From Candidatus Saccharimonadota bacterium (GTDB taxonomy: Bacteria; Patescibacteriota; Saccharimonadia; Saccharimonadales; Saccharimonadaceae), in NCBI GenBank assembly GCA_026395405.1, contig JAPLYU010000003.1, positions 1 to 64,000 on the forward strand: a DNA stretch of 64,000 nucleotides, written 5' to 3'. Both the position numbers and the translations under genes were made by a program. A model generated the notes under the pieces. That model saw only the letters and a list, made by a program, of their open reading frames with translations, searched no databases and had not been told where the DNA came from. The number at the start of each line of letters is the position of its first letter. Within the stretch, counting starts at the first letter, position 1. Below, in pieces: positions 1 through 64,000 of the stretch.

Positions 1-988
<988 letters not shown>

Positions 989-1126
989 TAATCATCGATA
1001 AATCGATGTAATCTATAACTCAATATAAACTGACGATGATTTGCACAACCAAATTGTCAAAGGACTTTTAATCTGTTACAACTCCACGTTGACTTGCACC
1101 AAAATAGCGCGACCAGATTGTTATCA

Positions 1127-1156
1127 ATCATACCTCATTAGATATGTATCAGTCAA
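1127..1156 (-). promoter_or_regulatory. Candidate rRNA operon promoter TTGACT-18-TATGAT
   Basis: Minus strand reads TTGACT GATACATATCTAATGAGG TATGAT about 140 nt upstream of 16S. Confidence 0.55.
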
Positions 1157-1174
1157 GTGTAATATGCTTATATC

Positions 1175-1615
1175 TTATAGTGTTGCTAAAAACACTACAA
1201 TGCCAATTGCCGCACCCAGCACTGCACCCAGCGCTACCTCTGTTGGTGTATGTCCCATCGCGACCCTTGGCAACCCAACTTTGCTGCCCGTCGCTTTGAT
1301 TAATTTGTGAATCGCCACGCCTTGTTCGCCGGCTGATCGGCGAACCTTAACAGCATCGTACATTACTATTACAGCGAAAAGTAGTGCTAAACCGAACAGG
1401 CCGGAATCAATACCGTCTTTAAGGCCAATTATCGTAACCATCGCAACAACCGCTGCACTATGTGCACTTGGCATTCCCCCGGAAATAAACAGATACGCCC
1501 GAAGGCTACGCTTTTCTTTATTTACATAACTGATTACGAATTTGATTATATGAGCTGAAACCCATGCTAGTAGAATCGTTATCAAATATGGAGATACTTG
1601 AATAACGTCCGGCAT
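1175..1615 (-). CDS. Divergent PAP2 / DUF212 (YuiD-like) membrane protein
   Basis: ORF with GGMPSAHSA and MGHTPTEVALGAVLG motifs typical of the DUF212 family. Confidence 0.8.
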   Translation of the reverse strand: MPDVIQVSPYLITILLAWVSAHIIKFVISYVNKEKRSLRAYLFISGGMPSAHSAAVVAMVTIIGLKDGIDSGLFGLALLFAVIVMYDAVKVRRSAGEQGVAIHKLIKATGSKVGLPRVAMGHTPTEVALGAVLGAAIGIVVFLATL

Positions 1616-4134
1616 TACGACTCCTCGGCCAATTCTTTAGTTTTTTCTTGCTCTGGCATAAGTCCCAACGAGGCAACCTTATCGCCTTCGCGCATTCGCA
1701 TAATTCTAACGCCCTGAGTTGTCCTGCCGAGGGTTGGAATATCTTTTAATCCAACACGGATGGCTTGCCCGCCCGTTGATATCAATAGAACTTCAAATGC
1801 TTCGGGTTCCAAGGTATGAACTGCAATAATCGGACCGGTTTTGGCGGTAACAACTGCGGCCTTAATTCCAACTCCGCCACGTTTGTGTGATGGGAAATTC
1901 GAAACCTTAGTTGCTTTGCCATATCCATTTTCACTAATTACTAGTAACTTTCTATCGTCATCAACAATATCCATACCAACGACTTGGTCGTGCGGACGGA
2001 GTCTAACCCCCCTAACACCCCTAGCAGAACGTCCCATTGGTCGAGCATCCTTTTCGTTAAACCGGATAGTTTGACCAGCAGATGTTGATATTATTACATC
2101 GTTATCACCACTAGTCTTTTGAATCCACTTTAGCTCGTCGCCTTCATCCAGTTTGATTGCAATCAACCCGTTTGTACGTATGTTTGCGTAATCCCTTAGC
2201 GGCGTCTTTTTAATTGTGCCCTTTGTAGTAGTCATAAACAAATAACCCTCATCAGTAGCACCTTTTGCATGACTGATGATCGACGTAATTTTTTCCTCTG
2301 GTTGCAACTGCAACAAGTTGACCGCCGCAACGCCCCTAGTAGCCAAACTGGCGGCCGGGACTTCATAAGCTTTCAACCTGAATATTCGTCCACGATTCGT
2401 AAAGAATAGCAGGAAGTCATGGGTACTAGCTGGAATCAACTGATCAATGATATCCTCAGTTTTAATCGTCATCCCGCGCTTGCCTTTTCCACCCCTGTTT
2501 TGACGCCTATAGTCACTAATAAGTGTTCGCTTAATGTAGTTTTCGGCTGTAAGCAGTATTACACTTTCTTCTTCTGGGATTAATTCTTCGTCGCTGAACT
2601 TACCAAGTTCGTAATTAATCATTTGACTTCGTCTTTCGTCACCGTATTTTTCTTTCATTTCCAGAAGTTCAGTCTTAATAATCTTAAGAATCTCATGTTC
2701 ATCAGACAAAATTGCTTCTAATTTTGCAATTAAATCTGAAAGTTCCTTGAGTTCATTCTCGATGGCTTCGCGTTCCAATCCTGTTAGCCTTCGAAGTTGC
2801 ATAGCCAGTATGGCTTTAGCTTGAATCTCTGACAGTTTGAATTTTGCGATTAATGCAGCCTCGGCGTCTTCGGAAGTCCTGCTGGCGCGAATCGTTTTAA
2901 TAACCTCTTCGATATGATCCAGTGCAATTTTGTAACCTTCTAAAATATGCGCACGTTCTTTGGCCTTTCGTAGTTCAAACTCTGTTCTTCGTCGAACAAC
3001 TGTCTGGCGATGCTTTACAAATTCACTTAAAATTTCTTGCAGCCCTAGGATGCGTGGCTGAATACCTTCAATTAATGCCAACATATTAAAATGGAAGCTA
3101 GTTTGTAATGAAGTAAATTTAAATAGCTGATTTAATACTTTTTTAGGGTAGGCGTCTTTTTTAAGTTCGATTACAATTCTGACGGTTCCCCTGGCGCTTT
3201 CATCGCGCAAGTCGCTAATTGCGGCAAGTTTTTTGTCTTTAACCAATTCTGCAATTCTCTCTATAAGTGTTGCTTTATTTACAGCAAAAGGAATTTCGGT
3301 AACGATGATTTGATGTCGCCCCCTCTTATTCTCTTCAATCGTTGCGACCGCTCGAATTACTACACTGCCACGTCCGGTTTGATAAGCTTGTCGCATTGGC
3401 GACCCGCCATAAACGATAGCGCCGGTTGCAAAATCAGGACCCTTAACGTGTTTTAGTAAATCATCTAAGGTTACGGTGTCTGGATTGTCAATAAGATATA
3501 TCGTTGCGTCCACTAATTCGCTTAGATTATGTGATGGAATAGATGTTGCCATACCAACGGCAATCCCGATTTGACCGTTCAGCAGCAGATTCGGCAGTTT
3601 AGCGGGCAATACCACAGGTTCCTGTTCGGACCCGTCATAATTATCGCGAAAATCAACTGTATCTTTATCCAAATCATTCAACAGTTCGTTCCCGGCTTTA
3701 TCTAGTCGAGCTTCGGTATATCGTGAAGCTGCGGCTGGATCTCCGTCCATTGAACCAAAGTTACCCTGACCATTAACAAGTGTGTAGCGCATCGTCCAGT
3801 TTTGCGCCAGACGAACCATAGAATCATAAATCGCGGAATCACCATGCGGGTGATATTTACCCATGACGTCACCAACAATACGTGCGGATTTGGTAAATTT
3901 CCCGCCAGGACGCAAACCTTGCTCGCCCATTGAATATAATATACGACGATGGACTGGCTTTAGCCCATCACGGACATCAGGCAAAGCCCTGTCAATAATC
4001 ACACTCATCGAATATCGTAGGAAGCTATCCTCCATCACATCTTCGATTGTTTCTTTTTCTACAACACGTGAATGTGTTTGCAAAACCTCTTGAATCTCTT
4101 CACCGTCAATTGATGTAATGTTTTCATCATCCAT
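1615..4134 (-). CDS. gyrA: DNA gyrase subunit A
   Basis: 839 aa; [10 protein letters not shown] active-site Tyr region, [20 protein letters not shown], GyrA box-like QNRGGKG. Confidence 0.97.
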
Positions 4135-4136
4135 AT

Positions 4137-6188
<2,052 letters not shown>

Positions 6189-6218
6189 TCACTCAAGCTA
6201 TTGCGCTGAACATATTTG

Positions 6219-6239
6219 TTATGCTAAAGTGTAGCATAA
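6219..6239. repeat. 8-bp perfect inverted repeat TTATGCTA-AAGTG-TAGCATAA upstream of the LPXTG gene
   Basis: Direct reading; 25 bp upstream of the start codon at 6264. Confidence 0.75.
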
Positions 6240-6263
6240 GAGGTTAAATTAAACAAAAAAATT

Positions 6264-7814
6264 ATGTTTAAAAAAATAGTATCAAATCTACCCTTCAGCC
6301 CGGCACTCGTAGGTCAACTTGGGTTCTATGCAAAACGTCTGAAAAAGGAGGAGGCAACTAGACGACTTGGACTTATTTTCCTAGCTCTTACTCTCATAGT
6401 TCAGTCATTTGCTATATTCCAACCTTCGGAATCTGCCAATGCTTCTAGTGACACTGATATGGTTTCGGGTGGGGTTTCTTCAATAAGCGATTATTTGAAA
6501 TCTTACGACGCCAACACGAAACATTTACAAGATACCATGAATTATGTCGGTATTACACGACACGAGATTGTTTCTGCAGCTTCGAATTACACTTCATTCA
6601 AAGCTGGTGATAAGTTATCTTGGGGTTATGCCTCTAGGTTTAGTTACGCCGAAGGTGAAAGGGTACATCCGATATTTAACGATAACGGCACTAGGGTTAG
6701 TACGGTCTATTCAAGACCCCTGCGACTGTGGGGAAATTCAAGCATGCTAAGTGATGGGTGGATTGGTCATTCAGCAAAGATGGGTTGGTTTGCAATTTTG
6801 AGGTCATGCGGTAATTTAGTCACCGACAAGCTCCCAACTCCTGTTCAGCCGGATTATAGTTGTGACGAACTAACGGCCAAGCTAATCAGCGGAAATCAAT
6901 ATAAGTTCAGCGGCCGAGCAACCGCTAAAAACGGAGCTTCGGTTAAAAACTATGAATTTGATTTTGGAGACGGTGCGAATAAAACAACCGCCAGTCCGAA
7001 TAATATTCTACATACCTACTCCAGTAAGGATGCCACATACAAAGCAAGATTAAGTGTTAATTTCAAAGTAAATGGCGCGTCTAAAAATGCCTCCAGCAAT
7101 GCATGCACAGCAAAAATTACAGTCAGCAAACCACCAACCCCTCCCCCATGCACGCTAAACCCCGATCTGTTGGCTAGTGATGAAAACTGTAAACCATGCC
7201 CGGGCAACGATGCCCTTTGGATTAACGACGAATCCTGTATCCCAAACATTATTCAGTCTAAAACCGCAACGAATACATCGCAGGGGTTTGTCGACGCTTC
7301 GTCGGTCACTGCCCACTCCGGTGATCAAATCAGCTACACAATTAATATTGAAAATAAAGGACTAAGTACAAAAACCGTAAAACTAGAGGACCACTTAGGT
7401 GATGTTTTGGAATACTCAACCCTAGTAGATAAGGGTGGTGGTTCGTTTAATGAAACGACCAAGGTCCTTTCTTGGTCCGACGTAACACTCGCACCAAAAG
7501 AGAAGCAAACCAGGACGTTCGTTGTAAGGGTGATGGATGAAATCCCCGCCACTGCAACCGGAGCAAGTGATCCAACTTCATTTGACTGCATCATGACAAA
7601 CATATTTGGGAATTCTACAAACGTTAATGTTGACTGCCCTACTCCAAAAATTGTAGAGACAGTTGCAAAAGAACTCCCACATACGGGTCCTACTGAAAAC
7701 ATTATCTTTTCTGGAATAATTCTGGCAATAACAACATACTTCTACGTCAGAACGCGTCAGGTAAAGCGAGAGGTCCAGTTAATCCGAAAAGACGTTACTA
7801 CTGGAACAATATAA
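6264..7814 (+). CDS. Secreted, sortase-anchored (LPHTG) surface protein with PKD-like and DUF11-like domains
   Basis: N-terminal hydrophobic segment; YEFDFGDG PKD motif; DUF11-like SGDQISYTINIENKG; C-terminal LPHTG + hydrophobic segment + RTRQVKR. Confidence 0.8.
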   Translation: MFKKIVSNLPFSPALVGQLGFYAKRLKKEEATRRLGLIFLALTLIVQSFAIFQPSESANASSDTDMVSGGVSSISDYLKSYDANTKHLQDTMNYVGITRHEIVSAASNYTSFKAGDKLSWGYASRFSYAEGERVHPIFNDNGTRVSTVYSRPLRLWGNSSMLSDGWIGHSAKMGWFAILRSCGNLVTDKLPTPVQPDYSCDELTAKLISGNQYKFSGRATAKNGASVKNYEFDFGDGANKTTASPNNILHTYSSKDATYKARLSVNFKVNGASKNASSNACTAKITVSKPPTPPPCTLNPDLLASDENCKPCPGNDALWINDESCIPNIIQSKTATNTSQGFVDASSVTAHSGDQISYTINIENKGLSTKTVKLEDHLGDVLEYSTLVDKGGGSFNETTKVLSWSDVTLAPKEKQTRTFVVRVMDEIPATATGASDPTSFDCIMTNIFGNSTNVNVDCPTPKIVETVAKELPHTGPTENIIFSGIILAITTYFYVRTRQVKREVQLIRKDVTTGTI

Positions 7815-7831
7815 TAAATAGAGGATAAATT

Positions 7832-8407
7832 ATGGCTAATAATCAAGAACAACTAAAAAATGAACAAGAAAACACTTCCGAGGTTATAAAGCCTATTATT
7901 GAAAAGAAAGAAGGTCTTGTTGAGACTCCCGAATCAACAGTCGAACTATCGCCACGCGATATAGAAGCCCGCGCCGAAAAAGCCAGGCTAGAGGCCCTTG
8001 AAACTGCAGTAAGCGTAGAAACAAAAAGTGTTGAAAAAGAATCTAGCAAATCCCATAGCTCAAGACGTGGACCAATAAATAAAAAACAACACGAAAAAAG
8101 CTTCAAACAAACGATGTCCCAAGTCCAAAAAGAACTTCCAACAAGCAAGAGAGTATTTAGTAAAGTAATCCATAACAATTTTGTTGAAAAGACTAGTGAT
8201 ATTATCGGTGACACAGTTGCTAGACCGAATGCATTGTTTGCGGGCGCGTTTGTTGCATTCATTTTGACTATTCTGACCTATACTGTTGCGAAAACTATCG
8301 GCTACACCCTGTCCGGGTTTGAAACAATTGCCGCTTTTATTTTGGGTTGGTTAATAGGAATTAGCTATGACTACCTTCGATTATTAGTCACGGGTAAAAA
8401 GTCTTAA
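7832..8407 (+). CDS. Hypothetical protein, charged N-terminus and C-terminal membrane segments
   Basis: SD-like GAGGA before ATG; two hydrophobic helices at the C-terminus; adjacent to the LPXTG gene. Confidence 0.7.
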   Translation: MANNQEQLKNEQENTSEVIKPIIEKKEGLVETPESTVELSPRDIEARAEKARLEALETAVSVETKSVEKESSKSHSSRRGPINKKQHEKSFKQTMSQVQKELPTSKRVFSKVIHNNFVEKTSDIIGDTVARPNALFAGAFVAFILTILTYTVAKTIGYTLSGFETIAAFILGWLIGISYDYLRLLVTGKKS

Positions 8408-8423
8408 CAAATCTTTGATGCTA

Positions 8424-11183
8424 TTATCTTAGTTTTATTGTGACGCCGTCGTCAGACCCGGAGTTTTCCCTTGTGTGGAATTTTTCGGTCGGTGGGGCTT
8501 CGTTTACTGGTTTATTATCACTTGGTGTTGGGGTATTTGCTTTTGGTGCATCAATCTTGGCAATGTTTGCGTTTTTTGACGACTTGGCAATTTGTTCACG
8601 TTTTGCTAGCCATTCGTCCATAAATGACGATCCCGTACTAGTAACATGAGCCACTGGCTTTATTGGTGCCTCTGCCGTCCTTACACCCGACTGGACACTC
8701 TGATTTTTACTAAGTGCCTCTAGTTTTGCCCTTCTGGCTACGTCTCCAGCCTCTAAGCGCGCAAAGATCTCTTTCTCGACCAAAGCCCTCGGTCGACCAT
8801 ACTTAGCCGCAGAGAGCTTTTTAATTGCGTCTTGGAGCAGAGGATTCGGCTTTACCATTGGTGGTATCAGATTCATACTAAAGGCAGATGATGGCACATC
8901 GTTAATCATTACGGAAGTGATGGTTTGAAAGTTTGGTAGTTTAGTAAGATCTTCGGCATCAAACGTCGGCATAAATTTCTTTTGTAGTATTTCTGCATCA
9001 GTAATACCCAAACGACCACTTATTATTGTACCGATATTACCCAAGATGGACTCACGGATATTATCCGTCAGTTGAGTCATAAACTGGTTTGCAAGTATCA
9101 AATTCAATCGGTATTTCCGAGCTTCAGATAAAATCGTTGCAAACGAATCGGTTGCAAAGTTTTGGAACTCGTCTACATACAGGGCAAAGTCTTGACGTTC
9201 ATCTTCGGGAATATCATCACGCCCCATAGCCGCAACTTGAAATTTCATAATGAATATCATACCCAACAACTGAGAATTCAACTCACCTGTTTTACCCTTT
9301 GATAAGTTAACGATAAGGATTTTCTTGTTATCCATGATTTCTCGCAAGTTAAAGCCGCTTTTTGTTTGACCGATAATATTACGCATCATCTCGTTCGATA
9401 AAAATGCACCGAATTTACTTACAAACCATCCCAATACCTCTGATTTATTAGCTTCACTGGTTTGAGCCATCTCTTTATTCCAAAAATCCAATACCGTTCG
9501 GTCTTTGACATATTTTAGTTTCTCATCCGTAAATGATTGGTCATTAAACACCTGCGGAACATCAATAAACGCCGATCCATTAGGGTCGCTCATAATTGTT
9601 AAAGCGGCATTTCTAAACCAATGCTCATATCTGGGTCCAATAATTCCAGTATGCCCTGGGTCGTACAGTTTATATAACATAGCAATCGCTTCTTGTATTA
9701 AAAAGTCGCGCTGGTCTTGAGTTTCAAATTCAAATAAATTCAATCCTATGGGATTCTCCATATCACCTGGAGAAAAATAAATGACGTCCTCTACCCTTTC
9801 TTTTGGTATTACGCCCAACAAACTTTCTGCAGCGTCTCCGTGAGGATCAATAAACGCAAAACCACGACCGTCCATCATATCTTGATATGCCAAATTATTT
9901 AACAAACTCGTTTTACCCGTACCAGTTTGCCCAATAAAGTAAGTATGTCTGCGCCTGTCGTTCGTGCTCAGCCTGATTTGCTTTTTAGTACCACGAAATT
10001 CGTTATAACCCAGTAAAAATCCCTCGTCCATCACCTGTGTGGGTCCGTCGACTTGTTTTGCCATTTGTCGCTTAACTTGTGAGGTAGGGATGCTATTTTG
10101 GTCAGGAAGATGAAATATTGTCGCTAGTTCAACACTATTCAGGATGTTTTGTTTTACGGTTTGTGGGAAAAACCTAAATATATATGCAGTTACTAGCTGT
10201 TCGATGTCTTTTGACACACTGAATTTAAAACCGTTATTGGTAGTTGAATCAAAAAGCGAAAATGCCGCGATAATATTTTTAAGTAAAGATTGCGATCTAG
10301 CTGCCGTATTCGACGATACTACAACTCGTATTAACACCTCATAACCAGGATGTCTCGTCTTTTCTTCAATCGACTCAATCACACCCTGTTCAAGTGACGA
10401 AAGTTGTTTTTCTTCAGGTTTAGTATCGCTGGTTTCTGGCGGTTTCCACAAAGCCTCCATCAGATTTTTTGGTTTAAAGACGTCACCAATACCAGAATTT
10501 TTTACGCCTTTATCTTTTTTAATCTTGTTGGCCATATAGACGGAGTTTTTAGTCCAACCATCTGATGCTGGCCTAATCATCATCTGCACAGCAACTCCGT
10601 CTTCGCGCGTAACAGTCGACAACGCGTTCAGTAATGCCCTAGATGCGTCCAATTTTGATTCTTGATATGTAACTATGGGATACACATAGTTTTTCTTTAA
10701 GGTAAACTCACCGCCAATCGTACCGCTTATTTTTCCTGTTTGGCTGAAAATATTTCGCTCTTCAACTTCTTCTAACCTGGCAGACGGATAAGCAGCAGCA
10801 ACGGCTTGTCGAATAATATCAGTTAATACCGCAGGGACAACTGCGTAATAATATACTAACCCCTCGTAGGCAACTACTTCGAAAGAAATGTGTCTTTGTC
10901 CATATATGCGACTTTTAAACCCCTTTGTGGCAGTGCTGGAAATAATGTTATACATCACCTGTGCCTGTGACAAGGCTTCTTCGGTGATGTCTCTTTCATC
11001 TCGACCATTAGACTCAAGGTCTTCCCCGGAAGGAGGTATGTGAATATGCATCGGAATCATTTTTAACCCACGTTCATAGTTCTTCGCATCCCTCATGGTT
11101 TTTTGGTATTGAGAAAAAACAAAAACGGCGACAACCACACCTATAACCAGAATAATAATTACAGTTATAATTACATTTATCAT
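8424..11183 (-). CDS. Type IV secretion / conjugation-type DNA-binding ATPase (DUF87/TraG-like)
   Basis: 919 aa; FIGQTGTGKTSLLNNL Walker A, FAFIDPHGDAAESLL, ALYVDEFQNFATDSFATILSEARKYRLNLILANQF; N-terminal TM. Confidence 0.8.
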   Translation of the reverse strand: MINVIITVIIILVIGVVVAVFVFSQYQKTMRDAKNYERGLKMIPMHIHIPPSGEDLESNGRDERDITEEALSQAQVMYNIISSTATKGFKSRIYGQRHISFEVVAYEGLVYYYAVVPAVLTDIIRQAVAAAYPSARLEEVEERNIFSQTGKISGTIGGEFTLKKNYVYPIVTYQESKLDASRALLNALSTVTREDGVAVQMMIRPASDGWTKNSVYMANKIKKDKGVKNSGIGDVFKPKNLMEALWKPPETSDTKPEEKQLSSLEQGVIESIEEKTRHPGYEVLIRVVVSSNTAARSQSLLKNIIAAFSLFDSTTNNGFKFSVSKDIEQLVTAYIFRFFPQTVKQNILNSVELATIFHLPDQNSIPTSQVKRQMAKQVDGPTQVMDEGFLLGYNEFRGTKKQIRLSTNDRRRHTYFIGQTGTGKTSLLNNLAYQDMMDGRGFAFIDPHGDAAESLLGVIPKERVEDVIYFSPGDMENPIGLNLFEFETQDQRDFLIQEAIAMLYKLYDPGHTGIIGPRYEHWFRNAALTIMSDPNGSAFIDVPQVFNDQSFTDEKLKYVKDRTVLDFWNKEMAQTSEANKSEVLGWFVSKFGAFLSNEMMRNIIGQTKSGFNLREIMDNKKILIVNLSKGKTGELNSQLLGMIFIMKFQVAAMGRDDIPEDERQDFALYVDEFQNFATDSFATILSEARKYRLNLILANQFMTQLTDNIRESILGNIGTIISGRLGITDAEILQKKFMPTFDAEDLTKLPNFQTITSVMINDVPSSAFSMNLIPPMVKPNPLLQDAIKKLSAAKYGRPRALVEKEIFARLEAGDVARRAKLEALSKNQSVQSGVRTAEAPIKPVAHVTSTGSSFMDEWLAKREQIAKSSKNANIAKIDAPKANTPTPSDNKPVNEAPPTEKFHTRENSGSDDGVTIKLR

Positions 11184-11210
11184 CTCGCTGTTTTTTGTCT
11201 AGGTGACATC

Positions 11211-11630
11211 CTACTCAGCAGCACCTAGTTCCCTCCCGAAGCGTTTTTTCAAATAATCTGCCTGAAGCTTGTTCACCTTTTCATCTTGTAGGTGTGGATC
11301 ATCCCTTGTCTCGGCAACAATTTTTTTAGCCTTGTCGACCCACTCCTTTTCGATTAAATCGTCATCATTTGCAACGGCTGGGTTATTGGATAGACTCGTA
11401 TCGTCGACGGCGTCATCTGTTGCCGTCCCTATAACCGGAGTGGGCAACACCGTAGTTAGCCCTATATCTGCCCTAATCGCGTCGGCCTCACTTTTCCTTT
11501 CATATGCCTCTGCTCCATCGGAAATAGTGTTCTCGGGTGTGTCAAGAATAGGTGCGTTCTCGGCATTTCGTTTCTCTTGAGTAGCCAACTGCTCTGGTGC
11601 AGAATTTTGTGAAGATGACTCTGGTTTCAT
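11211..11630 (-). CDS. Hypothetical acidic protein
   Basis: 139-aa ORF in tandem with the ATPase gene; low-complexity N-terminus. Confidence 0.55.
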   Translation of the reverse strand: MKPESSSQNSAPEQLATQEKRNAENAPILDTPENTISDGAEAYERKSEADAIRADIGLTTVLPTPVIGTATDDAVDDTSLSNNPAVANDDDLIEKEWVDKAKKIVAETRDDPHLQDEKVNKLQADYLKKRFGRELGAAE

Positions 11631-11682
11631 ATCTGTAATTATATCATGTTACTTTGCTAACAACGAGCTTATGCTAACAAAT

Positions 11683-12069
11683 TTAATTTATTCTTTTTGA
11701 CACATATAAACAACCAATAATAATGAAAATTATTATCAACAATATCTCGTAAATACCAACACTTCCTACAGACGATAACCCGATTAGCATTATTGGTCCC
11801 GAAGCAACTACAGTCGAATAATAATAAGAGCGCCTAAACGTTAATTCCTCAATTGGCCTTCTGGGAGCAAGTGTCGCTGAAATTCGCGCAACTACCAGGC
11901 TAGACGCCCGCATTACATACGCAAAAATACCTACTAACGACACATAGGCAAATATAAATATAACTAATATTCCAAAAGGTCCAGCTGTTAAGGGTGTTGT
12001 TACGTTTAACAATATGGCTAGAAGGCAAATGCTAAAAATAGTTACGATTGTGATTAATGTCTTGATCAT
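11683..12069 (-). CDS. Hypothetical membrane protein
   Basis: 128-aa ORF with about four hydrophobic segments. Confidence 0.55.
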   Translation of the reverse strand: MIKTLITIVTIFSICLLAILLNVTTPLTAGPFGILVIFIFAYVSLVGIFAYVMRASSLVVARISATLAPRRPIEELTFRRSYYYSTVVASGPIMLIGLSSVGSVGIYEILLIIIFIIIGCLYVSKRIN

Positions 12070-12104
12070 TCTTTTTTACTATAACACTTTAGCTTTTAGA
12101 CATG

Positions 12105-12487
12105 AAATAAGCCCGAGCGACAAGTCTTAATGCTTGGGTTGCAGCAAACGCCACATATATATAAAAAATTGAGCGTGTGAACCACAAGCAACCTGCCGCT
12201 GCAGGCTATTGACTGACCGCTCCGAGAAAACTCGGGGCATATTGTCTCTTGTACACGTTCCACGACACGTCATATTCAGTGGCAAATACCACATCCAAAA
12301 CGCACGGTACCGATGTACGCGCTACACGCCTTTGGCGGAGCATCAGCGACGCCACGTTTATTTTGATCATATCTTAACAATACAATCGACAAAACACAGT
12401 TGTCGTCACCGACTTTCCGTCAAAGCCTACGGTCAGTAATTTAATTTTTAAGGTATTTTTTGGTTTTTTTATTTTTGGTAAAACCTA
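12105..12487 (-). ncRNA. Candidate structured non-coding RNA (unidentified)
   Basis: Promoter TTGACC-17-TATGGT (minus, 12521..12493), then multiple hairpins such as CGACAA/TTGTCG, CGCC-AAA-GGCG, GTGG/CCAC, CTCCGAG-AAAA-CTCGGGG and CCTGC/GCAGG; no convincing ORF. Confidence 0.5.
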
Positions 12488-12492
12488 GTAGT

Positions 12493-12521
12493 ACCATAGC
12501 ACAAGCGTGTTAATCGGTCAA
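12493..12521 (-). promoter_or_regulatory. Sigma70-type promoter TTGACC-17-TATGGT
   Basis: Minus strand TTGACC GATTAACACGCTTGTGC TATGGT. Confidence 0.6.
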
Positions 12522-13144
12522 CTCTGTATTGATTATGTATTGTTGTAATTATTATATTTTTACATATAAATTTTGTATTATAAGGTGTTAAATATATATA
12601 CTAACAAATATATTACGTTGTTTTAATTACTACTGTATTTTAATCTTCTTCAATCCCTCTTTGTTGAATTTGTAGTTTATTGAAAACACTTGTCTATTTT
12701 TTTGATAATTTTTGCTTACTCATTTCAGACAATATTTAGAATCATTCCAACGTTTTTCTGATATCTAATAAATTATAATGTTGTGAGTTGTCCTTTTTTA
12801 GACGTCACGATTAGTTAGCCTGTGGCAAGCATTTTCACATTTTCGATTATTCCAATCGACTATTTTCTATTTATGATTTTAATGCTTTTTGTGTTCTTAG
12901 TTTTTATGGTTCAATTCTAACTCAATGATTATTTTAATTATTATTTTCGTTTTTCACAATGCATGTATGTTGATTGTTTTTGCCACTATGGGTCGCAGCG
13001 TTACATTATCCAGGCAATATTTACTTCCTCATTCTTGTCTATTTCATGTATATTTGTCACAATTTTAATTAAATTTAGGCGTTTTGACTAATACAGTGTT
13101 GTTATAGCGTAGTATTTTTTACTAGACAATTTTGATAAAAGTTA

Positions 13145-13173
13145 TTGACACAAGCGCTTTGTAGTCCTATTAT
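13145..13173 (+). promoter_or_regulatory. Near-perfect consensus promoter TTGACA-17-TATTAT
   Basis: TTGACA CAAGCGCTTTGTAGTCC TATTAT read directly. Confidence 0.7.
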
Positions 13174-13179
13174 AGGGGT

Positions 13180-13277
13180 AGCTTCTGAATAAATTAATTA
13201 TACAGGGGCCCAAAACAAACACATAGAAAAAACTCCACAATAAAAAACAACCGTTCCTCGCAGGCGGTTGTTTTTTT
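13180..13277 (+). ncRNA. Candidate ~95-nt small RNA ending at a terminator shared with tmRNA
   Basis: Begins ~7 nt after the TATTAT box and ends at AACAACCG...CGGTTGTTTTTTT. Confidence 0.5.
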
Positions 13278-13278
13278 A
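13240..13278. terminator. Bidirectional intrinsic terminator between sRNA candidate and tmRNA
   Basis: AAAAAACAACCG TTCCTCGCAGG CGGTTGTTTTTTT. Confidence 0.8.
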
Positions 13279-13286
13279 TAGTCAAT

Positions 13287-13699
13287 TGGTGGAGCTGCGG
13301 GGAATCGCACCCCGGTCCGAACGGTAACTGATTATTACTCTACAAGTTTAGTTTGACTTACTTTTTTACGACTCTCATAACTTAAAATCAAACAAAAAAC
13401 GCTATGATTGTCGCGCAATAATATTTCCCAAAATAGCGTTGCTCCCCACTACTTCGGTAATCAGCATACTTATAACACCACACCGCCTCTATGCTGACTG
13501 GGTGATGTGATGGCACGAATTAAATCCGAGCTGTTGCTAGAACTGGCAACTGAAAAGCACTGGCAATGCCAGAAGCAGTCTCAGCTACATAGTTTTTAGC
13601 TTTTGCAATAAATGTTGCAATTATTTTTGTACTTAACGAGTACATCCGACTTGCAAATAACCTGTTAAAATCCATTCGTCGAAAGCTAATATCAGCCCC
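13287..13699 (-). ncRNA. ssrA: Transfer-messenger RNA
   Basis: Minus strand starts GGGGCTGATATTAGC...TTTCGACG and ends CGGACCGGGGTGCGATTCCCCGCAGCTCCACCA; in-frame tag-like ORF inside. Confidence 0.95.
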
Positions 13700-13762
13700 A
13701 ACGTAACCTGTTAATTATACCATATATTGCACAACAAGACTAGTCATGCTTAAATTAAGCTT

Positions 13763-15271
13763 ATGGTTTCCAGAATAATAACTGTTGCTCCTGTAGGTTT
13801 TGATGGATTTATTGTAGATGTTGAGGCTGATGCAACTAAATCATTACCGTCTTTACAGATTGTTGGACTTGGGAATAAGGCGATTGACGAGGCTAAAGAA
13901 CGCGTTCGCAGTGCCATCACCAACTCTCTTCTGGATTTTCCAAAAAAGCGAATCACGATCAATCTGGCACCCGCCGAGTTGCCCAAGGATGGTGCACACT
14001 ACGACCTACCGATATCCCTAGCAATCCTTTGTGTCAGTGGTCAAATATTTCAGTCAGAGCTAGATGGATCTGTTTTTGCCGGCGAACTTGCTCTTGACGG
14101 AACATTAAGACCAATTAAGGGTGCAATAAATATCGCACAAATGGCAAAAAAGGCTGGTTATAAGAAGATTTTTCTACCATTGCAAAACGTTGCTCAGGCC
14201 GGATTGATTAAGGATATTGATATTTTTGGAGTCGAATCAATTAAACAACTATTTTTACATCTTAAGGGTGAGGTTTTAATAACCCCAACTGCTCAATTCC
14301 ATGGGCAGATTTCTAATAGTGAGCCCCAGAAACCTCCATTCCTAGACGACGTGAAGGGTCAGGAACAAGCCAAACGCGCCCTAGTGATAGCAGCTGCAGG
14401 TCATCACAACATTCTCCTGTCGGGGACTCCAGGGTCTGGAAAAACGATGTTGGCAAAAGCTTTGTCTAACCTCCTGCCTGAACTTTCAACAGAAGAACAA
14501 ATAGCTGCAACTAAAATCCATAGTGTTGCAGGAAAAATAACCGGTGAAATAGTTACCATGCGGCCCTTTCGGTCACCTCACCACACAGCAAGCGTTATAT
14601 CGATTGTCGGCGGTGGAAGTCGACCCAAACCAGGCGAGATCAGCCTAGCGCATACTGGAGTATTGTTTCTTGATGAATTCCCAGAATATCCAAGAATCGT
14701 TCTTGAATCACTCAGACAACCAATCGAAGACAAAAAAATCGATGTAAGCCGTGCTAATGGTCACGTCACATACCCGGCTGATTTTATGCTAATTGCAACG
14801 ATGAACCCATGTCCGTGCGGCTATTTCGGCAGCAAAACGAAAGAATGTTCATGCACAAGTTCGCAAATTTTAGGATATCAAAAAAGACTTTCTGGACCCC
14901 TTCTTGATAGAATAGACATTTTTGTTGGGGTATCACAAGTGCCTAATGAGGCACTAATCAACTCAGATTCGTTGAGTATTTCGCAACACTTAACAGCTTC
15001 GGAAAGTATTAAACAAGCAAATATCATCCAAAATAAACGATACAATAGTAGTACTTTATACAACTCTTCACTATCTAACCGCGAGATAAAAAAGTATGCT
15101 GCCCTTTCTGATGATGTTAGAAAGTTGTTAGTTTCTGCGGCAAATCAATTAAAGCTAAGTTCGCGTGGCTATTTTAAAATCATAAAAATCGCACGTACAA
15201 TTGCAGATCTAGCTGGCGAAGAAAACATTAAATTCGAGCATATTAGTGAGGCACTGCAATATCGAGGTTAA
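13763..15271 (+). CDS. comM: YifB/ComM family Mg-chelatase-like AAA ATPase
   Basis: 502 aa; GTPGSGKTMLAKAL, RPFRSPHHTAS, LDEFPEYPRIVLESLRQPIED, ATMNPCPCGYFG. Confidence 0.95.
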   Translation: MVSRIITVAPVGFDGFIVDVEADATKSLPSLQIVGLGNKAIDEAKERVRSAITNSLLDFPKKRITINLAPAELPKDGAHYDLPISLAILCVSGQIFQSELDGSVFAGELALDGTLRPIKGAINIAQMAKKAGYKKIFLPLQNVAQAGLIKDIDIFGVESIKQLFLHLKGEVLITPTAQFHGQISNSEPQKPPFLDDVKGQEQAKRALVIAAAGHHNILLSGTPGSGKTMLAKALSNLLPELSTEEQIAATKIHSVAGKITGEIVTMRPFRSPHHTASVISIVGGGSRPKPGEISLAHTGVLFLDEFPEYPRIVLESLRQPIEDKKIDVSRANGHVTYPADFMLIATMNPCPCGYFGSKTKECSCTSSQILGYQKRLSGPLLDRIDIFVGVSQVPNEALINSDSLSISQHLTASESIKQANIIQNKRYNSSTLYNSSLSNREIKKYAALSDDVRKLLVSAANQLKLSSRGYFKIIKIARTIADLAGEENIKFEHISEALQYRG

Positions 15272-15276
15272 TATAC

Positions 15277-15305
15277 TTGAACTACTGTTGTATATCTGAT
15301 AGAAT
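15277..15305 (+). promoter_or_regulatory. Promoter TTGAAC-17-TAGAAT for infC-rpmI-rplT
   Basis: TTGAAC TACTGTTGTATATCTGA TAGAAT. Confidence 0.6.
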
Positions 15306-15357
15306 AACTACCGAGTCAGTACTCAAAAAGTCATCATACCAACCAAGGAGATAAAAG

Positions 15358-15864
15358 ATCAGTAAATCAATTCGTATTAATCAAGAGATTAAGGCTGATG
15401 AATTACGTGTCATCGGTGTGGATGGTGACCAATTGGGGGTAATGAGCCTGTCCGAAGCACTGAAAATTGCTGAGGAAGCCGGAGTAGATTTGATAGAAAT
15501 ATCTCCGAACTCTAACCCGCCTGTTGCGAAAGTGGTTGATTGGGGCAAGTACCAATACCAAAAAATGAAAGAGCAACAGAAAAACCGTAAACATGCTAAG
15601 GCTGCTGAATTAAAGCAAATGCGGATGGGGCTAAAAATTGGATCGAATGATCTGGACATAAAAATTCGTAAAATACGCGAATTTTTGGGCGGTGGTCATA
15701 AGGTTAAAATCCTAATTTTTTTCAGAGGACGTGAAATGGCTCACCAAGAACTGGGTTATGAAATGATCAAAAGAATAATAGCCCAACTAGAAGAGGACGC
15801 GATTGTAGAACAGTCCCCTCAGATGGCTGGTCGGAATCTAAGTATAGTAATAAGGAGCAAATAA
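15358..15864 (+). CDS. infC: Translation initiation factor IF-3, probable AUC start
   Basis: AAGGAG (15345-15350), 7-nt spacer, ATC, then SKSIRINQEIKADELRVIGVDGDQLGVMSLSEALKIAEEAGVDLIEISPNSNPPVAKVVD. The listed ORF start (GTG 15418) truncates the conserved N-terminus. Confidence 0.85.
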   Translation: MSKSIRINQEIKADELRVIGVDGDQLGVMSLSEALKIAEEAGVDLIEISPNSNPPVAKVVDWGKYQYQKMKEQQKNRKHAKAAELKQMRMGLKIGSNDLDIKIRKIREFLGGGHKVKILIFFRGREMAHQELGYEMIKRIIAQLEEDAIVEQSPQMAGRNLSIVIRSK

Positions 15865-16058
15865 TGCCAAAAATGAAAACCCATAAGGGTACAGCAAAAC
15901 GAATCAAGATTACAAGTACCGGGAAGTTAACTCGTCGCCGAGCTTTTGGCAATCATATGCTTGCCAAAAAAAGCAAAAGTCGAAAACGAGCAATTAATAC
16001 TACTGCTACAGTAACCGGATCAACCGCAAAAAACGTTAAAAGAGCGCTAGGCGTCTAA
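15864..16058 (+). CDS. rpmI: 50S ribosomal protein L35
   Basis: [37 protein letters not shown]; between infC and rplT. Confidence 0.95.
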
Positions 16059-16071
16059 AAGGAGAAATGAT

Positions 16072-16413
16072 ATGCGAGTAAAAAGAGGCGTTACAGCCAG
16101 TGCAAAGCATAAAAAAACCATTAAACTGGCCAAAGGTATGCAACATGACCGAACTAGGTCTTACCGACTTGCAAAGCAAGCCGTTATTAAGGCCCTATCT
16201 TATGCTTATCGTGATAGGCGCAATAAAAAACGCGACCTAAGAGCTTTGTGGATTACTAGAATTAATGCTGCTGCACGCGAGCTTGGAACTACCTATGGCA
16301 AACTAATGGCCAATTTGAAAGCCGCTAACATCGAGATTGACCGAAAAGTTCTATCCGAACTTGCAGTCAGCGAACCAAAGGCCTTTGCTGAAATAGTTAA
16401 ACAATCAAAATAG
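16072..16413 (+). CDS. rplT: 50S ribosomal protein L20
   Basis: [23 protein letters not shown]...[27 protein letters not shown]. Confidence 0.97.
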
Positions 16414-16420
16414 TATCATA

Positions 16421-16460
16421 CTAAAAACAACCACTTTCAAACTGAAATTGGTTGTTTTTA
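16421..16460. terminator. Bidirectional terminator between rplT and rnpB
   Basis: AAAAACAACCACTTTCAAACTGAAATTGGTTGTTTTTA. Confidence 0.75.
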
Positions 16461-16463
16461 GTT

Positions 16464-16803
16464 GGCAGTTTATCGATAAGCCGGGTTCTGTCGTGGATGA
16501 TCATCTATCTAGTCTAGCAGTTGCCTACCATATCAAGCGGATATCGACCTGCAAGCGAGTCACTTTTTACGCAGATCTCCTTGCAGCAGACAGGGTTTAC
16601 CTTCACATCATGTCACCATGGTGTGCTGTGGGCTTTTACCCCACTCGTTTCACCTTTTCCCAATAAATTGGGTAGTTTTGTTTCTGTGGCACTTTCCCTA
16701 GGGTCGCCCCCGGTCGCCGTTAGCGACTGTCTTGCTCTGTGCTGCCCGGACTTTCCTCTCCATGCTTTCTAAAAAACATGGGGCGATCATCTAATAAGCT
16801 GCC
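16464..16803 (-). ncRNA. rnpB: RNase P RNA
   Basis: Minus strand has GGAGAGGAAAGTCCGGGC...CAGGG...GTGAAACG...AAGGTAAACCC...GACAGAACCCGGCTTAT; P1 stem GGCAG.TTAT/ATAA.CTGCC. Confidence 0.95.
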
Positions 16804-16819
16804 GAGGTTAATTATACCA

Positions 16820-16972
16820 AAATATCCCAGGGCTTACTATCGACGCAAGATATTCCCTACCGTAAAGGCAAGGTGGGTGCTCGCAAATCAACTCAACAGA
16901 GATGAATCATTAAAGCTCCCTATCTATATGATATTCAGGAAAATCATATACGCCTAGGCTTACCCTGGGACA
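16820..16972 (-). ncRNA. Candidate ~150-nt rod-like structured RNA (6S-like or novel)
   Basis: TATAAT at 16984..16979 (minus), then TCCCAGGG...CCCTGGGA closing stem (16970-16963 / 16832-16825) with internal stems; lies between the M50 peptidase gene and rnpB. Confidence 0.5.
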
Positions 16973-16989
16973 CTATCTATTATAACATT

Positions 16990-17643
16990 TTAAACACCAA
17001 AGATTTTGGCGAAAAGCTGGACAAAAAACCCCATTGCACCTAATAAAAATGTACTGAATGCCGACCCGCCAATCAATATAAGAGCAAAAACGACGATAAT
17101 CCCAAAACGTTCCATTGACTCCATACCGCGACGTACAAAATCTGGCGCCAGTGCATATAAAACCCTCGAACCATCCAATGGCGGTATTGGGATCAGGTTG
17201 AAAATGAAAAAGCCCAGATTAACCATTACCCCAACCGTCAGAATAAGTCCAACTATGCCACTAGTAACCCCTGAGATGTTTACGGGCTGGCCTAGGTAGA
17301 CCGACAAACCATAGATGAAAAACGCTAATACTAGGTTTGTCAGAGGACCTGCTATTGCCAACAGGGCGGCTCCCCATTCATCCCAGCGGATATTATTCGG
17401 ATTATAGGGTACTGGTTTTGCAGCACCAAAAATAGGAGCACCTGAAATAGCTAGTAGTAACGGTAAAAGCACTGTCAAGAATGGATCAATGTGTTTAATT
17501 GGGTTTAATGACAATCGACCACTTAGCCTGGCGGTGTCATCACCCAACCAATATCCGGCATATGCGTGCATCGCTTCATGAAGGGTCATAGACACCAAAA
17601 CTACCCCCAAAACAACAATAATGTATGTAACATCAACATTCAT
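16990..17643 (-). CDS. Site-2 protease (peptidase M50) family protein
   Basis: TLHEAMHAYAGYWLGD (HExxH-type HEAMH), NLIPIPPLDGSRVL. Confidence 0.9.
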   Translation of the reverse strand: MNVDVTYIIVVLGVVLVSMTLHEAMHAYAGYWLGDDTARLSGRLSLNPIKHIDPFLTVLLPLLLAISGAPIFGAAKPVPYNPNNIRWDEWGAALLAIAGPLTNLVLAFFIYGLSVYLGQPVNISGVTSGIVGLILTVGVMVNLGFFIFNLIPIPPLDGSRVLYALAPDFVRRGMESMERFGIIVVFALILIGGSAFSTFLLGAMGFFVQLFAKIFGV

Positions 17644-17682
17644 ACAACCCAGTATAACAGTAATTGGTTTCCCTTTCTTCTC

Positions 17683-17711
17683 TTGACGTATGAGGTAAAA
17701 AACACTATACT
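17683..17711 (+). promoter_or_regulatory. Promoter TTGACG-17-TATACT for rpmB
   Basis: TTGACG TATGAGGTAAAAAACAC TATACT. Confidence 0.65.
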
Positions 17712-17745
17712 GATAAAGATTGTTAAAAATAAGTGGAAATTAATT

Positions 17746-17940
17746 ATGGTAGCACGTTGCGAACTAACAGGAAAAGGCAAACAATTCGGACATAACGTCA
17801 GTTTTTCGATGCGTCGAACAAACCGTGTTTTTAAACCAAACCTTCAAAAGAAAACATTTGAAATTGATGGTCAAAAAATAACTATGGTGCTTTCGACTCA
17901 AGCAATACGGACTCTTAGGAAAAAGGGGATTCTTTCCTAA
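17746..17940 (+). CDS. rpmB: 50S ribosomal protein L28
   Basis: MVARCELTGKGKQFGHNVSFSMRRTNRVFKPNLQKKTFEIDG; the ORF-track start 17566 lies upstream of the promoter. Confidence 0.95.
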   Translation: MVARCELTGKGKQFGHNVSFSMRRTNRVFKPNLQKKTFEIDGQKITMVLSTQAIRTLRKKGILS

Positions 17941-17960
17941 ATACTAAAATTTAGATATTT

Positions 17961-17986
17961 AAACCCCTCAAAATGAGGGGTTTATT
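17961..17986 (+). terminator. rpmB terminator
   Basis: AACCCCTCAAAATGAGGGGTTTA. Confidence 0.75.
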
Positions 17987-18008
17987 AATATTCAAAGCAG
18001 TAAATTAC

Positions 18009-18644
18009 TTAGCTTCGATTAATTTTAATTACCGTTAGTGGGGTTTGAGCGGCAATTTGTTGTTTGTATTTATATTTGACTGTTTCTTCAACAGGAGCCC
18101 CAAGCTCGGTGACAAATGGGTCAAGTTCAGACTGAGGAACCTCGTATTTTAAATGTTTATCAGCGTAATGAATTGGGATAACAATTTTTGGACCAATCAT
18201 TTTAATCAGACTTGATGCAGCGGTTGCATCCAATGTATATCCATTACCGCCAACTGGAAGAATTAATACGTCTAATACGCCCAGCCCCTCAAGCTGCTCA
18301 TCAGATAGTTTACCGTCAACATTGCCAATAATGCCAATCCGGGTTTCACCAATTTCCACCCTATACATTGTGGATAATAATCCTTCATTTTCGGTATCTA
18401 TATGTCGACGCGCAGGGATTCCGACAATATCAAAATCGGCAACTCCATACTCGCCCGGACCGTCGATTAATAATCTGGAGTCGGGATTATTTACGGCAAA
18501 TCTGTGTTCAGTTATTAACTCCACAGCCTCTTTTATGGGGACGTCCTTAAGACCAACGATTGATAGTTTCGGATCAACAATAATTTTAGCCCTTTTTGTA
18601 CTTATGACCACACAATTAGCACCTTTGTATTCAATCTCGAACAT
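18009..18644 (-). CDS. MBL-fold (UlaG-like) metal-dependent hydrolase family protein
   Basis: 211 aa; GANCVVISTKRAKIIVDP..., DVLILPVGGNGYTLDATAASSLIKMIGPKIVIPIHY. Confidence 0.8.
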   Translation of the reverse strand: MFEIEYKGANCVVISTKRAKIIVDPKLSIVGLKDVPIKEAVELITEHRFAVNNPDSRLLIDGPGEYGVADFDIVGIPARRHIDTENEGLLSTMYRVEIGETRIGIIGNVDGKLSDEQLEGLGVLDVLILPVGGNGYTLDATAASSLIKMIGPKIVIPIHYADKHLKYEVPQSELDPFVTELGAPVEETVKYKYKQQIAAQTPLTVIKINRS

Positions 18645-18659
18645 AACTCTCCTTAAATC

Positions 18660-19265
18660 TTAATTTTCGTTTATTACGTTATCAACGTCTACTATAACTT
18701 TATGTTTTCCGGCTATTATTTCAGTGATAAACCTATCTCGGACACTCAGACGGTAATAGAATTCGTCATACGGCAAAACGCTATAGTTAATCTCGCGCCC
18801 CTCGGACTTCTCTATACCGGCAATTAACAACTTAGCTTTGGATGGAGCAATATTGCCAACCAGCAGGACGTCTACCGGTGTATTTGAGCCTTTAACTAAG
18901 ACCCCAGAGAATATTGCCAAACGCAGACCGGAAATATCTCGTATTTCTTGTCCATATTTTTCTACTGAAGCATCCGTTTGTTCGACTGCAACAACCTTCG
19001 CATCGTTATCTCCGTCGCTGAAAATAGCCCTGAGCGGCACATAATAGTCATATCTTTGGTTTACTTGATAGTAAAGTTTGTTATCGGCGCTGTCGCTGGT
19101 GATAATGCCAACCTCTAGCATATTTGATAGTTCGCGACGGACTGAGTTAATCTGTTCGTCAATTTTCCGTGTTATTTCGCGCACAAAAAAAGATTGTCCT
19201 GGATTGTTCAGGAAAAGGTGTAACAATTTTACACGCGTTTTTGAACCGAATAGTGCATCAATCAT
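18660..19265 (-). CDS. Winged-helix transcriptional regulator with nucleotidyltransferase-like C-terminal region
   Basis: N-terminal LFGSKTRVKLLHLFLNNPGQSFFVREITRKI wHTH. Confidence 0.7.
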   Translation of the reverse strand: MIDALFGSKTRVKLLHLFLNNPGQSFFVREITRKIDEQINSVRRELSNMLEVGIITSDSADNKLYYQVNQRYDYYVPLRAIFSDGDNDAKVVAVEQTDASVEKYGQEIRDISGLRLAIFSGVLVKGSNTPVDVLLVGNIAPSKAKLLIAGIEKSEGREINYSVLPYDEFYYRLSVRDRFITEIIAGKHKVIVDVDNVINEN

Positions 19266-19307
19266 CTGCTCACTCCGAATAACTTTGGTACCCTAATAAT
19301 ATCATGG

Positions 19308-20189
19308 TTACTTGCGAATGGCGAGCTCATGATTTAAATATTTTTCTGCATCATTTAATGTAAACCAGTGAATAAATCTATTACGACGCAGCCAGGTTAG
19401 TTGACGTTTTGCCAGTCGCCAATCCAATGTGATAGATTTAGCCACTACGTCACCCAAAGAAATTTCATTATCCAAGTATTGACGTACTAATGGGTAAATA
19501 TTTGAACGCATTGCTTCTGCCTCCCAACCATATTTATCTCCTAATATTTTAGCCTCATCGGCCACGCCATCAACTAACATTTGCTCAGCCCTTTGTTCAA
19601 TTCTAGATCTTAGTTTATGTTTTTCTGTTGTTATTCCAACAATAATGCAATTTTCAATTGGTTTTTCTAAACTTTTCGGAACTTCGCCGCACCTCTCTAT
19701 TGTTCGCATTAAATACCGTTTATTTTTATAATTCTCTGGCAGTGGAAAATTATTCATTTCGCAGTATTTTTGAAGTTCATCAATACTATGTTGTTGTAAT
19801 TCTTGCCTCAATTTGGAATTTACCTTTGGGCCAAATTTGTAATCAAACACAATTGAATCAATATACAGCCCAGTCCCACCAACTAAAATAGGCAGTTTTT
19901 TTCGAGACCTAATTTCAAAAATTTTTTTGTCGGTATATTTTTTAAAGTCAGAAACCGTAAAGTATTCACCGGGCTCTACTAAGTCCAATCCCCAATGTGA
20001 AATACCCGCTTGTTCGCGTTTAGTTGGTTTTGCAGTCCCGATATCTGCTCCTTTATATATTGACCTAGAATCCGCGCAAATAATTTCACCGCCGAACTTC
20101 TTTGCCACATCTATTGCCAGAGATGTTTTTCCGCTAGCTGTCGGGCCAACGATTACAACCAATGGTAACTTTACAGATTTGGAGTCCAT
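19308..20189 (-). CDS. miaA: tRNA dimethylallyltransferase
   Basis: IVGPTASGKTSLAIDVAKKFGGEIICADSRSIYKGADIGTAKPT. Confidence 0.95.
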   Translation of the reverse strand: MDSKSVKLPLVVIVGPTASGKTSLAIDVAKKFGGEIICADSRSIYKGADIGTAKPTKREQAGISHWGLDLVEPGEYFTVSDFKKYTDKKIFEIRSRKKLPILVGGTGLYIDSIVFDYKFGPKVNSKLRQELQQHSIDELQKYCEMNNFPLPENYKNKRYLMRTIERCGEVPKSLEKPIENCIIVGITTEKHKLRSRIEQRAEQMLVDGVADEAKILGDKYGWEAEAMRSNIYPLVRQYLDNEISLGDVVAKSITLDWRLAKRQLTWLRRNRFIHWFTLNDAEKYLNHELAIRK

Positions 20190-20482
20190 CGTTTTTCCTT
20201 GAAATTATCGACAATAAAATTTGTACAAGTGACCCCTTCATGAGCTAGCAGCTGTGCTTGAACCTCTCTGCCTCCGTGGAACCCAGACGCTAAACCCCCA
20301 AAACGATTAACTAGCCTATGCCATGGCAAGTTAGTATCGCCAAAATGAGCAATTCCGCCAACAATTCTGGGCGCATTAGCGTGCCCAGCCAAGGCTGCCA
20401 AATCTCCATAAGTGGTTACCCTCCCCGCAGGGACCTCGACAATTAACTTATATATAGTGTCGCGGAACAAACTGTCGACCAT
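20171..20482 (-). CDS. Alkyltransferase-like (ATL) MGMT-family protein
   Basis: IVEVPAGRVTTYGDLAALAG and LPWHRLVN (Trp in place of the catalytic Cys of PCHR). Confidence 0.85.
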   Translation of the reverse strand: MVDSLFRDTIYKLIVEVPAGRVTTYGDLAALAGHANAPRIVGGIAHFGDTNLPWHRLVNRFGGLASGFHGGREVQAQLLAHEGVTCTNFIVDNFKEKRWTPNL

Positions 20483-20484
20483 GC

Positions 20485-22299
20485 CTAAAGCTGCTTTAGA
20501 TAGTCTGATAATTTTTCAATTTTTATTTTTTCTTCTTTTTCTTGCGTCCTAACACTAACTTCTCGCGCATCTTTGTCTTTTGGCCCAATAATCAGTTGAA
20601 CTGGAATCTTCCAACTTGAAGCCTCACGTATTTTTTTACCAAGCGACTCGTTACGATCATCGACTTTATAACGAATTTCATTATATTTAACCGGTTTCAT
20701 CAGTATGGTGCTGTCTAGAATCGTTTTAATTTCATCTACGTAATCAGAAACTGTATCGTTAATCGTCAAAATACGAACTTGCTCCGGAGCTGTCCAGAAT
20801 GGGAACCATCCACCAGTATGTTCGATAAATACGCTCAAAAAGCGTTCAATTGAACCTAGGATTGCGCAGTGAATCATCAAAGGCATTTTGATATTTCCAT
20901 CTTTATCTGTATATTGCAGCCCAAAACGTTCCGGCTGAACAAAATCCAACTGAACTGTTGCAACCTGATGCTCACGCCCAATGGCATCCGTAGCCATAAA
21001 ATCAATTTTTGGACCGTAAAATGCAGCTTCACCGTCTTCTTCGAAATAATCCAATTTATTCGCAATAACGGCGGCTTTTAATTGTGCCTGGGCTGATTCC
21101 CACCATGATTTTTCACCTAAATATGCATCACTGTCATCCCGATATGATAATCGTACACGTAACTTCATTGAAATTGTTGCATATAGTTCACGTGCCGTTG
21201 CCAACAGGTTGCTGATTTCCCCCTCTACTTGTTCAGGCATACAAAATACATGACTATCATCCTGAGTCAGTGAACGAACCCTATCGAGTCCTCCTAGTTC
21301 GCCTGTCTTTTCATCGCGATAATCTGTTGTCGTCTCTAGGTAACGAACCGGCAAATCTTTGTAGCTTCGTGGTCGGCTAGCGTAAATCTGTGCATGATGC
21401 GGACAATTCATAGGTTTTAAGGCCATTTTGTCATCAGTTTCTTGGCTGGTTACTAAAAATAGCTCCTCGCCAAACTTATCCCAATGTCCAGATTTTTTAT
21501 ACAAGTCGATTTTTGTAATATGCGGAGTCCAAACCTTTTCAAATCCATACCCAATTCTTATTTGGTTAGAATATTGGGCGACGACATCGCGCAGCACAGT
21601 TCCCCTAGGTGTAAATAATGGTAACCCGGTCCCAACTAGCGGCGAAGTGGTATATATATCTAACTCTTTACCAAGACGACGATGATCGCGAAGCTTTGCT
21701 TGTTCCATACGCTCTAAATAATCATCTAACTCTTTTTGAGTAGCAAATACTACCCCGTATAACCTTTGCATTTGTGGATTCGTGTCTTTGCCGCGCCAAT
21801 AAGCACCTGCTATACGCATCAATTTAAATACACCGGTTACCTCTTTGGCTGTTGCCAGATGCGGTCCACGGCATAAATCCATAAAATTTCCGATTTTATA
21901 AAAAGTGACGCTTTCAATCGCAGCTTTGCCATCAGACGCAAGCCCTATTTCATTCATATCCAAATCTTTGGCCACGGTAGTGCCGGAACGCTTTAAATCG
22001 TTCAATAATTCTTCCTTATACGGCTGTTTATTGTCTTTTGCCCATTTAATCGCCTGCTCGATTGGCATTTCAGATTTATCGAAAGTATCGCCAAATTCAA
22101 CAATACGACGCATCTCTTTTTCAATTTTTGGAAAATTTGCCTCGGATATCTTAGTATCACCCAAATCAATATCGTAGTAAAACCCATTGTCGACCACAGG
22201 GCCAACGCCAAATTTTGCTTCTGGCCACAACTTTTGGACCGCTGCAGCTGTAATATGCGCCAAACTATGACGCATTAGGTGTAATTTGTCTTCATTCAT
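20485..22299 (-). CDS. thrS: Threonyl-tRNA synthetase
   Basis: 604 aa; MALKPMNCPHHAQIYASRPRSYKDLPVR, RSLTQDDSHVFC, WFPFWTAPEQVRIL. Confidence 0.97.
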   Translation of the reverse strand: MNEDKLHLMRHSLAHITAAAVQKLWPEAKFGVGPVVDNGFYYDIDLGDTKISEANFPKIEKEMRRIVEFGDTFDKSEMPIEQAIKWAKDNKQPYKEELLNDLKRSGTTVAKDLDMNEIGLASDGKAAIESVTFYKIGNFMDLCRGPHLATAKEVTGVFKLMRIAGAYWRGKDTNPQMQRLYGVVFATQKELDDYLERMEQAKLRDHRRLGKELDIYTTSPLVGTGLPLFTPRGTVLRDVVAQYSNQIRIGYGFEKVWTPHITKIDLYKKSGHWDKFGEELFLVTSQETDDKMALKPMNCPHHAQIYASRPRSYKDLPVRYLETTTDYRDEKTGELGGLDRVRSLTQDDSHVFCMPEQVEGEISNLLATARELYATISMKLRVRLSYRDDSDAYLGEKSWWESAQAQLKAAVIANKLDYFEEDGEAAFYGPKIDFMATDAIGREHQVATVQLDFVQPERFGLQYTDKDGNIKMPLMIHCAILGSIERFLSVFIEHTGGWFPFWTAPEQVRILTINDTVSDYVDEIKTILDSTILMKPVKYNEIRYKVDDRNESLGKKIREASSWKIPVQLIIGPKDKDAREVSVRTQEKEEKIKIEKLSDYLKQL

Positions 22300-22361
22300 T
22301 CAATAATAATAACATAATTGTTGCGTCACCACCTCTATTTTGCTATCCTTATATTAAATAC

Positions 22362-22438
22362 GGGTCCTTAGCTCATTTGGCTAGAGCGCCACATTGACGT
22401 TGTGGAGGTGGGAGGTTCGAATCCTCCAGGACCCACCA
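22362..22438 (+). tRNA. tRNA-Val (GAC), CCA encoded
   Basis: GGGTCCTTAGCTCATTTGGCTAGAGCGCCACATTGACGTTGTGGAGGTGGGAGGTTCGAATCCTCCAGGACCCACCA; cloverleaf by eye. Confidence 0.95.
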
Positions 22439-22448
22439 GAATATTGAA

Positions 22449-22476
22449 ATCATCACCTTTGGTGGTGGTTTTTTGT
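22449..22476 (+). terminator. Terminator after tRNA-Val
   Basis: ATCATCACCTTTGGTGGTGGTTTTTT. Confidence 0.65.
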
Positions 22477-22573
22477 AGTTTCCCACGTTTTACCCAAGTT
22501 TTCCACCCATAATATACATAATAACTACATCAATATATATCATAAGCAGCATATTGCTTTATGTTCTGTTCCA

Positions 22574-22602
22574 TTGACTTTTTATTGTGTTTATGCTAGT
22601 AT
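22574..22602 (+). promoter_or_regulatory. Promoter TTGACT-17-TAGTAT
   Basis: TTGACT TTTTATTGTGTTTATGC TAGTAT directly before the 42-aa ORF. Confidence 0.65.
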
Positions 22603-22608
22603 AGTTGT

Positions 22609-22737
22609 ATGGAACAAAAACAACAGATACACAACAACCACATTGCTTCAAAACTTGAGCGGTTCGTCATTGGATTTGAATATGACAAAACCCTACAGCA
22701 AGTTAAACGTGAGGTTCGTATTCGTACGCTCGAATAA
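22609..22737 (+). CDS. Candidate 42-aa microprotein (MEQKQQIHNNHIASKLERFVIGFEYDKTLQQVKREVRIRTLE)
   Basis: Not in the ORF track. ATG sits 6 nt after the -10 box (leaderless); followed by a strong terminator. Confidence 0.5.
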   Translation: MEQKQQIHNNHIASKLERFVIGFEYDKTLQQVKREVRIRTLE

Positions 22738-22762
22738 ACCCTATATTTGATAATTTTGTTTA

Positions 22763-22790
22763 GACCGTCAGCACCTGGCGGTCTTTTTTT
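22763..22790 (+). terminator. Intrinsic terminator
   Basis: GACCGTCAG-CAC-CTGGCGGTC TTTTTTT, 9-bp stem. Confidence 0.85.
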
Positions 22791-22805
22791 GTAATAAACA
22801 ACTAT

Positions 22806-24479
22806 TTATGTTTTACGCTTGAGTAGATGCCTTTTCGAGTGCTTTTTTGCCAGAGCAACCGATTTGTATGTTGCTTTGTCTGTAACATCAAACACCTCTA
22901 GGTAACGCCCCAAGAATATTCGACCCTGTGAATTTAGCGCCGCCATCGAGCTGTAAATAATAGCGGTAAATGGCATTAATACCCACTGTGCAAGCATCCA
23001 GAAAGATCGTGTACGCTTGTAGCGCTCGGGTCGAGGAGGAAGCATTTTGAATGTCAAAAAGATAGTTATAAAGAGCCCGACCAATGCTATTTGCTGTATC
23101 GTACTTACCATGTCTGGCAGTTGGTGGGCCGCAACGCTACGCTGTGCATCTCCATTGATAAATAATGGCACCCAACCACCCACTGCTACCAAAATAGATA
23201 CACATGCCAACGTAACATGCCCGTCTAACAGCCTCAGAAGCCTTGCAACGCCCCCAACAAGTGGAACACTACGCTTACTGGTAAATATCCGCACAGCAAC
23301 GTATGGGACATCAGAAGCACCGTATGCCCATCTTCGTAATTGATAGAATTGTGCTTTTAGGGTTTTAGGTAGTGTGTCGCTGAGTACAGCATCTTGATAA
23401 ATAGGCACGTATATCGGCAGTACGCTGTAATCACCCTTAAAGTAGAAATAGCTCCTCCAATACTGATGTCCGTCTTCTACGATTGACCGTGTACTCCAGA
23501 AGTCCATTTCTACCAAGGCATCCATCGGTTGTGAGTGCGAAGCAAAGTTTCGAAGAGTGTGTGGCCTCATAGAACTAATAATATTCCAAAATGAGTTACC
23601 GGTTGCAATTACCCTCATCGGAGCTGGAACATCCCAAATATTATTGAAAAATAGACACGACGGTTGATACGACAAGTGCTTTCGTTCTTCGTGAACAACA
23701 TATTCATAAGTCACGTAATCAAAATATGATGAAAAAGGACGATTATCAGAATCTAGAGTCGTAACTATAACGTTTTTGTATTCAATACCCTCGTCTTTTA
23801 GCCATTTTTTCAAAAAGAATCCGGCATATGTTATATTCGGACCCTTACCTACAACCTCATTTGGTAAATTATCAGGATGCTCGACAATGTTAAATGCATA
23901 GAACTTATCACTGAATTCCTTTTGTAGCCTGATTGCATTTTCCTTAGTAGAAACGCCTCCCCTTGCCTCATATGCCAATGTAAGGATAATGTGTTTGTTG
24001 TTGTATGTTCCATCCAATATGGCGCGTAACGTTGGTGCAAGTATTTCATACGATTCGTTATAGGTTGCAACAATGACTGCGTTGTAAATTTGTGAGGGTT
24101 TTGGGAATAGTTTCGAACTGGTTGCAATATTTTGTAAGTTTTCTATGTGCTCTGATATTCCAAACATCTTCGACCTGCTGCCACGCATTATCTCGTATGA
24201 TTCCGTAGGATTCTCGAGGTCAGACAGTCGGCTGTGCCAATCAACATTTTGAGCCGCCTCTAGCCGGCTTCGTCCTTGTATTGTGCGAAAAGCAATTCCA
24301 ACAGCTTTGACTAACATCGTCGAAATTATTAAAAGCAAATATATCGAAGCAAGCGTGGGGCTAACTAAAGATAGAACTACAATTAGTATAAGTGCGCCGT
24401 AGCTTAAAAAAGCCGGCAACATCTCGAATAAACGGTACTTTAATGTCCTTTTACCAATGGGAATTTCTAAGCCAATCAT
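22806..24479 (-). CDS. Family 2 glycosyltransferase, cellulose-synthase-like membrane protein
   Basis: 557 aa; VIVATYNESYEILAPTLRAILDG, TTLDSDNRP, QLRRWAYGASD; multiple TM. Confidence 0.8.
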   Translation of the reverse strand: MIGLEIPIGKRTLKYRLFEMLPAFLSYGALILIVVLSLVSPTLASIYLLLIISTMLVKAVGIAFRTIQGRSRLEAAQNVDWHSRLSDLENPTESYEIMRGSRSKMFGISEHIENLQNIATSSKLFPKPSQIYNAVIVATYNESYEILAPTLRAILDGTYNNKHIILTLAYEARGGVSTKENAIRLQKEFSDKFYAFNIVEHPDNLPNEVVGKGPNITYAGFFLKKWLKDEGIEYKNVIVTTLDSDNRPFSSYFDYVTYEYVVHEERKHLSYQPSCLFFNNIWDVPAPMRVIATGNSFWNIISSMRPHTLRNFASHSQPMDALVEMDFWSTRSIVEDGHQYWRSYFYFKGDYSVLPIYVPIYQDAVLSDTLPKTLKAQFYQLRRWAYGASDVPYVAVRIFTSKRSVPLVGGVARLLRLLDGHVTLACVSILVAVGGWVPLFINGDAQRSVAAHQLPDMVSTIQQIALVGLFITIFLTFKMLPPRPERYKRTRSFWMLAQWVLMPFTAIIYSSMAALNSQGRIFLGRYLEVFDVTDKATYKSVALAKKHSKRHLLKRKT

Positions 24480-24483
24480 ACTT

Positions 24484-24861
24484 TTATAATAACGTTTGTA
24501 AACCTAAAATTGTCGACGCTGTTGCAAAACCTACTATGATCAAGCCGACACCAAACCAGGCAAACATTATTGCCATTGGGCGGCCTTTTGTTAACAAAAG
24601 TTTAATGGATACAATCGAATGCAGTACAGCGACAATCAGTAGGAATGCGATGAAAACAAATGAATAATACCACTTATCAAAATAAAAGTGAGTTATGCCA
24701 AACGCCGAATAGTGTGAAACTAGTTGCCTTTCGCCGGAATGAATCGACATACCAAGTAAAATTGATGCCAACAGGGCAAGTAGAATCATCAAAACCACCA
24801 AAGACAATAAATACCTATCGGAAATAAGTTGTTTAATTGAGTTTTTGATAATTTTCTTCAT
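24484..24861 (-). CDS. Hypothetical membrane protein
   Basis: 125-aa ORF with three hydrophobic segments, next to the glycosyltransferase. Confidence 0.6.
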   Translation of the reverse strand: MKKIIKNSIKQLISDRYLLSLVVLMILLALLASILLGMSIHSGERQLVSHYSAFGITHFYFDKWYYSFVFIAFLLIVAVLHSIVSIKLLLTKGRPMAIMFAWFGVGLIIVGFATASTILGLQTLL

Positions 24862-24887
24862 AGTTATTTCTACCAGATATTGATATA

Positions 24888-24963
24888 TGGAGCCGCTGTC
24901 CGGATTTGAACCGGAGACCTACGCTTTACGAAAGCGCCGCTCTACCAGCTGAGCTACAGCGGC
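24888..24963 (-). tRNA. tRNA-Thr (CGT), CCA encoded
   Basis: Minus strand GCCGCTGTAGCTCAGCTGGTAGAGCGGCGCTTTCGTAAAGCGTAGGTCTCCGGTTCAAATCCGGACAGCGGCTCCA. Confidence 0.95.
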
Positions 24964-25075
24964 ACTCAGTTGATCGTAGATTATTATAGCATCCCGTTGC
25001 GACAAAATAAACGATACTAATCTGTTGCGCTACAGTGTAAAAACTGATATCATACTAGAGTTAATTCCACGGTAC

Positions 25076-25151
25076 GGGCTCGTAGTGAAGGGGTTATCAC
25101 GCCTCCCTGTCACGGAGGAGATCGCCGGTTCAAATCCGGTCGAGCCCGCCA
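25076..25151 (+). tRNA. tRNA-Asp (GTC), CCA encoded
   Basis: GGGCTCGTAGTGAAGGGGTTATCACGCCTCCCTGTCACGGAGGAGATCGCCGGTTCAAATCCGGTCGAGCCCGCCA. Confidence 0.95.
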
Positions 25152-25157
25152 AATTAA

Positions 25158-25187
25158 ATAGTTCACCACACGGTGGACTATTTTTCT
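25158..25187 (+). terminator. Terminator after tRNA-Asp
   Basis: ATAGTTCACCACACGGTGGACTATTTTT. Confidence 0.75.
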
Positions 25188-25203
25188 AAGCTATAATAAA
25201 CTC

Positions 25204-25482
25204 ATGAATCCAGAGATTATCGGAATTGCAGCAGGAGTCTTCACCACCTTCGCAACATTACCGCAAATTATAAAAATGCATAAAATTAAAGAGGCCAGAG
25301 ATATATCCTTACTTATGTTTTTATCAATTATTGTCGGGGGAATATTGTGGTTGATTTATGGGTTGCTCATACACTCTACCGCACTTATTGGATGGAATGT
25401 TATTGCTTTAATTTTGAACGGTACTATAGTCGGCCAAACGATATATTATGACTCTAAATCTAAAAATATAGATTATCTTTAA
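25204..25482 (+). CDS. SemiSWEET-family (PQ-loop) transporter
   Basis: 92 aa; GVFTTFATLPQIIKMHKIKEARDISLLMFLSIIVGGILWLIYGLL; TATAAT box 6 nt before ATG. Confidence 0.85.
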   Translation: MNPEIIGIAAGVFTTFATLPQIIKMHKIKEARDISLLMFLSIIVGGILWLIYGLLIHSTALIGWNVIALILNGTIVGQTIYYDSKSKNIDYL

Positions 25483-25493
25483 TCGGCTTTATT

Positions 25494-25856
25494 TTATTCC
25501 TTTGGCAACAACCTCTGCACCGGATATATAACCTGTTTCAACAACTCGTCATATAATTCCCGCCCCTTAGGCGTAAGTCCGAAATAAACTCTTGCTGGGC
25601 CTTTCTCTTTCTTGACATCAATAGGTTCAATTAACCCAGCTTCATGTTCTAGACGCGCCATCAGTCGATAATATGCTGTATAGCTATATTCAACCTTTTG
25701 ACCCGCTAGTTTATTGATCTGATCCTTTATCTCTAAGCTAGATGCTTTTTCGTTCTCTTTTATAATGCGCAGGATCAAAAATGGATACAACAAAGACTTC
25801 CACTCTTGTCCATGCTTGGTAACAAGTTCTTGAATGCTTTGATTCGATTGTGACAT
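25494..25856 (-). CDS. PadR-family transcriptional regulator
   Basis: 120-aa wHTH; EYSYTAYYRLMARLEHEAGLIEP...GPARVYFGLTPKGRELYDEL. Confidence 0.8.
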   Translation of the reverse strand: MSQSNQSIQELVTKHGQEWKSLLYPFLILRIIKENEKASSLEIKDQINKLAGQKVEYSYTAYYRLMARLEHEAGLIEPIDVKKEKGPARVYFGLTPKGRELYDELLKQVIYPVQRLLPKE

Positions 25857-25878
25857 ATTAGTACTCCTGATTACATCA

Positions 25879-25901
25879 GTAGTATACTAAAGGTAGACTA
25901 C
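25879..25901. promoter_or_regulatory. Putative PadR operator: 9-bp inverted repeat GTAGTATAC-TAAAG-GTAGACTAC
   Basis: 8/9 symmetric; overlaps the -10 and spacer of the minus-strand promoter TTGACA-17-TATACT (25909..25881). Confidence 0.65.
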
Positions 25902-25923
25902 TTTGTCAAGAAACTAGTGGATT

Positions 25924-27787
<1,864 letters not shown>

Positions 27788-27812
27788 TTACTGTTTTTTA
27801 TGCTATAATGTT

Positions 27813-28511
27813 ATGGTGATTGATAATAAAATAAAAACGAAGAAACCCGAAAACCCATCTGAAAGGCTACTCAAAGATAATAATAATGCCCATCATTTAG
27901 ACAGCAGCCGTGGACAAGACCCCCTTTCAAATATCGAAAAAGACGAACGTGCATACGATGAAAGCCCAAAGAAATTCTTTACGGAAATCCAAACCCTAAT
28001 TGATTCCGGAGAATACCAAAAAGCCATAGACAAATTAAAAAATGCAGAGTGGTTTATCGGAGATGATGAGCTTGGAAAAATGCAGTACGTTACATTTAAG
28101 TTAGCAGAATCTCTTCAATTGTTTGCTGCCAGTGGGGCCAAAGATGTAGATACCAGTAATGAAATGCTAGAAGAAGCATCAAGATACTTAGACAGGTCTG
28201 ATGGATATAAAGAAATTAAGAATACCCACGAGGAAGAAGCAAAAAAATGGTACGGTGATGCTAAAAACAAGTACCAACTAGCTATAGAAGACGAGAATGA
28301 TGATATAAAAAAAGTAAAAATGCCCCTACTTGATATAGCCATGGATAGCTTAAATAAATCGGATGAAAAATACGCAACAGCAAACTTCAATAATGGTGGC
28401 GAGTATATGCCTACACCTACGAAAAAGCGCCGCAGTCTTCGCTTGGGGGCTAAAGCTGTTATGCGTACTTTTAAATCTTCTATAAAATCAACATTGAATC
28501 ACCGTAGCTAA
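27813..28511 (+). CDS. Hypothetical soluble coiled-coil protein
   Basis: Promoter TTGATT-17-TATAAT at 27781-27809 places the real start at or near 27813 rather than 27771; no recognised family. Confidence 0.6.
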   Translation: MVIDNKIKTKKPENPSERLLKDNNNAHHLDSSRGQDPLSNIEKDERAYDESPKKFFTEIQTLIDSGEYQKAIDKLKNAEWFIGDDELGKMQYVTFKLAESLQLFAASGAKDVDTSNEMLEEASRYLDRSDGYKEIKNTHEEEAKKWYGDAKNKYQLAIEDENDDIKKVKMPLLDIAMDSLNKSDEKYATANFNNGGEYMPTPTKKRRSLRLGAKAVMRTFKSSIKSTLNHRS

Positions 28512-29505
28512 AAAACAAGTAGTTTTCATTAATCGCATGTTCATAGGCTGGCAATAACCTGCCCCAACCCGCGAACGCTGCCGTCAACATCAGTACGGTG
28601 CTTTTCGGCGCATGAAAATTTGTCAGTAAACCATCTATTACTTGAAATTGATACCCTGGATAAATAAAAATATCCGCCTCACCAGAAATATCTGCAGGAG
28701 GTTTTAAAAATGATTTGTGGGCGTATTCAAGTGTTCGGGCAACCGTAGTCCCAAGGGCAATCACCTTTTTACCATCTAACTTAGCTTTTTGAATTACGTC
28801 TGTTGTATTTTTTGCTATTTGGAAATATTCTTGGTGCATATTATGGTCTTCGATGTCGTCAGTTCTGATTGGCAAAAAAGTACCAAGTCCAACATGAAGA
28901 GTTAAATACACAACCAGCACCCCTTTATTTCGTAGTGTTGTTAATATATCATCAGTCATATTTAGGCTTGCTGTTGGGGCTGCTACGGAGCCTTTTTCTT
29001 TTGCCCAAACGGTTTGATAACGTTCTACATCATTTTGATTTGCATCACGATTCATATATGGAGGCAACGGAACAATCCCGTAATTTTCAGCAATTTCCAA
29101 CAAATCTTGATCACTTTTGACAATTGCTACCCCATCCCCTAAAACCTGATCAACAATTATTCTACTGTCGCCAACTAGTAATTCGTCCCCCTTGCGTAAT
29201 TTTCGGCTATACAACACCGAGTGACGATGCCAATCATTATCAAAACCATGTTTTTCAAGTAGTAATATTTCTCGCTTTCTACCCCTTTCGTCGGTAGCAA
29301 ATAGCCTAGCTTTAATAACTTTCGTGTCATTTAAGACTAGAACATCGCCCTTACTCAAATATTCGGATATATTGGCATATTTACTATCAACAATATTTCC
29401 CCTGTTTTTGTCTAGCACAAGCAAACGCGAAGTGCCGCGTATTTTTGGTGGGTTATCGGCGATTAATGACTGTGGCAGCTTGTAGGTATAGTCAGAGATT
29501 TTCAT
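28480..29505 (-). CDS. queA: S-adenosylmethionine:tRNA ribosyltransferase-isomerase
   Basis: 341 aa; MKISDYTYKLPQSLIADNPPKIRGTSRLLVLD, LHVGLGTFLPIRTDDIEDHNMHQEYF, NFHAPKSTVLMLTAAFAG. Confidence 0.96.
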   Translation of the reverse strand: MKISDYTYKLPQSLIADNPPKIRGTSRLLVLDKNRGNIVDSKYANISEYLSKGDVLVLNDTKVIKARLFATDERGRKREILLLEKHGFDNDWHRHSVLYSRKLRKGDELLVGDSRIIVDQVLGDGVAIVKSDQDLLEIAENYGIVPLPPYMNRDANQNDVERYQTVWAKEKGSVAAPTASLNMTDDILTTLRNKGVLVVYLTLHVGLGTFLPIRTDDIEDHNMHQEYFQIAKNTTDVIQKAKLDGKKVIALGTTVARTLEYAHKSFLKPPADISGEADIFIYPGYQFQVIDGLLTNFHAPKSTVLMLTAAFAGWGRLLPAYEHAINENYLFFSYGDSMLIL

Positions 29506-29514
29506 TAGAGTTTA

Positions 29515-30588
29515 TTAGGTGTTGCTGGTTGGAATTGAGATAAATTTTGTAACTTTGCCATTCTTTATGGTTGACTTGAGAGAGTTTGTAAACGCAGTTA
29601 GCGGAATGTTTATATATTCGTAGTTAACCTGGCTACTGTTACTATCTATTAACCTGATTATGTAAAAGCCTTCACCGGTTGTTGATTTTATTACCGGAGA
29701 TATTTCTGACTTTTTAAGCTTTGAAGCCTGTAGCGCCAGCCCGCCATCTTGGTTTGTTTTAGGAACCCAACCGGATGAGCCAAATGTCGTTTTCGTTCCC
29801 GTTGATTTTCCGATTGCGGCGGACAAATCCTTGAAAACAGAATCAGGAGTTTTAACTAGTGCGGTCTCGACGGTGCCTGCTGTCTTTAGGGCGTCTTTGT
29901 CTATGGCGTATGCCACTTTTTGACGAAGTAATACTTTACTGGCCATATAGCGGAACTCGTCAGGCGACCAGCCGTAATAATCCAAAATTACCGCATTATT
30001 TGTTTGTTCGGAAATTTCGCCAGCCGCTGTTTGACGCGACTGTTTCAGGTAATTGTCGAGTTCTGGACTGCTGACTGAAATATTGTTATTACCAGCCAAT
30101 TTGGCGGCATATGCATTTTCGATGACATACTCCATGGATTTTTGTTTAATATAATCGACTTGCCTTTTGCCGCTATCGGTTTTTGTATTCAACTGCTCTT
30201 TACGTTCCAGATAATGAACCGAGCTAAGGTATTCCATCAAATAATCACTGTAAAGTACCGGTTGTCCATCGACATAAGCAACAGGAACCGGAATCACTTT
30301 GGTCACATGGTACATAAACTGACTGGTGTTTTGAGCAAAATACAACTGCCACAGACCCAACGCCAAGGCGATAATTACCGCAGCAACACTGATAAGAATG
30401 GCGTTGATAACCAATTTATGACGTGCATACTGGATTGGATATTTAAATTTTCTACCGCCAGCCAAGATGTGTTCCCGATGCTGCTCGATTGTTTCACTCG
30501 TAATGCGAGTCGGTAAGGGCTCTTTGTCTTTCCTTCGAATTTTTTTAATTAACTTCTTCATAATCTCCTTGCTTATCAACCACATCAT
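29515..30588 (-). CDS. Membrane-anchored SurA/PrsA-like peptidylprolyl isomerase
   Basis: N-terminal TM; VAYVDGQPVLYSDYLMEYL; C-terminal rotamase-like GGLALQASKLKKSEISPVIKSTTGEGFYIIRLID. Confidence 0.75.
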   Translation of the reverse strand: MMWLISKEIMKKLIKKIRRKDKEPLPTRITSETIEQHREHILAGGRKFKYPIQYARHKLVINAILISVAAVIIALALGLWQLYFAQNTSQFMYHVTKVIPVPVAYVDGQPVLYSDYLMEYLSSVHYLERKEQLNTKTDSGKRQVDYIKQKSMEYVIENAYAAKLAGNNNISVSSPELDNYLKQSRQTAAGEISEQTNNAVILDYYGWSPDEFRYMASKVLLRQKVAYAIDKDALKTAGTVETALVKTPDSVFKDLSAAIGKSTGTKTTFGSSGWVPKTNQDGGLALQASKLKKSEISPVIKSTTGEGFYIIRLIDSNSSQVNYEYINIPLTAFTNSLKSTIKNGKVTKFISIPTSNT

Positions 30589-31081
30589 TCACTGCACTTT
30601 GCAACTTATTGTAAATCTTGACCGGATGTTCGACGTGATGAATTACTAAATCACCCACAAAAGTATGGATGACCAGGGTCCCAAAATGAAATACATCACC
30701 GCTGAACCCTGGTATATTATAGCTTATGCTCTGAATCTTGGATAGCCTTAGGTCGATTACGTCTTTTTTGAAAAAGCCGTTTTGTGTAACTTGTCTAATC
30801 CGTTGGTCGGTCACGATATAGATTGAGTAATACCACAAAATAAAATGATACATAAATAGTAGTAGACCAACTGCGAACCCTACTAGCGGTAAAAGGAATA
30901 GATATAGATTATCCTGCCAAATCAACGGAGGAATTGCCAGTACGGCAAGAGGAACGACTAATAGATAAAAACCCTTGCGCATAGCAATCATGTGCCGACG
31001 AAAAATGAACAGCAGGTTTTCGTTTTCCCGTTGACCATCAAAGCTAGGTTGTGGTTTTTGATCGTCATCCTTTTTAGGCAT
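30545..31081 (-). CDS. Bacterial PH (bPH2/YdbS-like) domain membrane protein
   Basis: WYYSIYIVTDQRIRQVTQNGFFKKDVIDLRLSKIQSI; -10 TATAAT 6 nt before ATG. Confidence 0.8.
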   Translation of the reverse strand: MPKKDDDQKPQPSFDGQRENENLLFIFRRHMIAMRKGFYLLVVPLAVLAIPPLIWQDNLYLFLLPLVGFAVGLLLFMYHFILWYYSIYIVTDQRIRQVTQNGFFKKDVIDLRLSKIQSISYNIPGFSGDVFHFGTLVIHTFVGDLVIHHVEHPVKIYNKLQSAVNDVVDKQGDYEEVN

Positions 31082-31100
31082 ACTGATATTATACTACGTA

Positions 31101-31216
31101 CCGGGCAGGAGTTGGTCACGTTCCGCGACCCCGAAACTTCACGAATGGCAAGCCAGTTGCCATCGGAAGATTTCCTTGCGAACTGCCGACATGGCAGTTC
31201 TCACCTACAACCCCTG
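31101..31216 (-). ncRNA. Candidate structured RNA / tRNA-Arg-derived relic with 88-bp insert
   Basis: Shares CCGGGCAGGAGTTG and ACCTACAACC with the tRNA-Arg T-arm, interrupted by a hairpin-rich 88 bp; minus strand converts A-C mismatches into G-U pairs. Confidence 0.5.
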
Positions 31217-31255
31217 AAGATTGACAGCGTTCAAACTACGAAAAAGACCATGAAA

Positions 31256-31282
31256 AATGACCCATCAAAAAATGAGTCATAT
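31256..31282 (-). terminator. Terminator after tRNA-Arg
   Basis: Minus strand ATGACTCAT-TTTTTG-ATGGGTCAT-TTTTC. Confidence 0.65.
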
Positions 31283-31286
31283 TCCA

Positions 31287-31363
31287 TGGTACCCCGGGCA
31301 GGAGTTGAACCTACAACCTTATCCTTAGGACGGATCTGCTCTATCCAGTTGAGCTACCGAGGC
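31287..31363 (-). tRNA. tRNA-Arg (CCT), CCA encoded
   Basis: Minus strand GCCTCGGTAGCTCAACTGGATAGAGCAGATCCGTCCTAAGGATAAGGTTGTAGGTTCAACTCCTGCCCGGGGTACCA. Confidence 0.93.
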
Positions 31364-31403
31364 ATGTTACATTAATATTGTAACAGAAAAGAGGCAGGCT
31401 GCT

Positions 31404-31913
31404 TTATCTTGTAAACTTCTCGTGCAAAAGCTGATAATCATAAAGTTCATTATCGGCAAACCAATAATCTACTTCCTTTTGCGCATCGGATGCGTCTGCA
31501 CTTGCGTGGATAAGATTAGGTATGCCTTTATTCTCTGCGTTAGCGCGACCGTAGCTAATATGAGAATAATCTCCTCTGATGGTTCCGACTTCTGCCGACT
31601 TTGGCTCGGTTGAACCAACGAGTTTGCGCACAAGTGCGATTGCCTCAACGCCCTCAAGCACAGCGATAATCACTGGTCCTTGTGACATAAAATCAACAGT
31701 AGTGTTAAAAATATGCTCTCCGTGTCGAGTTATCATAGTCCCAATACCTTCGTAGTGCTCGTGGTATTGTTCGCGGCTGGGGTTGACCATTTTCATACCG
31801 ATAATCTTTAGGCCAATTCTTTCGAATCTTGCTAATATCTCGCCAACAATACCTCGCTGAACTGAGTCCGGTTTAAATATTATGAAAGTTCTTTCAATGT
31901 GTTTTTGTGACAT
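31404..31913 (-). CDS. ndk: Nucleoside diphosphate kinase
   Basis: ERTFIIFKPDSVQRGIVGEILARFERIGLKI, RGDYSHISYGRANAENKGIPNLIHASAD. Confidence 0.93.
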   Translation of the reverse strand: MSQKHIERTFIIFKPDSVQRGIVGEILARFERIGLKIIGMKMVNPSREQYHEHYEGIGTMITRHGEHIFNTTVDFMSQGPVIIAVLEGVEAIALVRKLVGSTEPKSAEVGTIRGDYSHISYGRANAENKGIPNLIHASADASDAQKEVDYWFADNELYDYQLLHEKFTR

Positions 31914-32015
31914 TGTAATATTCCTCTTCTTGTTTACTTTATTATTTCTATTGTATCAAAATTAAATTTTAATGGCTTCCTATATTTATAAGTATGTTTG
32001 AGCTATGCTTGTAAT

Positions 32016-32933
32016 ATGTATATGTCAGAACTAATCCTGGATTATATCGAACACCTAGAGGTTGAGGGTGGTCGTTCGGCTCATACTGCCGAAAACTACA
32101 CCCTATACCTAGAGCGTTTTATTGAGTTTACTAATGATATCATCGTAGACAAAATAACATCTGAAACCGTTAGGAAATACAGGCTGTGGTTAAACCGTTA
32201 TAAAAACAGCAACGGTGATGAATTATCAACAATTACACAAAGCTACCATCTGATAGCGCTACGGGGGTTTTTAAATTATTTATCAAAACGCGATATCCAA
32301 AGTCTATCACCTGAAAAAATCGAACTTCCAAAAGTATCGCGTCGCCAAGTTACATTTCTAAGTTTCGACGAAGTTGAACAAATATTAGCACAGATTAAAA
32401 CTGATACGACTACCGGCCTTCGTGATCGCGCGATAGTTGAACTACTTTTTTCCAGTGGACTACGTATTTCTGAACTCGTTAATTTGAACAGAGACCATAT
32501 TAACACTAAAAGGCAGGAGTTTACTGTCAGGGGTAAAGGCCAAAAAGACCGCCCTGTATTTATCAGTGAAAACGCAAGTCTTCATATCAATAACTACCTG
32601 AAGACACGAGCCGATTCTTTACCGCCGCTGTTTATTAGCTATAGCCGAAACAACGAAGCGACAAACAGTGGCGATTACAGGCGCTTGGGCGCTAGGAGTA
32701 TACAGCGAATTATTAATAAATACACCCGAATGGCAGGTATTACGAAACACGTCAGCCCACATACTATGAGACACAGCTTTGCGACTGACCTACTAATGAA
32801 TGGGGCCGACATTCGAAGCGTACAGGCGATGCTGGGACACAGTAGTATCAGTACGACCCAAGTTTACACACACGTAACCGACCAACATCTACATGAAGTT
32901 TATGAAAAATTCCATAGTGATAAAACTGAATAA
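32016..32933 (+). CDS. Tyrosine recombinase (XerC/XerD-like)
   Basis: LLFSSGLRISELVNL, HTMRHSFATDLLMNGADIRSVQAMLGHSSISTTQVYTHV; ATG 32016 lies 6 nt after TATGCT. Confidence 0.93.
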   Translation: MYMSELILDYIEHLEVEGGRSAHTAENYTLYLERFIEFTNDIIVDKITSETVRKYRLWLNRYKNSNGDELSTITQSYHLIALRGFLNYLSKRDIQSLSPEKIELPKVSRRQVTFLSFDEVEQILAQIKTDTTTGLRDRAIVELLFSSGLRISELVNLNRDHINTKRQEFTVRGKGQKDRPVFISENASLHINNYLKTRADSLPPLFISYSRNNEATNSGDYRRLGARSIQRIINKYTRMAGITKHVSPHTMRHSFATDLLMNGADIRSVQAMLGHSSISTTQVYTHVTDQHLHEVYEKFHSDKTE

Positions 32934-32942
32934 AAATATATT

Positions 32943-34151
32943 TTACCTGGACGGATCGCAACTACCAGGTTTAAAGTCGCCTGGGTCGTTCGTGACGAAG
33001 AATGTTTTACAAAGATTACCGGTGATATCGATTTCGCCTTGTGGGAAAGGAAAATTATCATTTTTCAGCGAAATCTTTGACTGTACACGCCTAAATAAAT
33101 CGTTTGCCCTGCCTGTTGAATCTACGTTTGGCTGTACTCCGTCAAATTGCACTAGAGTCCCCGGTTCACCTGCGACAGGCCTGTTGCTGTCGTATAATGT
33201 AATCCTATAGTGTGAGCCTCTGTAAAATGACTTAAGATTAAGGTAAGCGGCGTAATCACTTCCAACTGTTTTTTGTAGTTTGAGTGTTGCCGAGCATGCA
33301 TATATATTAGTATTCAAATTGGAAACACATTTTTTCGGGCTAGGAGCCACGAAAGATTTAGCCGATAAACGAGAATCATCGCTAAAAGTACTACCGCCAG
33401 CGGTTGTTGATGGATAAAGAAATAAAGTATTATTAAATGCATTGGTATTGTTTGGGTCGTCGAAGTCCGTTAGTGAAAAACCCGTAGCGGCGGATTTATT
33501 AAATTGAATCACTTGTGCGCGCATAACCGAGGGCCTGCTATTATGCGTAGTGTTAGTCCAATTATCTTGACTTAACAACGGGGTTGATCCGGGACCAGGC
33601 ACGTCAATGTCGGATATATCCGATCCGGTGGAGCCACTACTGCTAGAATCAGAGCTGTCGAACCACTCAACTTTTATAGTATCAAAGTCAGACGTCCCGA
33701 CTAATGGGACTATTTCGCTGGCATCCTGTTTTAAATAATTGACATAAGTATTTGTTAACATGCTGACTTTTACGCATGTGTAGGCTTGGTCAAGGTTGTT
33801 TTTGTCACCATTTACTTCTACTTTGACTTCATTATTCGTTATATTAACGTCGGTCAATTCCGATATTGCCTCATTGCAAGTTGGAGAATTGATTTTCGCT
33901 TCCATCGCTGCACAATCACCCGCAGTCCCGGTAGCACATGTGCTTTGTAATAAAAGAATTGCACGTTTTGCGTCTTCAACGCCTGCCTGGGCTGAATCAT
34001 AGGCGCTTTGTGATAAATCATTTGCAGTTGCTTGTTGTTGATTTTGGATCATAATACGGATAAAGCTAACTGTTACGACAGTAATCAAGAGGGCTGCAAA
34101 TATAACTACAAATAATGATACGGCCCCTCGTTGTTTGTGTAGTTTATTCAT
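32943..34151 (-). CDS. Type IV pilus-associated (PilX-like) protein
   Basis: N-terminal RGAVSLFVVIFAALLITVVTVSFIRIM helix; last gene of the pilus cluster. Confidence 0.65.
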   Translation of the reverse strand: MNKLHKQRGAVSLFVVIFAALLITVVTVSFIRIMIQNQQQATANDLSQSAYDSAQAGVEDAKRAILLLQSTCATGTAGDCAAMEAKINSPTCNEAISELTDVNITNNEVKVEVNGDKNNLDQAYTCVKVSMLTNTYVNYLKQDASEIVPLVGTSDFDTIKVEWFDSSDSSSSGSTGSDISDIDVPGPGSTPLLSQDNWTNTTHNSRPSVMRAQVIQFNKSAATGFSLTDFDDPNNTNAFNNTLFLYPSTTAGGSTFSDDSRLSAKSFVAPSPKKCVSNLNTNIYACSATLKLQKTVGSDYAAYLNLKSFYRGSHYRITLYDSNRPVAGEPGTLVQFDGVQPNVDSTGRANDLFRRVQSKISLKNDNFPFPQGEIDITGNLCKTFFVTNDPGDFKPGSCDPSR

Positions 34152-34182
34152 TTACTTTGCTCTCCTTTCGCAAAAAAGCGAA

Positions 34183-34893
34183 TTATTCTGCGGCCTTGTT
34201 ACCCGCCCTGGCTACTATATCAAATTGATTAATCGCGCAATAGTTAGAATCTGCTTTAACGTTATTTGCCGTTAGACAAGTGGTCGCATCCGAACTGCCA
34301 GACAGGGTTGTTTGATCGTTAGTTCCAATCAGATAACTGATATTATACAGCCTTTGGCCAGTTGATCCGTCAGGAGGAGCAGAGGCTATTGTAAAACTAT
34401 GAATTGCAAGTTCAGTTTGCCCGGCGTCGAGTAACTCTACTGCGTCAGCAAAGTTAACATCCTTTTTTGTAGTTGTAGCATCAATGCAATAACTTTTACT
34501 TGAATCTTGCACTTTTACGAAGTTTATCTGAGTATTTGGGTCTGGTGCGTTTGAATAAACATTCAGTTTTGTTGTGTCGTTAGCTTGAATCGCATTTCCA
34601 AAGTTCCAAATATAACTATATTGACCAATGCATAAACGCCCACCCCAATCTTCTGGCACATAGTACTTCGTGCTATCTGGATCGAATGGAGAGCTTGAGT
34701 TAATACCGCGTTGGAGCTCACTCGCAAGCATAGTTCCGGCTTGATTGACGCTTTTATATGTGATTCCCCTATTATAAATATTACCAATCTGGATAACGGT
34801 CATTGCAATAGCAAGGAGCAAAGCCGATACAAAACCCATTGCCAACATTAATTCAACCAAAGTAAAACCTTGTTTATTATTACCGCGGTTCAT
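34183..34893 (-). CDS. Type IV prepilin-like protein
   Basis: GFTLVELMLAMGFVSALLLAIAM class III signal peptide. Confidence 0.85.
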   Translation of the reverse strand: MNRGNNKQGFTLVELMLAMGFVSALLLAIAMTVIQIGNIYNRGITYKSVNQAGTMLASELQRGINSSSPFDPDSTKYYVPEDWGGRLCIGQYSYIWNFGNAIQANDTTKLNVYSNAPDPNTQINFVKVQDSSKSYCIDATTTKKDVNFADAVELLDAGQTELAIHSFTIASAPPDGSTGQRLYNISYLIGTNDQTTLSGSSDATTCLTANNVKADSNYCAINQFDIVARAGNKAAE

Positions 34894-35467
34894 ACAACCT
34901 CACAATCGTGCCTATTTTTACCGGAAGGGGCTGCCCTGGACTATCCCAGCATGCTCTAATATGAAAATCTATATATCCATTATTTTTTTGATTGGGGTCA
35001 GCACTGGATTTGGCGGCGACTGGTTGTATCCAGATACCATCAACAGATGTAATGTTGTCTCCGCTGTATCTTACTTGTGAATATGTTGTTGCAAGTACTT
35101 GTTTATCACCGACAAACTTAGCTGTATGAGTATTGAGGACAAAAGTAGTGTTTGCAGGTGGAACCGTGCAGGGAGCGTCAGTAAAATCTGAGGCTTTTGC
35201 GTTGGCTACGGCCATGGTATGAATCTGTGGCCACTCGGTTGTATCAGATCCTAGAATATATGACGCATTCAGATACCGTAAAGCTTCAGCCTGGGCGTCT
35301 ATTTGCTGACGGACTAATGTTATTTCAAGTGCCCTCTCGGCTGTTGCAGTACCCTGATTCATTATAGATAAAGATCCGACTGCAACTAAACTAAAGACTG
35401 ATACTGCGAATAACACCTCAATCAATGTATCTCCACGGTTTCTAGATTTTTTATCAAACCCTAACAT
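34880..35467 (-). CDS. Type IV minor pilin (PilV-like)
   Basis: RGDTLIEVLFAVSVFSLVAVGSLSIMNQG. Confidence 0.8.
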   Translation of the reverse strand: MLGFDKKSRNRGDTLIEVLFAVSVFSLVAVGSLSIMNQGTATAERALEITLVRQQIDAQAEALRYLNASYILGSDTTEWPQIHTMAVANAKASDFTDAPCTVPPANTTFVLNTHTAKFVGDKQVLATTYSQVRYSGDNITSVDGIWIQPVAAKSSADPNQKNNGYIDFHIRACWDSPGQPLPVKIGTIVRLYEPR

Positions 35468-36171
35468 CCGCTATTATCCCCTAATATCTCGACGCCACTG
35501 GCACCAGTTGAATTACCGTCAATTTGTACAGCCATTCTTTTGCCGGTGAATAGGCCGTTAGAATCCAGGCAAATTTTCGCCGGTTGAGATAAAGATGAAG
35601 CATCAAGAATCGTACTTATGGGTTCTATTGTTGAATTATTACTGCTAATAAACGTGCGTATTATCCCGCTGGAAGGAGAGCGCAAAATAATCATCGATAA
35701 GGCGGTTGGGCTTCCGTCGGTTTTTACTGCTGACGATTCCCAATCAATAACGAATGATTCGGCCCCTACATCAGAAACAGTTGGTCCATACGCTTTTATT
35801 GCGTCTAAATCGTTATCGGGAACCGATTGATTTGCTGGCGGTATTATGCCAATAATATTTTTTACATTGACGGTTTTATTAGAGTTATTGTCGACCGTTA
35901 TATACTTACCCAAAATTACACACTCAGACTGCCCTGTATGATTATTCGCTACGCCGTTACATGTGTTTAAATCGCTGTCATTACTTACATTTGCAACATT
36001 TGAGTACTGTTTTTGCAGATATGATTGAAAAGAAGTAACACTATCTCGATATCGCTGGACATTAATTGATGACCCCGTACCAACAAGAATTCCCATAATC
36101 AGCAAAGCGGAGATTGCTAGAAAAAGCATTGTTTCAACAATAGTAAAACCGTTTATTTTTACAGGCTTCAT
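35461..36171 (-). CDS. Type IV prepilin-like protein
   Basis: GFTIVETMLFLAISALLIMGILVG. Confidence 0.85.
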   Translation of the reverse strand: MKPVKINGFTIVETMLFLAISALLIMGILVGTGSSINVQRYRDSVTSFQSYLQKQYSNVANVSNDSDLNTCNGVANNHTGQSECVILGKYITVDNNSNKTVNVKNIIGIIPPANQSVPDNDLDAIKAYGPTVSDVGAESFVIDWESSAVKTDGSPTALSMIILRSPSSGIIRTFISSNNSTIEPISTILDASSLSQPAKICLDSNGLFTGKRMAVQIDGNSTGASGVEILGDNSGC

Positions 36172-36212
36172 TTGCTGATAATTATAACATAAGCGCGAAG
36201 GAGTAAATATCC

Positions 36213-37094
36213 CTAAAATATCAGATGTTGATACCAGTCAAGGATGTAGCTGCCGAATAGCCCAGCAATTACAAATCCAGCGATTAAAAACGGTCCAAAC
36301 GGCACGTGCGAATCACCTTTTAGTTTCTTCATAACCAACCCGGGCATAACTGCTAGGCTGCCAATTAAATTAGCTGCAAATAACGCAATAAATGCTAGTT
36401 TCCAATCCGCAAGTAGCAGGGCCAAGCCCAAACACAGTTTTACATCCCCAAACCCAATCCACAAACCCTTTGAGACTATGTAGATGACCCAATATAGGCC
36501 GCTCAAGACGGCCACAGCGCCTATTACACTGACCAAAGCGGTTATTCGGTCTTGTGCCCCAATTACCACTAATATTGCGCTAACAAAGCCCAAGACAATA
36601 ACCGAGTAGTTTATGGTGTCGGGTAAAATTGACCATTTTTTATCATAACCAAACAGAATCGCTAGACCGACGCCGGATATAAGCCAAATTAATAATCTGG
36701 CAATTTCTAGACTAGAGCTTAACGGATACGGCCAAAAAGCGTATGACAGAATAAAAAACGCAGCAACACCAATTTCCATCATTGGCTCGAAATAGCCGAT
36801 TGGTTTACGACAGCTACGACATTTACCACTTAATGTCGCCCAGCTTATTAAAGGCACTAAATCGTACCACTTAAGCTTATAACCACAATTTAAACATACT
36901 GAATGATCATTTAGTATCGATTTATTTAATTTTTTTAATCGTTCATATTCTTTCTGATTAAACCTTTCGCCATCACTCTTTTCATTTGCAAGTTGGCGAG
37001 CACGCAATCGCCAAACCGTTGCTCCGGCAAAACTACCGAAACATAGGCCGATTAGTACCAATGCAAAATAAATAAAATATTGATTCATTAGCAC
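36213..37094 (-). CDS. pilD: Prepilin peptidase
   Basis: CFGSFAGATVWRLRARQ, Cys4 site CLNCGYKL...CRSCRKP, GFGDVKLCLGLALLL. Confidence 0.93.
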   Translation of the reverse strand: MLMNQYFIYFALVLIGLCFGSFAGATVWRLRARQLANEKSDGERFNQKEYERLKKLNKSILNDHSVCLNCGYKLKWYDLVPLISWATLSGKCRSCRKPIGYFEPMMEIGVAAFFILSYAFWPYPLSSSLEIARLLIWLISGVGLAILFGYDKKWSILPDTINYSVIVLGFVSAILVVIGAQDRITALVSVIGAVAVLSGLYWVIYIVSKGLWIGFGDVKLCLGLALLLADWKLAFIALFAANLIGSLAVMPGLVMKKLKGDSHVPFGPFLIAGFVIAGLFGSYILDWYQHLIF

Positions 37095-37119
37095 TATAAT
37101 AACTTAGATGTAAGTAAAA

Positions 37120-37152
37120 AGAAAAACCTCGATGAAAATCGAGGTTTTTAAT
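37120..37152 (-). terminator. Terminator downstream of the major pilin gene
   Basis: AAAACCTCGAT-GAAA-ATCGAGGTTTTT. Confidence 0.8.
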
Positions 37153-37166
37153 GATATTTAATATAT

Positions 37167-37643
37167 CTAGTTGTTGTCTTGGCAGACGGTACCGCTTCCC
37201 TCTAATTTCATTTGAATAGCGACTTTTCGAGCTCCTACAGTATTTCCATTGGAGTCTGTTTTTATTGGAGATTCACCTTGACATATTGCACCGGTCGTTA
37301 CCAATATTATTGGGTTGCTGTCATCAAATTGAGTTGGCAATGCCTTAACCGTAGTGACATCATATGGTTTTCCAGATGGGTCAACAAATTTATCCCCGCC
37401 AGTTGTTACGTAATTATCAACAAAAGTTGACCAATTACCCGGCAAATCGCCCCTGTTATTTGATTGATAGCTGGTTATTGCAGACGTCATACGGCTAAGA
37501 TCGTTCTTTCGCTGAGTATCACGCTGACTTCGCTGTAGCGCTGGCAAAGCAATAAACACCATCAAGAATATCAATGCTGCAATCGCTAGCACCAATACGA
37601 CTTCGATAATCGTAAAACCTTTTTCTTTTTGTTGCTTCTTCAT
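37167..37643 (-). CDS. Type IV major pilin candidate
   Basis: GFTIIEVVLVLAIAALIFLMVFIALPALQRSQRDTQRKNDLSR. Confidence 0.85.
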   Translation of the reverse strand: MKKQQKEKGFTIIEVVLVLAIAALIFLMVFIALPALQRSQRDTQRKNDLSRMTSAITSYQSNNRGDLPGNWSTFVDNYVTTGGDKFVDPSGKPYDVTTVKALPTQFDDSNPIILVTTGAICQGESPIKTDSNGNTVGARKVAIQMKLEGSGTVCQDNN

Positions 37644-37735
37644 AACAATTTTTCCACCTTTCTTATGAATGGATTACTGCCAAGCGTATACACGCTCATG
37701 CTTAAATTTATATTACATTACAACCCATATATTGT

Positions 37736-38947
37736 CTATACATGAATATTATTAACCAAACTATATATAGGTAATAAGATTGCGGCAACCATACTGCCCG
37801 CTACTACCGCCAGTACAACCATTAAGATTGGTTCTATGGAAGTAGATATCGTTTTAATCTGTTCGTCTAGCTCATCTTCGTAAACTTTGGCCACCTTGCC
37901 CATCATTTCATCAATTCGCCCCGATTGCTCACCAATTTTTATCATTTGTGGGACAAGCGGTAATATGTAATCTTCGGGCAATAGCGCGTCTGAAAGAGCT
38001 TTACCGCCCTTAACTTTATCTGCTGCCCTAAGTATACTGGCGCTAATGATTGAATTGTTGACGGCTTTAGCGGTAAGATTCAACATATCCAGCATGCTTA
38101 CACCGGTGTTAAGTAGTGTTTGTCCAGTTCGCGCAAAGCGAGCCATATATAATTTTCTGAACATTTGCCCAAAGATAGGCATGTTTAATTTCAAAGTGTC
38201 TTTTGTTTTAATCCCTGAGTCCGTCTTTAAATATTGAACAAGGAAGTATGCTCCTATGCCTACAATAATAATAATTAGCCACCAAAAGTGTATGGCTATA
38301 TCTGCGGCACCGACCATAACTTGTGTGATAAATGGGAGAGTTTGCTTTAAATCTTTATAAAGTTTTTCAACCTGTGGGACAACTGTAAACATCATAAAGC
38401 CCATTACTCCGAAAATGACAACCAAAACAATAATCGGATAAGTTAATGCGCCTTTAATTTTACTCATTATCGCCGCGTCTTTTTCTTGCTGGTCAGCTAT
38501 TCGTACCAGTGATTCATCAAGAGTCCCGGATAACTCACCCGCACCTACCAGAGCCAAAAATACAGCATCAAACACTTCAGGGTGTTTTGCAAACGATTCG
38601 GAAAGAGATTTACCACCTTCGACAGATGCTGTTATTTCACCAACGATATTTTGGAGCTTTTTATTTTCGGTTTGTTCTTGGGTAGTATGTAAACTTTGCG
38701 CCAACGGTAGTCCAGCCCCAATCAGGGTGGCCAGCTGACGAGTAAAGACAACCTTGTCTTTGGTTGTAATACGCCCAGTCAATCTGGCAATCGGATTATC
38801 GTATTCATTTTGTTCTTTTATATTAAGGGGTGTGAATCCCTGGTCAATCAACAAACGAGCCGCGGCACCCTCTGAGTCAGCCTGTACGGTTGCCTTAGAG
38901 ATTTTATTAGTAGCTTGATCGCGAGCTTCGTATGTAAATTTCTTCAT
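37736..38947 (-). CDS. pilC: Type IV pilus inner-membrane platform protein
   Basis: 403 aa; FTRQLATLIGAGLPLAQSL, T2SSF domains, LMVVLAVVAGSMVAAILLPIYSLVNNI. Confidence 0.93.
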   Translation of the reverse strand: MKKFTYEARDQATNKISKATVQADSEGAAARLLIDQGFTPLNIKEQNEYDNPIARLTGRITTKDKVVFTRQLATLIGAGLPLAQSLHTTQEQTENKKLQNIVGEITASVEGGKSLSESFAKHPEVFDAVFLALVGAGELSGTLDESLVRIADQQEKDAAIMSKIKGALTYPIIVLVVIFGVMGFMMFTVVPQVEKLYKDLKQTLPFITQVMVGAADIAIHFWWLIIIIVGIGAYFLVQYLKTDSGIKTKDTLKLNMPIFGQMFRKLYMARFARTGQTLLNTGVSMLDMLNLTAKAVNNSIISASILRAADKVKGGKALSDALLPEDYILPLVPQMIKIGEQSGRIDEMMGKVAKVYEDELDEQIKTISTSIEPILMVVLAVVAGSMVAAILLPIYSLVNNIHV

Positions 38948-38948
38948 T

Positions 38949-40019
38949 CTAGCCTCGCATCAGCCTTTCGAATTCAACCAAATCAACTGCTACTGCATAG
39001 GCGTTGTCGTAGGTTACTGTCCCGTTTTGGACCAAGCTGACCAGTGTGCGGTCCATTGTTTGCATGCCTTGGTCAGCACCGGTTTGAATAACTGCGTCCA
39101 ATTGGTGAGCTTTACCCTCACGAATAATATTACGGACAGCTGGGTTTGTTACTAAAATTTCTGCTGCTGCCACTCGCCCACCGCCAATTGCAGGAATCAG
39201 GCGTTGTGAACAGATAGCCATTAATATATTTGAGAGTTGCGCGCGAATTTGTGGCTGTTGATGAGGTGGAAATACGTCTATCATACGGTCAATTGACTGT
39301 GAAGCGCTGTTCGTGTGAAGTGTTGCAAACACTAAGTGTCCGGTTTCAGCAATTGTTATGGCCGCGCTAATGGTTTCTAGGTCGCGCATCTCACCAATCA
39401 GCACCACGTCTGGATCTTGGCGTAGGCTTGAGCGAAGCGCAGCGCTAAAGCTGTAGGTATCATAGTGAACTTCGCGTTGAACAACTGCAGATTTTTTAGA
39501 TTTATGTGTAAACTCGATTGGGTCTTCGATTGTAATAATATGATGTGATCGTTCGCTGTTAATTTTGTCGACAAGCGCCGCTAGGGTCGTCGACTTACCA
39601 CTACCAGTTGGACCAGTAATCAAAACTAGACCACGTGGATAATTTGCAAAGCCCATAACCACGTTTGGCAAACCAAGCTCTGTAACCGTTTTAATCTCAT
39701 TAGGGATTAAACGAAGAGCAGCTGCCAGATTACCACGTTCGTGAAAGGCATTCACACGGAAGCGACCTAACGTTCCGAAAGCAAAACTAAAGTCGAATTC
39801 TTTATCTTTAAGTAAAATCTGACGTTGGTCTTGGTCTAAAATCGCAAAAATAAGCGTTTCGATTGTTTGCTCATCAAGTGGGTCAAAACCCATAATCGGA
39901 ATAAGCACACCGTCGACTCGTAGCATCGGTGGTAAACCTACTTGTAAATGAAGATCTGAAGCCTTCTTTTTAACTACTTCTTCAAGTAAGATTTCGATTT
40001 TTAGTTCTTGATTTTTCAT
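38949..40019 (-). CDS. pilT: Type IV pilus retraction ATPase
   Basis: GPTGSGKSTTLAALVDKIN, GEMRDLETISAAITIAETGHLVFATLHTNSASQSIDRMIDVFPP. Confidence 0.95.
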   Translation of the reverse strand: MKNQELKIEILLEEVVKKKASDLHLQVGLPPMLRVDGVLIPIMGFDPLDEQTIETLIFAILDQDQRQILLKDKEFDFSFAFGTLGRFRVNAFHERGNLAAALRLIPNEIKTVTELGLPNVVMGFANYPRGLVLITGPTGSGKSTTLAALVDKINSERSHHIITIEDPIEFTHKSKKSAVVQREVHYDTYSFSAALRSSLRQDPDVVLIGEMRDLETISAAITIAETGHLVFATLHTNSASQSIDRMIDVFPPHQQPQIRAQLSNILMAICSQRLIPAIGGGRVAAAEILVTNPAVRNIIREGKAHQLDAVIQTGADQGMQTMDRTLVSLVQNGTVTYDNAYAVAVDLVEFERLMRG

Positions 40020-40036
40020 TTTATACCCATCCTTTT

Positions 40037-41806
40037 TTATGCTGTGTCCGATGTTACGCGATTTACTTCCTCTAAAGTTGTTATCCCCTGTAAAACTTTT
40101 AAATAGCCGTCTTGTCGCATAGTCACCATCCCTTGTTCCTGAGCTTTTCGCTGTATTTCGGCGCTGGTTGCGTGACCGACAATTAGTTTTTGAATTTCTT
40201 CGGTGACATCCATGACTTCGTAAAGTCCCGCCCTACCACTATATCCGTGTGAGCCGGATTCCCGGGTTGACTCGATTCCTCTCACTAAAGTATAAGCGCT
40301 TTGCCCACTTAGGGGCAAGTCTTTATAGCCCAAATCTTTTGAAATTCTTTCAACATCTGCTGGCGTCTTCGGTAGAAGGTGTCCAATTGTAGCCATAATA
40401 TTTTGGGTTTCAATCGGGTTTGATTGATAAACTTCGCGATTTTTACCAACACGACGCACTAAACGCTGTCCAATTATTGTATTGACTGTGCTGGCAATCA
40501 AAAACGGCTCAATCCCCATATCAAGAAGCCTAGGTAAAACACCTGCTGCGCTATTGGTGTGAAGGGTGCTAAATACCAAGTGACCCGTCAGTGCTGCTTG
40601 AACAGCTAAGTTCGCAGTTTCACTATCGCGAATCTCTCCAACCATCACAACATTTGGATCTTGGCGAAGAATCGAGCGCAAACCACTCGCAAATGTTAAG
40701 CCGACATCGGCATTTACTTGAATTTGGTTAACTCCGTCCATTTTATATTCAACTGGGTCTTCAAGGGTAACAATATTTAAAGTATCGTCTTTGATTTCTT
40801 TGATTAATGCATATAAACTGGTTGTTTTTCCACTTCCTGTCGGTCCCGATGTAAGTACCATACCGTTTGGCTTTTTAATGCCTTTTCTTATTGCACGGAG
40901 AGCCCTGCCAGCATAACCCATTTCTTCAATATTAAATGAGTCGCCTGATTTATCCAGCAAGCGGATAACGACTTGTTCGCCCCATATAACCGGACTAATG
41001 GCGATACGTAAATCGACTTCTTTTGCACCAATTTTCACCGTAAATTGACCGTCTTGAGGCATTCGATGCTCATCGATCTTCAGATTGGATAAAATTTTTA
41101 TTCGGCTGACTAGCGCGGGTTCAATACTTTTTGGAAGCTGCATTATTTCACGAAGCATTCCATCAACACGACAACGTATTTTGAGCGCATTTTCAAGTGG
41201 TTCAATATGGACATCACTGGCACGAGACTTCAGTGCGTATTCCAATATTGTACTAAGGGCTTTGCTAATTGGAGAATCTTGAACGATGGTTTTTACACCA
41301 CGATTTGCTTCTTGATTTGCCTCGACTTGACTAGCCTCGGCCGCCTCACCTACGCTGGAAAGGTTGGTTTTATACTGATCAAGTACATGCCGGACACCAA
41401 CTTCGGAAGCCATGAATACTTTTAGGGGCCTTTGAATGCGATTTGCAAGATAGTCAACGGCTTGGACATTGTTGGCATCAATCATAGCAACCGCTAGGCG
41501 GTTTTGAACTTCAGCTAGTGGAACTGCCATAAAACGTTCAGCTATATCCTCTGGCAACAAACTCAGAATACTTTGCTCAATGACGCTATTAGTTAAATTA
41601 ACATATGGGACACCAGATACTTGTGCGGTCGCATGAGTCAACAACTCATCGTCAACAATCCCCCTCTCGGTCAGTAAAGCTATTAGGGGCTTGTTTGTTG
41701 ATGCGGCTGCTTGTTTAACATCATTAAGTACGTTTTCACTAACAAGGCCTTCACTAATAAGTAGGCTGACGAGTTTTGTTTGCATATCAGCAGTCATTAA
41801 AGCCAT
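40037..41806 (-). CDS. pilB: Type IV pilus assembly ATPase
   Basis: GPTGSGKTTSLYALIKEI, GEIRDSETANLAVQAALTGHLVFSTLHTNSAAGVLPRLLDMG. Confidence 0.95.
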   Translation of the reverse strand: MALMTADMQTKLVSLLISEGLVSENVLNDVKQAAASTNKPLIALLTERGIVDDELLTHATAQVSGVPYVNLTNSVIEQSILSLLPEDIAERFMAVPLAEVQNRLAVAMIDANNVQAVDYLANRIQRPLKVFMASEVGVRHVLDQYKTNLSSVGEAAEASQVEANQEANRGVKTIVQDSPISKALSTILEYALKSRASDVHIEPLENALKIRCRVDGMLREIMQLPKSIEPALVSRIKILSNLKIDEHRMPQDGQFTVKIGAKEVDLRIAISPVIWGEQVVIRLLDKSGDSFNIEEMGYAGRALRAIRKGIKKPNGMVLTSGPTGSGKTTSLYALIKEIKDDTLNIVTLEDPVEYKMDGVNQIQVNADVGLTFASGLRSILRQDPNVVMVGEIRDSETANLAVQAALTGHLVFSTLHTNSAAGVLPRLLDMGIEPFLIASTVNTIIGQRLVRRVGKNREVYQSNPIETQNIMATIGHLLPKTPADVERISKDLGYKDLPLSGQSAYTLVRGIESTRESGSHGYSGRAGLYEVMDVTEEIQKLIVGHATSAEIQRKAQEQGMVTMRQDGYLKVLQGITTLEEVNRVTSDTA

Positions 41807-41816
41807 AAATCAGTTC

Positions 41817-42071
41817 CTATGGAGTACCGGGGGCTGTCGTGCTTGACCCTGATCCGGTCCCGTTAATTTGGACTTGAACGGCTGGATTAATTGCGTCTTT
41901 GTTAAAAATATCCGGGCTTGGATCAACAATACTAGAATCTATTTTATCAATTGTTTTTACTTTTGCAGTACCTGAATACACGTCACCAAAAAAACTCCTG
42001 GCGACAAAATAAGATACAAGAACACTGACTGAGGCTATAAGAATTATCATTGCTATATCGGTTTTTTTCAT
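41817..42071 (-). CDS. Small membrane protein of pilus operon
   Basis: 84-aa ORF with one TM between pilB and pilO-like genes. Confidence 0.6.
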   Translation of the reverse strand: MKKTDIAMIILIASVSVLVSYFVARSFFGDVYSGTAKVKTIDKIDSSIVDPSPDIFNKDAINPAVQVQINGTGSGSSTTAPGTP

Positions 42072-42808
42072 TATTTGATTACCTTATCCTTTAGGTTCAC
42101 GGTACGCTCAGGTTCATAAAATCCGCGTCCGGTAACTGTCATCACAAGCTTCTTGTTTTGATTTTCAATCTTTAACTTGGTGATATCAACGGTCCGAATT
42201 GATTTTTCTAAATTAACTAATGCCTGCTTTAGTGCTGTTATGTCTCCACTGACTGAAAAGTGGAATGTGATTTGGTTTTGCGAATTAGGTAGAGTAGATG
42301 AAGCGTCTATAACCGAACCGTTATCATTCAACGATTCAACTCCGACTACGGGGTCAACCTGAAGTGATTCAAGTGACAAACCAGCTATACCAGCCAATAG
42401 TTTGTTTTGCAACGACGCTCCGAACGCTAATGAGTTTGCGTCTGAAGGTAAGGCGTCAAGAATAACTTGAAGAGGTTTATCTTCAGGCCTTGCCTTTGAG
42501 TCAATCAAAGCTTGGTTAGTGTTAAGGACTCCGACTTGTTCTTGGAGAGGTTTTACGTTATTAAGGTTTGTTTCCAGGGTAGATACTGTTTGGTTTTTTG
42601 CAAATAATACTCTTTCATTAAAGAACAGCATTTGTACAAGGAAAATTGCTGCGACTAGCGATATCCCAAAGACTACAGACACTCCAGCAACCCATAAAAA
42701 CATCAGTTTGTTCGCCGAGGCGATTTGTGTACGTTTTCGTATTGCGGTACCTTTAGATTGCATTTTATTTACCCCCCGTTGCATCTGTTGCTCGATCAGT
42801 GAAAACAT
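42071..42808 (-). CDS. PilO-like pilus assembly protein
   Basis: Single TM, coiled-coil and ferredoxin-like C-terminus; position after pilN-like gene. Confidence 0.65.
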   Translation of the reverse strand: MFSLIEQQMQRGVNKMQSKGTAIRKRTQIASANKLMFLWVAGVSVVFGISLVAAIFLVQMLFFNERVLFAKNQTVSTLETNLNNVKPLQEQVGVLNTNQALIDSKARPEDKPLQVILDALPSDANSLAFGASLQNKLLAGIAGLSLESLQVDPVVGVESLNDNGSVIDASSTLPNSQNQITFHFSVSGDITALKQALVNLEKSIRTVDITKLKIENQNKKLVMTVTGRGFYEPERTVNLKDKVIK

Positions 42809-43484
42809 CTGCTGGGATACCTAGATACGAATCTGTTGCGTTGCCTTGGTTAGGCACAACAATAGTGACGTTTTTCGACTTAGGAGAGAATAGCTCGGGG
42901 GCGTATTCAAAGCTCAGAGTAAATCTGAGCACTTTTCCACCAGATGAATCTTCGCCATAGCTGGTGTTACTGGTGCTAATGTTAGATGCTAGTTTTACTC
43001 CCTCGGAATTGCCCGTAAATTCTACTTTTGCTCCATCGATTGTTTTCTTGAAAACTTCTACCGCGGCATAGCTATTTGAGGCTTGTCCATTAATCGTAAT
43101 CGTGTTCGTAGCAGAATCGACTGTCATGTCGGATATCTTGATATCATTCGGTGCCGGAGGAATAATTGCTGCTAACAAGTCGAATACTCTTGAATCAATC
43201 TTTTTAGCGTCATTCAGCTTTGGAATTATTGTAAGCTGGTTTTGGATTGTTAACGTTTTCGAAAGATCCTCAACCTCAGAAAGGGTTTTACTTTTCGAAT
43301 CAATTTGACTATTAGCAAATATATCTCGTGCCGTTTGAACACCGTAAACATAAACAACCAGCAGGACAACGGCAGCAACAGAAACTAAACCAACAAAAAT
43401 CGCACCTGTAATTACTTTGGTTCTAACGCGTTGAGCTCTAATCAACTCTTGTTTAACGTCAGGAACTAGGTTAATCTCTATCAT
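42765..43484 (-). CDS. pilN: PilN-like pilus assembly protein
   Basis: MIEINLVPDVKQELIRAQRVR. Confidence 0.8.
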   Translation of the reverse strand: MIEINLVPDVKQELIRAQRVRTKVITGAIFVGLVSVAAVVLLVVYVYGVQTARDIFANSQIDSKSKTLSEVEDLSKTLTIQNQLTIIPKLNDAKKIDSRVFDLLAAIIPPAPNDIKISDMTVDSATNTITINGQASNSYAAVEVFKKTIDGAKVEFTGNSEGVKLASNISTSNTSYGEDSSGGKVLRFTLSFEYAPELFSPKSKNVTIVVPNQGNATDSYLGIPADVFTDRATDATGGK

Positions 43485-44542
43485 TTCAAGTTCCTTCGTT
43501 GTGCAAGGCCAATAACAGTTGCAAATTCAGAAGCGATTGCACTTAGTTGTTGCTGGTCCGACTGGCCGACGCGTACTTTTTGCCAAGGATTAGCGATTGC
43601 AGTTGTGATGCTTGTTTTAGCTGTTATATATTCACCAAACTGTGGGACGATTGAAGCAAAACCAGACAAAAGAATTCCGCCAACTGGAGTGTTTGGATAG
43701 CGGGTTTGGAAAAATTTGATAGATTTGACAAGTTCTGAAGCAAAATTATCAAGCGTCGCTTCAATAGCGCGATACACTTGACCCTCTAGCCTGTCCGGAG
43801 CCAGACCAAATTTTAGAATAAACTGACGGGCTTGATCATCTTGGACGTTGAGGTTTTGGACAGCGGCTTTAACAAGAGATTTTAGACCTGTTGGGATATT
43901 GCGTACCAATCGCGGAGTATCGCCGAACGTAATTGCTAGGTCGGTTGAAAGTTCGCCAACATCAATAATCAAACGAGCATCCTGGATACCGCTTGGCAAT
44001 AGTGATCGAACCATGGCAATCGGATCAGGTTCGGATGCAATAACATTAAACCCTAAGCCCTCAATAAACTCTAACCTCTCTTCGGAATAGCTATTTGCAG
44101 TACTAGCCAATAACACTTCTTGTTGCTGAGGATTGTGTAAGGATTGGCCCAACAGTGCCCAATCAACCTTTGCGTCATCAATCGACATTGGAATATATTG
44201 ATCAATCTGATATTTGATGGTGCTTTTCAATTCAGCCTCACCCATCATAGGAACATCAATTACTGTCGTAAAGGTTTTGCTGGACGGTAGACCAATAGCA
44301 ACGTTTTTCTCTTTGATTCCACTTTGCCCGACAGCGGTCATAATAATCTCGCCCAATCGACGCATGCTTTCAGCAGAATTACTGCTGGTTATTTTTTCAT
44401 CGACTGGAGCATATCCGTAATGCGCCAAGCTCCAGCTATCCTGTCCGTTTTGAGTCAATTGCACGACCCTAACAGCATTGGTACCGATATCTAATGCAAA
44501 GAAGCTGCCCAATCCTTTTATTATTGCCATATTGCCTATCAT
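43481..44542 (-). CDS. pilM: PilM-like pilus assembly ATPase
   Basis: FFALDIGTNAVRVVQL, LIIDVGELSTDLAIT, GGILLSGFASIVPQFGEYI. Confidence 0.9.
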   Translation of the reverse strand: MIGNMAIIKGLGSFFALDIGTNAVRVVQLTQNGQDSWSLAHYGYAPVDEKITSSNSAESMRRLGEIIMTAVGQSGIKEKNVAIGLPSSKTFTTVIDVPMMGEAELKSTIKYQIDQYIPMSIDDAKVDWALLGQSLHNPQQQEVLLASTANSYSEERLEFIEGLGFNVIASEPDPIAMVRSLLPSGIQDARLIIDVGELSTDLAITFGDTPRLVRNIPTGLKSLVKAAVQNLNVQDDQARQFILKFGLAPDRLEGQVYRAIEATLDNFASELVKSIKFFQTRYPNTPVGGILLSGFASIVPQFGEYITAKTSITTAIANPWQKVRVGQSDQQQLSAIASEFATVIGLAQRRNLK

Positions 44543-44585
44543 TATACAGAAGCATTAGCATTAAAAGCAAGCGTAAAACAAAATC

Positions 44586-46697
44586 TTAGAATCTAGGTGG
44601 TAGCTCGGTGTTGTAAACTGTTTGGATGTAGGTTTTATTTGAAGCTTGGTTAATTGCCCACAGATAGGCGTCAGCCCGTAGGTTAAAGATTTCGGCTGGT
44701 GCGCCAAGGTTAGAGTCATCCGAACCGGCAGTTCTGCGAAGATACAGTTTATCGGTCATGACCGGGCCATTAACCTTGAGTGGTGTCGAACACTCGTTGG
44801 TTGTTTTACCTTCGTCGTTACAGGTATAAATAGTGCCATTGCCGGCATTGTTCGTAGCAACCAGCCAAGCATCAACCCTGTCGACATTGGCATTAATCAT
44901 TATACTTTTGGCAATAATTACCAGTTGTGGCAGTTGACTAATATTCGTGTACTTGCCGTCCGCATAGGTCTGATTACCCGCAATTGTGACTGTGCCGGTC
45001 GATTTTATTACGACAGTTTTGCCAGCCGGAAGATTGCTTGCGTTAAGAGTAACGTCACCGGCGTTATACGTATTATCTCCAACTATATCGTTTAAAGCGC
45101 TGGGCGTAACCGTACCCGGGATAGGATTACCAGTACCGAGGAAGTTATCAGCAACTGGCGGGATATTGGCATCGCTTTGGTAATGTCCAATGGCGTCGGC
45201 ATTTTCGGTGCAAGCCGAACCAACGGTATTAGAAAAGCTCAGCACATTTTCCCCACAAATAGTAGCATTAGCCAGTCCAGCCCCAGCAAAAGCTGCACCC
45301 GAAGCTGCCCCGGTTATACCACCGCTGGCAACAATGCCGTATTCACTCCAACTACCATAGGTAGTGCTATTTTTCGTAGAAGGCTTTGCGACAACATCGC
45401 CACCAACATTTAAATCACCAGCCCATATTTGGGTTTTAGGTCTTTTGCCGATGGTAGCACAAACTGGTGGTGTTGATGTGTATTCGGTCAAATCAGTAGC
45501 GCCGTGTGGTTGTACCGATAGAACATAACACAGTTGAGTGCCTACATCAAAATTGGTATCGTTATCCGGGTATGGTGATAGATTTGTCAAGCCACCGGGG
45601 AAAGTTATGTTTGAAGCGCTTGATAGTGTTGCGCTAGGTGCCGGCGTTGTTCTTGTTAATTTCCATACGGTTGGGTTGCTGTTATCAGAACTAGAGTTTT
45701 TTACCGATGGGTTGACTGTTAACAATTCCCCTGCTTCGATGGCGTCTGAGCCTAGGGTGACTGTTGGGGTAAGAGTGTAGTCGGTTGTGACGACCTGTAC
45801 AACATCTACACAAGCTTCAGCGGGGTTTACGGGGTAAACAACATAATCCGGAGCGCCCGATGCTTTTATTTTTCTACAATAGTGGCCAACCGCCGGCGGC
45901 GTAAATGTGTAAAGTCTGCCATTGCTGGTTGTTCTGGCATCAAATATACTGACATTCGTATATGACTTGATCCCTGGCGCAGGTAGAGCATCAGGACCGC
46001 TACTTGTAATCTTATAATCAAAGGTATCGTCACGCGTGTTATTGACATTACTAATTTTTAGGTCGTTCGTAAAAGTAACTGAATCACCCAAAACTATCTT
46101 ACTATCACTTACTGATGCCTCAGCAGTAATTTTAGCACTCGGAAGTGACGAATCATAACAAAACCAAGCGACACTACTGGCGTTACCCTTACCCCAATTG
46201 AAAGGAGCTTTAGTAGCTGAGTCGAGTTTATTAAATAATTCATGAGCAGCCGGAGCAGTCAGCCAATTTCCACCGTTATTGCCCATATAGCCACTATATC
46301 CAAGCCAACCGCTATCATAACGATAAACAACGCTAGTAGCGACCGTTTTTGTGTCCTGGAATACGATAAAGGCAATTATTCGATTTGCACTCTCTTTAGA
46401 GCACTTCTTCATTACATCGGCCCAATCCCCGCCATCTCTCATGTATTGAGGCCGGGTACTGCCATTAGTCGGAAAATTATACCACCCAAATCCATATTTA
46501 GTTTGAGCACCACCAGTACCGCCACCGCTGCTGCCACCACCGCCAGCAGCGCCACCAGCATGGACTAACGACTGGGGAATCATAGCAAAAATTAGTGCCA
46601 GTGCAACAGTTGACACAACTAAAACCGAAACGTGCTTTACTTGTCGAATCGTTAAAGATAGTTGCAAACTAGGCATCTTATCCGCCGATAGAACCAT
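44586..46697 (-). CDS. Large secreted protein of unknown function, pilus-cluster associated
   Basis: 703-aa ORF with signal-like TM and Gly-rich linker; first-in-line before pilM. Confidence 0.7.
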   Translation of the reverse strand: MVLSADKMPSLQLSLTIRQVKHVSVLVVSTVALALIFAMIPQSLVHAGGAAGGGGSSGGGTGGAQTKYGFGWYNFPTNGSTRPQYMRDGGDWADVMKKCSKESANRIIAFIVFQDTKTVATSVVYRYDSGWLGYSGYMGNNGGNWLTAPAAHELFNKLDSATKAPFNWGKGNASSVAWFCYDSSLPSAKITAEASVSDSKIVLGDSVTFTNDLKISNVNNTRDDTFDYKITSSGPDALPAPGIKSYTNVSIFDARTTSNGRLYTFTPPAVGHYCRKIKASGAPDYVVYPVNPAEACVDVVQVVTTDYTLTPTVTLGSDAIEAGELLTVNPSVKNSSSDNSNPTVWKLTRTTPAPSATLSSASNITFPGGLTNLSPYPDNDTNFDVGTQLCYVLSVQPHGATDLTEYTSTPPVCATIGKRPKTQIWAGDLNVGGDVVAKPSTKNSTTYGSWSEYGIVASGGITGAASGAAFAGAGLANATICGENVLSFSNTVGSACTENADAIGHYQSDANIPPVADNFLGTGNPIPGTVTPSALNDIVGDNTYNAGDVTLNASNLPAGKTVVIKSTGTVTIAGNQTYADGKYTNISQLPQLVIIAKSIMINANVDRVDAWLVATNNAGNGTIYTCNDEGKTTNECSTPLKVNGPVMTDKLYLRRTAGSDDSNLGAPAEIFNLRADAYLWAINQASNKTYIQTVYNTELPPRF

Positions 46698-47190
46698 TTA
46701 TAGTAAACCCTGATCCGGTCAAACTCTTCATAGTGTCTTTATATGCAGAGAGTGGCTGGGAGCCTTGCAAATTTGAATCAGCGAAAATACGCTTATTATG
46801 CAGGTCAATTAGTTTATTATAGGCGCCATTAGCACTCTTATAGTTATCGTCCTGGACAGCAGCCCAGAAAATAATCGCTTGGCAAGTTGGGTCAGTTTCG
46901 AAATTAGCCTTAGTCTTAATATCAGCAACCAAATCTTTTATGGGTTGTTTGTTAATAACTAGTCCTGCTGAACCACTGCTCAACTGATAATATTTGTCGG
47001 CTTCTTTATTAAATTTGTCGACAACATCCGTGCCACACGCCACCGTTGACAACGAACCTGAACTGGAATACGTCAAATGTCCGCTACTGAATAGCCACCA
47101 GATTCCAACGCTGAGGAACACTAATATTATTACAACTATAACTATTAATACTTCCCTATTACGAGTACGTTTTTTATCCATATAATTCAT
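46678..47190 (-). CDS. Hypothetical single-TM protein
   Basis: 170-aa ORF, overlaps next gene start; N-terminal TM. Confidence 0.6.
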   Translation of the reverse strand: MNYMDKKRTRNREVLIVIVVIILVFLSVGIWWLFSSGHLTYSSSGSLSTVACGTDVVDKFNKEADKYYQLSSGSAGLVINKQPIKDLVADIKTKANFETDPTCQAIIFWAAVQDDNYKSANGAYNKLIDLHNKRIFADSNLQGSQPLSAYKDTMKSLTGSGFTINGSIGG

Positions 47191-47292
47191 AATACCATAA
47201 CCGTAATTACATACAATTCGAAGATTAGTAAATTCGGTTTTATTAAACCTCTGGAGCTTTTCATATTAACCCCGTTTCGGTATGATGTTGGT

Positions 47293-48369
47293 ATGACTTT
47301 ATCTATCGGAATCGTCGGTTTGCCAAATGTTGGCAAATCAACTTTATTTAACGCGTTAACGAATAACAATATTTTGGCGGCTAATTACCCGTTCGCTACA
47401 ATCGAGCCGAATACCGGGATTGTCCCAGTACCAGATGAACGGCTGGAAAAATTAGCAAAATTATATGAAACTAATAAAATAATCCCGGCCACAGTCACCT
47501 TCGTCGACATCGCCGGTTTAGTCGCCGGGGCCAGCAATGGTGAAGGTTTGGGCAACAAATTCCTAGCTAATATTCGCGGTTGCGATGCGATTGTCCACAT
47601 CGTTCGCGCTTTTCATGATGACAGCGTCATTCATGTTTCTGAAAAATTAAATCCACGCGACGACATTGATATTATCAACACTGAACTTATTTTGGCGGAC
47701 ATTCAAACGATTGAAACTCGCCTGGTCAAATCGCGCAAAGACGCCAAGGCAAATCCTAAATTAAAAGCTGTCGCTGATTATTTAACAGACTTAATGGATA
47801 AATTAAAAACCGGCACTCCACTGTCTGCTATTGCTAATTTGAATATAGAAATGATATCAGATTTAAACTTGTTAACAGCAAAACCAGTCATATATGTGTT
47901 TAATGTCGACGAAGAAACCTTGGCAAGTCCTGACAAAAAAGCCGATCTGTCAAAACTGGTTGCACCCGCCCGAACAATTTTTGTATGCGCAAAACTAGAA
48001 GATGAATTAAAAGCCCTTACTGTGTCAGAATCTACCGAATTATTAGAAACTTACGGTGTTAAAGAAACTGGATTGATGCAACTAATTCACGCCGCTTATG
48101 ACATTTTAGGGTTACAAAGTTACCTAACTGCCGGACCAAAAGAGGTTCGTGCTTGGACTATAAAACAAGGCGCGACCGCCCCACAAGCAGCCGGCGTAAT
48201 CCATGGCGATTTCGAACGTGGGTTTATCGCGGCCGAAATAGTTGATTACGACGATTTAATTTCAGCCGGATCGAAAGCTATCGCCAGGTCGTCGGGTAAA
48301 ATGCGCACTGAAGGCAAAACCTACGTCATGCAACCAAACGACGTCGTCGAATTTCGATTTAATGTTTAG
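47293..48369 (+). CDS. ychF: Ribosome-binding ATPase YchF
   Basis: SIGIVGLPNVGKSTLFNALTNN, NYPFATIEPNTGIVPVPDERL, DIAGLVAGASNGEGLGNKFLANIR. Confidence 0.96.
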   Translation: MTLSIGIVGLPNVGKSTLFNALTNNNILAANYPFATIEPNTGIVPVPDERLEKLAKLYETNKIIPATVTFVDIAGLVAGASNGEGLGNKFLANIRGCDAIVHIVRAFHDDSVIHVSEKLNPRDDIDIINTELILADIQTIETRLVKSRKDAKANPKLKAVADYLTDLMDKLKTGTPLSAIANLNIEMISDLNLLTAKPVIYVFNVDEETLASPDKKADLSKLVAPARTIFVCAKLEDELKALTVSESTELLETYGVKETGLMQLIHAAYDILGLQSYLTAGPKEVRAWTIKQGATAPQAAGVIHGDFERGFIAAEIVDYDDLISAGSKAIARSSGKMRTEGKTYVMQPNDVVEFRFNV

Positions 48370-49117
48370 TCGTTTTTAGTAAATAAAAACGCTCTTGATT
48401 GCCTTTCGCCCCCGCAACGTCGCTGTCACGTTTATCTAAAATCACAAAATATTTTTTTGACCAATCTTCGAAATCGCGCAAAATCTGACGACGCATTGAG
48501 TCGTTTTTAATAATCCCCTTATTCGTTTGGTCCTTGCCGGCCTCGAATTGCGGTTTCACCATTGCAACAATTTGCGTATTTGCATCCGATAAATTGTCAT
48601 GAATATGCGGCAAAATATCGCGCAAGCTGATAAACGACACGTCAATAACCACGATATCGGGCTTTTCATCGGTAGTAAAATCACGTATATCGGTTTTTTC
48701 ATGCAGCTCTATTCTTTTATTGCCACGTAGACTTGGATGTAATTGATCCGTACCAACATCGACTGCATAGACTTTTTTTGCGCCGTTTCGTAATGCCAAA
48801 TCCGTAAAACCACCAGTACTGCTGCCAACGTCTAAAATAATCTTATCTCTAAAATCAAGTTTCAGTGTTTTCGCAACAGACTCCAACTTTAACCCTGCCC
48901 GACTGACATATTGATTTTCGGATATAAGTTTTATTTTGGCATTTGAACTGACATAAACACCGGGTTTTGAGACTGTTCGGTCATCAACCATAACTTTTCC
49001 GAGCTTTATGTAACTCTCCGCCTGACTTCTTGAAGCAACTAATCTTCGATTGGCTAATTCGACATCTAACCTGACCCTAGACACTCTCGAAACCGTCTTT
49101 CGTATACACTGACACAA
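48359..49117 (-). CDS. tlyA: TlyA-family rRNA methyltransferase (S4 domain)
   Basis: RLDVELANRRLVASRSQAESYIKLGKVMVD; DVGSSTGGFTDLALRNGAKKVYAVDVG; MVKPQFEAGK. Exact start uncertain. Confidence 0.9.
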   Translation of the reverse strand: MCQCIRKTVSRVSRVRLDVELANRRLVASRSQAESYIKLGKVMVDDRTVSKPGVYVSSNAKIKLISENQYVSRAGLKLESVAKTLKLDFRDKIILDVGSSTGGFTDLALRNGAKKVYAVDVGTDQLHPSLRGNKRIELHEKTDIRDFTTDEKPDIVVIDVSFISLRDILPHIHDNLSDANTQIVAMVKPQFEAGKDQTNKGIIKNDSMRRQILRDFEDWSKKYFVILDKRDSDVAGAKGNQERFYLLKTTKH

Positions 49118-49706
49118 CTTTTTTAAACGCCTGGTAACAAAATAATTGGATGTCTTGAAGATGTCTGGTTTCCCATGGTTCGATAACTCCTTCGTAATCA
49201 GTCACATGCGGGTTATTATGACCGATACAGATTAGACCGCCACACGAATCAATTTCCTCACCCACTCCAAACGTTAATTTAGTACTTTTATCAATCTGCT
49301 CTAACGATCTATACGCATAAGTATCGTCAAACGGAAGGCCCATTCTTTTCGCTAATACCGAAGCTCCTGCGAAGACTGACCAAAACCTGCCGGATACTGG
49401 CATTACTTTTATATCATTATTCTCACCCAGAAATTCGGGCTCTTCCGTGTATATAGTAAACGGCAAAGAATCCTCGGCAACTTCCGCGAACTCTCTATCA
49501 AAAACCTCTTTTTGCGAAGGACGCATATAAAAGGGTGGCAAAACAGTTATGTGGGGTGGCGTTTTTGAAAACTCTTCGCCCAAACTTACTTCAGTTAAAG
49601 ATGTTGCCAATAAGTATTTGTTTGGATTATCGTGCCCAAGAACACCCTCGGAACCTAGTGTCTCACTTCTTGCGCTCACGGTAGCTACCGTCCTCTGTGC
49701 TAACAC
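49077..49706 (-). CDS. 2'-5' RNA ligase-like protein
   Basis: HITVLPPFYM and TFGVGEEIDS resemble degenerate HxTx motifs. Confidence 0.5.
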   Translation of the reverse strand: MLAQRTVATVSARSETLGSEGVLGHDNPNKYLLATSLTEVSLGEEFSKTPPHITVLPPFYMRPSQKEVFDREFAEVAEDSLPFTIYTEEPEFLGENNDIKVMPVSGRFWSVFAGASVLAKRMGLPFDDTYAYRSLEQIDKSTKLTFGVGEEIDSCGGLICIGHNNPHVTDYEGVIEPWETRHLQDIQLFCYQAFKKVVSVYTKDGFESV

Positions 49707-50226
49707 TGATTTCGTCGCCGGTTTTAATAAATGCTGGGACCTTTACTGTCAGCCCGGTTTCAAGTTTCGCGTCTTTTAGTACGCTACCACTAGTGTCGCC
49801 CTTGACTACACTTTCTGTATAGGTAACTTTCAAGTAAATATTTTTTGGAAGTTCGACGTTAATGATATTCCCGTTGAAAGATTGCAAAATTACATTTTCG
49901 CCCTCTTTTAAATATCCAGTGACACCTTCGACGATATCGGCTGCCAGTTCAAATTGTTCGAAGGTTTCTGGATCCATAAAATGGAACTTTGAACCGTCAT
50001 TATATAAATATTGAACGGATTGATTAGTTACTTCAGCTGGTTCGATTCGCTCTTGACCCTTAAATGTTTTCGGTAAATAACTGCCGTCAATCAAATTTTT
50101 GATTTTGACATTAACGATACTGCCACCGCGGCCCATAACTTTTTGATTATATTCCATAACCCTAAAAGGCTTGCCGTCAATTTGAACGACAACGCCCTTT
50201 TTTAAATCAGTTGGCTGATATGCCAC
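49663..50226 (-). CDS. efp: Elongation factor P
   Basis: 187 aa; DLKKGVVVQIDGKPFRVMEYNQKVMGRGGSIVNVKIKNL. Confidence 0.95.
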   Translation of the reverse strand: MAYQPTDLKKGVVVQIDGKPFRVMEYNQKVMGRGGSIVNVKIKNLIDGSYLPKTFKGQERIEPAEVTNQSVQYLYNDGSKFHFMDPETFEQFELAADIVEGVTGYLKEGENVILQSFNGNIINVELPKNIYLKVTYTESVVKGDTSGSVLKDAKLETGLTVKVPAFIKTGDEISVSTEDGSYRERKK

Positions 50227-50230
50227 TGGA

Positions 50231-50434
50231 CTACCTTGAAATTACAAATGGTAATAGTGCCAAGTGCCTAGCGCGTTTAATCGCAACCGCCAGTTGACGC
50301 TGTTGTTTAGCACTTAGACCAGTTTTACCGATTTGCTTGATTTGGCCGTAAATATCGACAAATCGTTGCAAAGTTCGGACGTCTTTGTAGTCAAAATAAA
50401 CTGGTGTATCTTTTTTAAATCTTTTAATTGCCAT
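50231..50434 (-). CDS. rpsR: 30S ribosomal protein S18
   Basis: [20 protein letters not shown]...[19 protein letters not shown]. Confidence 0.96.
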
Positions 50435-50452
50435 ATTTTTCTCCTAATAATC

Positions 50453-50896
50453 CTAGAAAGGAATTTCACTTAAATCAATTGGTTTGTCGTCGATATCTTC
50501 GATAATGACGTCTTCGGACTTTTTGCTCTTGCTGGAGCTTGATGCTGCTGGGCCCTCTGATTGCCTGGCGCCATCACTTGGGCCATCCAAGAAAGTAACG
50601 TCGGATGCAGTGACTTCGATTCGGCTTTGCTTTTTGCCGGTTTCTTTGTCGTCCCAACGGTCTTGGCGCAAACGTCCTTGAACTAGTACGCGTCGGCCTT
50701 TTGATAGGTATTGCATGACTAATTCGCCCAGTTTTTCCCACGCATTAACGTTAAAGAAGTCAGCAGTGTCATCTTGACCACCGCGATCGACAGCAATGCT
50801 GAAGCTAACAATGGTTTTACCGGTATTGGTTGTGCGTTGTTCGGGATCTCGGGTCAATCGACCCATCAGAATAACTTGATTAACACTTTTTGCCAT
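50453..50896 (-). CDS. ssb: Single-stranded DNA-binding protein
   Basis: KSVNQVILMGRLTRDPEQRTTNTGKTIVSFSIAVDR; C-terminal acidic DLSEIPF. Confidence 0.96.
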   Translation of the reverse strand: MAKSVNQVILMGRLTRDPEQRTTNTGKTIVSFSIAVDRGGQDDTADFFNVNAWEKLGELVMQYLSKGRRVLVQGRLRQDRWDDKETGKKQSRIEVTASDVTFLDGPSDGARQSEGPAASSSSKSKKSEDVIIEDIDDKPIDLSEIPF

Positions 50897-50900
50897 CTGT

Positions 50901-51260
50901 TTACTCCTCTTCCTGCGCGTCAGATTTATCAGGCGACGCAGCTTTTAATTTTGCTTCTTCTAGAATCTTGCGGTTTTTTTCATCAACTTTAACCAACAGA
51001 TAACGCAAAAGTTCATCAGTTATATTGAAAGTTTTGCTAATCTTTAGTGGTGCATCAGCAGGTAGTTTAATGTCAAAATACACATAAACGGCAAAATCCT
51101 CTTTTTTGATGCGATATGCCAATTTCTTTTTGCCCCAATTATCTTCACTGACGACTTCGCCGCCAGCAGATGTAATAATCCCACGAATTTTATTAAGTGG
51201 TGTTTCGATGTCGACCTCTAAGTCGGGGTGGATTAGAACTGTTAGTTCATATTCCTTCAT
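50901..51260 (-). CDS. rpsF: 30S ribosomal protein S6
   Basis: MKEYELTVLIHPDLE...; SD AAAGGAGG precedes ATG 51260. Confidence 0.93.
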   Translation of the reverse strand: MKEYELTVLIHPDLEVDIETPLNKIRGIITSAGGEVVSEDNWGKKKLAYRIKKEDFAVYVYFDIKLPADAPLKISKTFNITDELLRYLLVKVDEKNRKILEEAKLKAASPDKSDAQEEE

Positions 51261-51381
51261 ATTAGATTTCCTCCTTTGGAATCCTTGCACGTCGTCCTCA
51301 CACGAACATGCTTGATGCTTGTACCAATATACAAGCTGAGTTTTATAACACCTTGATTATACCATAACTACAGATGAAAAT

Positions 51382-53616
51382 CTATATCTCGTCTTCGGCT
51401 GAACCAAATTCGTCGTAATTGCTAATCAGCACTTCCCTAGGCCTGGCGCCATCTGCCGGCCCGATAATGCCCTGGTCTTCCATATTTTCAATCAATCTGG
51501 CTGCTCTGGCATACCCGACGCGCAAACGACGTTGCAATAAACTAGCGCTGGCTTTGTTGCTGTCGATAACAACTCTGACCGCTTCTTTATAGAGGTCGTC
51601 GTCATTATTATTGTCAAAATCCATAACCACGCCACCTTTGCCATTCAGGTGAACCGGCTGACTAACAACCTCGTCATTATACTGTGGCGGAGATTGCATA
51701 CGCAGAAAATCGGTAATCTTGTGAATCTCGGTATCATTAACCAGGGCGCCCTGGACACGTTTTGGCTTGCTCATTTCAGCCGTTTGCATCAACATGTCGC
51801 CATATCCAAGTAGTTTTTCCGCACCGGCTTGGTCAAGGATAATTCGGCTGTTTACCTGTGAGGCAACAGTAAATGCAATTTTGGCGGGAACGTTAGCTTT
51901 AATCAGCCCGGTAATAACATTGGCATCCGGTCGTTGGGTCGCCAGTACCAGATGAATTCCGACCGCCCTGGCTTTTTGAGCCAGGCGTACAATTAGGGTT
52001 TCTACGTCCCGTGGAGCAACCATCATAAGTTCTGCCAACTCGTCGATAACAATCACAATATAAGGCATCGCACCGCCCTCGTGGTCTTGCGGAACCCCTT
52101 CTTCGTCCTGCACGGTAACTTTCGCGCTTGTTGAATGGATTTTGTTATTATAAGATTTAATGTCTTTGACCCTGTGTTCAGCCAATAAACTATAGCGTCG
52201 TTGCATCTCGTTAACAGCCCATTTCAGCGCACTAATCATCTTGTCGGGCTCGCTGATAATTGGAGTTAACAAATGAGGAATATCGGCATAAGCTGCCATT
52301 TCAACCTGCTTTGGGTCGACTAAAATCAGCTTCATATCACTTGGGCTGTTGTGGTACAGCAGACTTGTCAGCAACGTATTAATCATGACAGATTTTCCTG
52401 AGCCGGTTTGACCTGCAATCAACAGATGCGGCATTTTGTTGAGCTCGCCTATCATCACACCGCCGGCAATATCTTTGCCGATTGCAAATGATAGCGGTTC
52501 CGATTTTTTATCCCATTCCGGGCTACTTAGCACCGAATACAAACGAACGTCGGCAGATTTGCGGTTCGGCACCTCGATACCAACGGCTTTTTTACCAGGA
52601 ATAGGGGCTTCCATACGCAAGCTTTGCGCCGCCAGGTTAAGTGCGATATTAGTTTCCAGCGCAGTAATTCGGGTCAGCTTAACACCACTAGGTGGTTTTA
52701 AGGTGAACTGAGTAACGCGCGGGCCAATGTTTGCTCCCTCCATTTTGACATCAATATCAAATTCGCTAAGTGTATTTTGGATTATCAAAGCATTTTGCTG
52801 AACATCACCGGCGTCGGCAGGAGACTGCTTTTTCTCTAATAAGTCCAGGCTCGGCGCTTTCCAGTTAGGATCGCTGATTGTGACCAACGCGGTCTCGGAC
52901 TTGTCATGCCCCGCGCCGGATAGGCCGGATTTGCCCTGATTCTTTTCAGAGTTGGCCGCATCTTTTGGATTAACAGTTGGAACACTGGCACTTAGTTTAA
53001 ACTCACCGATATCCTTTAGATTTGCGCCATCAACAGCCGCCGCGTTGCGCATGACTTTGACATTGGCTTCTTGATCGGACAAATCCCCTCGTCCAAGTTG
53101 CCAAATTTTTTTGATGACCGTTCCTGGTGAAACACGTAGTATAAACAGTAATGTAATAGCAACTAGCAGTACGTAGATAAATGCAGCTACCGAACTGTTT
53201 ACTACGACAAGCATTCCTTTATTTATAAAATCTCCGACAATTCCACCGGTCGTTTCACCGTTGCTGTTTTTTAACAGCCCGAATAATGCTGAAAACCACA
53301 AAATCGCCGAAGCAGTCGCCAGTTTCATCGGCATCGATATTCGGTTATTTTCCGCCCTGAATATTTCGACTGCGATATAGATAAACAGTAGCGGTACGAC
53401 ATAAACCGAATAGCCTATCCCCTTAAGGGTTGTGGTGTATACCCAGTCTAAGACCGGGCCACCGGCATGGAACCAAGCAACAATAAAAAGAAGCGAGACT
53501 GCAATCAAGACTACCGCACCGACTTGAGCCCAAAAACCGCTTGGCAAGTCATGCTGCGGCGTTGGAGTTGGTTTTATTGCCTTCTTTTTTCTTGATGTTT
53601 TTTTCTTTTTTGCCAT
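51382..53616 (-). CDS. ftsK: DNA translocase FtsK/SpoIIIE
   Basis: 744 aa; IAGQTGSGKSVMINTLLTSLLY, IVIDELAELMM, LATQRPDANVITGLIKANVPAKIAF, gamma domain. Confidence 0.96.
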   Translation of the reverse strand: MAKKKKTSRKKKAIKPTPTPQHDLPSGFWAQVGAVVLIAVSLLFIVAWFHAGGPVLDWVYTTTLKGIGYSVYVVPLLFIYIAVEIFRAENNRISMPMKLATASAILWFSALFGLLKNSNGETTGGIVGDFINKGMLVVVNSSVAAFIYVLLVAITLLFILRVSPGTVIKKIWQLGRGDLSDQEANVKVMRNAAAVDGANLKDIGEFKLSASVPTVNPKDAANSEKNQGKSGLSGAGHDKSETALVTISDPNWKAPSLDLLEKKQSPADAGDVQQNALIIQNTLSEFDIDVKMEGANIGPRVTQFTLKPPSGVKLTRITALETNIALNLAAQSLRMEAPIPGKKAVGIEVPNRKSADVRLYSVLSSPEWDKKSEPLSFAIGKDIAGGVMIGELNKMPHLLIAGQTGSGKSVMINTLLTSLLYHNSPSDMKLILVDPKQVEMAAYADIPHLLTPIISEPDKMISALKWAVNEMQRRYSLLAEHRVKDIKSYNNKIHSTSAKVTVQDEEGVPQDHEGGAMPYIVIVIDELAELMMVAPRDVETLIVRLAQKARAVGIHLVLATQRPDANVITGLIKANVPAKIAFTVASQVNSRIILDQAGAEKLLGYGDMLMQTAEMSKPKRVQGALVNDTEIHKITDFLRMQSPPQYNDEVVSQPVHLNGKGGVVMDFDNNNDDDLYKEAVRVVIDSNKASASLLQRRLRVGYARAARLIENMEDQGIIGPADGARPREVLISNYDEFGSAEDEI

Positions 53617-53700
53617 CGTTCATCCTATTATAGGCGCTTTTAGCATTTATTTATACACATATTATAGCAAAATTTACTACGTTTTGCAAGTCCCCATTAT

Positions 53701-55830
53701 CTAGTAGGTTCGCGGGTGTACATGAACGCGTGGAGCATTAGCTTCGCTGTCTGGCACTTGACGCGGTGGGTACTTGATTGGAGCAGTTTGCTTTAGGGTT
53801 TGCAATGGATCGAGGACAACCTGTTGATTGCTGTTTTGGGCAGGGATTTTTATGCTGACACCGCCGGCAATTTCGTTAATAACCGGAATAACGATTGGAG
53901 TACGCCTAGTCTGGTCATAAAGAATATGGGTAATTTCCTCTTTGAGTTCTTTTTTGACAGCATCTAGATCAATATGTTTACCGGCAAATGTCCTGGCAAC
54001 TTTTTGTTTAAGATACTGACGGATTAGCCCCATTAGTTCTTCACTATCGCGCAGGTAGATAAACCCGCGGCTGATAATGTCAGGGCTGGTTAACAACCTG
54101 CCGCTGCCCTTTTGAACAGTCAGGACTACAATAAACATACCCTCGGATGCCATGTGCATTCGGTCTTTTAAGACAACCTCTGAAACAACTGCCCCGTTGT
54201 CGTCATACATAATGCCGCCGACTGGAAAACGTCCGTTCTTTTTAACACCTTCGGTAGTTAATTCCAAAATATCCCCACTGTCGCACACAAATATGTTTTC
54301 TCGTTTGATACCGGCTTCTTTTTCGGCAATCTCAGCGTTATGAACTAGCATGTGGAATTCACCGTGAATCGGCATATAATATTTTGGATTCAATGCGTTA
54401 ACTAATTTTACGTGATCATCAAAGTAAGCATGCCCCGAGATATGCAGTGGACCAATACCGGTCAGATGCGTTTTACCGTTTTGGACAACCTCGCTACCTT
54501 CACGCATCAGACCATCAACAGTCCTGGTGACATATTTTTCATTGCCGGGTATTGAATTCGAACTGAATACGATTACGTCCGAGTTTTTAATTTTGACGAA
54601 TTTATGACTACCACTGGCCATTCGATTCAAAACAGCGTTAAATTCACCCTGTGAACCAGTGCAAACTATCAGAACTTTACTGTCGGGTAGTTTGACCAGA
54701 TCTTCCATCTTGACGACCACATCTTTGGGAACTTTTATTGTCCCGGTACGAAGTGCGACTTCTAGTGTTTGAATCATGCTATAGCCGGCAAAAGCGACTT
54801 TTCGATCGTGTTTTTTAGCTTCGTCTAATATCGTTTGCATACGATAGATATGGCTGCTAAAACAACTCAGAATCAGTCGGCTGTTAGGATATTTTTCCAT
54901 GGCCTGGCCGAAGCTTTTTTGGATGTCGAGTTCACCGTGCAGATGAGAGCCTGCAATTTCGGCATTGGTTGACTCGTTCATTAATAGTAAAATGCCCTCT
55001 TTGGTTGCAATTTCAGTCAATCGCTCGATATCAAATTTTTTGCCGTCGACCGGTTCTTCCTCGAATCTCCAGTCACCGCTGTGCATCAAAACTCCAAGCG
55101 GTGTGCGGATAATAATCGCAGCACAGTCTGGTGTAGAGTGCGGTACACGAACAAATTCGACGTTAAAACTATCGCCAATCTGGACTTGTTCATGTTCGTC
55201 GGGGTGAATTTCGTTATATTGCGGGACATAGTCAAATGGAGATTCCTCCATCGTGCGCTGAATCATCCCAATCGTAAATTTCGTTGCATAAACCGGCGCT
55301 GGAATCTTGTGTGCGATATGGCGAAAAGCGCCGATATGGTCCAAGTGAGCGTGAGTAAATAAAATTGCTCGGATTTTGTGTTTATTCTCTTCCAGATAAG
55401 TAGTATCAGGAGTAATATAGTTAATCCCAGGATAATCTGCACCGGGGAATAAAAATCCGCAGTCAATAACAATAATGTCGTTATCGTATTCGATAGCCAT
55501 CATATTTTTGCCAATACCCATTTCACCTAGGCCGCCAATTGGCATAATCCTAATCTTGGGACCACTAATTCGCGGCTGTTTTTTCTGGTCTTGCGGGCTG
55601 TATTGTTTGCCGTCGTACCCGTTATAAATTGATTTGTTTACAGGTATATTAATAACGTGCTGGCTGGCGCGCTGGTTGACGTTTTCACTTGTACGTCGCT
55701 GCGCCCTAAAAGCCTCACCTTTTCGGATGGTTGTATTATTAAGTACCGTATTGTTTGATTTTTGCCTTACCTGATTCGGACGCTTTGTTTGATCGTCCGG
55801 TTGAGCTGTGGCGAGTCTTCGTTGACCCAT
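53701..55830 (-). CDS. rnj: Ribonuclease J
   Basis: 709 aa; FTHAHLDHIGAFRHI, LLMNESTNAEIAG, HVSGHAY-like LHISGHAYFDD, PIHGEFHML. Confidence 0.95.
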   Translation of the reverse strand: MGQRRLATAQPDDQTKRPNQVRQKSNNTVLNNTTIRKGEAFRAQRRTSENVNQRASQHVINIPVNKSIYNGYDGKQYSPQDQKKQPRISGPKIRIMPIGGLGEMGIGKNMMAIEYDNDIIVIDCGFLFPGADYPGINYITPDTTYLEENKHKIRAILFTHAHLDHIGAFRHIAHKIPAPVYATKFTIGMIQRTMEESPFDYVPQYNEIHPDEHEQVQIGDSFNVEFVRVPHSTPDCAAIIIRTPLGVLMHSGDWRFEEEPVDGKKFDIERLTEIATKEGILLLMNESTNAEIAGSHLHGELDIQKSFGQAMEKYPNSRLILSCFSSHIYRMQTILDEAKKHDRKVAFAGYSMIQTLEVALRTGTIKVPKDVVVKMEDLVKLPDSKVLIVCTGSQGEFNAVLNRMASGSHKFVKIKNSDVIVFSSNSIPGNEKYVTRTVDGLMREGSEVVQNGKTHLTGIGPLHISGHAYFDDHVKLVNALNPKYYMPIHGEFHMLVHNAEIAEKEAGIKRENIFVCDSGDILELTTEGVKKNGRFPVGGIMYDDNGAVVSEVVLKDRMHMASEGMFIVVLTVQKGSGRLLTSPDIISRGFIYLRDSEELMGLIRQYLKQKVARTFAGKHIDLDAVKKELKEEITHILYDQTRRTPIVIPVINEIAGGVSIKIPAQNSNQQVVLDPLQTLKQTAPIKYPPRQVPDSEANAPRVHVHPRTY

Positions 55831-55832
55831 AT

Positions 55833-56432
55833 TTATGTATTCTCCTTTTCGTTTTTAAGAATTTCTATTATTTTTAATAACTTATTAAAATCTTCGACTA
55901 GTGTTGCCCTCATTCCGCCGTTATAAAGTGCTGCGGCTGGATGATATAGAGGTACAACCACTATCTTTGACTCCCCAAATGGGATTCGTTTCGGCTGACC
56001 GTGGATTTCACTTATCTTACGACCAGGCAAAAAATATTCCATGCTGTGCCTGCCTAATGTCACGACAATTTTTGGTCGAATGGCATCCAGCTGACGCACC
56101 AGGTACGGCCAAAAGGCTTCTTTCTCGTCCGGCTGCGGGTCGCGGTTATTCGGCGGCCTGTATTTAACTATGTTAGTTATATATACATCACTGCGGGAAA
56201 TACCAGCGCCCTCCAGCATTGTATCGAGAAACTTTCCGGCCGCGCCGACAAATGGCAACCCCTGTTCATCCTCGTTTTTGCCTGGAGCCTCACCGATAAG
56301 GACAATGTCCGCATCGATGTTACCGTCGCCCATTACTAGGTTCGTGGCCTCTCGAGCCAAATCCGGGCAGATATTATTTTCTACAATATCTGCCTTAATC
56401 TGTTCAAGAAGTACTTGTTTTTTATTTGTCAT
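55833..56432 (-). CDS. Uracil-DNA glycosylase (family 4/5-type)
   Basis: IVLIGEAPGKNEDEQGLPFVGAAGKFLD, YITNIVKYRPPNNRDP, LYHPAAALYN. Confidence 0.9.
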   Translation of the reverse strand: MTNKKQVLLEQIKADIVENNICPDLAREATNLVMGDGNIDADIVLIGEAPGKNEDEQGLPFVGAAGKFLDTMLEGAGISRSDVYITNIVKYRPPNNRDPQPDEKEAFWPYLVRQLDAIRPKIVVTLGRHSMEYFLPGRKISEIHGQPKRIPFGESKIVVVPLYHPAAALYNGGMRATLVEDFNKLLKIIEILKNEKENT

Positions 56433-56543
56433 AATTATTTACAAGAAAACGATCAGTTACCATAATACTAGCACGAATCCGGGTAATTTACAAGTCCCAC
56501 GCTATAATCACCATACGTAGAATCTACATGCCCCTAGGTTTTA

Positions 56544-57767
56544 TCACTTAGAAACTCGAAATCCAAGGTCCCCACTCGAACCACTTGGTACACCGGCCAA
56601 CTGCAATTCTAAGACGCCGTCATAACCAGCGCCCGACCAAGAGCCACTACGCTGGAAGCCTCGCAATGTAACCTGTTCAGTATTACTATATGCCTGGCCT
56701 GTCCCATTAGCACTTGTCCAGCTGCCAGCACCGGCTATACCAGTGCTTGCAGGTGATGGGTTTGGCAATATCGTTCCAGCATTCGTAACAGCTGTCCATT
56801 CACGCCAGTTCAAGCCGTTTCCGGTTATACCTGGTTGGACAATCGGAGATTGAGTTGTGCCTGATGTCCACTCCATAATATTCCCAGACAGATCCCATAT
56901 AACCTCACCGTCAGATAAGGTAAGGGTGCGTTTTTGATTGGAATTAGCAACATTACCTGTCCCATAATAGCCGTTTGAGTCATTGCTGTCCGCATCCAAA
57001 GCACTGAATGGAGTGCCGTCATTATGCCCAGAGTAGATAAAACCAGAACCAACCGTGCCAGTACTCCAGTTGACTGGGTTGTTTAGAACGTTTTGAGCGA
57101 TAGTTAGCCATTCAGCTTCGGTTATTAAATGACAGTCGGTACAAGCGGCCGCCGCTGTGGTAATAGCAGTGGTTTGAGAGATGTTAACCCAAGGCGTAAG
57201 AGCAGCCTGGCTAGTGGCAACACCTCCCACGTTTTTAGCTTCGTATTTCATAACACAAAAATCGGCCGTCCCATAAGTGACACTGCCCGGTACTCGGATA
57301 AAACCAGTAGGGCAACTCAAGCTCGGATTGGATGATATTTGAGCCGGCGCGCTGTTGCTTAAAATAATGTAACTGGTGTTGTTTTTAGTGGCGCTTAGAC
57401 TGTAGGTCATGGGGTTGGCGGTGTTATCTAGTATATAAATAAAAGTTGTTCCTGACGAAGGGCTAAGGCAATATTTAGTATCGGCAGGTCCAGTAGGACA
57501 ATTGCTACCATCAAGCGTCGCCGGATAATTACCATGGTCAATAAAGTACATGGTCATACGCTTGGCCCCATTAGCCAAATCGGATTTAAGCGAGACAGCT
57601 ATTGCTTTGTTGTTAACACCCGTATAACTAACTATGGTTATTGCGGCAAGAATGCCGATGACTACGATAACTACGAGGAGTTCAACAATAGTGAACCCAC
57701 CGGACACAAGACGTTTTTGATTTCGAGGATTCAGGTGTTTTTGATGATAAATGGTTGCATCGCCCAT
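56544..57767 (-). CDS. Type IV pilin-like protein fused to SUMF1/FGE-like domain
   Basis: GFTIVELLVVIVVIGILAAITIVSYTGV pilin helix; C-terminal FIRVPGS...FCVMKYEAKN...LITEAEWLTIAQNV...VIWDLSGNIMEWTSG...GFQRSGSW...LGFRVSK. Confidence 0.8.
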   Translation of the reverse strand: MGDATIYHQKHLNPRNQKRLVSGGFTIVELLVVIVVIGILAAITIVSYTGVNNKAIAVSLKSDLANGAKRMTMYFIDHGNYPATLDGSNCPTGPADTKYCLSPSSGTTFIYILDNTANPMTYSLSATKNNTSYIILSNSAPAQISSNPSLSCPTGFIRVPGSVTYGTADFCVMKYEAKNVGGVATSQAALTPWVNISQTTAITTAAAACTDCHLITEAEWLTIAQNVLNNPVNWSTGTVGSGFIYSGHNDGTPFSALDADSNDSNGYYGTGNVANSNQKRTLTLSDGEVIWDLSGNIMEWTSGTTQSPIVQPGITGNGLNWREWTAVTNAGTILPNPSPASTGIAGAGSWTSANGTGQAYSNTEQVTLRGFQRSGSWSGAGYDGVLELQLAGVPSGSSGDLGFRVSK

Positions 57768-57819
57768 AACGCAAACTTTCCTATATTTAATAGTACAAGT
57801 ATACCACCAAGTTGATTAA

Positions 57820-59931
57820 CTAAGCGTTTTTGATTGTCAGGCTGATGCGGCCGCGTTCGTCGATGCCCATCACCTTAACTTTGACGATTTGACCTTCTTT
57901 TAGAACATCGGTAACTCTTTCAACTCGTTCCTGTGATAATTCGCTAATATGGACCATGCCGTCGATTCCAGGCATGATGTTAACAAATGCGCCGAAATCC
58001 TTGATACTGACGACTTTACCTTCGTAAACTACGCCGACTTCCGGTTCTTCGGTTAGGCCTTTAATCCAGTTCATAGCTTGTTCAATTGCCTTGGTATCGA
58101 CTGCCGCAACGGTAATCAAACCGTCTTCGGCAATATCAATCTGGGCACCGGTTTCGGCAGTGATTTTCTTTATCACATCACCGCCCTTACCAATAACTGC
58201 TCCGATTTTATCAGGGTTAATCTGAATTTTTTCGATTCGTGGCGCGTATGGGCTAAGTTTTTCGCGTGGTCCTGAAATGGTCTCAATCATATGTTTCAAG
58301 ATGTGGGCTCGGCCTGGTTCGGATTTTTCAAGCGCTTCAGCTAGAACCTTAACAGGCAAACCATGGACTTTCATATCCATCTGAATTGCCGTGATTCCGG
58401 CTGCAGTCCCCGTGACTTTGAAGTCCATATCACCTGCAAAATCTTCGGCGTCGGCAATGTCACTTAGGACATAAGATTTATCTCCGTCCATCATCAACCC
58501 CATAGCAATTCCTGATACCGGTGATTTTAGCGGAACGCCGGCGTCCATTAATGCCAAACAACTGCTGCAGGTTGCGGCCATTGATGTCGAACCGTTTTGA
58601 CTCATGATTTCCGTAACACTACGGATAGCGTATGGGAAATCTTCTCGGGCTGGCAAAACAGGCGCTAAGGCGCGTTCGGCCAAATATCCGTGTCCGATTT
58701 CGCGTCGTCCAGCACCGCCCAGTCGGCGAACTTCACCGACCGTATATCCTGGTGCATTGTAATGATGCATATAAGTACGTTCGCCTTCGGTTACTTCCAT
58801 AGTATCAACGATTTGCGCAAAGCTAAGTGGCGCCAACGTAACAATGTTCATAGCCTGAGTAAGTCCGCGGGTGAAAATGCTGGAACCGTGGGTTCGCGGC
58901 AAAATACCAACTTCTGACGAAAGTGGCCTAATTTCATCTAGTTTTCGACCATCAGGGCGGGTATTGTCTTTGATAATCCCGGCACGAACGTCTTTATGAA
59001 GTGCCATCGTAAAGGCTTCATCGTATTCATCATGAAGTGCTGGATATTCCGATTCGCCGATTTTTTCAGTCATTTGTGCGTGGAAGTCCCAACGAAGTGT
59101 CGAAACTAGTTCGTTTCGTTCAGCATATGGTTTATGTAGCGCATCGCCCAATTTACCATCAACCCACTTATCAACTGCCGATTGAACTTCTGCGTTTGGT
59201 AGTATAAGTTCGTATTCCTGCGCAACTGGAGCAACTTTTTTTGCCAGTTCTTTTTGCAGTTTAATTGCCGGCTGATAAGCCTCAAATGCCCATTTCAAGG
59301 CGTCGGCAACAACTTGCTCGCTGATTTCTTTGGCTGCGGCTTCAACCATAGTAATTCCAGATTCAATTCCGGCAACAACTAAGTCTAAATCGCTGGCTGC
59401 ACGCTCGGCAGGGGTCAAAAAAGCTTTAAATTCACCGTTAACGCGTCCTACTCGGAGTCCGGCAACTGGACCGTCAAACGGCGTACCTGTCAACATTAAT
59501 GCTGCACTGGCAGCTATCATGGCGATTGAATCGGGTCGGAAGTTTGGATCCATCGACAGCACACTTGCAACGACTTGGACTTCTTGGCGGTAGCCTTTTG
59601 GAAATAGCGGACGTATTGGACGATCGATTAAGCGACCGATTAAAATAGCCTCGTCACTAGGGCGACCTTCGCGTTTAATGAAACGGCTGCCTGAAATTTT
59701 ACCGGCTGCATAAAACTTTTCTTCATAATCAATGCTGAGTGGAAAATAATCCAGAACGACTGGACGGCTGCCAACCATGGCAGTTCCCAAAATTACAGTG
59801 TCTCCGTAAGTGGCTAAAACACTGGCAGTGGTTCGAAAACCGACGCGATTTACTTCTAGTTTAAGTGGTTTGCCACAAAAATCGGTGGTAACAGAAAAAA
59901 TTTCCTTACCGTTAGGGTTGATAGTAGACAT
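57820..59931 (-). CDS. pnp: Polyribonucleotide nucleotidyltransferase
   Basis: 703 aa; KISGSRFIKREGRPSDEAILIGRLIDRPIRPLFPKGY, KH (IGAVIGKGGDVIKKI) and S1 domains. Confidence 0.97.
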   Translation of the reverse strand: MSTINPNGKEIFSVTTDFCGKPLKLEVNRVGFRTTASVLATYGDTVILGTAMVGSRPVVLDYFPLSIDYEEKFYAAGKISGSRFIKREGRPSDEAILIGRLIDRPIRPLFPKGYRQEVQVVASVLSMDPNFRPDSIAMIAASAALMLTGTPFDGPVAGLRVGRVNGEFKAFLTPAERAASDLDLVVAGIESGITMVEAAAKEISEQVVADALKWAFEAYQPAIKLQKELAKKVAPVAQEYELILPNAEVQSAVDKWVDGKLGDALHKPYAERNELVSTLRWDFHAQMTEKIGESEYPALHDEYDEAFTMALHKDVRAGIIKDNTRPDGRKLDEIRPLSSEVGILPRTHGSSIFTRGLTQAMNIVTLAPLSFAQIVDTMEVTEGERTYMHHYNAPGYTVGEVRRLGGAGRREIGHGYLAERALAPVLPAREDFPYAIRSVTEIMSQNGSTSMAATCSSCLALMDAGVPLKSPVSGIAMGLMMDGDKSYVLSDIADAEDFAGDMDFKVTGTAAGITAIQMDMKVHGLPVKVLAEALEKSEPGRAHILKHMIETISGPREKLSPYAPRIEKIQINPDKIGAVIGKGGDVIKKITAETGAQIDIAEDGLITVAAVDTKAIEQAMNWIKGLTEEPEVGVVYEGKVVSIKDFGAFVNIMPGIDGMVHISELSQERVERVTDVLKEGQIVKVKVMGIDERGRISLTIKNA

Positions 59932-59949
59932 AAATGTCCTCCTTTAATG

Positions 59950-59982
59950 TTATTCGCACGCTTTATTTTTTTCGGCGAATAA
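59950..59982 (-). promoter_or_regulatory. 8-bp stem TTATTCGC...GCGAATAA in pnp 5'UTR just upstream of the SD
   Basis: Direct reading; SD AAAGGAGG follows. Confidence 0.6.
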
Positions 59983-60087
59983 GTAACGGGTACAGAAATT
60001 CGTGCTACAAACAACTGTATCCACCACTTCTCCACCATGGCGTGTGATACCTTGATTATACCACAACACTAGAGTTATTTGGTGATT

Positions 60088-61851
60088 TTAGCGACCGCCG
60101 CCGCCTCCACCGCCTCCACCTCCACCAGAAAATCCACCGCCACCTGCGCCACTGCTGGAACTGAAAGAACTCGATCCGGCGTAAGATGAAAAACTACCGA
60201 CGGCTGACGCGAAAGCAATTGCGTTAAATGTCCCCATTCCACTATACCAATCCGGCCTAGTTTGATTGGTCTCATAATACATTCCCAACTGTTTTAACCA
60301 TGACTTTTCTTGTCCGAACAAAACAGCGTACGGCAAAACCCGTTCGTACAAAACTATCATCTCCGCCCCACTACTCGTATCAATCTGTTTTCTCTCGGCT
60401 CCTTCAGCACTTTGAAGAACCTTCAGTCTATCAGCCTCAGCAAGTTTAATATACGTCTTTAACCCCTTTAGATAATCGAATAGTTCGCGCCCCGAGGGCG
60501 TCAGCGGGTTCATGCTGGCAACCTTAAAAACGCTAAGTAAAATCGCGAGAATAACAAACAAAGCAGTACCCGCGGCTATCGGAATAGAATTCTCACTGGA
60601 AATTGCCATGTAAATTGCAACCCCGGCAAGTATCGAAATCACCAACAAAATCACACCCTGCAAAACACTTTTAGAGGTTTGCTTCAATCTATAACCGTAA
60701 CTAATTGACACGTCTTTGACCGAACTTACTAGAGATTTCATTTTCATTGCCATGGCAACATCGTTTTTACTAAAAATGTATTTACTTCCTATTTGATGAC
60801 CGCTGAATAATAAGTCGACAAAACCAAGCTCGTCTTGATTTAACCCGTCGACACTAAGAAGTTCTACCGAATATTCCTTGGTTTTGCCAATAAAAGCGTC
60901 TTTTTCGGTTTCCTCGATTCTAATTTTATGACGAACTGCCAAATCAATAATCTGAGCAGTGGAAGAATTATTCGGTTTGTCGAAAATTTCTGCTGAAAGT
61001 AAAACCGACGTGTCTTTTGGTGGTAAATATTCGGGTACAATAGTGCCTCTACCTGGATTGTTTCTGCCGTACATCACCTTGATAACAATCATTAAAATAG
61101 ACAATACCGCTGCAATGGCAATAAATATATATGGAATCATATCAGCAATTGTCATCCTGTAGCCCGCAAAGGTTCCGGCTTTGAAACTTAAATCAAAAGT
61201 CAGATTCTCGTGTCCACTTAATGCCCTTGTCGAATTAAAAGTCACTTCACTACCGACAATTTCGCTTTCGCATTTTTCCTTTGAAAGCTGTGCACCCTGA
61301 TAGCACGAAACATCACCCGTAAAGGCATTTTTAACGGAATCGTCCAGATGAACGCGAGCAGTTACGGTCCCGAATGATTGATCCCAGCCAGTTCCATTTG
61401 TATCCCAATATAATTCCTGATGATCTCCAAAATTTTTTGTTACATCGTGGAGTATATATGTAAATACATATTTTTGAGTTCCGTTCACGTATTCGTTTGT
61501 TCCGGTGGAGACTACTTCGAATTCCCCACTCTGTTTTTGTTCAAATACAGGTTCCGGTTGTCCGTTACGAGTTAGTGATAACAGGCTGAATGATACGGAA
61601 TGACCATCATAATGACTTGGGATAGCCCTTTCGATACCTTTGTTTTGATTCTGGTTTTGAAATTCAGCCGTTAACCTTTCGACAACTTTCATCGTCGAAT
61701 GGCCACTGGTGTCTTTTGATAAATAATAATCCGCATCGAATGAACTAAAACTAAAATCATTAACACTAGCCCCAGCATTATGTGGAATAAATCCGACGAA
61801 AAATAAAGAGATAATTAAACCCAAAGCCAGACGAACATATATTCGTTTCAT
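60088..61851 (-). CDS. DUF2207-family membrane protein with Gly-rich C-terminus
   Basis: 587 aa; signal-like N-terminus, DADYYLSKDTSGHSTMKVVERLTAEFQNQNQNKGIERAIP, C-terminal GGGGGGGGGR. Confidence 0.85.
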   Translation of the reverse strand: MKRIYVRLALGLIISLFFVGFIPHNAGASVNDFSFSSFDADYYLSKDTSGHSTMKVVERLTAEFQNQNQNKGIERAIPSHYDGHSVSFSLLSLTRNGQPEPVFEQKQSGEFEVVSTGTNEYVNGTQKYVFTYILHDVTKNFGDHQELYWDTNGTGWDQSFGTVTARVHLDDSVKNAFTGDVSCYQGAQLSKEKCESEIVGSEVTFNSTRALSGHENLTFDLSFKAGTFAGYRMTIADMIPYIFIAIAAVLSILMIVIKVMYGRNNPGRGTIVPEYLPPKDTSVLLSAEIFDKPNNSSTAQIIDLAVRHKIRIEETEKDAFIGKTKEYSVELLSVDGLNQDELGFVDLLFSGHQIGSKYIFSKNDVAMAMKMKSLVSSVKDVSISYGYRLKQTSKSVLQGVILLVISILAGVAIYMAISSENSIPIAAGTALFVILAILLSVFKVASMNPLTPSGRELFDYLKGLKTYIKLAEADRLKVLQSAEGAERKQIDTSSGAEMIVLYERVLPYAVLFGQEKSWLKQLGMYYETNQTRPDWYSGMGTFNAIAFASAVGSFSSYAGSSSFSSSSGAGGGGFSGGGGGGGGGGGR

Positions 61852-61880
61852 GACTTTATTTTAACAGTATTTATTAAAAA

Positions 61881-61905
61881 ACTCCGCTACTTGCGGAGTT
61901 TTAGC
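61881..61905 (-). terminator. rpsO terminator overlapping its stop codon
   Basis: ACTCCGC-AAGTA-GCGGAGT-TTTTT on minus strand. Confidence 0.75.
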
Positions 61906-62153
61906 GTTGCCACGGTTTTTTTATAAGCGTCGAAATCTTTGGCTTCCAGATATTTGAAAAGTTTCTTGCGTCGACCGACCATCTGAATCAATCCGCGACG
62001 AGCCATGTGGTCGCCCTTGTTAGTCTTAAGATGTTCGGTAATTTCTTTGATACGTGTCGTCAATACTGACGCTTGGGCCTGAGGGCTACCAACGTCGGTT
62101 TTATGGGTCTGCGTCAAAGCAAAAGCTTTGGCTTTTTCGTCTGCTGTAATCAT
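61887..62153 (-). CDS. rpsO: 30S ribosomal protein S15
   Basis: 88 aa; TRIKEITEHLKTNKGDHMARRGLIQMVGRRKKLFKYL. Confidence 0.97.
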   Translation of the reverse strand: MITADEKAKAFALTQTHKTDVGSPQAQASVLTTRIKEITEHLKTNKGDHMARRGLIQMVGRRKKLFKYLEAKDFDAYKKTVATLKLRK

Positions 62154-62162
62154 TAGTAACGT

Positions 62163-62191
62163 ATTGTACCAAAGTTTTGCACAGTTTTCAA
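62163..62191 (-). promoter_or_regulatory. Promoter TTGAAA-17-TACAAT for rpsO
   Basis: TTGAAA ACTGTGCAAAACTTTGG TACAAT, 9 nt before ATG. Confidence 0.65.
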
Positions 62192-62207
62192 CACCTTGAT
62201 AAAAGTG

Positions 62208-62858
62208 TTACAAAAAATCGGATAATTGCTGTGCTTCGTCAACGTTCCACTTATCAATTTCAGTGCGCCGAAGTTGGGTGCAATAGGCACCAACCTCTAA
62301 TGACCTGCCGATATCTTCGGCTAGACTGCGAATATAAGTTCCACTACTGACACGAGTCTTTATTTTAATAACAGGGTATGAATAGTTGACTATTTCAAGG
62401 GAGTAAACGGTAACTTGGCGCTTTGGCATTTCAATTTCTTCGCCAGCTCTGGCTAGTTTATATGCTCGTCGCCCACCGATTTTGATTGCACTGTAAATCG
62501 GAGGCTTTTGTGTAATTTCACCTGTAAATTTTTTAAGTGTCGATTCTATCTTTGCCTGGCTTGGTTTGACGCCAGAAACCTCGGTAATTTCGCCCTCTGG
62601 ATCGCCCGTCGTACTGGTTTGGCCCAGCCGAATTGTGGCTTCATATGTCTTATCCAATTTGCTGTATTTTCCTGCATTTTTGCACTCTTTACCAACAACC
62701 AATATCAGCAGACCAGTTGCAAAAGGGTCTAGTGTGCCGGTGTGCCCGACTTTTACTTTTTTGCCTTGTTTCTCTGTTAAGACTCTACGAATTCGCGCCA
62801 CAACCCCAAAACTGGTCATTCCTGCAGGTTTATCAATTAAAATAGTTCCATCTGTCAT
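62208..62858 (-). CDS. truB: tRNA pseudouridine synthase B
   Basis: ILIDKPAGMTSFGVVARIRR, KVGHTGTLDPFATGLLILVVG. Confidence 0.96.
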   Translation of the reverse strand: MTDGTILIDKPAGMTSFGVVARIRRVLTEKQGKKVKVGHTGTLDPFATGLLILVVGKECKNAGKYSKLDKTYEATIRLGQTSTTGDPEGEITEVSGVKPSQAKIESTLKKFTGEITQKPPIYSAIKIGGRRAYKLARAGEEIEMPKRQVTVYSLEIVNYSYPVIKIKTRVSSGTYIRSLAEDIGRSLEVGAYCTQLRRTEIDKWNVDEAQQLSDFL

Positions 62859-62894
62859 AGATAGTTAAATTATATCATCCAGTTTTTACTGAAG

Positions 62895-64000
62895 CTATTT
62901 TGTTGGAATCTGAAACTGGCTGGGATCATTTGGATTTGCAGGTGGTAATGTACTAGTAGGCGGTGGCGTTGTGCTAGTAGGTTCGGAGGTTCCCGGTCCC
63001 GTTGCTATATACTCAGTTGGCAAAGTCGAAAAATCAGGTAGTGGTGGCGGCAAAGGCAATCCTGCAGTAGGAGTTGGAACCTCAGGCGTTGGTGGCGGTG
63101 GTGGTACATCGACAGGTGCCGCAACAGTCGAAACGGTTGATGTTGGAGCCTCGTCGAAAATATCGACTATTTTCGTATCTTCTACGGCGGTTGCGCTGTT
63201 TATCGGATTAGGTTCAACCCCATCACCATCTGACCCTTCAAGATATGAATGGGATAATATTGTCTTGTTTTGTTGTCTTTCCAGTTCGCGCCTGGCATCT
63301 TCGGCCGCTTGATCTGACGTCGAGTTTAATATACCACCCAGCAATGGTTCTTCGGTTGGGCTGACTGGAGGGCTAGACATACCGCTAATAGTATCAGCCG
63401 GCTTTTCCGGTGTTGGTGGCAAAGTCGATGCCGGAGGCTCAGGTACTGGTTCGGCAACGGGTGGCTCTGGCTGATCTGGCGTGTCTTGCATTGGCTTGAA
63501 GCCTTCAATTGTTGGAGTAGTCATTACTTCTTCAATTTTAGGTTCAGGTTCAGGTTCGGGTTCAGGAGCAGAAACAGGCTCTGGCTCGGGTTCAGGTTCG
63601 GGTTCGGGTTCAGGTTCTGGCTCGTCATGAGAAATCTCTAAAGTGTCCTTAGGAGGCTCGGGCTCTTCCACAATAGGTTCTATCGGCTGATCTTTGTCGG
63701 ATTTAGCTGTCGCGATTTTTTCAACCGAAACTCTTGGTAGGGTGTTAATTTCGTGTGACTCTTGCAATTTTGCGGCAATCAATTGCTGGTCAGCACCGGC
63801 TGCCATTAATTGCGCCGCCAAAGTCATAACGTGTGATGATGTAAGATTATTGCTAAACCTATCGGTCGACGATACTATTCCAGTCAACAGCGCTGTTGCA
63901 ATTTGCTTGTCGACTGGCACTTTTTCGGTCTTTAAAGCATCAATTATGCCTGACACCATTTCGCTTTGACCACTTGATTTTTGATCTCGCCAGTCTAATC
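62895..64000 (-). CDS. DHH-family phosphoesterase C-terminal part with long Pro/Glu-rich tail (partial; start beyond window)
   Basis: Frame stays open to 64000 (LDWRDQKSSGQSEMVSGIIDAL...ATALLTGIVSSTDRF); then EP repeats and a Pro-rich tail. Confidence 0.75.
   Translation of the reverse strand, partial: LDWRDQKSSGQSEMVSGIIDALKTEKVPVDKQIATALLTGIVSSTDRFSNNLTSSHVMTLAAQLMAAGADQQLIAAKLQESHEINTLPRVSVEKIATAKSDKDQPIEPIVEEPEPPKDTLEISHDEPEPEPEPEPEPEPEPVSAPEPEPEPEPKIEEVMTTPTIEGFKPMQDTPDQPEPPVAEPVPEPPASTLPPTPEKPADTISGMSSPPVSPTEEPLLGGILNSTSDQAAEDARRELERQQNKTILSHSYLEGSDGDGVEPNPINSATAVEDTKIVDIFDEAPTSTVSTVAAPVDVPPPPPTPEVPTPTAGLPLPPPLPDFSTLPTEYIATGPGTSEPTSTTPPPTSTLPPANPNDPSQFQIPTK
63530..63640. repeat. Hexanucleotide-type tandem repeat (ggttca/ggttcg) encoding (PE)n
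   Basis: Repeated ggttcaggttcgggttca units; peptide EPEPEPEPEPEPEPVSAPEPEPEPEP. Confidence 0.9.

Follow-up and report, generated by a model that had tools for sequence, protein, structure and literature searches.

A structured non-coding RNA, uncatalogued in Rfam, that is carried across most of an order of Saccharibacteria and lies beside a membrane-protein gene

The RNA gene and its immediate surroundings

The window analysed here, a stretch of 64,000 nucleotides from a Candidatus Saccharimonadota bacterium, encodes on its minus strand a structured non-coding RNA, of a class absent from Rfam, whose locus is best explained as a stand-alone gene. The existence of a real structured RNA at this position (approximately 12487 to 12105) is virtually certain. 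It is followed on the same strand by a gene for a small membrane protein of 128 residues (mem128), behind which lie p139 and a TraG/VirD4/HerA-like ATPase (8424-11630, minus strand in the window), as they do behind the membrane protein throughout the order. The features of the locus are:

12493-12521, minus strand: promoter of the RNA, TTGACC-17 nt-TATGGT (consensus scan; conserved in the genus)
12105-12487, minus strand: structured non-coding RNA, long form, approximately 380 nt, with predicted start and end (fold z-score, presence in the genus, covariation)
12462-12485, minus strand: 5' hairpin with an A-rich loop, GGUUUU...AAAACC (alignment of the genus leaders)
12443-12453, minus strand: conserved single-stranded leader motif, CCUUAAAAAUU here and CCUUAACAAUU in most relatives (genus alignment)
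12404-12424, minus strand: 5' strand of domain I, UUUGACGG and UCGGUGACG, pairing with 12331-12351
12331-12351, minus strand: 3' strand of domain I, CGUCGCUGA and CCGCCAAA, pairing with 12404-12424
12219-12238, minus strand: hairpin GCCCCGAG-UUUU-CUCGGAGC, directly 5' of the motif that follows, its stem varying in a compensating manner in the genus
12212-12218, minus strand: near-invariant motif GGUCAGU, GGUCAGUC in its order-wide form (invariant in genus alignment A1)
12109-12207, minus strand: 3' domain, a long hairpin closed by AGCCUG/CGGGCU (CAGGCU in most relatives)
12158-12173, minus strand: AU-rich apical loop of the 3' domain, conserved in the genus and the order
12078-12083, minus strand: separate -10 element of mem128, TATAGT, 8 nt before the ATG (TGNTATAGT across the genus)
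11683-12069, minus strand: mem128, the 128-residue membrane protein that follows the RNA, its candidate protein partner

The minus-strand promoter claimed in a first-pass annotation of this DNA was recovered by a consensus scan (TTGACC at 12521-12516 and TATGGT at 12498-12493, with a TG just before the latter) and is kept across the genus alignment as TTGAC...TATGCTA; transcription is expected to start near 12487. In other families, a promoter of the TTGAC type is found upstream of the RNA at 30 of 30 loci, as compared with 16% of random 220-nt windows. The GC fraction across most of the element is 0.45-0.53, versus 0.15-0.3 upstream, in agreement with the compositional difference from the AT-rich neighbouring DNA described earlier, and no convincing ORF was found within the element, as had also been stated. 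When folded, the minus strand reaches -129.7 kcal/mol (z = -4.4), a value matched by 0 of 100 dinucleotide shuffles, whereas the z-score of the plus strand in the same comparison is only -1.8. Judged from the promoters and terminators read in the sequence, the RNA would be transcribed as a discrete molecule.

The first-pass annotation had suggested an Rfam search and an examination of covariation among relatives, and both were carried out. A scan of Rfam 15, at the gathering threshold and relaxed to E 10, returned no match at 11650-13250 and nothing beyond chance up to E 10, and Rfam likewise gave no match over the RNA in relatives. In the window as a whole Rfam 15 identifies RNase P, tmRNA, tRNAs and 16S rRNA; the first two lie at other positions (as the annotation had noted), and an identity with either (RF00010, RF00023) was rejected on that ground. 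The tmRNA is a separate, full-length neighbour on the same strand (13287-13699, minus strand; 106 bits in Rfam, missed by ARAGORN), and the RNA described here, in contrast, lacks a tRNA-like end. Most other families of the order have no tmRNA above the Rfam threshold near the RNA locus. The covariation analysis gave a strong compensatory signal among relatives, which, together with the negative Rfam result, supports the original claim of an unassigned structured RNA with its own promoter. A description of such an RNA was not found in the literature searched, which included few subscription journals, such that a prior account is possible; the main text of two large surveys of new bacterial RNAs does not mention Saccharibacteria.

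A conserved fold built around a short core

Within the genus, a search at the DNA level recovers the RNA from 25 of 28 genomes; all 17 genomes of good quality have it. In the aligned loci the promoter, the core and the 3' end are conserved and the inserts are variable, and RNAalifold applied to 21 full elements yields a strong covariation term. The helices that are conserved turn out to be of longer range than those named in the first-pass annotation, several of which are local accidents. Three of its hairpins (CTTT-GACGG-AAAG, CGACAA...TTGTCG and GTGG...CCAC) are not conserved in the genus alignments; a fourth, CGCC-AAA-GGCG, competes with a long-range helix formed by UUUGACGG and CCGCCAAA, which is 98% paired in the genus and is also visible by eye in the divergent locus L011; and the bases assigned to CCTGC-AGCG-GCAGG in fact make up a single strand of a 16-pair helix, the one closing the 3' domain. 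The hairpin CCCCGAG-TTTT-CTCGGAG, by contrast, was correctly assigned, and changes in its stem compensate across the genus.

The domain I helix (genus consensus UUUGACGG-UCGGURACG with CGUYRCCGA-CCGCCAAA) is paired in 98.8% of cells, and it is nearly invariant, with both sides changed in only 3 of its 16 pairs, so that the support it receives from covariation is weaker. The 3' domain is paired in 95.8% of cells (28-42% in slid controls), with compensatory change in 18 of 29 pairs, and 8 of the 16 pairs of its closing helix (AGCCUG-C-AGCGGCA.../...UGUCGCU-CAGGCU) show such change. A further pairing, CUGACCG with CGGUCAG, appeared in the minimum free energy and RNAalifold folds; it was not accepted, because full complementarity of the two strands holds in only 9 of 21 genus members and because the short forms found in other families do not have this 5' domain.

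In those other families of the order the RNA is only about 160-200 nt long, and its core can be described as three hairpins. The 5' part consists of a hairpin, GUAAG-(AAAAACAAAAA)-CUUAC, with an A-rich loop, which is the same element as the A-rich 5' hairpin of the window (random rate of the A-rich motif: 6.6%). The middle part is a hairpin, CGCUC...GAGCG, followed by GGUCAGUCA; it is the homologue of the hairpin at 12219-12238 and is 95.1% paired, with both sides changed in 5 of 5 pairs, and the adjoining GGUCAGUC is at least 95% conserved at most positions in 40 rows from the order. The 3' hairpin, GGACGRUAA-G-CGCU-(AU-rich loop)-AGCG-GAU-UUAYCGUCC, carries an asymmetric internal loop. Over the 18 core pairs, 98.2% of cells are paired and 17 pairs show compensatory change in an alignment of 51 distinct rows that was fitted to the model and includes one antisense row; the covariation score is 0.456, versus 0.195 (sd 0.009) for shuffled and at most 0.122 for slid alignments. 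An alignment of 11 sequences made with MAFFT agrees (97.5% paired, both sides changed in 5 of 18 pairs). In the window's family, this core of 160-200 nt has been enlarged by a further domain of roughly 200 nt.

Distribution within and beyond the order

Of 246 genomes sampled from the order, about 191 carry the RNA according to the combined covariance-model searches; they belong to 33 families. Some detections depend on models that had been trained on neighbours of the hits. With the model of the 3' domain, the RNA is detected in 40 members of the window's family, and other families give weak matches; retrained models detect it in 154 of the 246 genomes, of which 151 lie outside that family and represent 32 others. 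It is single copy and syntenic throughout the order. One match, L069 (genome G060, near 472 kb), lacks synteny and was discarded as a false positive; the genuine copy in G060 is located by the retrained model at C2:227956-228057. In two genera (g3 and g8) of f1, the family to which the window belongs, near-complete genomes are listed without a match to either model, and their RNA is either lost or too diverged. A Saccharibacteria form of the RNA beside a HerA-like gene was also encountered at L088, on a 2.1-kb contig (C155 of G514) that is binned outside the order and may represent Saccharibacteria contamination of another bin.

Outside the order, the order-level model matches genomes of other classes in families f91 (two genomes), f83 and f81, with per-genome E-values of 5e-6 to 2.9e-4 that are rough, as for all of these home-made models, and that compare with a chance expectation of about 0.1 such match in 382 genomes. 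The retrained model adds f74, f98 and further members of f81 and f83, none of which was in its training set. A match in G568 (E 1.8e-4) looks unconvincing, and those at L096/L116, L100-L103, L107, L108 and L110 were set aside as weak, several of them lying within coding sequence.

The RNAs of other classes are about 400 nt long, with A-rich segments (AAACAAAAACAAAA) and an extra 5' domain. Their 3' hairpin is of the same type, again interrupted by an asymmetric internal loop. Conservation of GGUCAGUC does not extend to them. In seven loci (L093, L094, L095, L099, L113, L115 and L119), the 3' strand of a 5' hairpin (for example CUCUCUGUCCGU or CCCCUACUAUUCGU) has a second possible partner further along the RNA (for example ACGGUGAGAG or ACGGUAGGGG), a hint of alternative folds.

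Some of these RNAs are supported by gene context (with neighbours named from their sequences, and DksA/TraR confirmed by Pfam). In L121 and L122 the order is TrpS, RNA, small membrane protein and PheS, and the membrane protein and PheS also lie beside the RNA in L092 and L113. In f81 the order is RecA, RNA, DksA/TraR and LspA, and in f91, f61 and f98 it is RNA, (Lgt), DksA/TraR and LspA, in some cases followed by ComM, a gene that adjoins the RNA locus in Saccharibacteria as well. Homology of the RNA is firm within the same class and probable in other classes, and a homologous RNA likely exists outside the order. The first-pass annotation had considered the RNA unassigned and possibly lineage-specific; the former description stands, and the range has proved to be wider, extending over nearly the whole order and probably into several other classes of Patescibacteria.

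A possible membrane ribonucleoprotein and its rivals

A hydrophobic ORF of about 94-131 residues, on the same strand, lies behind the RNA, usually at a distance of 15-125 nt. This holds for 18 of 18 loci of one context set, of which 17 belong to the order and one to the class, and for 29 of 30 loci of another. The encoded proteins align as one divergent family, with 14-30% identity between families. They share a proline that follows the first hydrophobic stretch and, in the C-terminal part, the pattern S-(V/I)-x-Q-(L/I)-x-x-x-(D/E)...Y. The same protein family follows the RNA across the order and in L092 and L121 of the same class, and similar proteins follow it in L113 and L122 of other classes; mem128 and its relatives match nothing in Pfam or NCBIfam.

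This arrangement recalls that of OLE RNA of the Bacillota, also a large structured non-coding RNA, which has a membrane-protein gene as its immediate neighbour. It was this proximity to the gene of an uncharacterised membrane protein that first suggested the complex between OLE RNA and OapA; OapA, which has four transmembrane helices, binds OLE RNA at the membrane (PMC11332333). The present RNA differs in its size and host (160-400 nt in Patescibacteria, versus about 600 nt in Bacillota), and OapA is CNNM/DUF21-like, unlike the protein family found here. The Rfam covariance model of OLE does not match the RNA, and this, together with the unrelated neighbouring protein, excludes membership in that class; OLE RNA may be regarded as the closest functional analogue, which the RNA would resemble in its manner of working at most.

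On that analogy, the RNA would act in trans as the scaffold of a membrane ribonucleoprotein, and its main partner would be the small membrane protein of the adjacent gene. Contact would likely be made through GGUCAGUC, through the A-rich and AU-rich loops, and through the 1x3 internal loop in the 3' hairpin. The parts of this reading differ in strength. That the RNA is an independent, trans-acting unit is quite probable. That it works with the adjacent membrane protein is possible, if somewhat short of probable, and the combined picture of a trans-acting RNA within a membrane ribonucleoprotein is put forward with the same reserve. The rapid divergence of the membrane protein counts against the partnership, which moreover cannot be universal, since DksA/TraR or Lgt takes the protein's place in f81, f91, f61 and f98. 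The broadest version is on the unlikely side: a previously undescribed, Patescibacteria-wide housekeeping RNA that, together with a small protein, would make up a membrane ribonucleoprotein in cells whose phylum no longer has SRP.

The strongest rivals to the ribonucleoprotein are a regulator in trans that has no membrane partner and a cis-acting leader. The first of these, rather unlikely in our estimation, might be a protein sponge acting through the A-rich loop, a 6S-like RNA that regulates polymerase, or an antisense RNA acting through GGUCAGUC or CCUUAACAAUU. Conservation of the A-rich loop across the order and in other classes is consistent with a sponge, and some forms in other classes resemble CrcZ-type RNAs in having A-rich single-stranded segments between hairpins; but the sub-threshold CrcZ match of an A-rich stretch in L097 (E 4.3) is at chance level, and the RNAs of the order usually possess one A-rich loop rather than a series of binding repeats. 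A likeness to 6S RNA exists in that both are stand-alone structured RNAs with promoters of their own, but RF00013 finds no match in the window's genome, and the multi-hairpin fold has neither the single rod nor the central bubble of 6S RNA. The near-invariance of GGUCAGUC would suit an antisense role, against which stands the lack of conservation of that motif in the RNAs of other classes.

The second rival, a riboswitch or attenuator that would sense a signal and control the membrane-protein gene through a conditional terminator, appears quite unlikely. The RNA does lie on the same strand and a short distance (usually 15-125 nt) before the ORF, and in many other families of the order a hairpin resembling an intrinsic terminator, recognised by eye, stands between the two in the usual layout of an attenuator. 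The gene in the genus nevertheless has its own conserved -10 element, TGNTATAGT, 8 nt before the ATG of mem128, such that its mRNA is probably leaderless or nearly so; this element and the terminator-like hairpins argue for two transcription units, although a conditional terminator would look alike. The RNA also precedes other genes elsewhere, and a conserved anti-terminator pairing was not seen in an unsystematic inspection.

It is highly improbable that the RNA is a strongly diverged SRP RNA or that it replaces SRP in this phylum, from which Ffh has been lost. The distribution of the RNA resembles that of a housekeeping gene, and a conserved RNA beside a membrane protein, with a possible link to the membrane, would fit a role in protein targeting. 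SRP RNA itself was undetected in the genus (RF00169 matches 0 of 28 genomes even at E 10, and RF01854 gives two chance-level matches elsewhere), and neither model matches the RNA element. The Ffh M domain (PF02978) was found in none of the 28 genus genomes and in none of the 21 RNA carriers tested, and is missing from 381 of 382 sampled Patescibacteria, the single positive (G546) being possibly due to contamination; two SRP subunits have been described as absent in many CPR bacteria (PMC8080830). With Ffh lost phylum-wide, there is no Ffh to bind the RNA, co-occurrence is uninformative on substitution for SRP, and an argument for replacement on that basis was rejected. A GGAA-capped helix 8 motif was also not seen in the alignments. 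Finally, the notion of a decayed gene, repeat or chance fold, to which the rapidly changing inserts might point, can be given next to no probability for a single-copy element with order-wide synteny, and it is contradicted by the covariation, with its compensatory change in 17 of 18 core pairs.

Bacterial RNAs that are as structured and as widely conserved as this one are rare, and are usually central to the cell; the present example occurs in most species of the Saccharibacteria, an order of tiny parasites, and is uncatalogued in Rfam. Saccharibacteria are genetically tractable, by means of natural transformation and transposon mutagenesis (PMC10633639), which makes deletion of the RNA and pull-down experiments feasible. 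In streamlined parasites that lack Ffh, the RNA bears on the membrane or gene-expression processes of very small cells.
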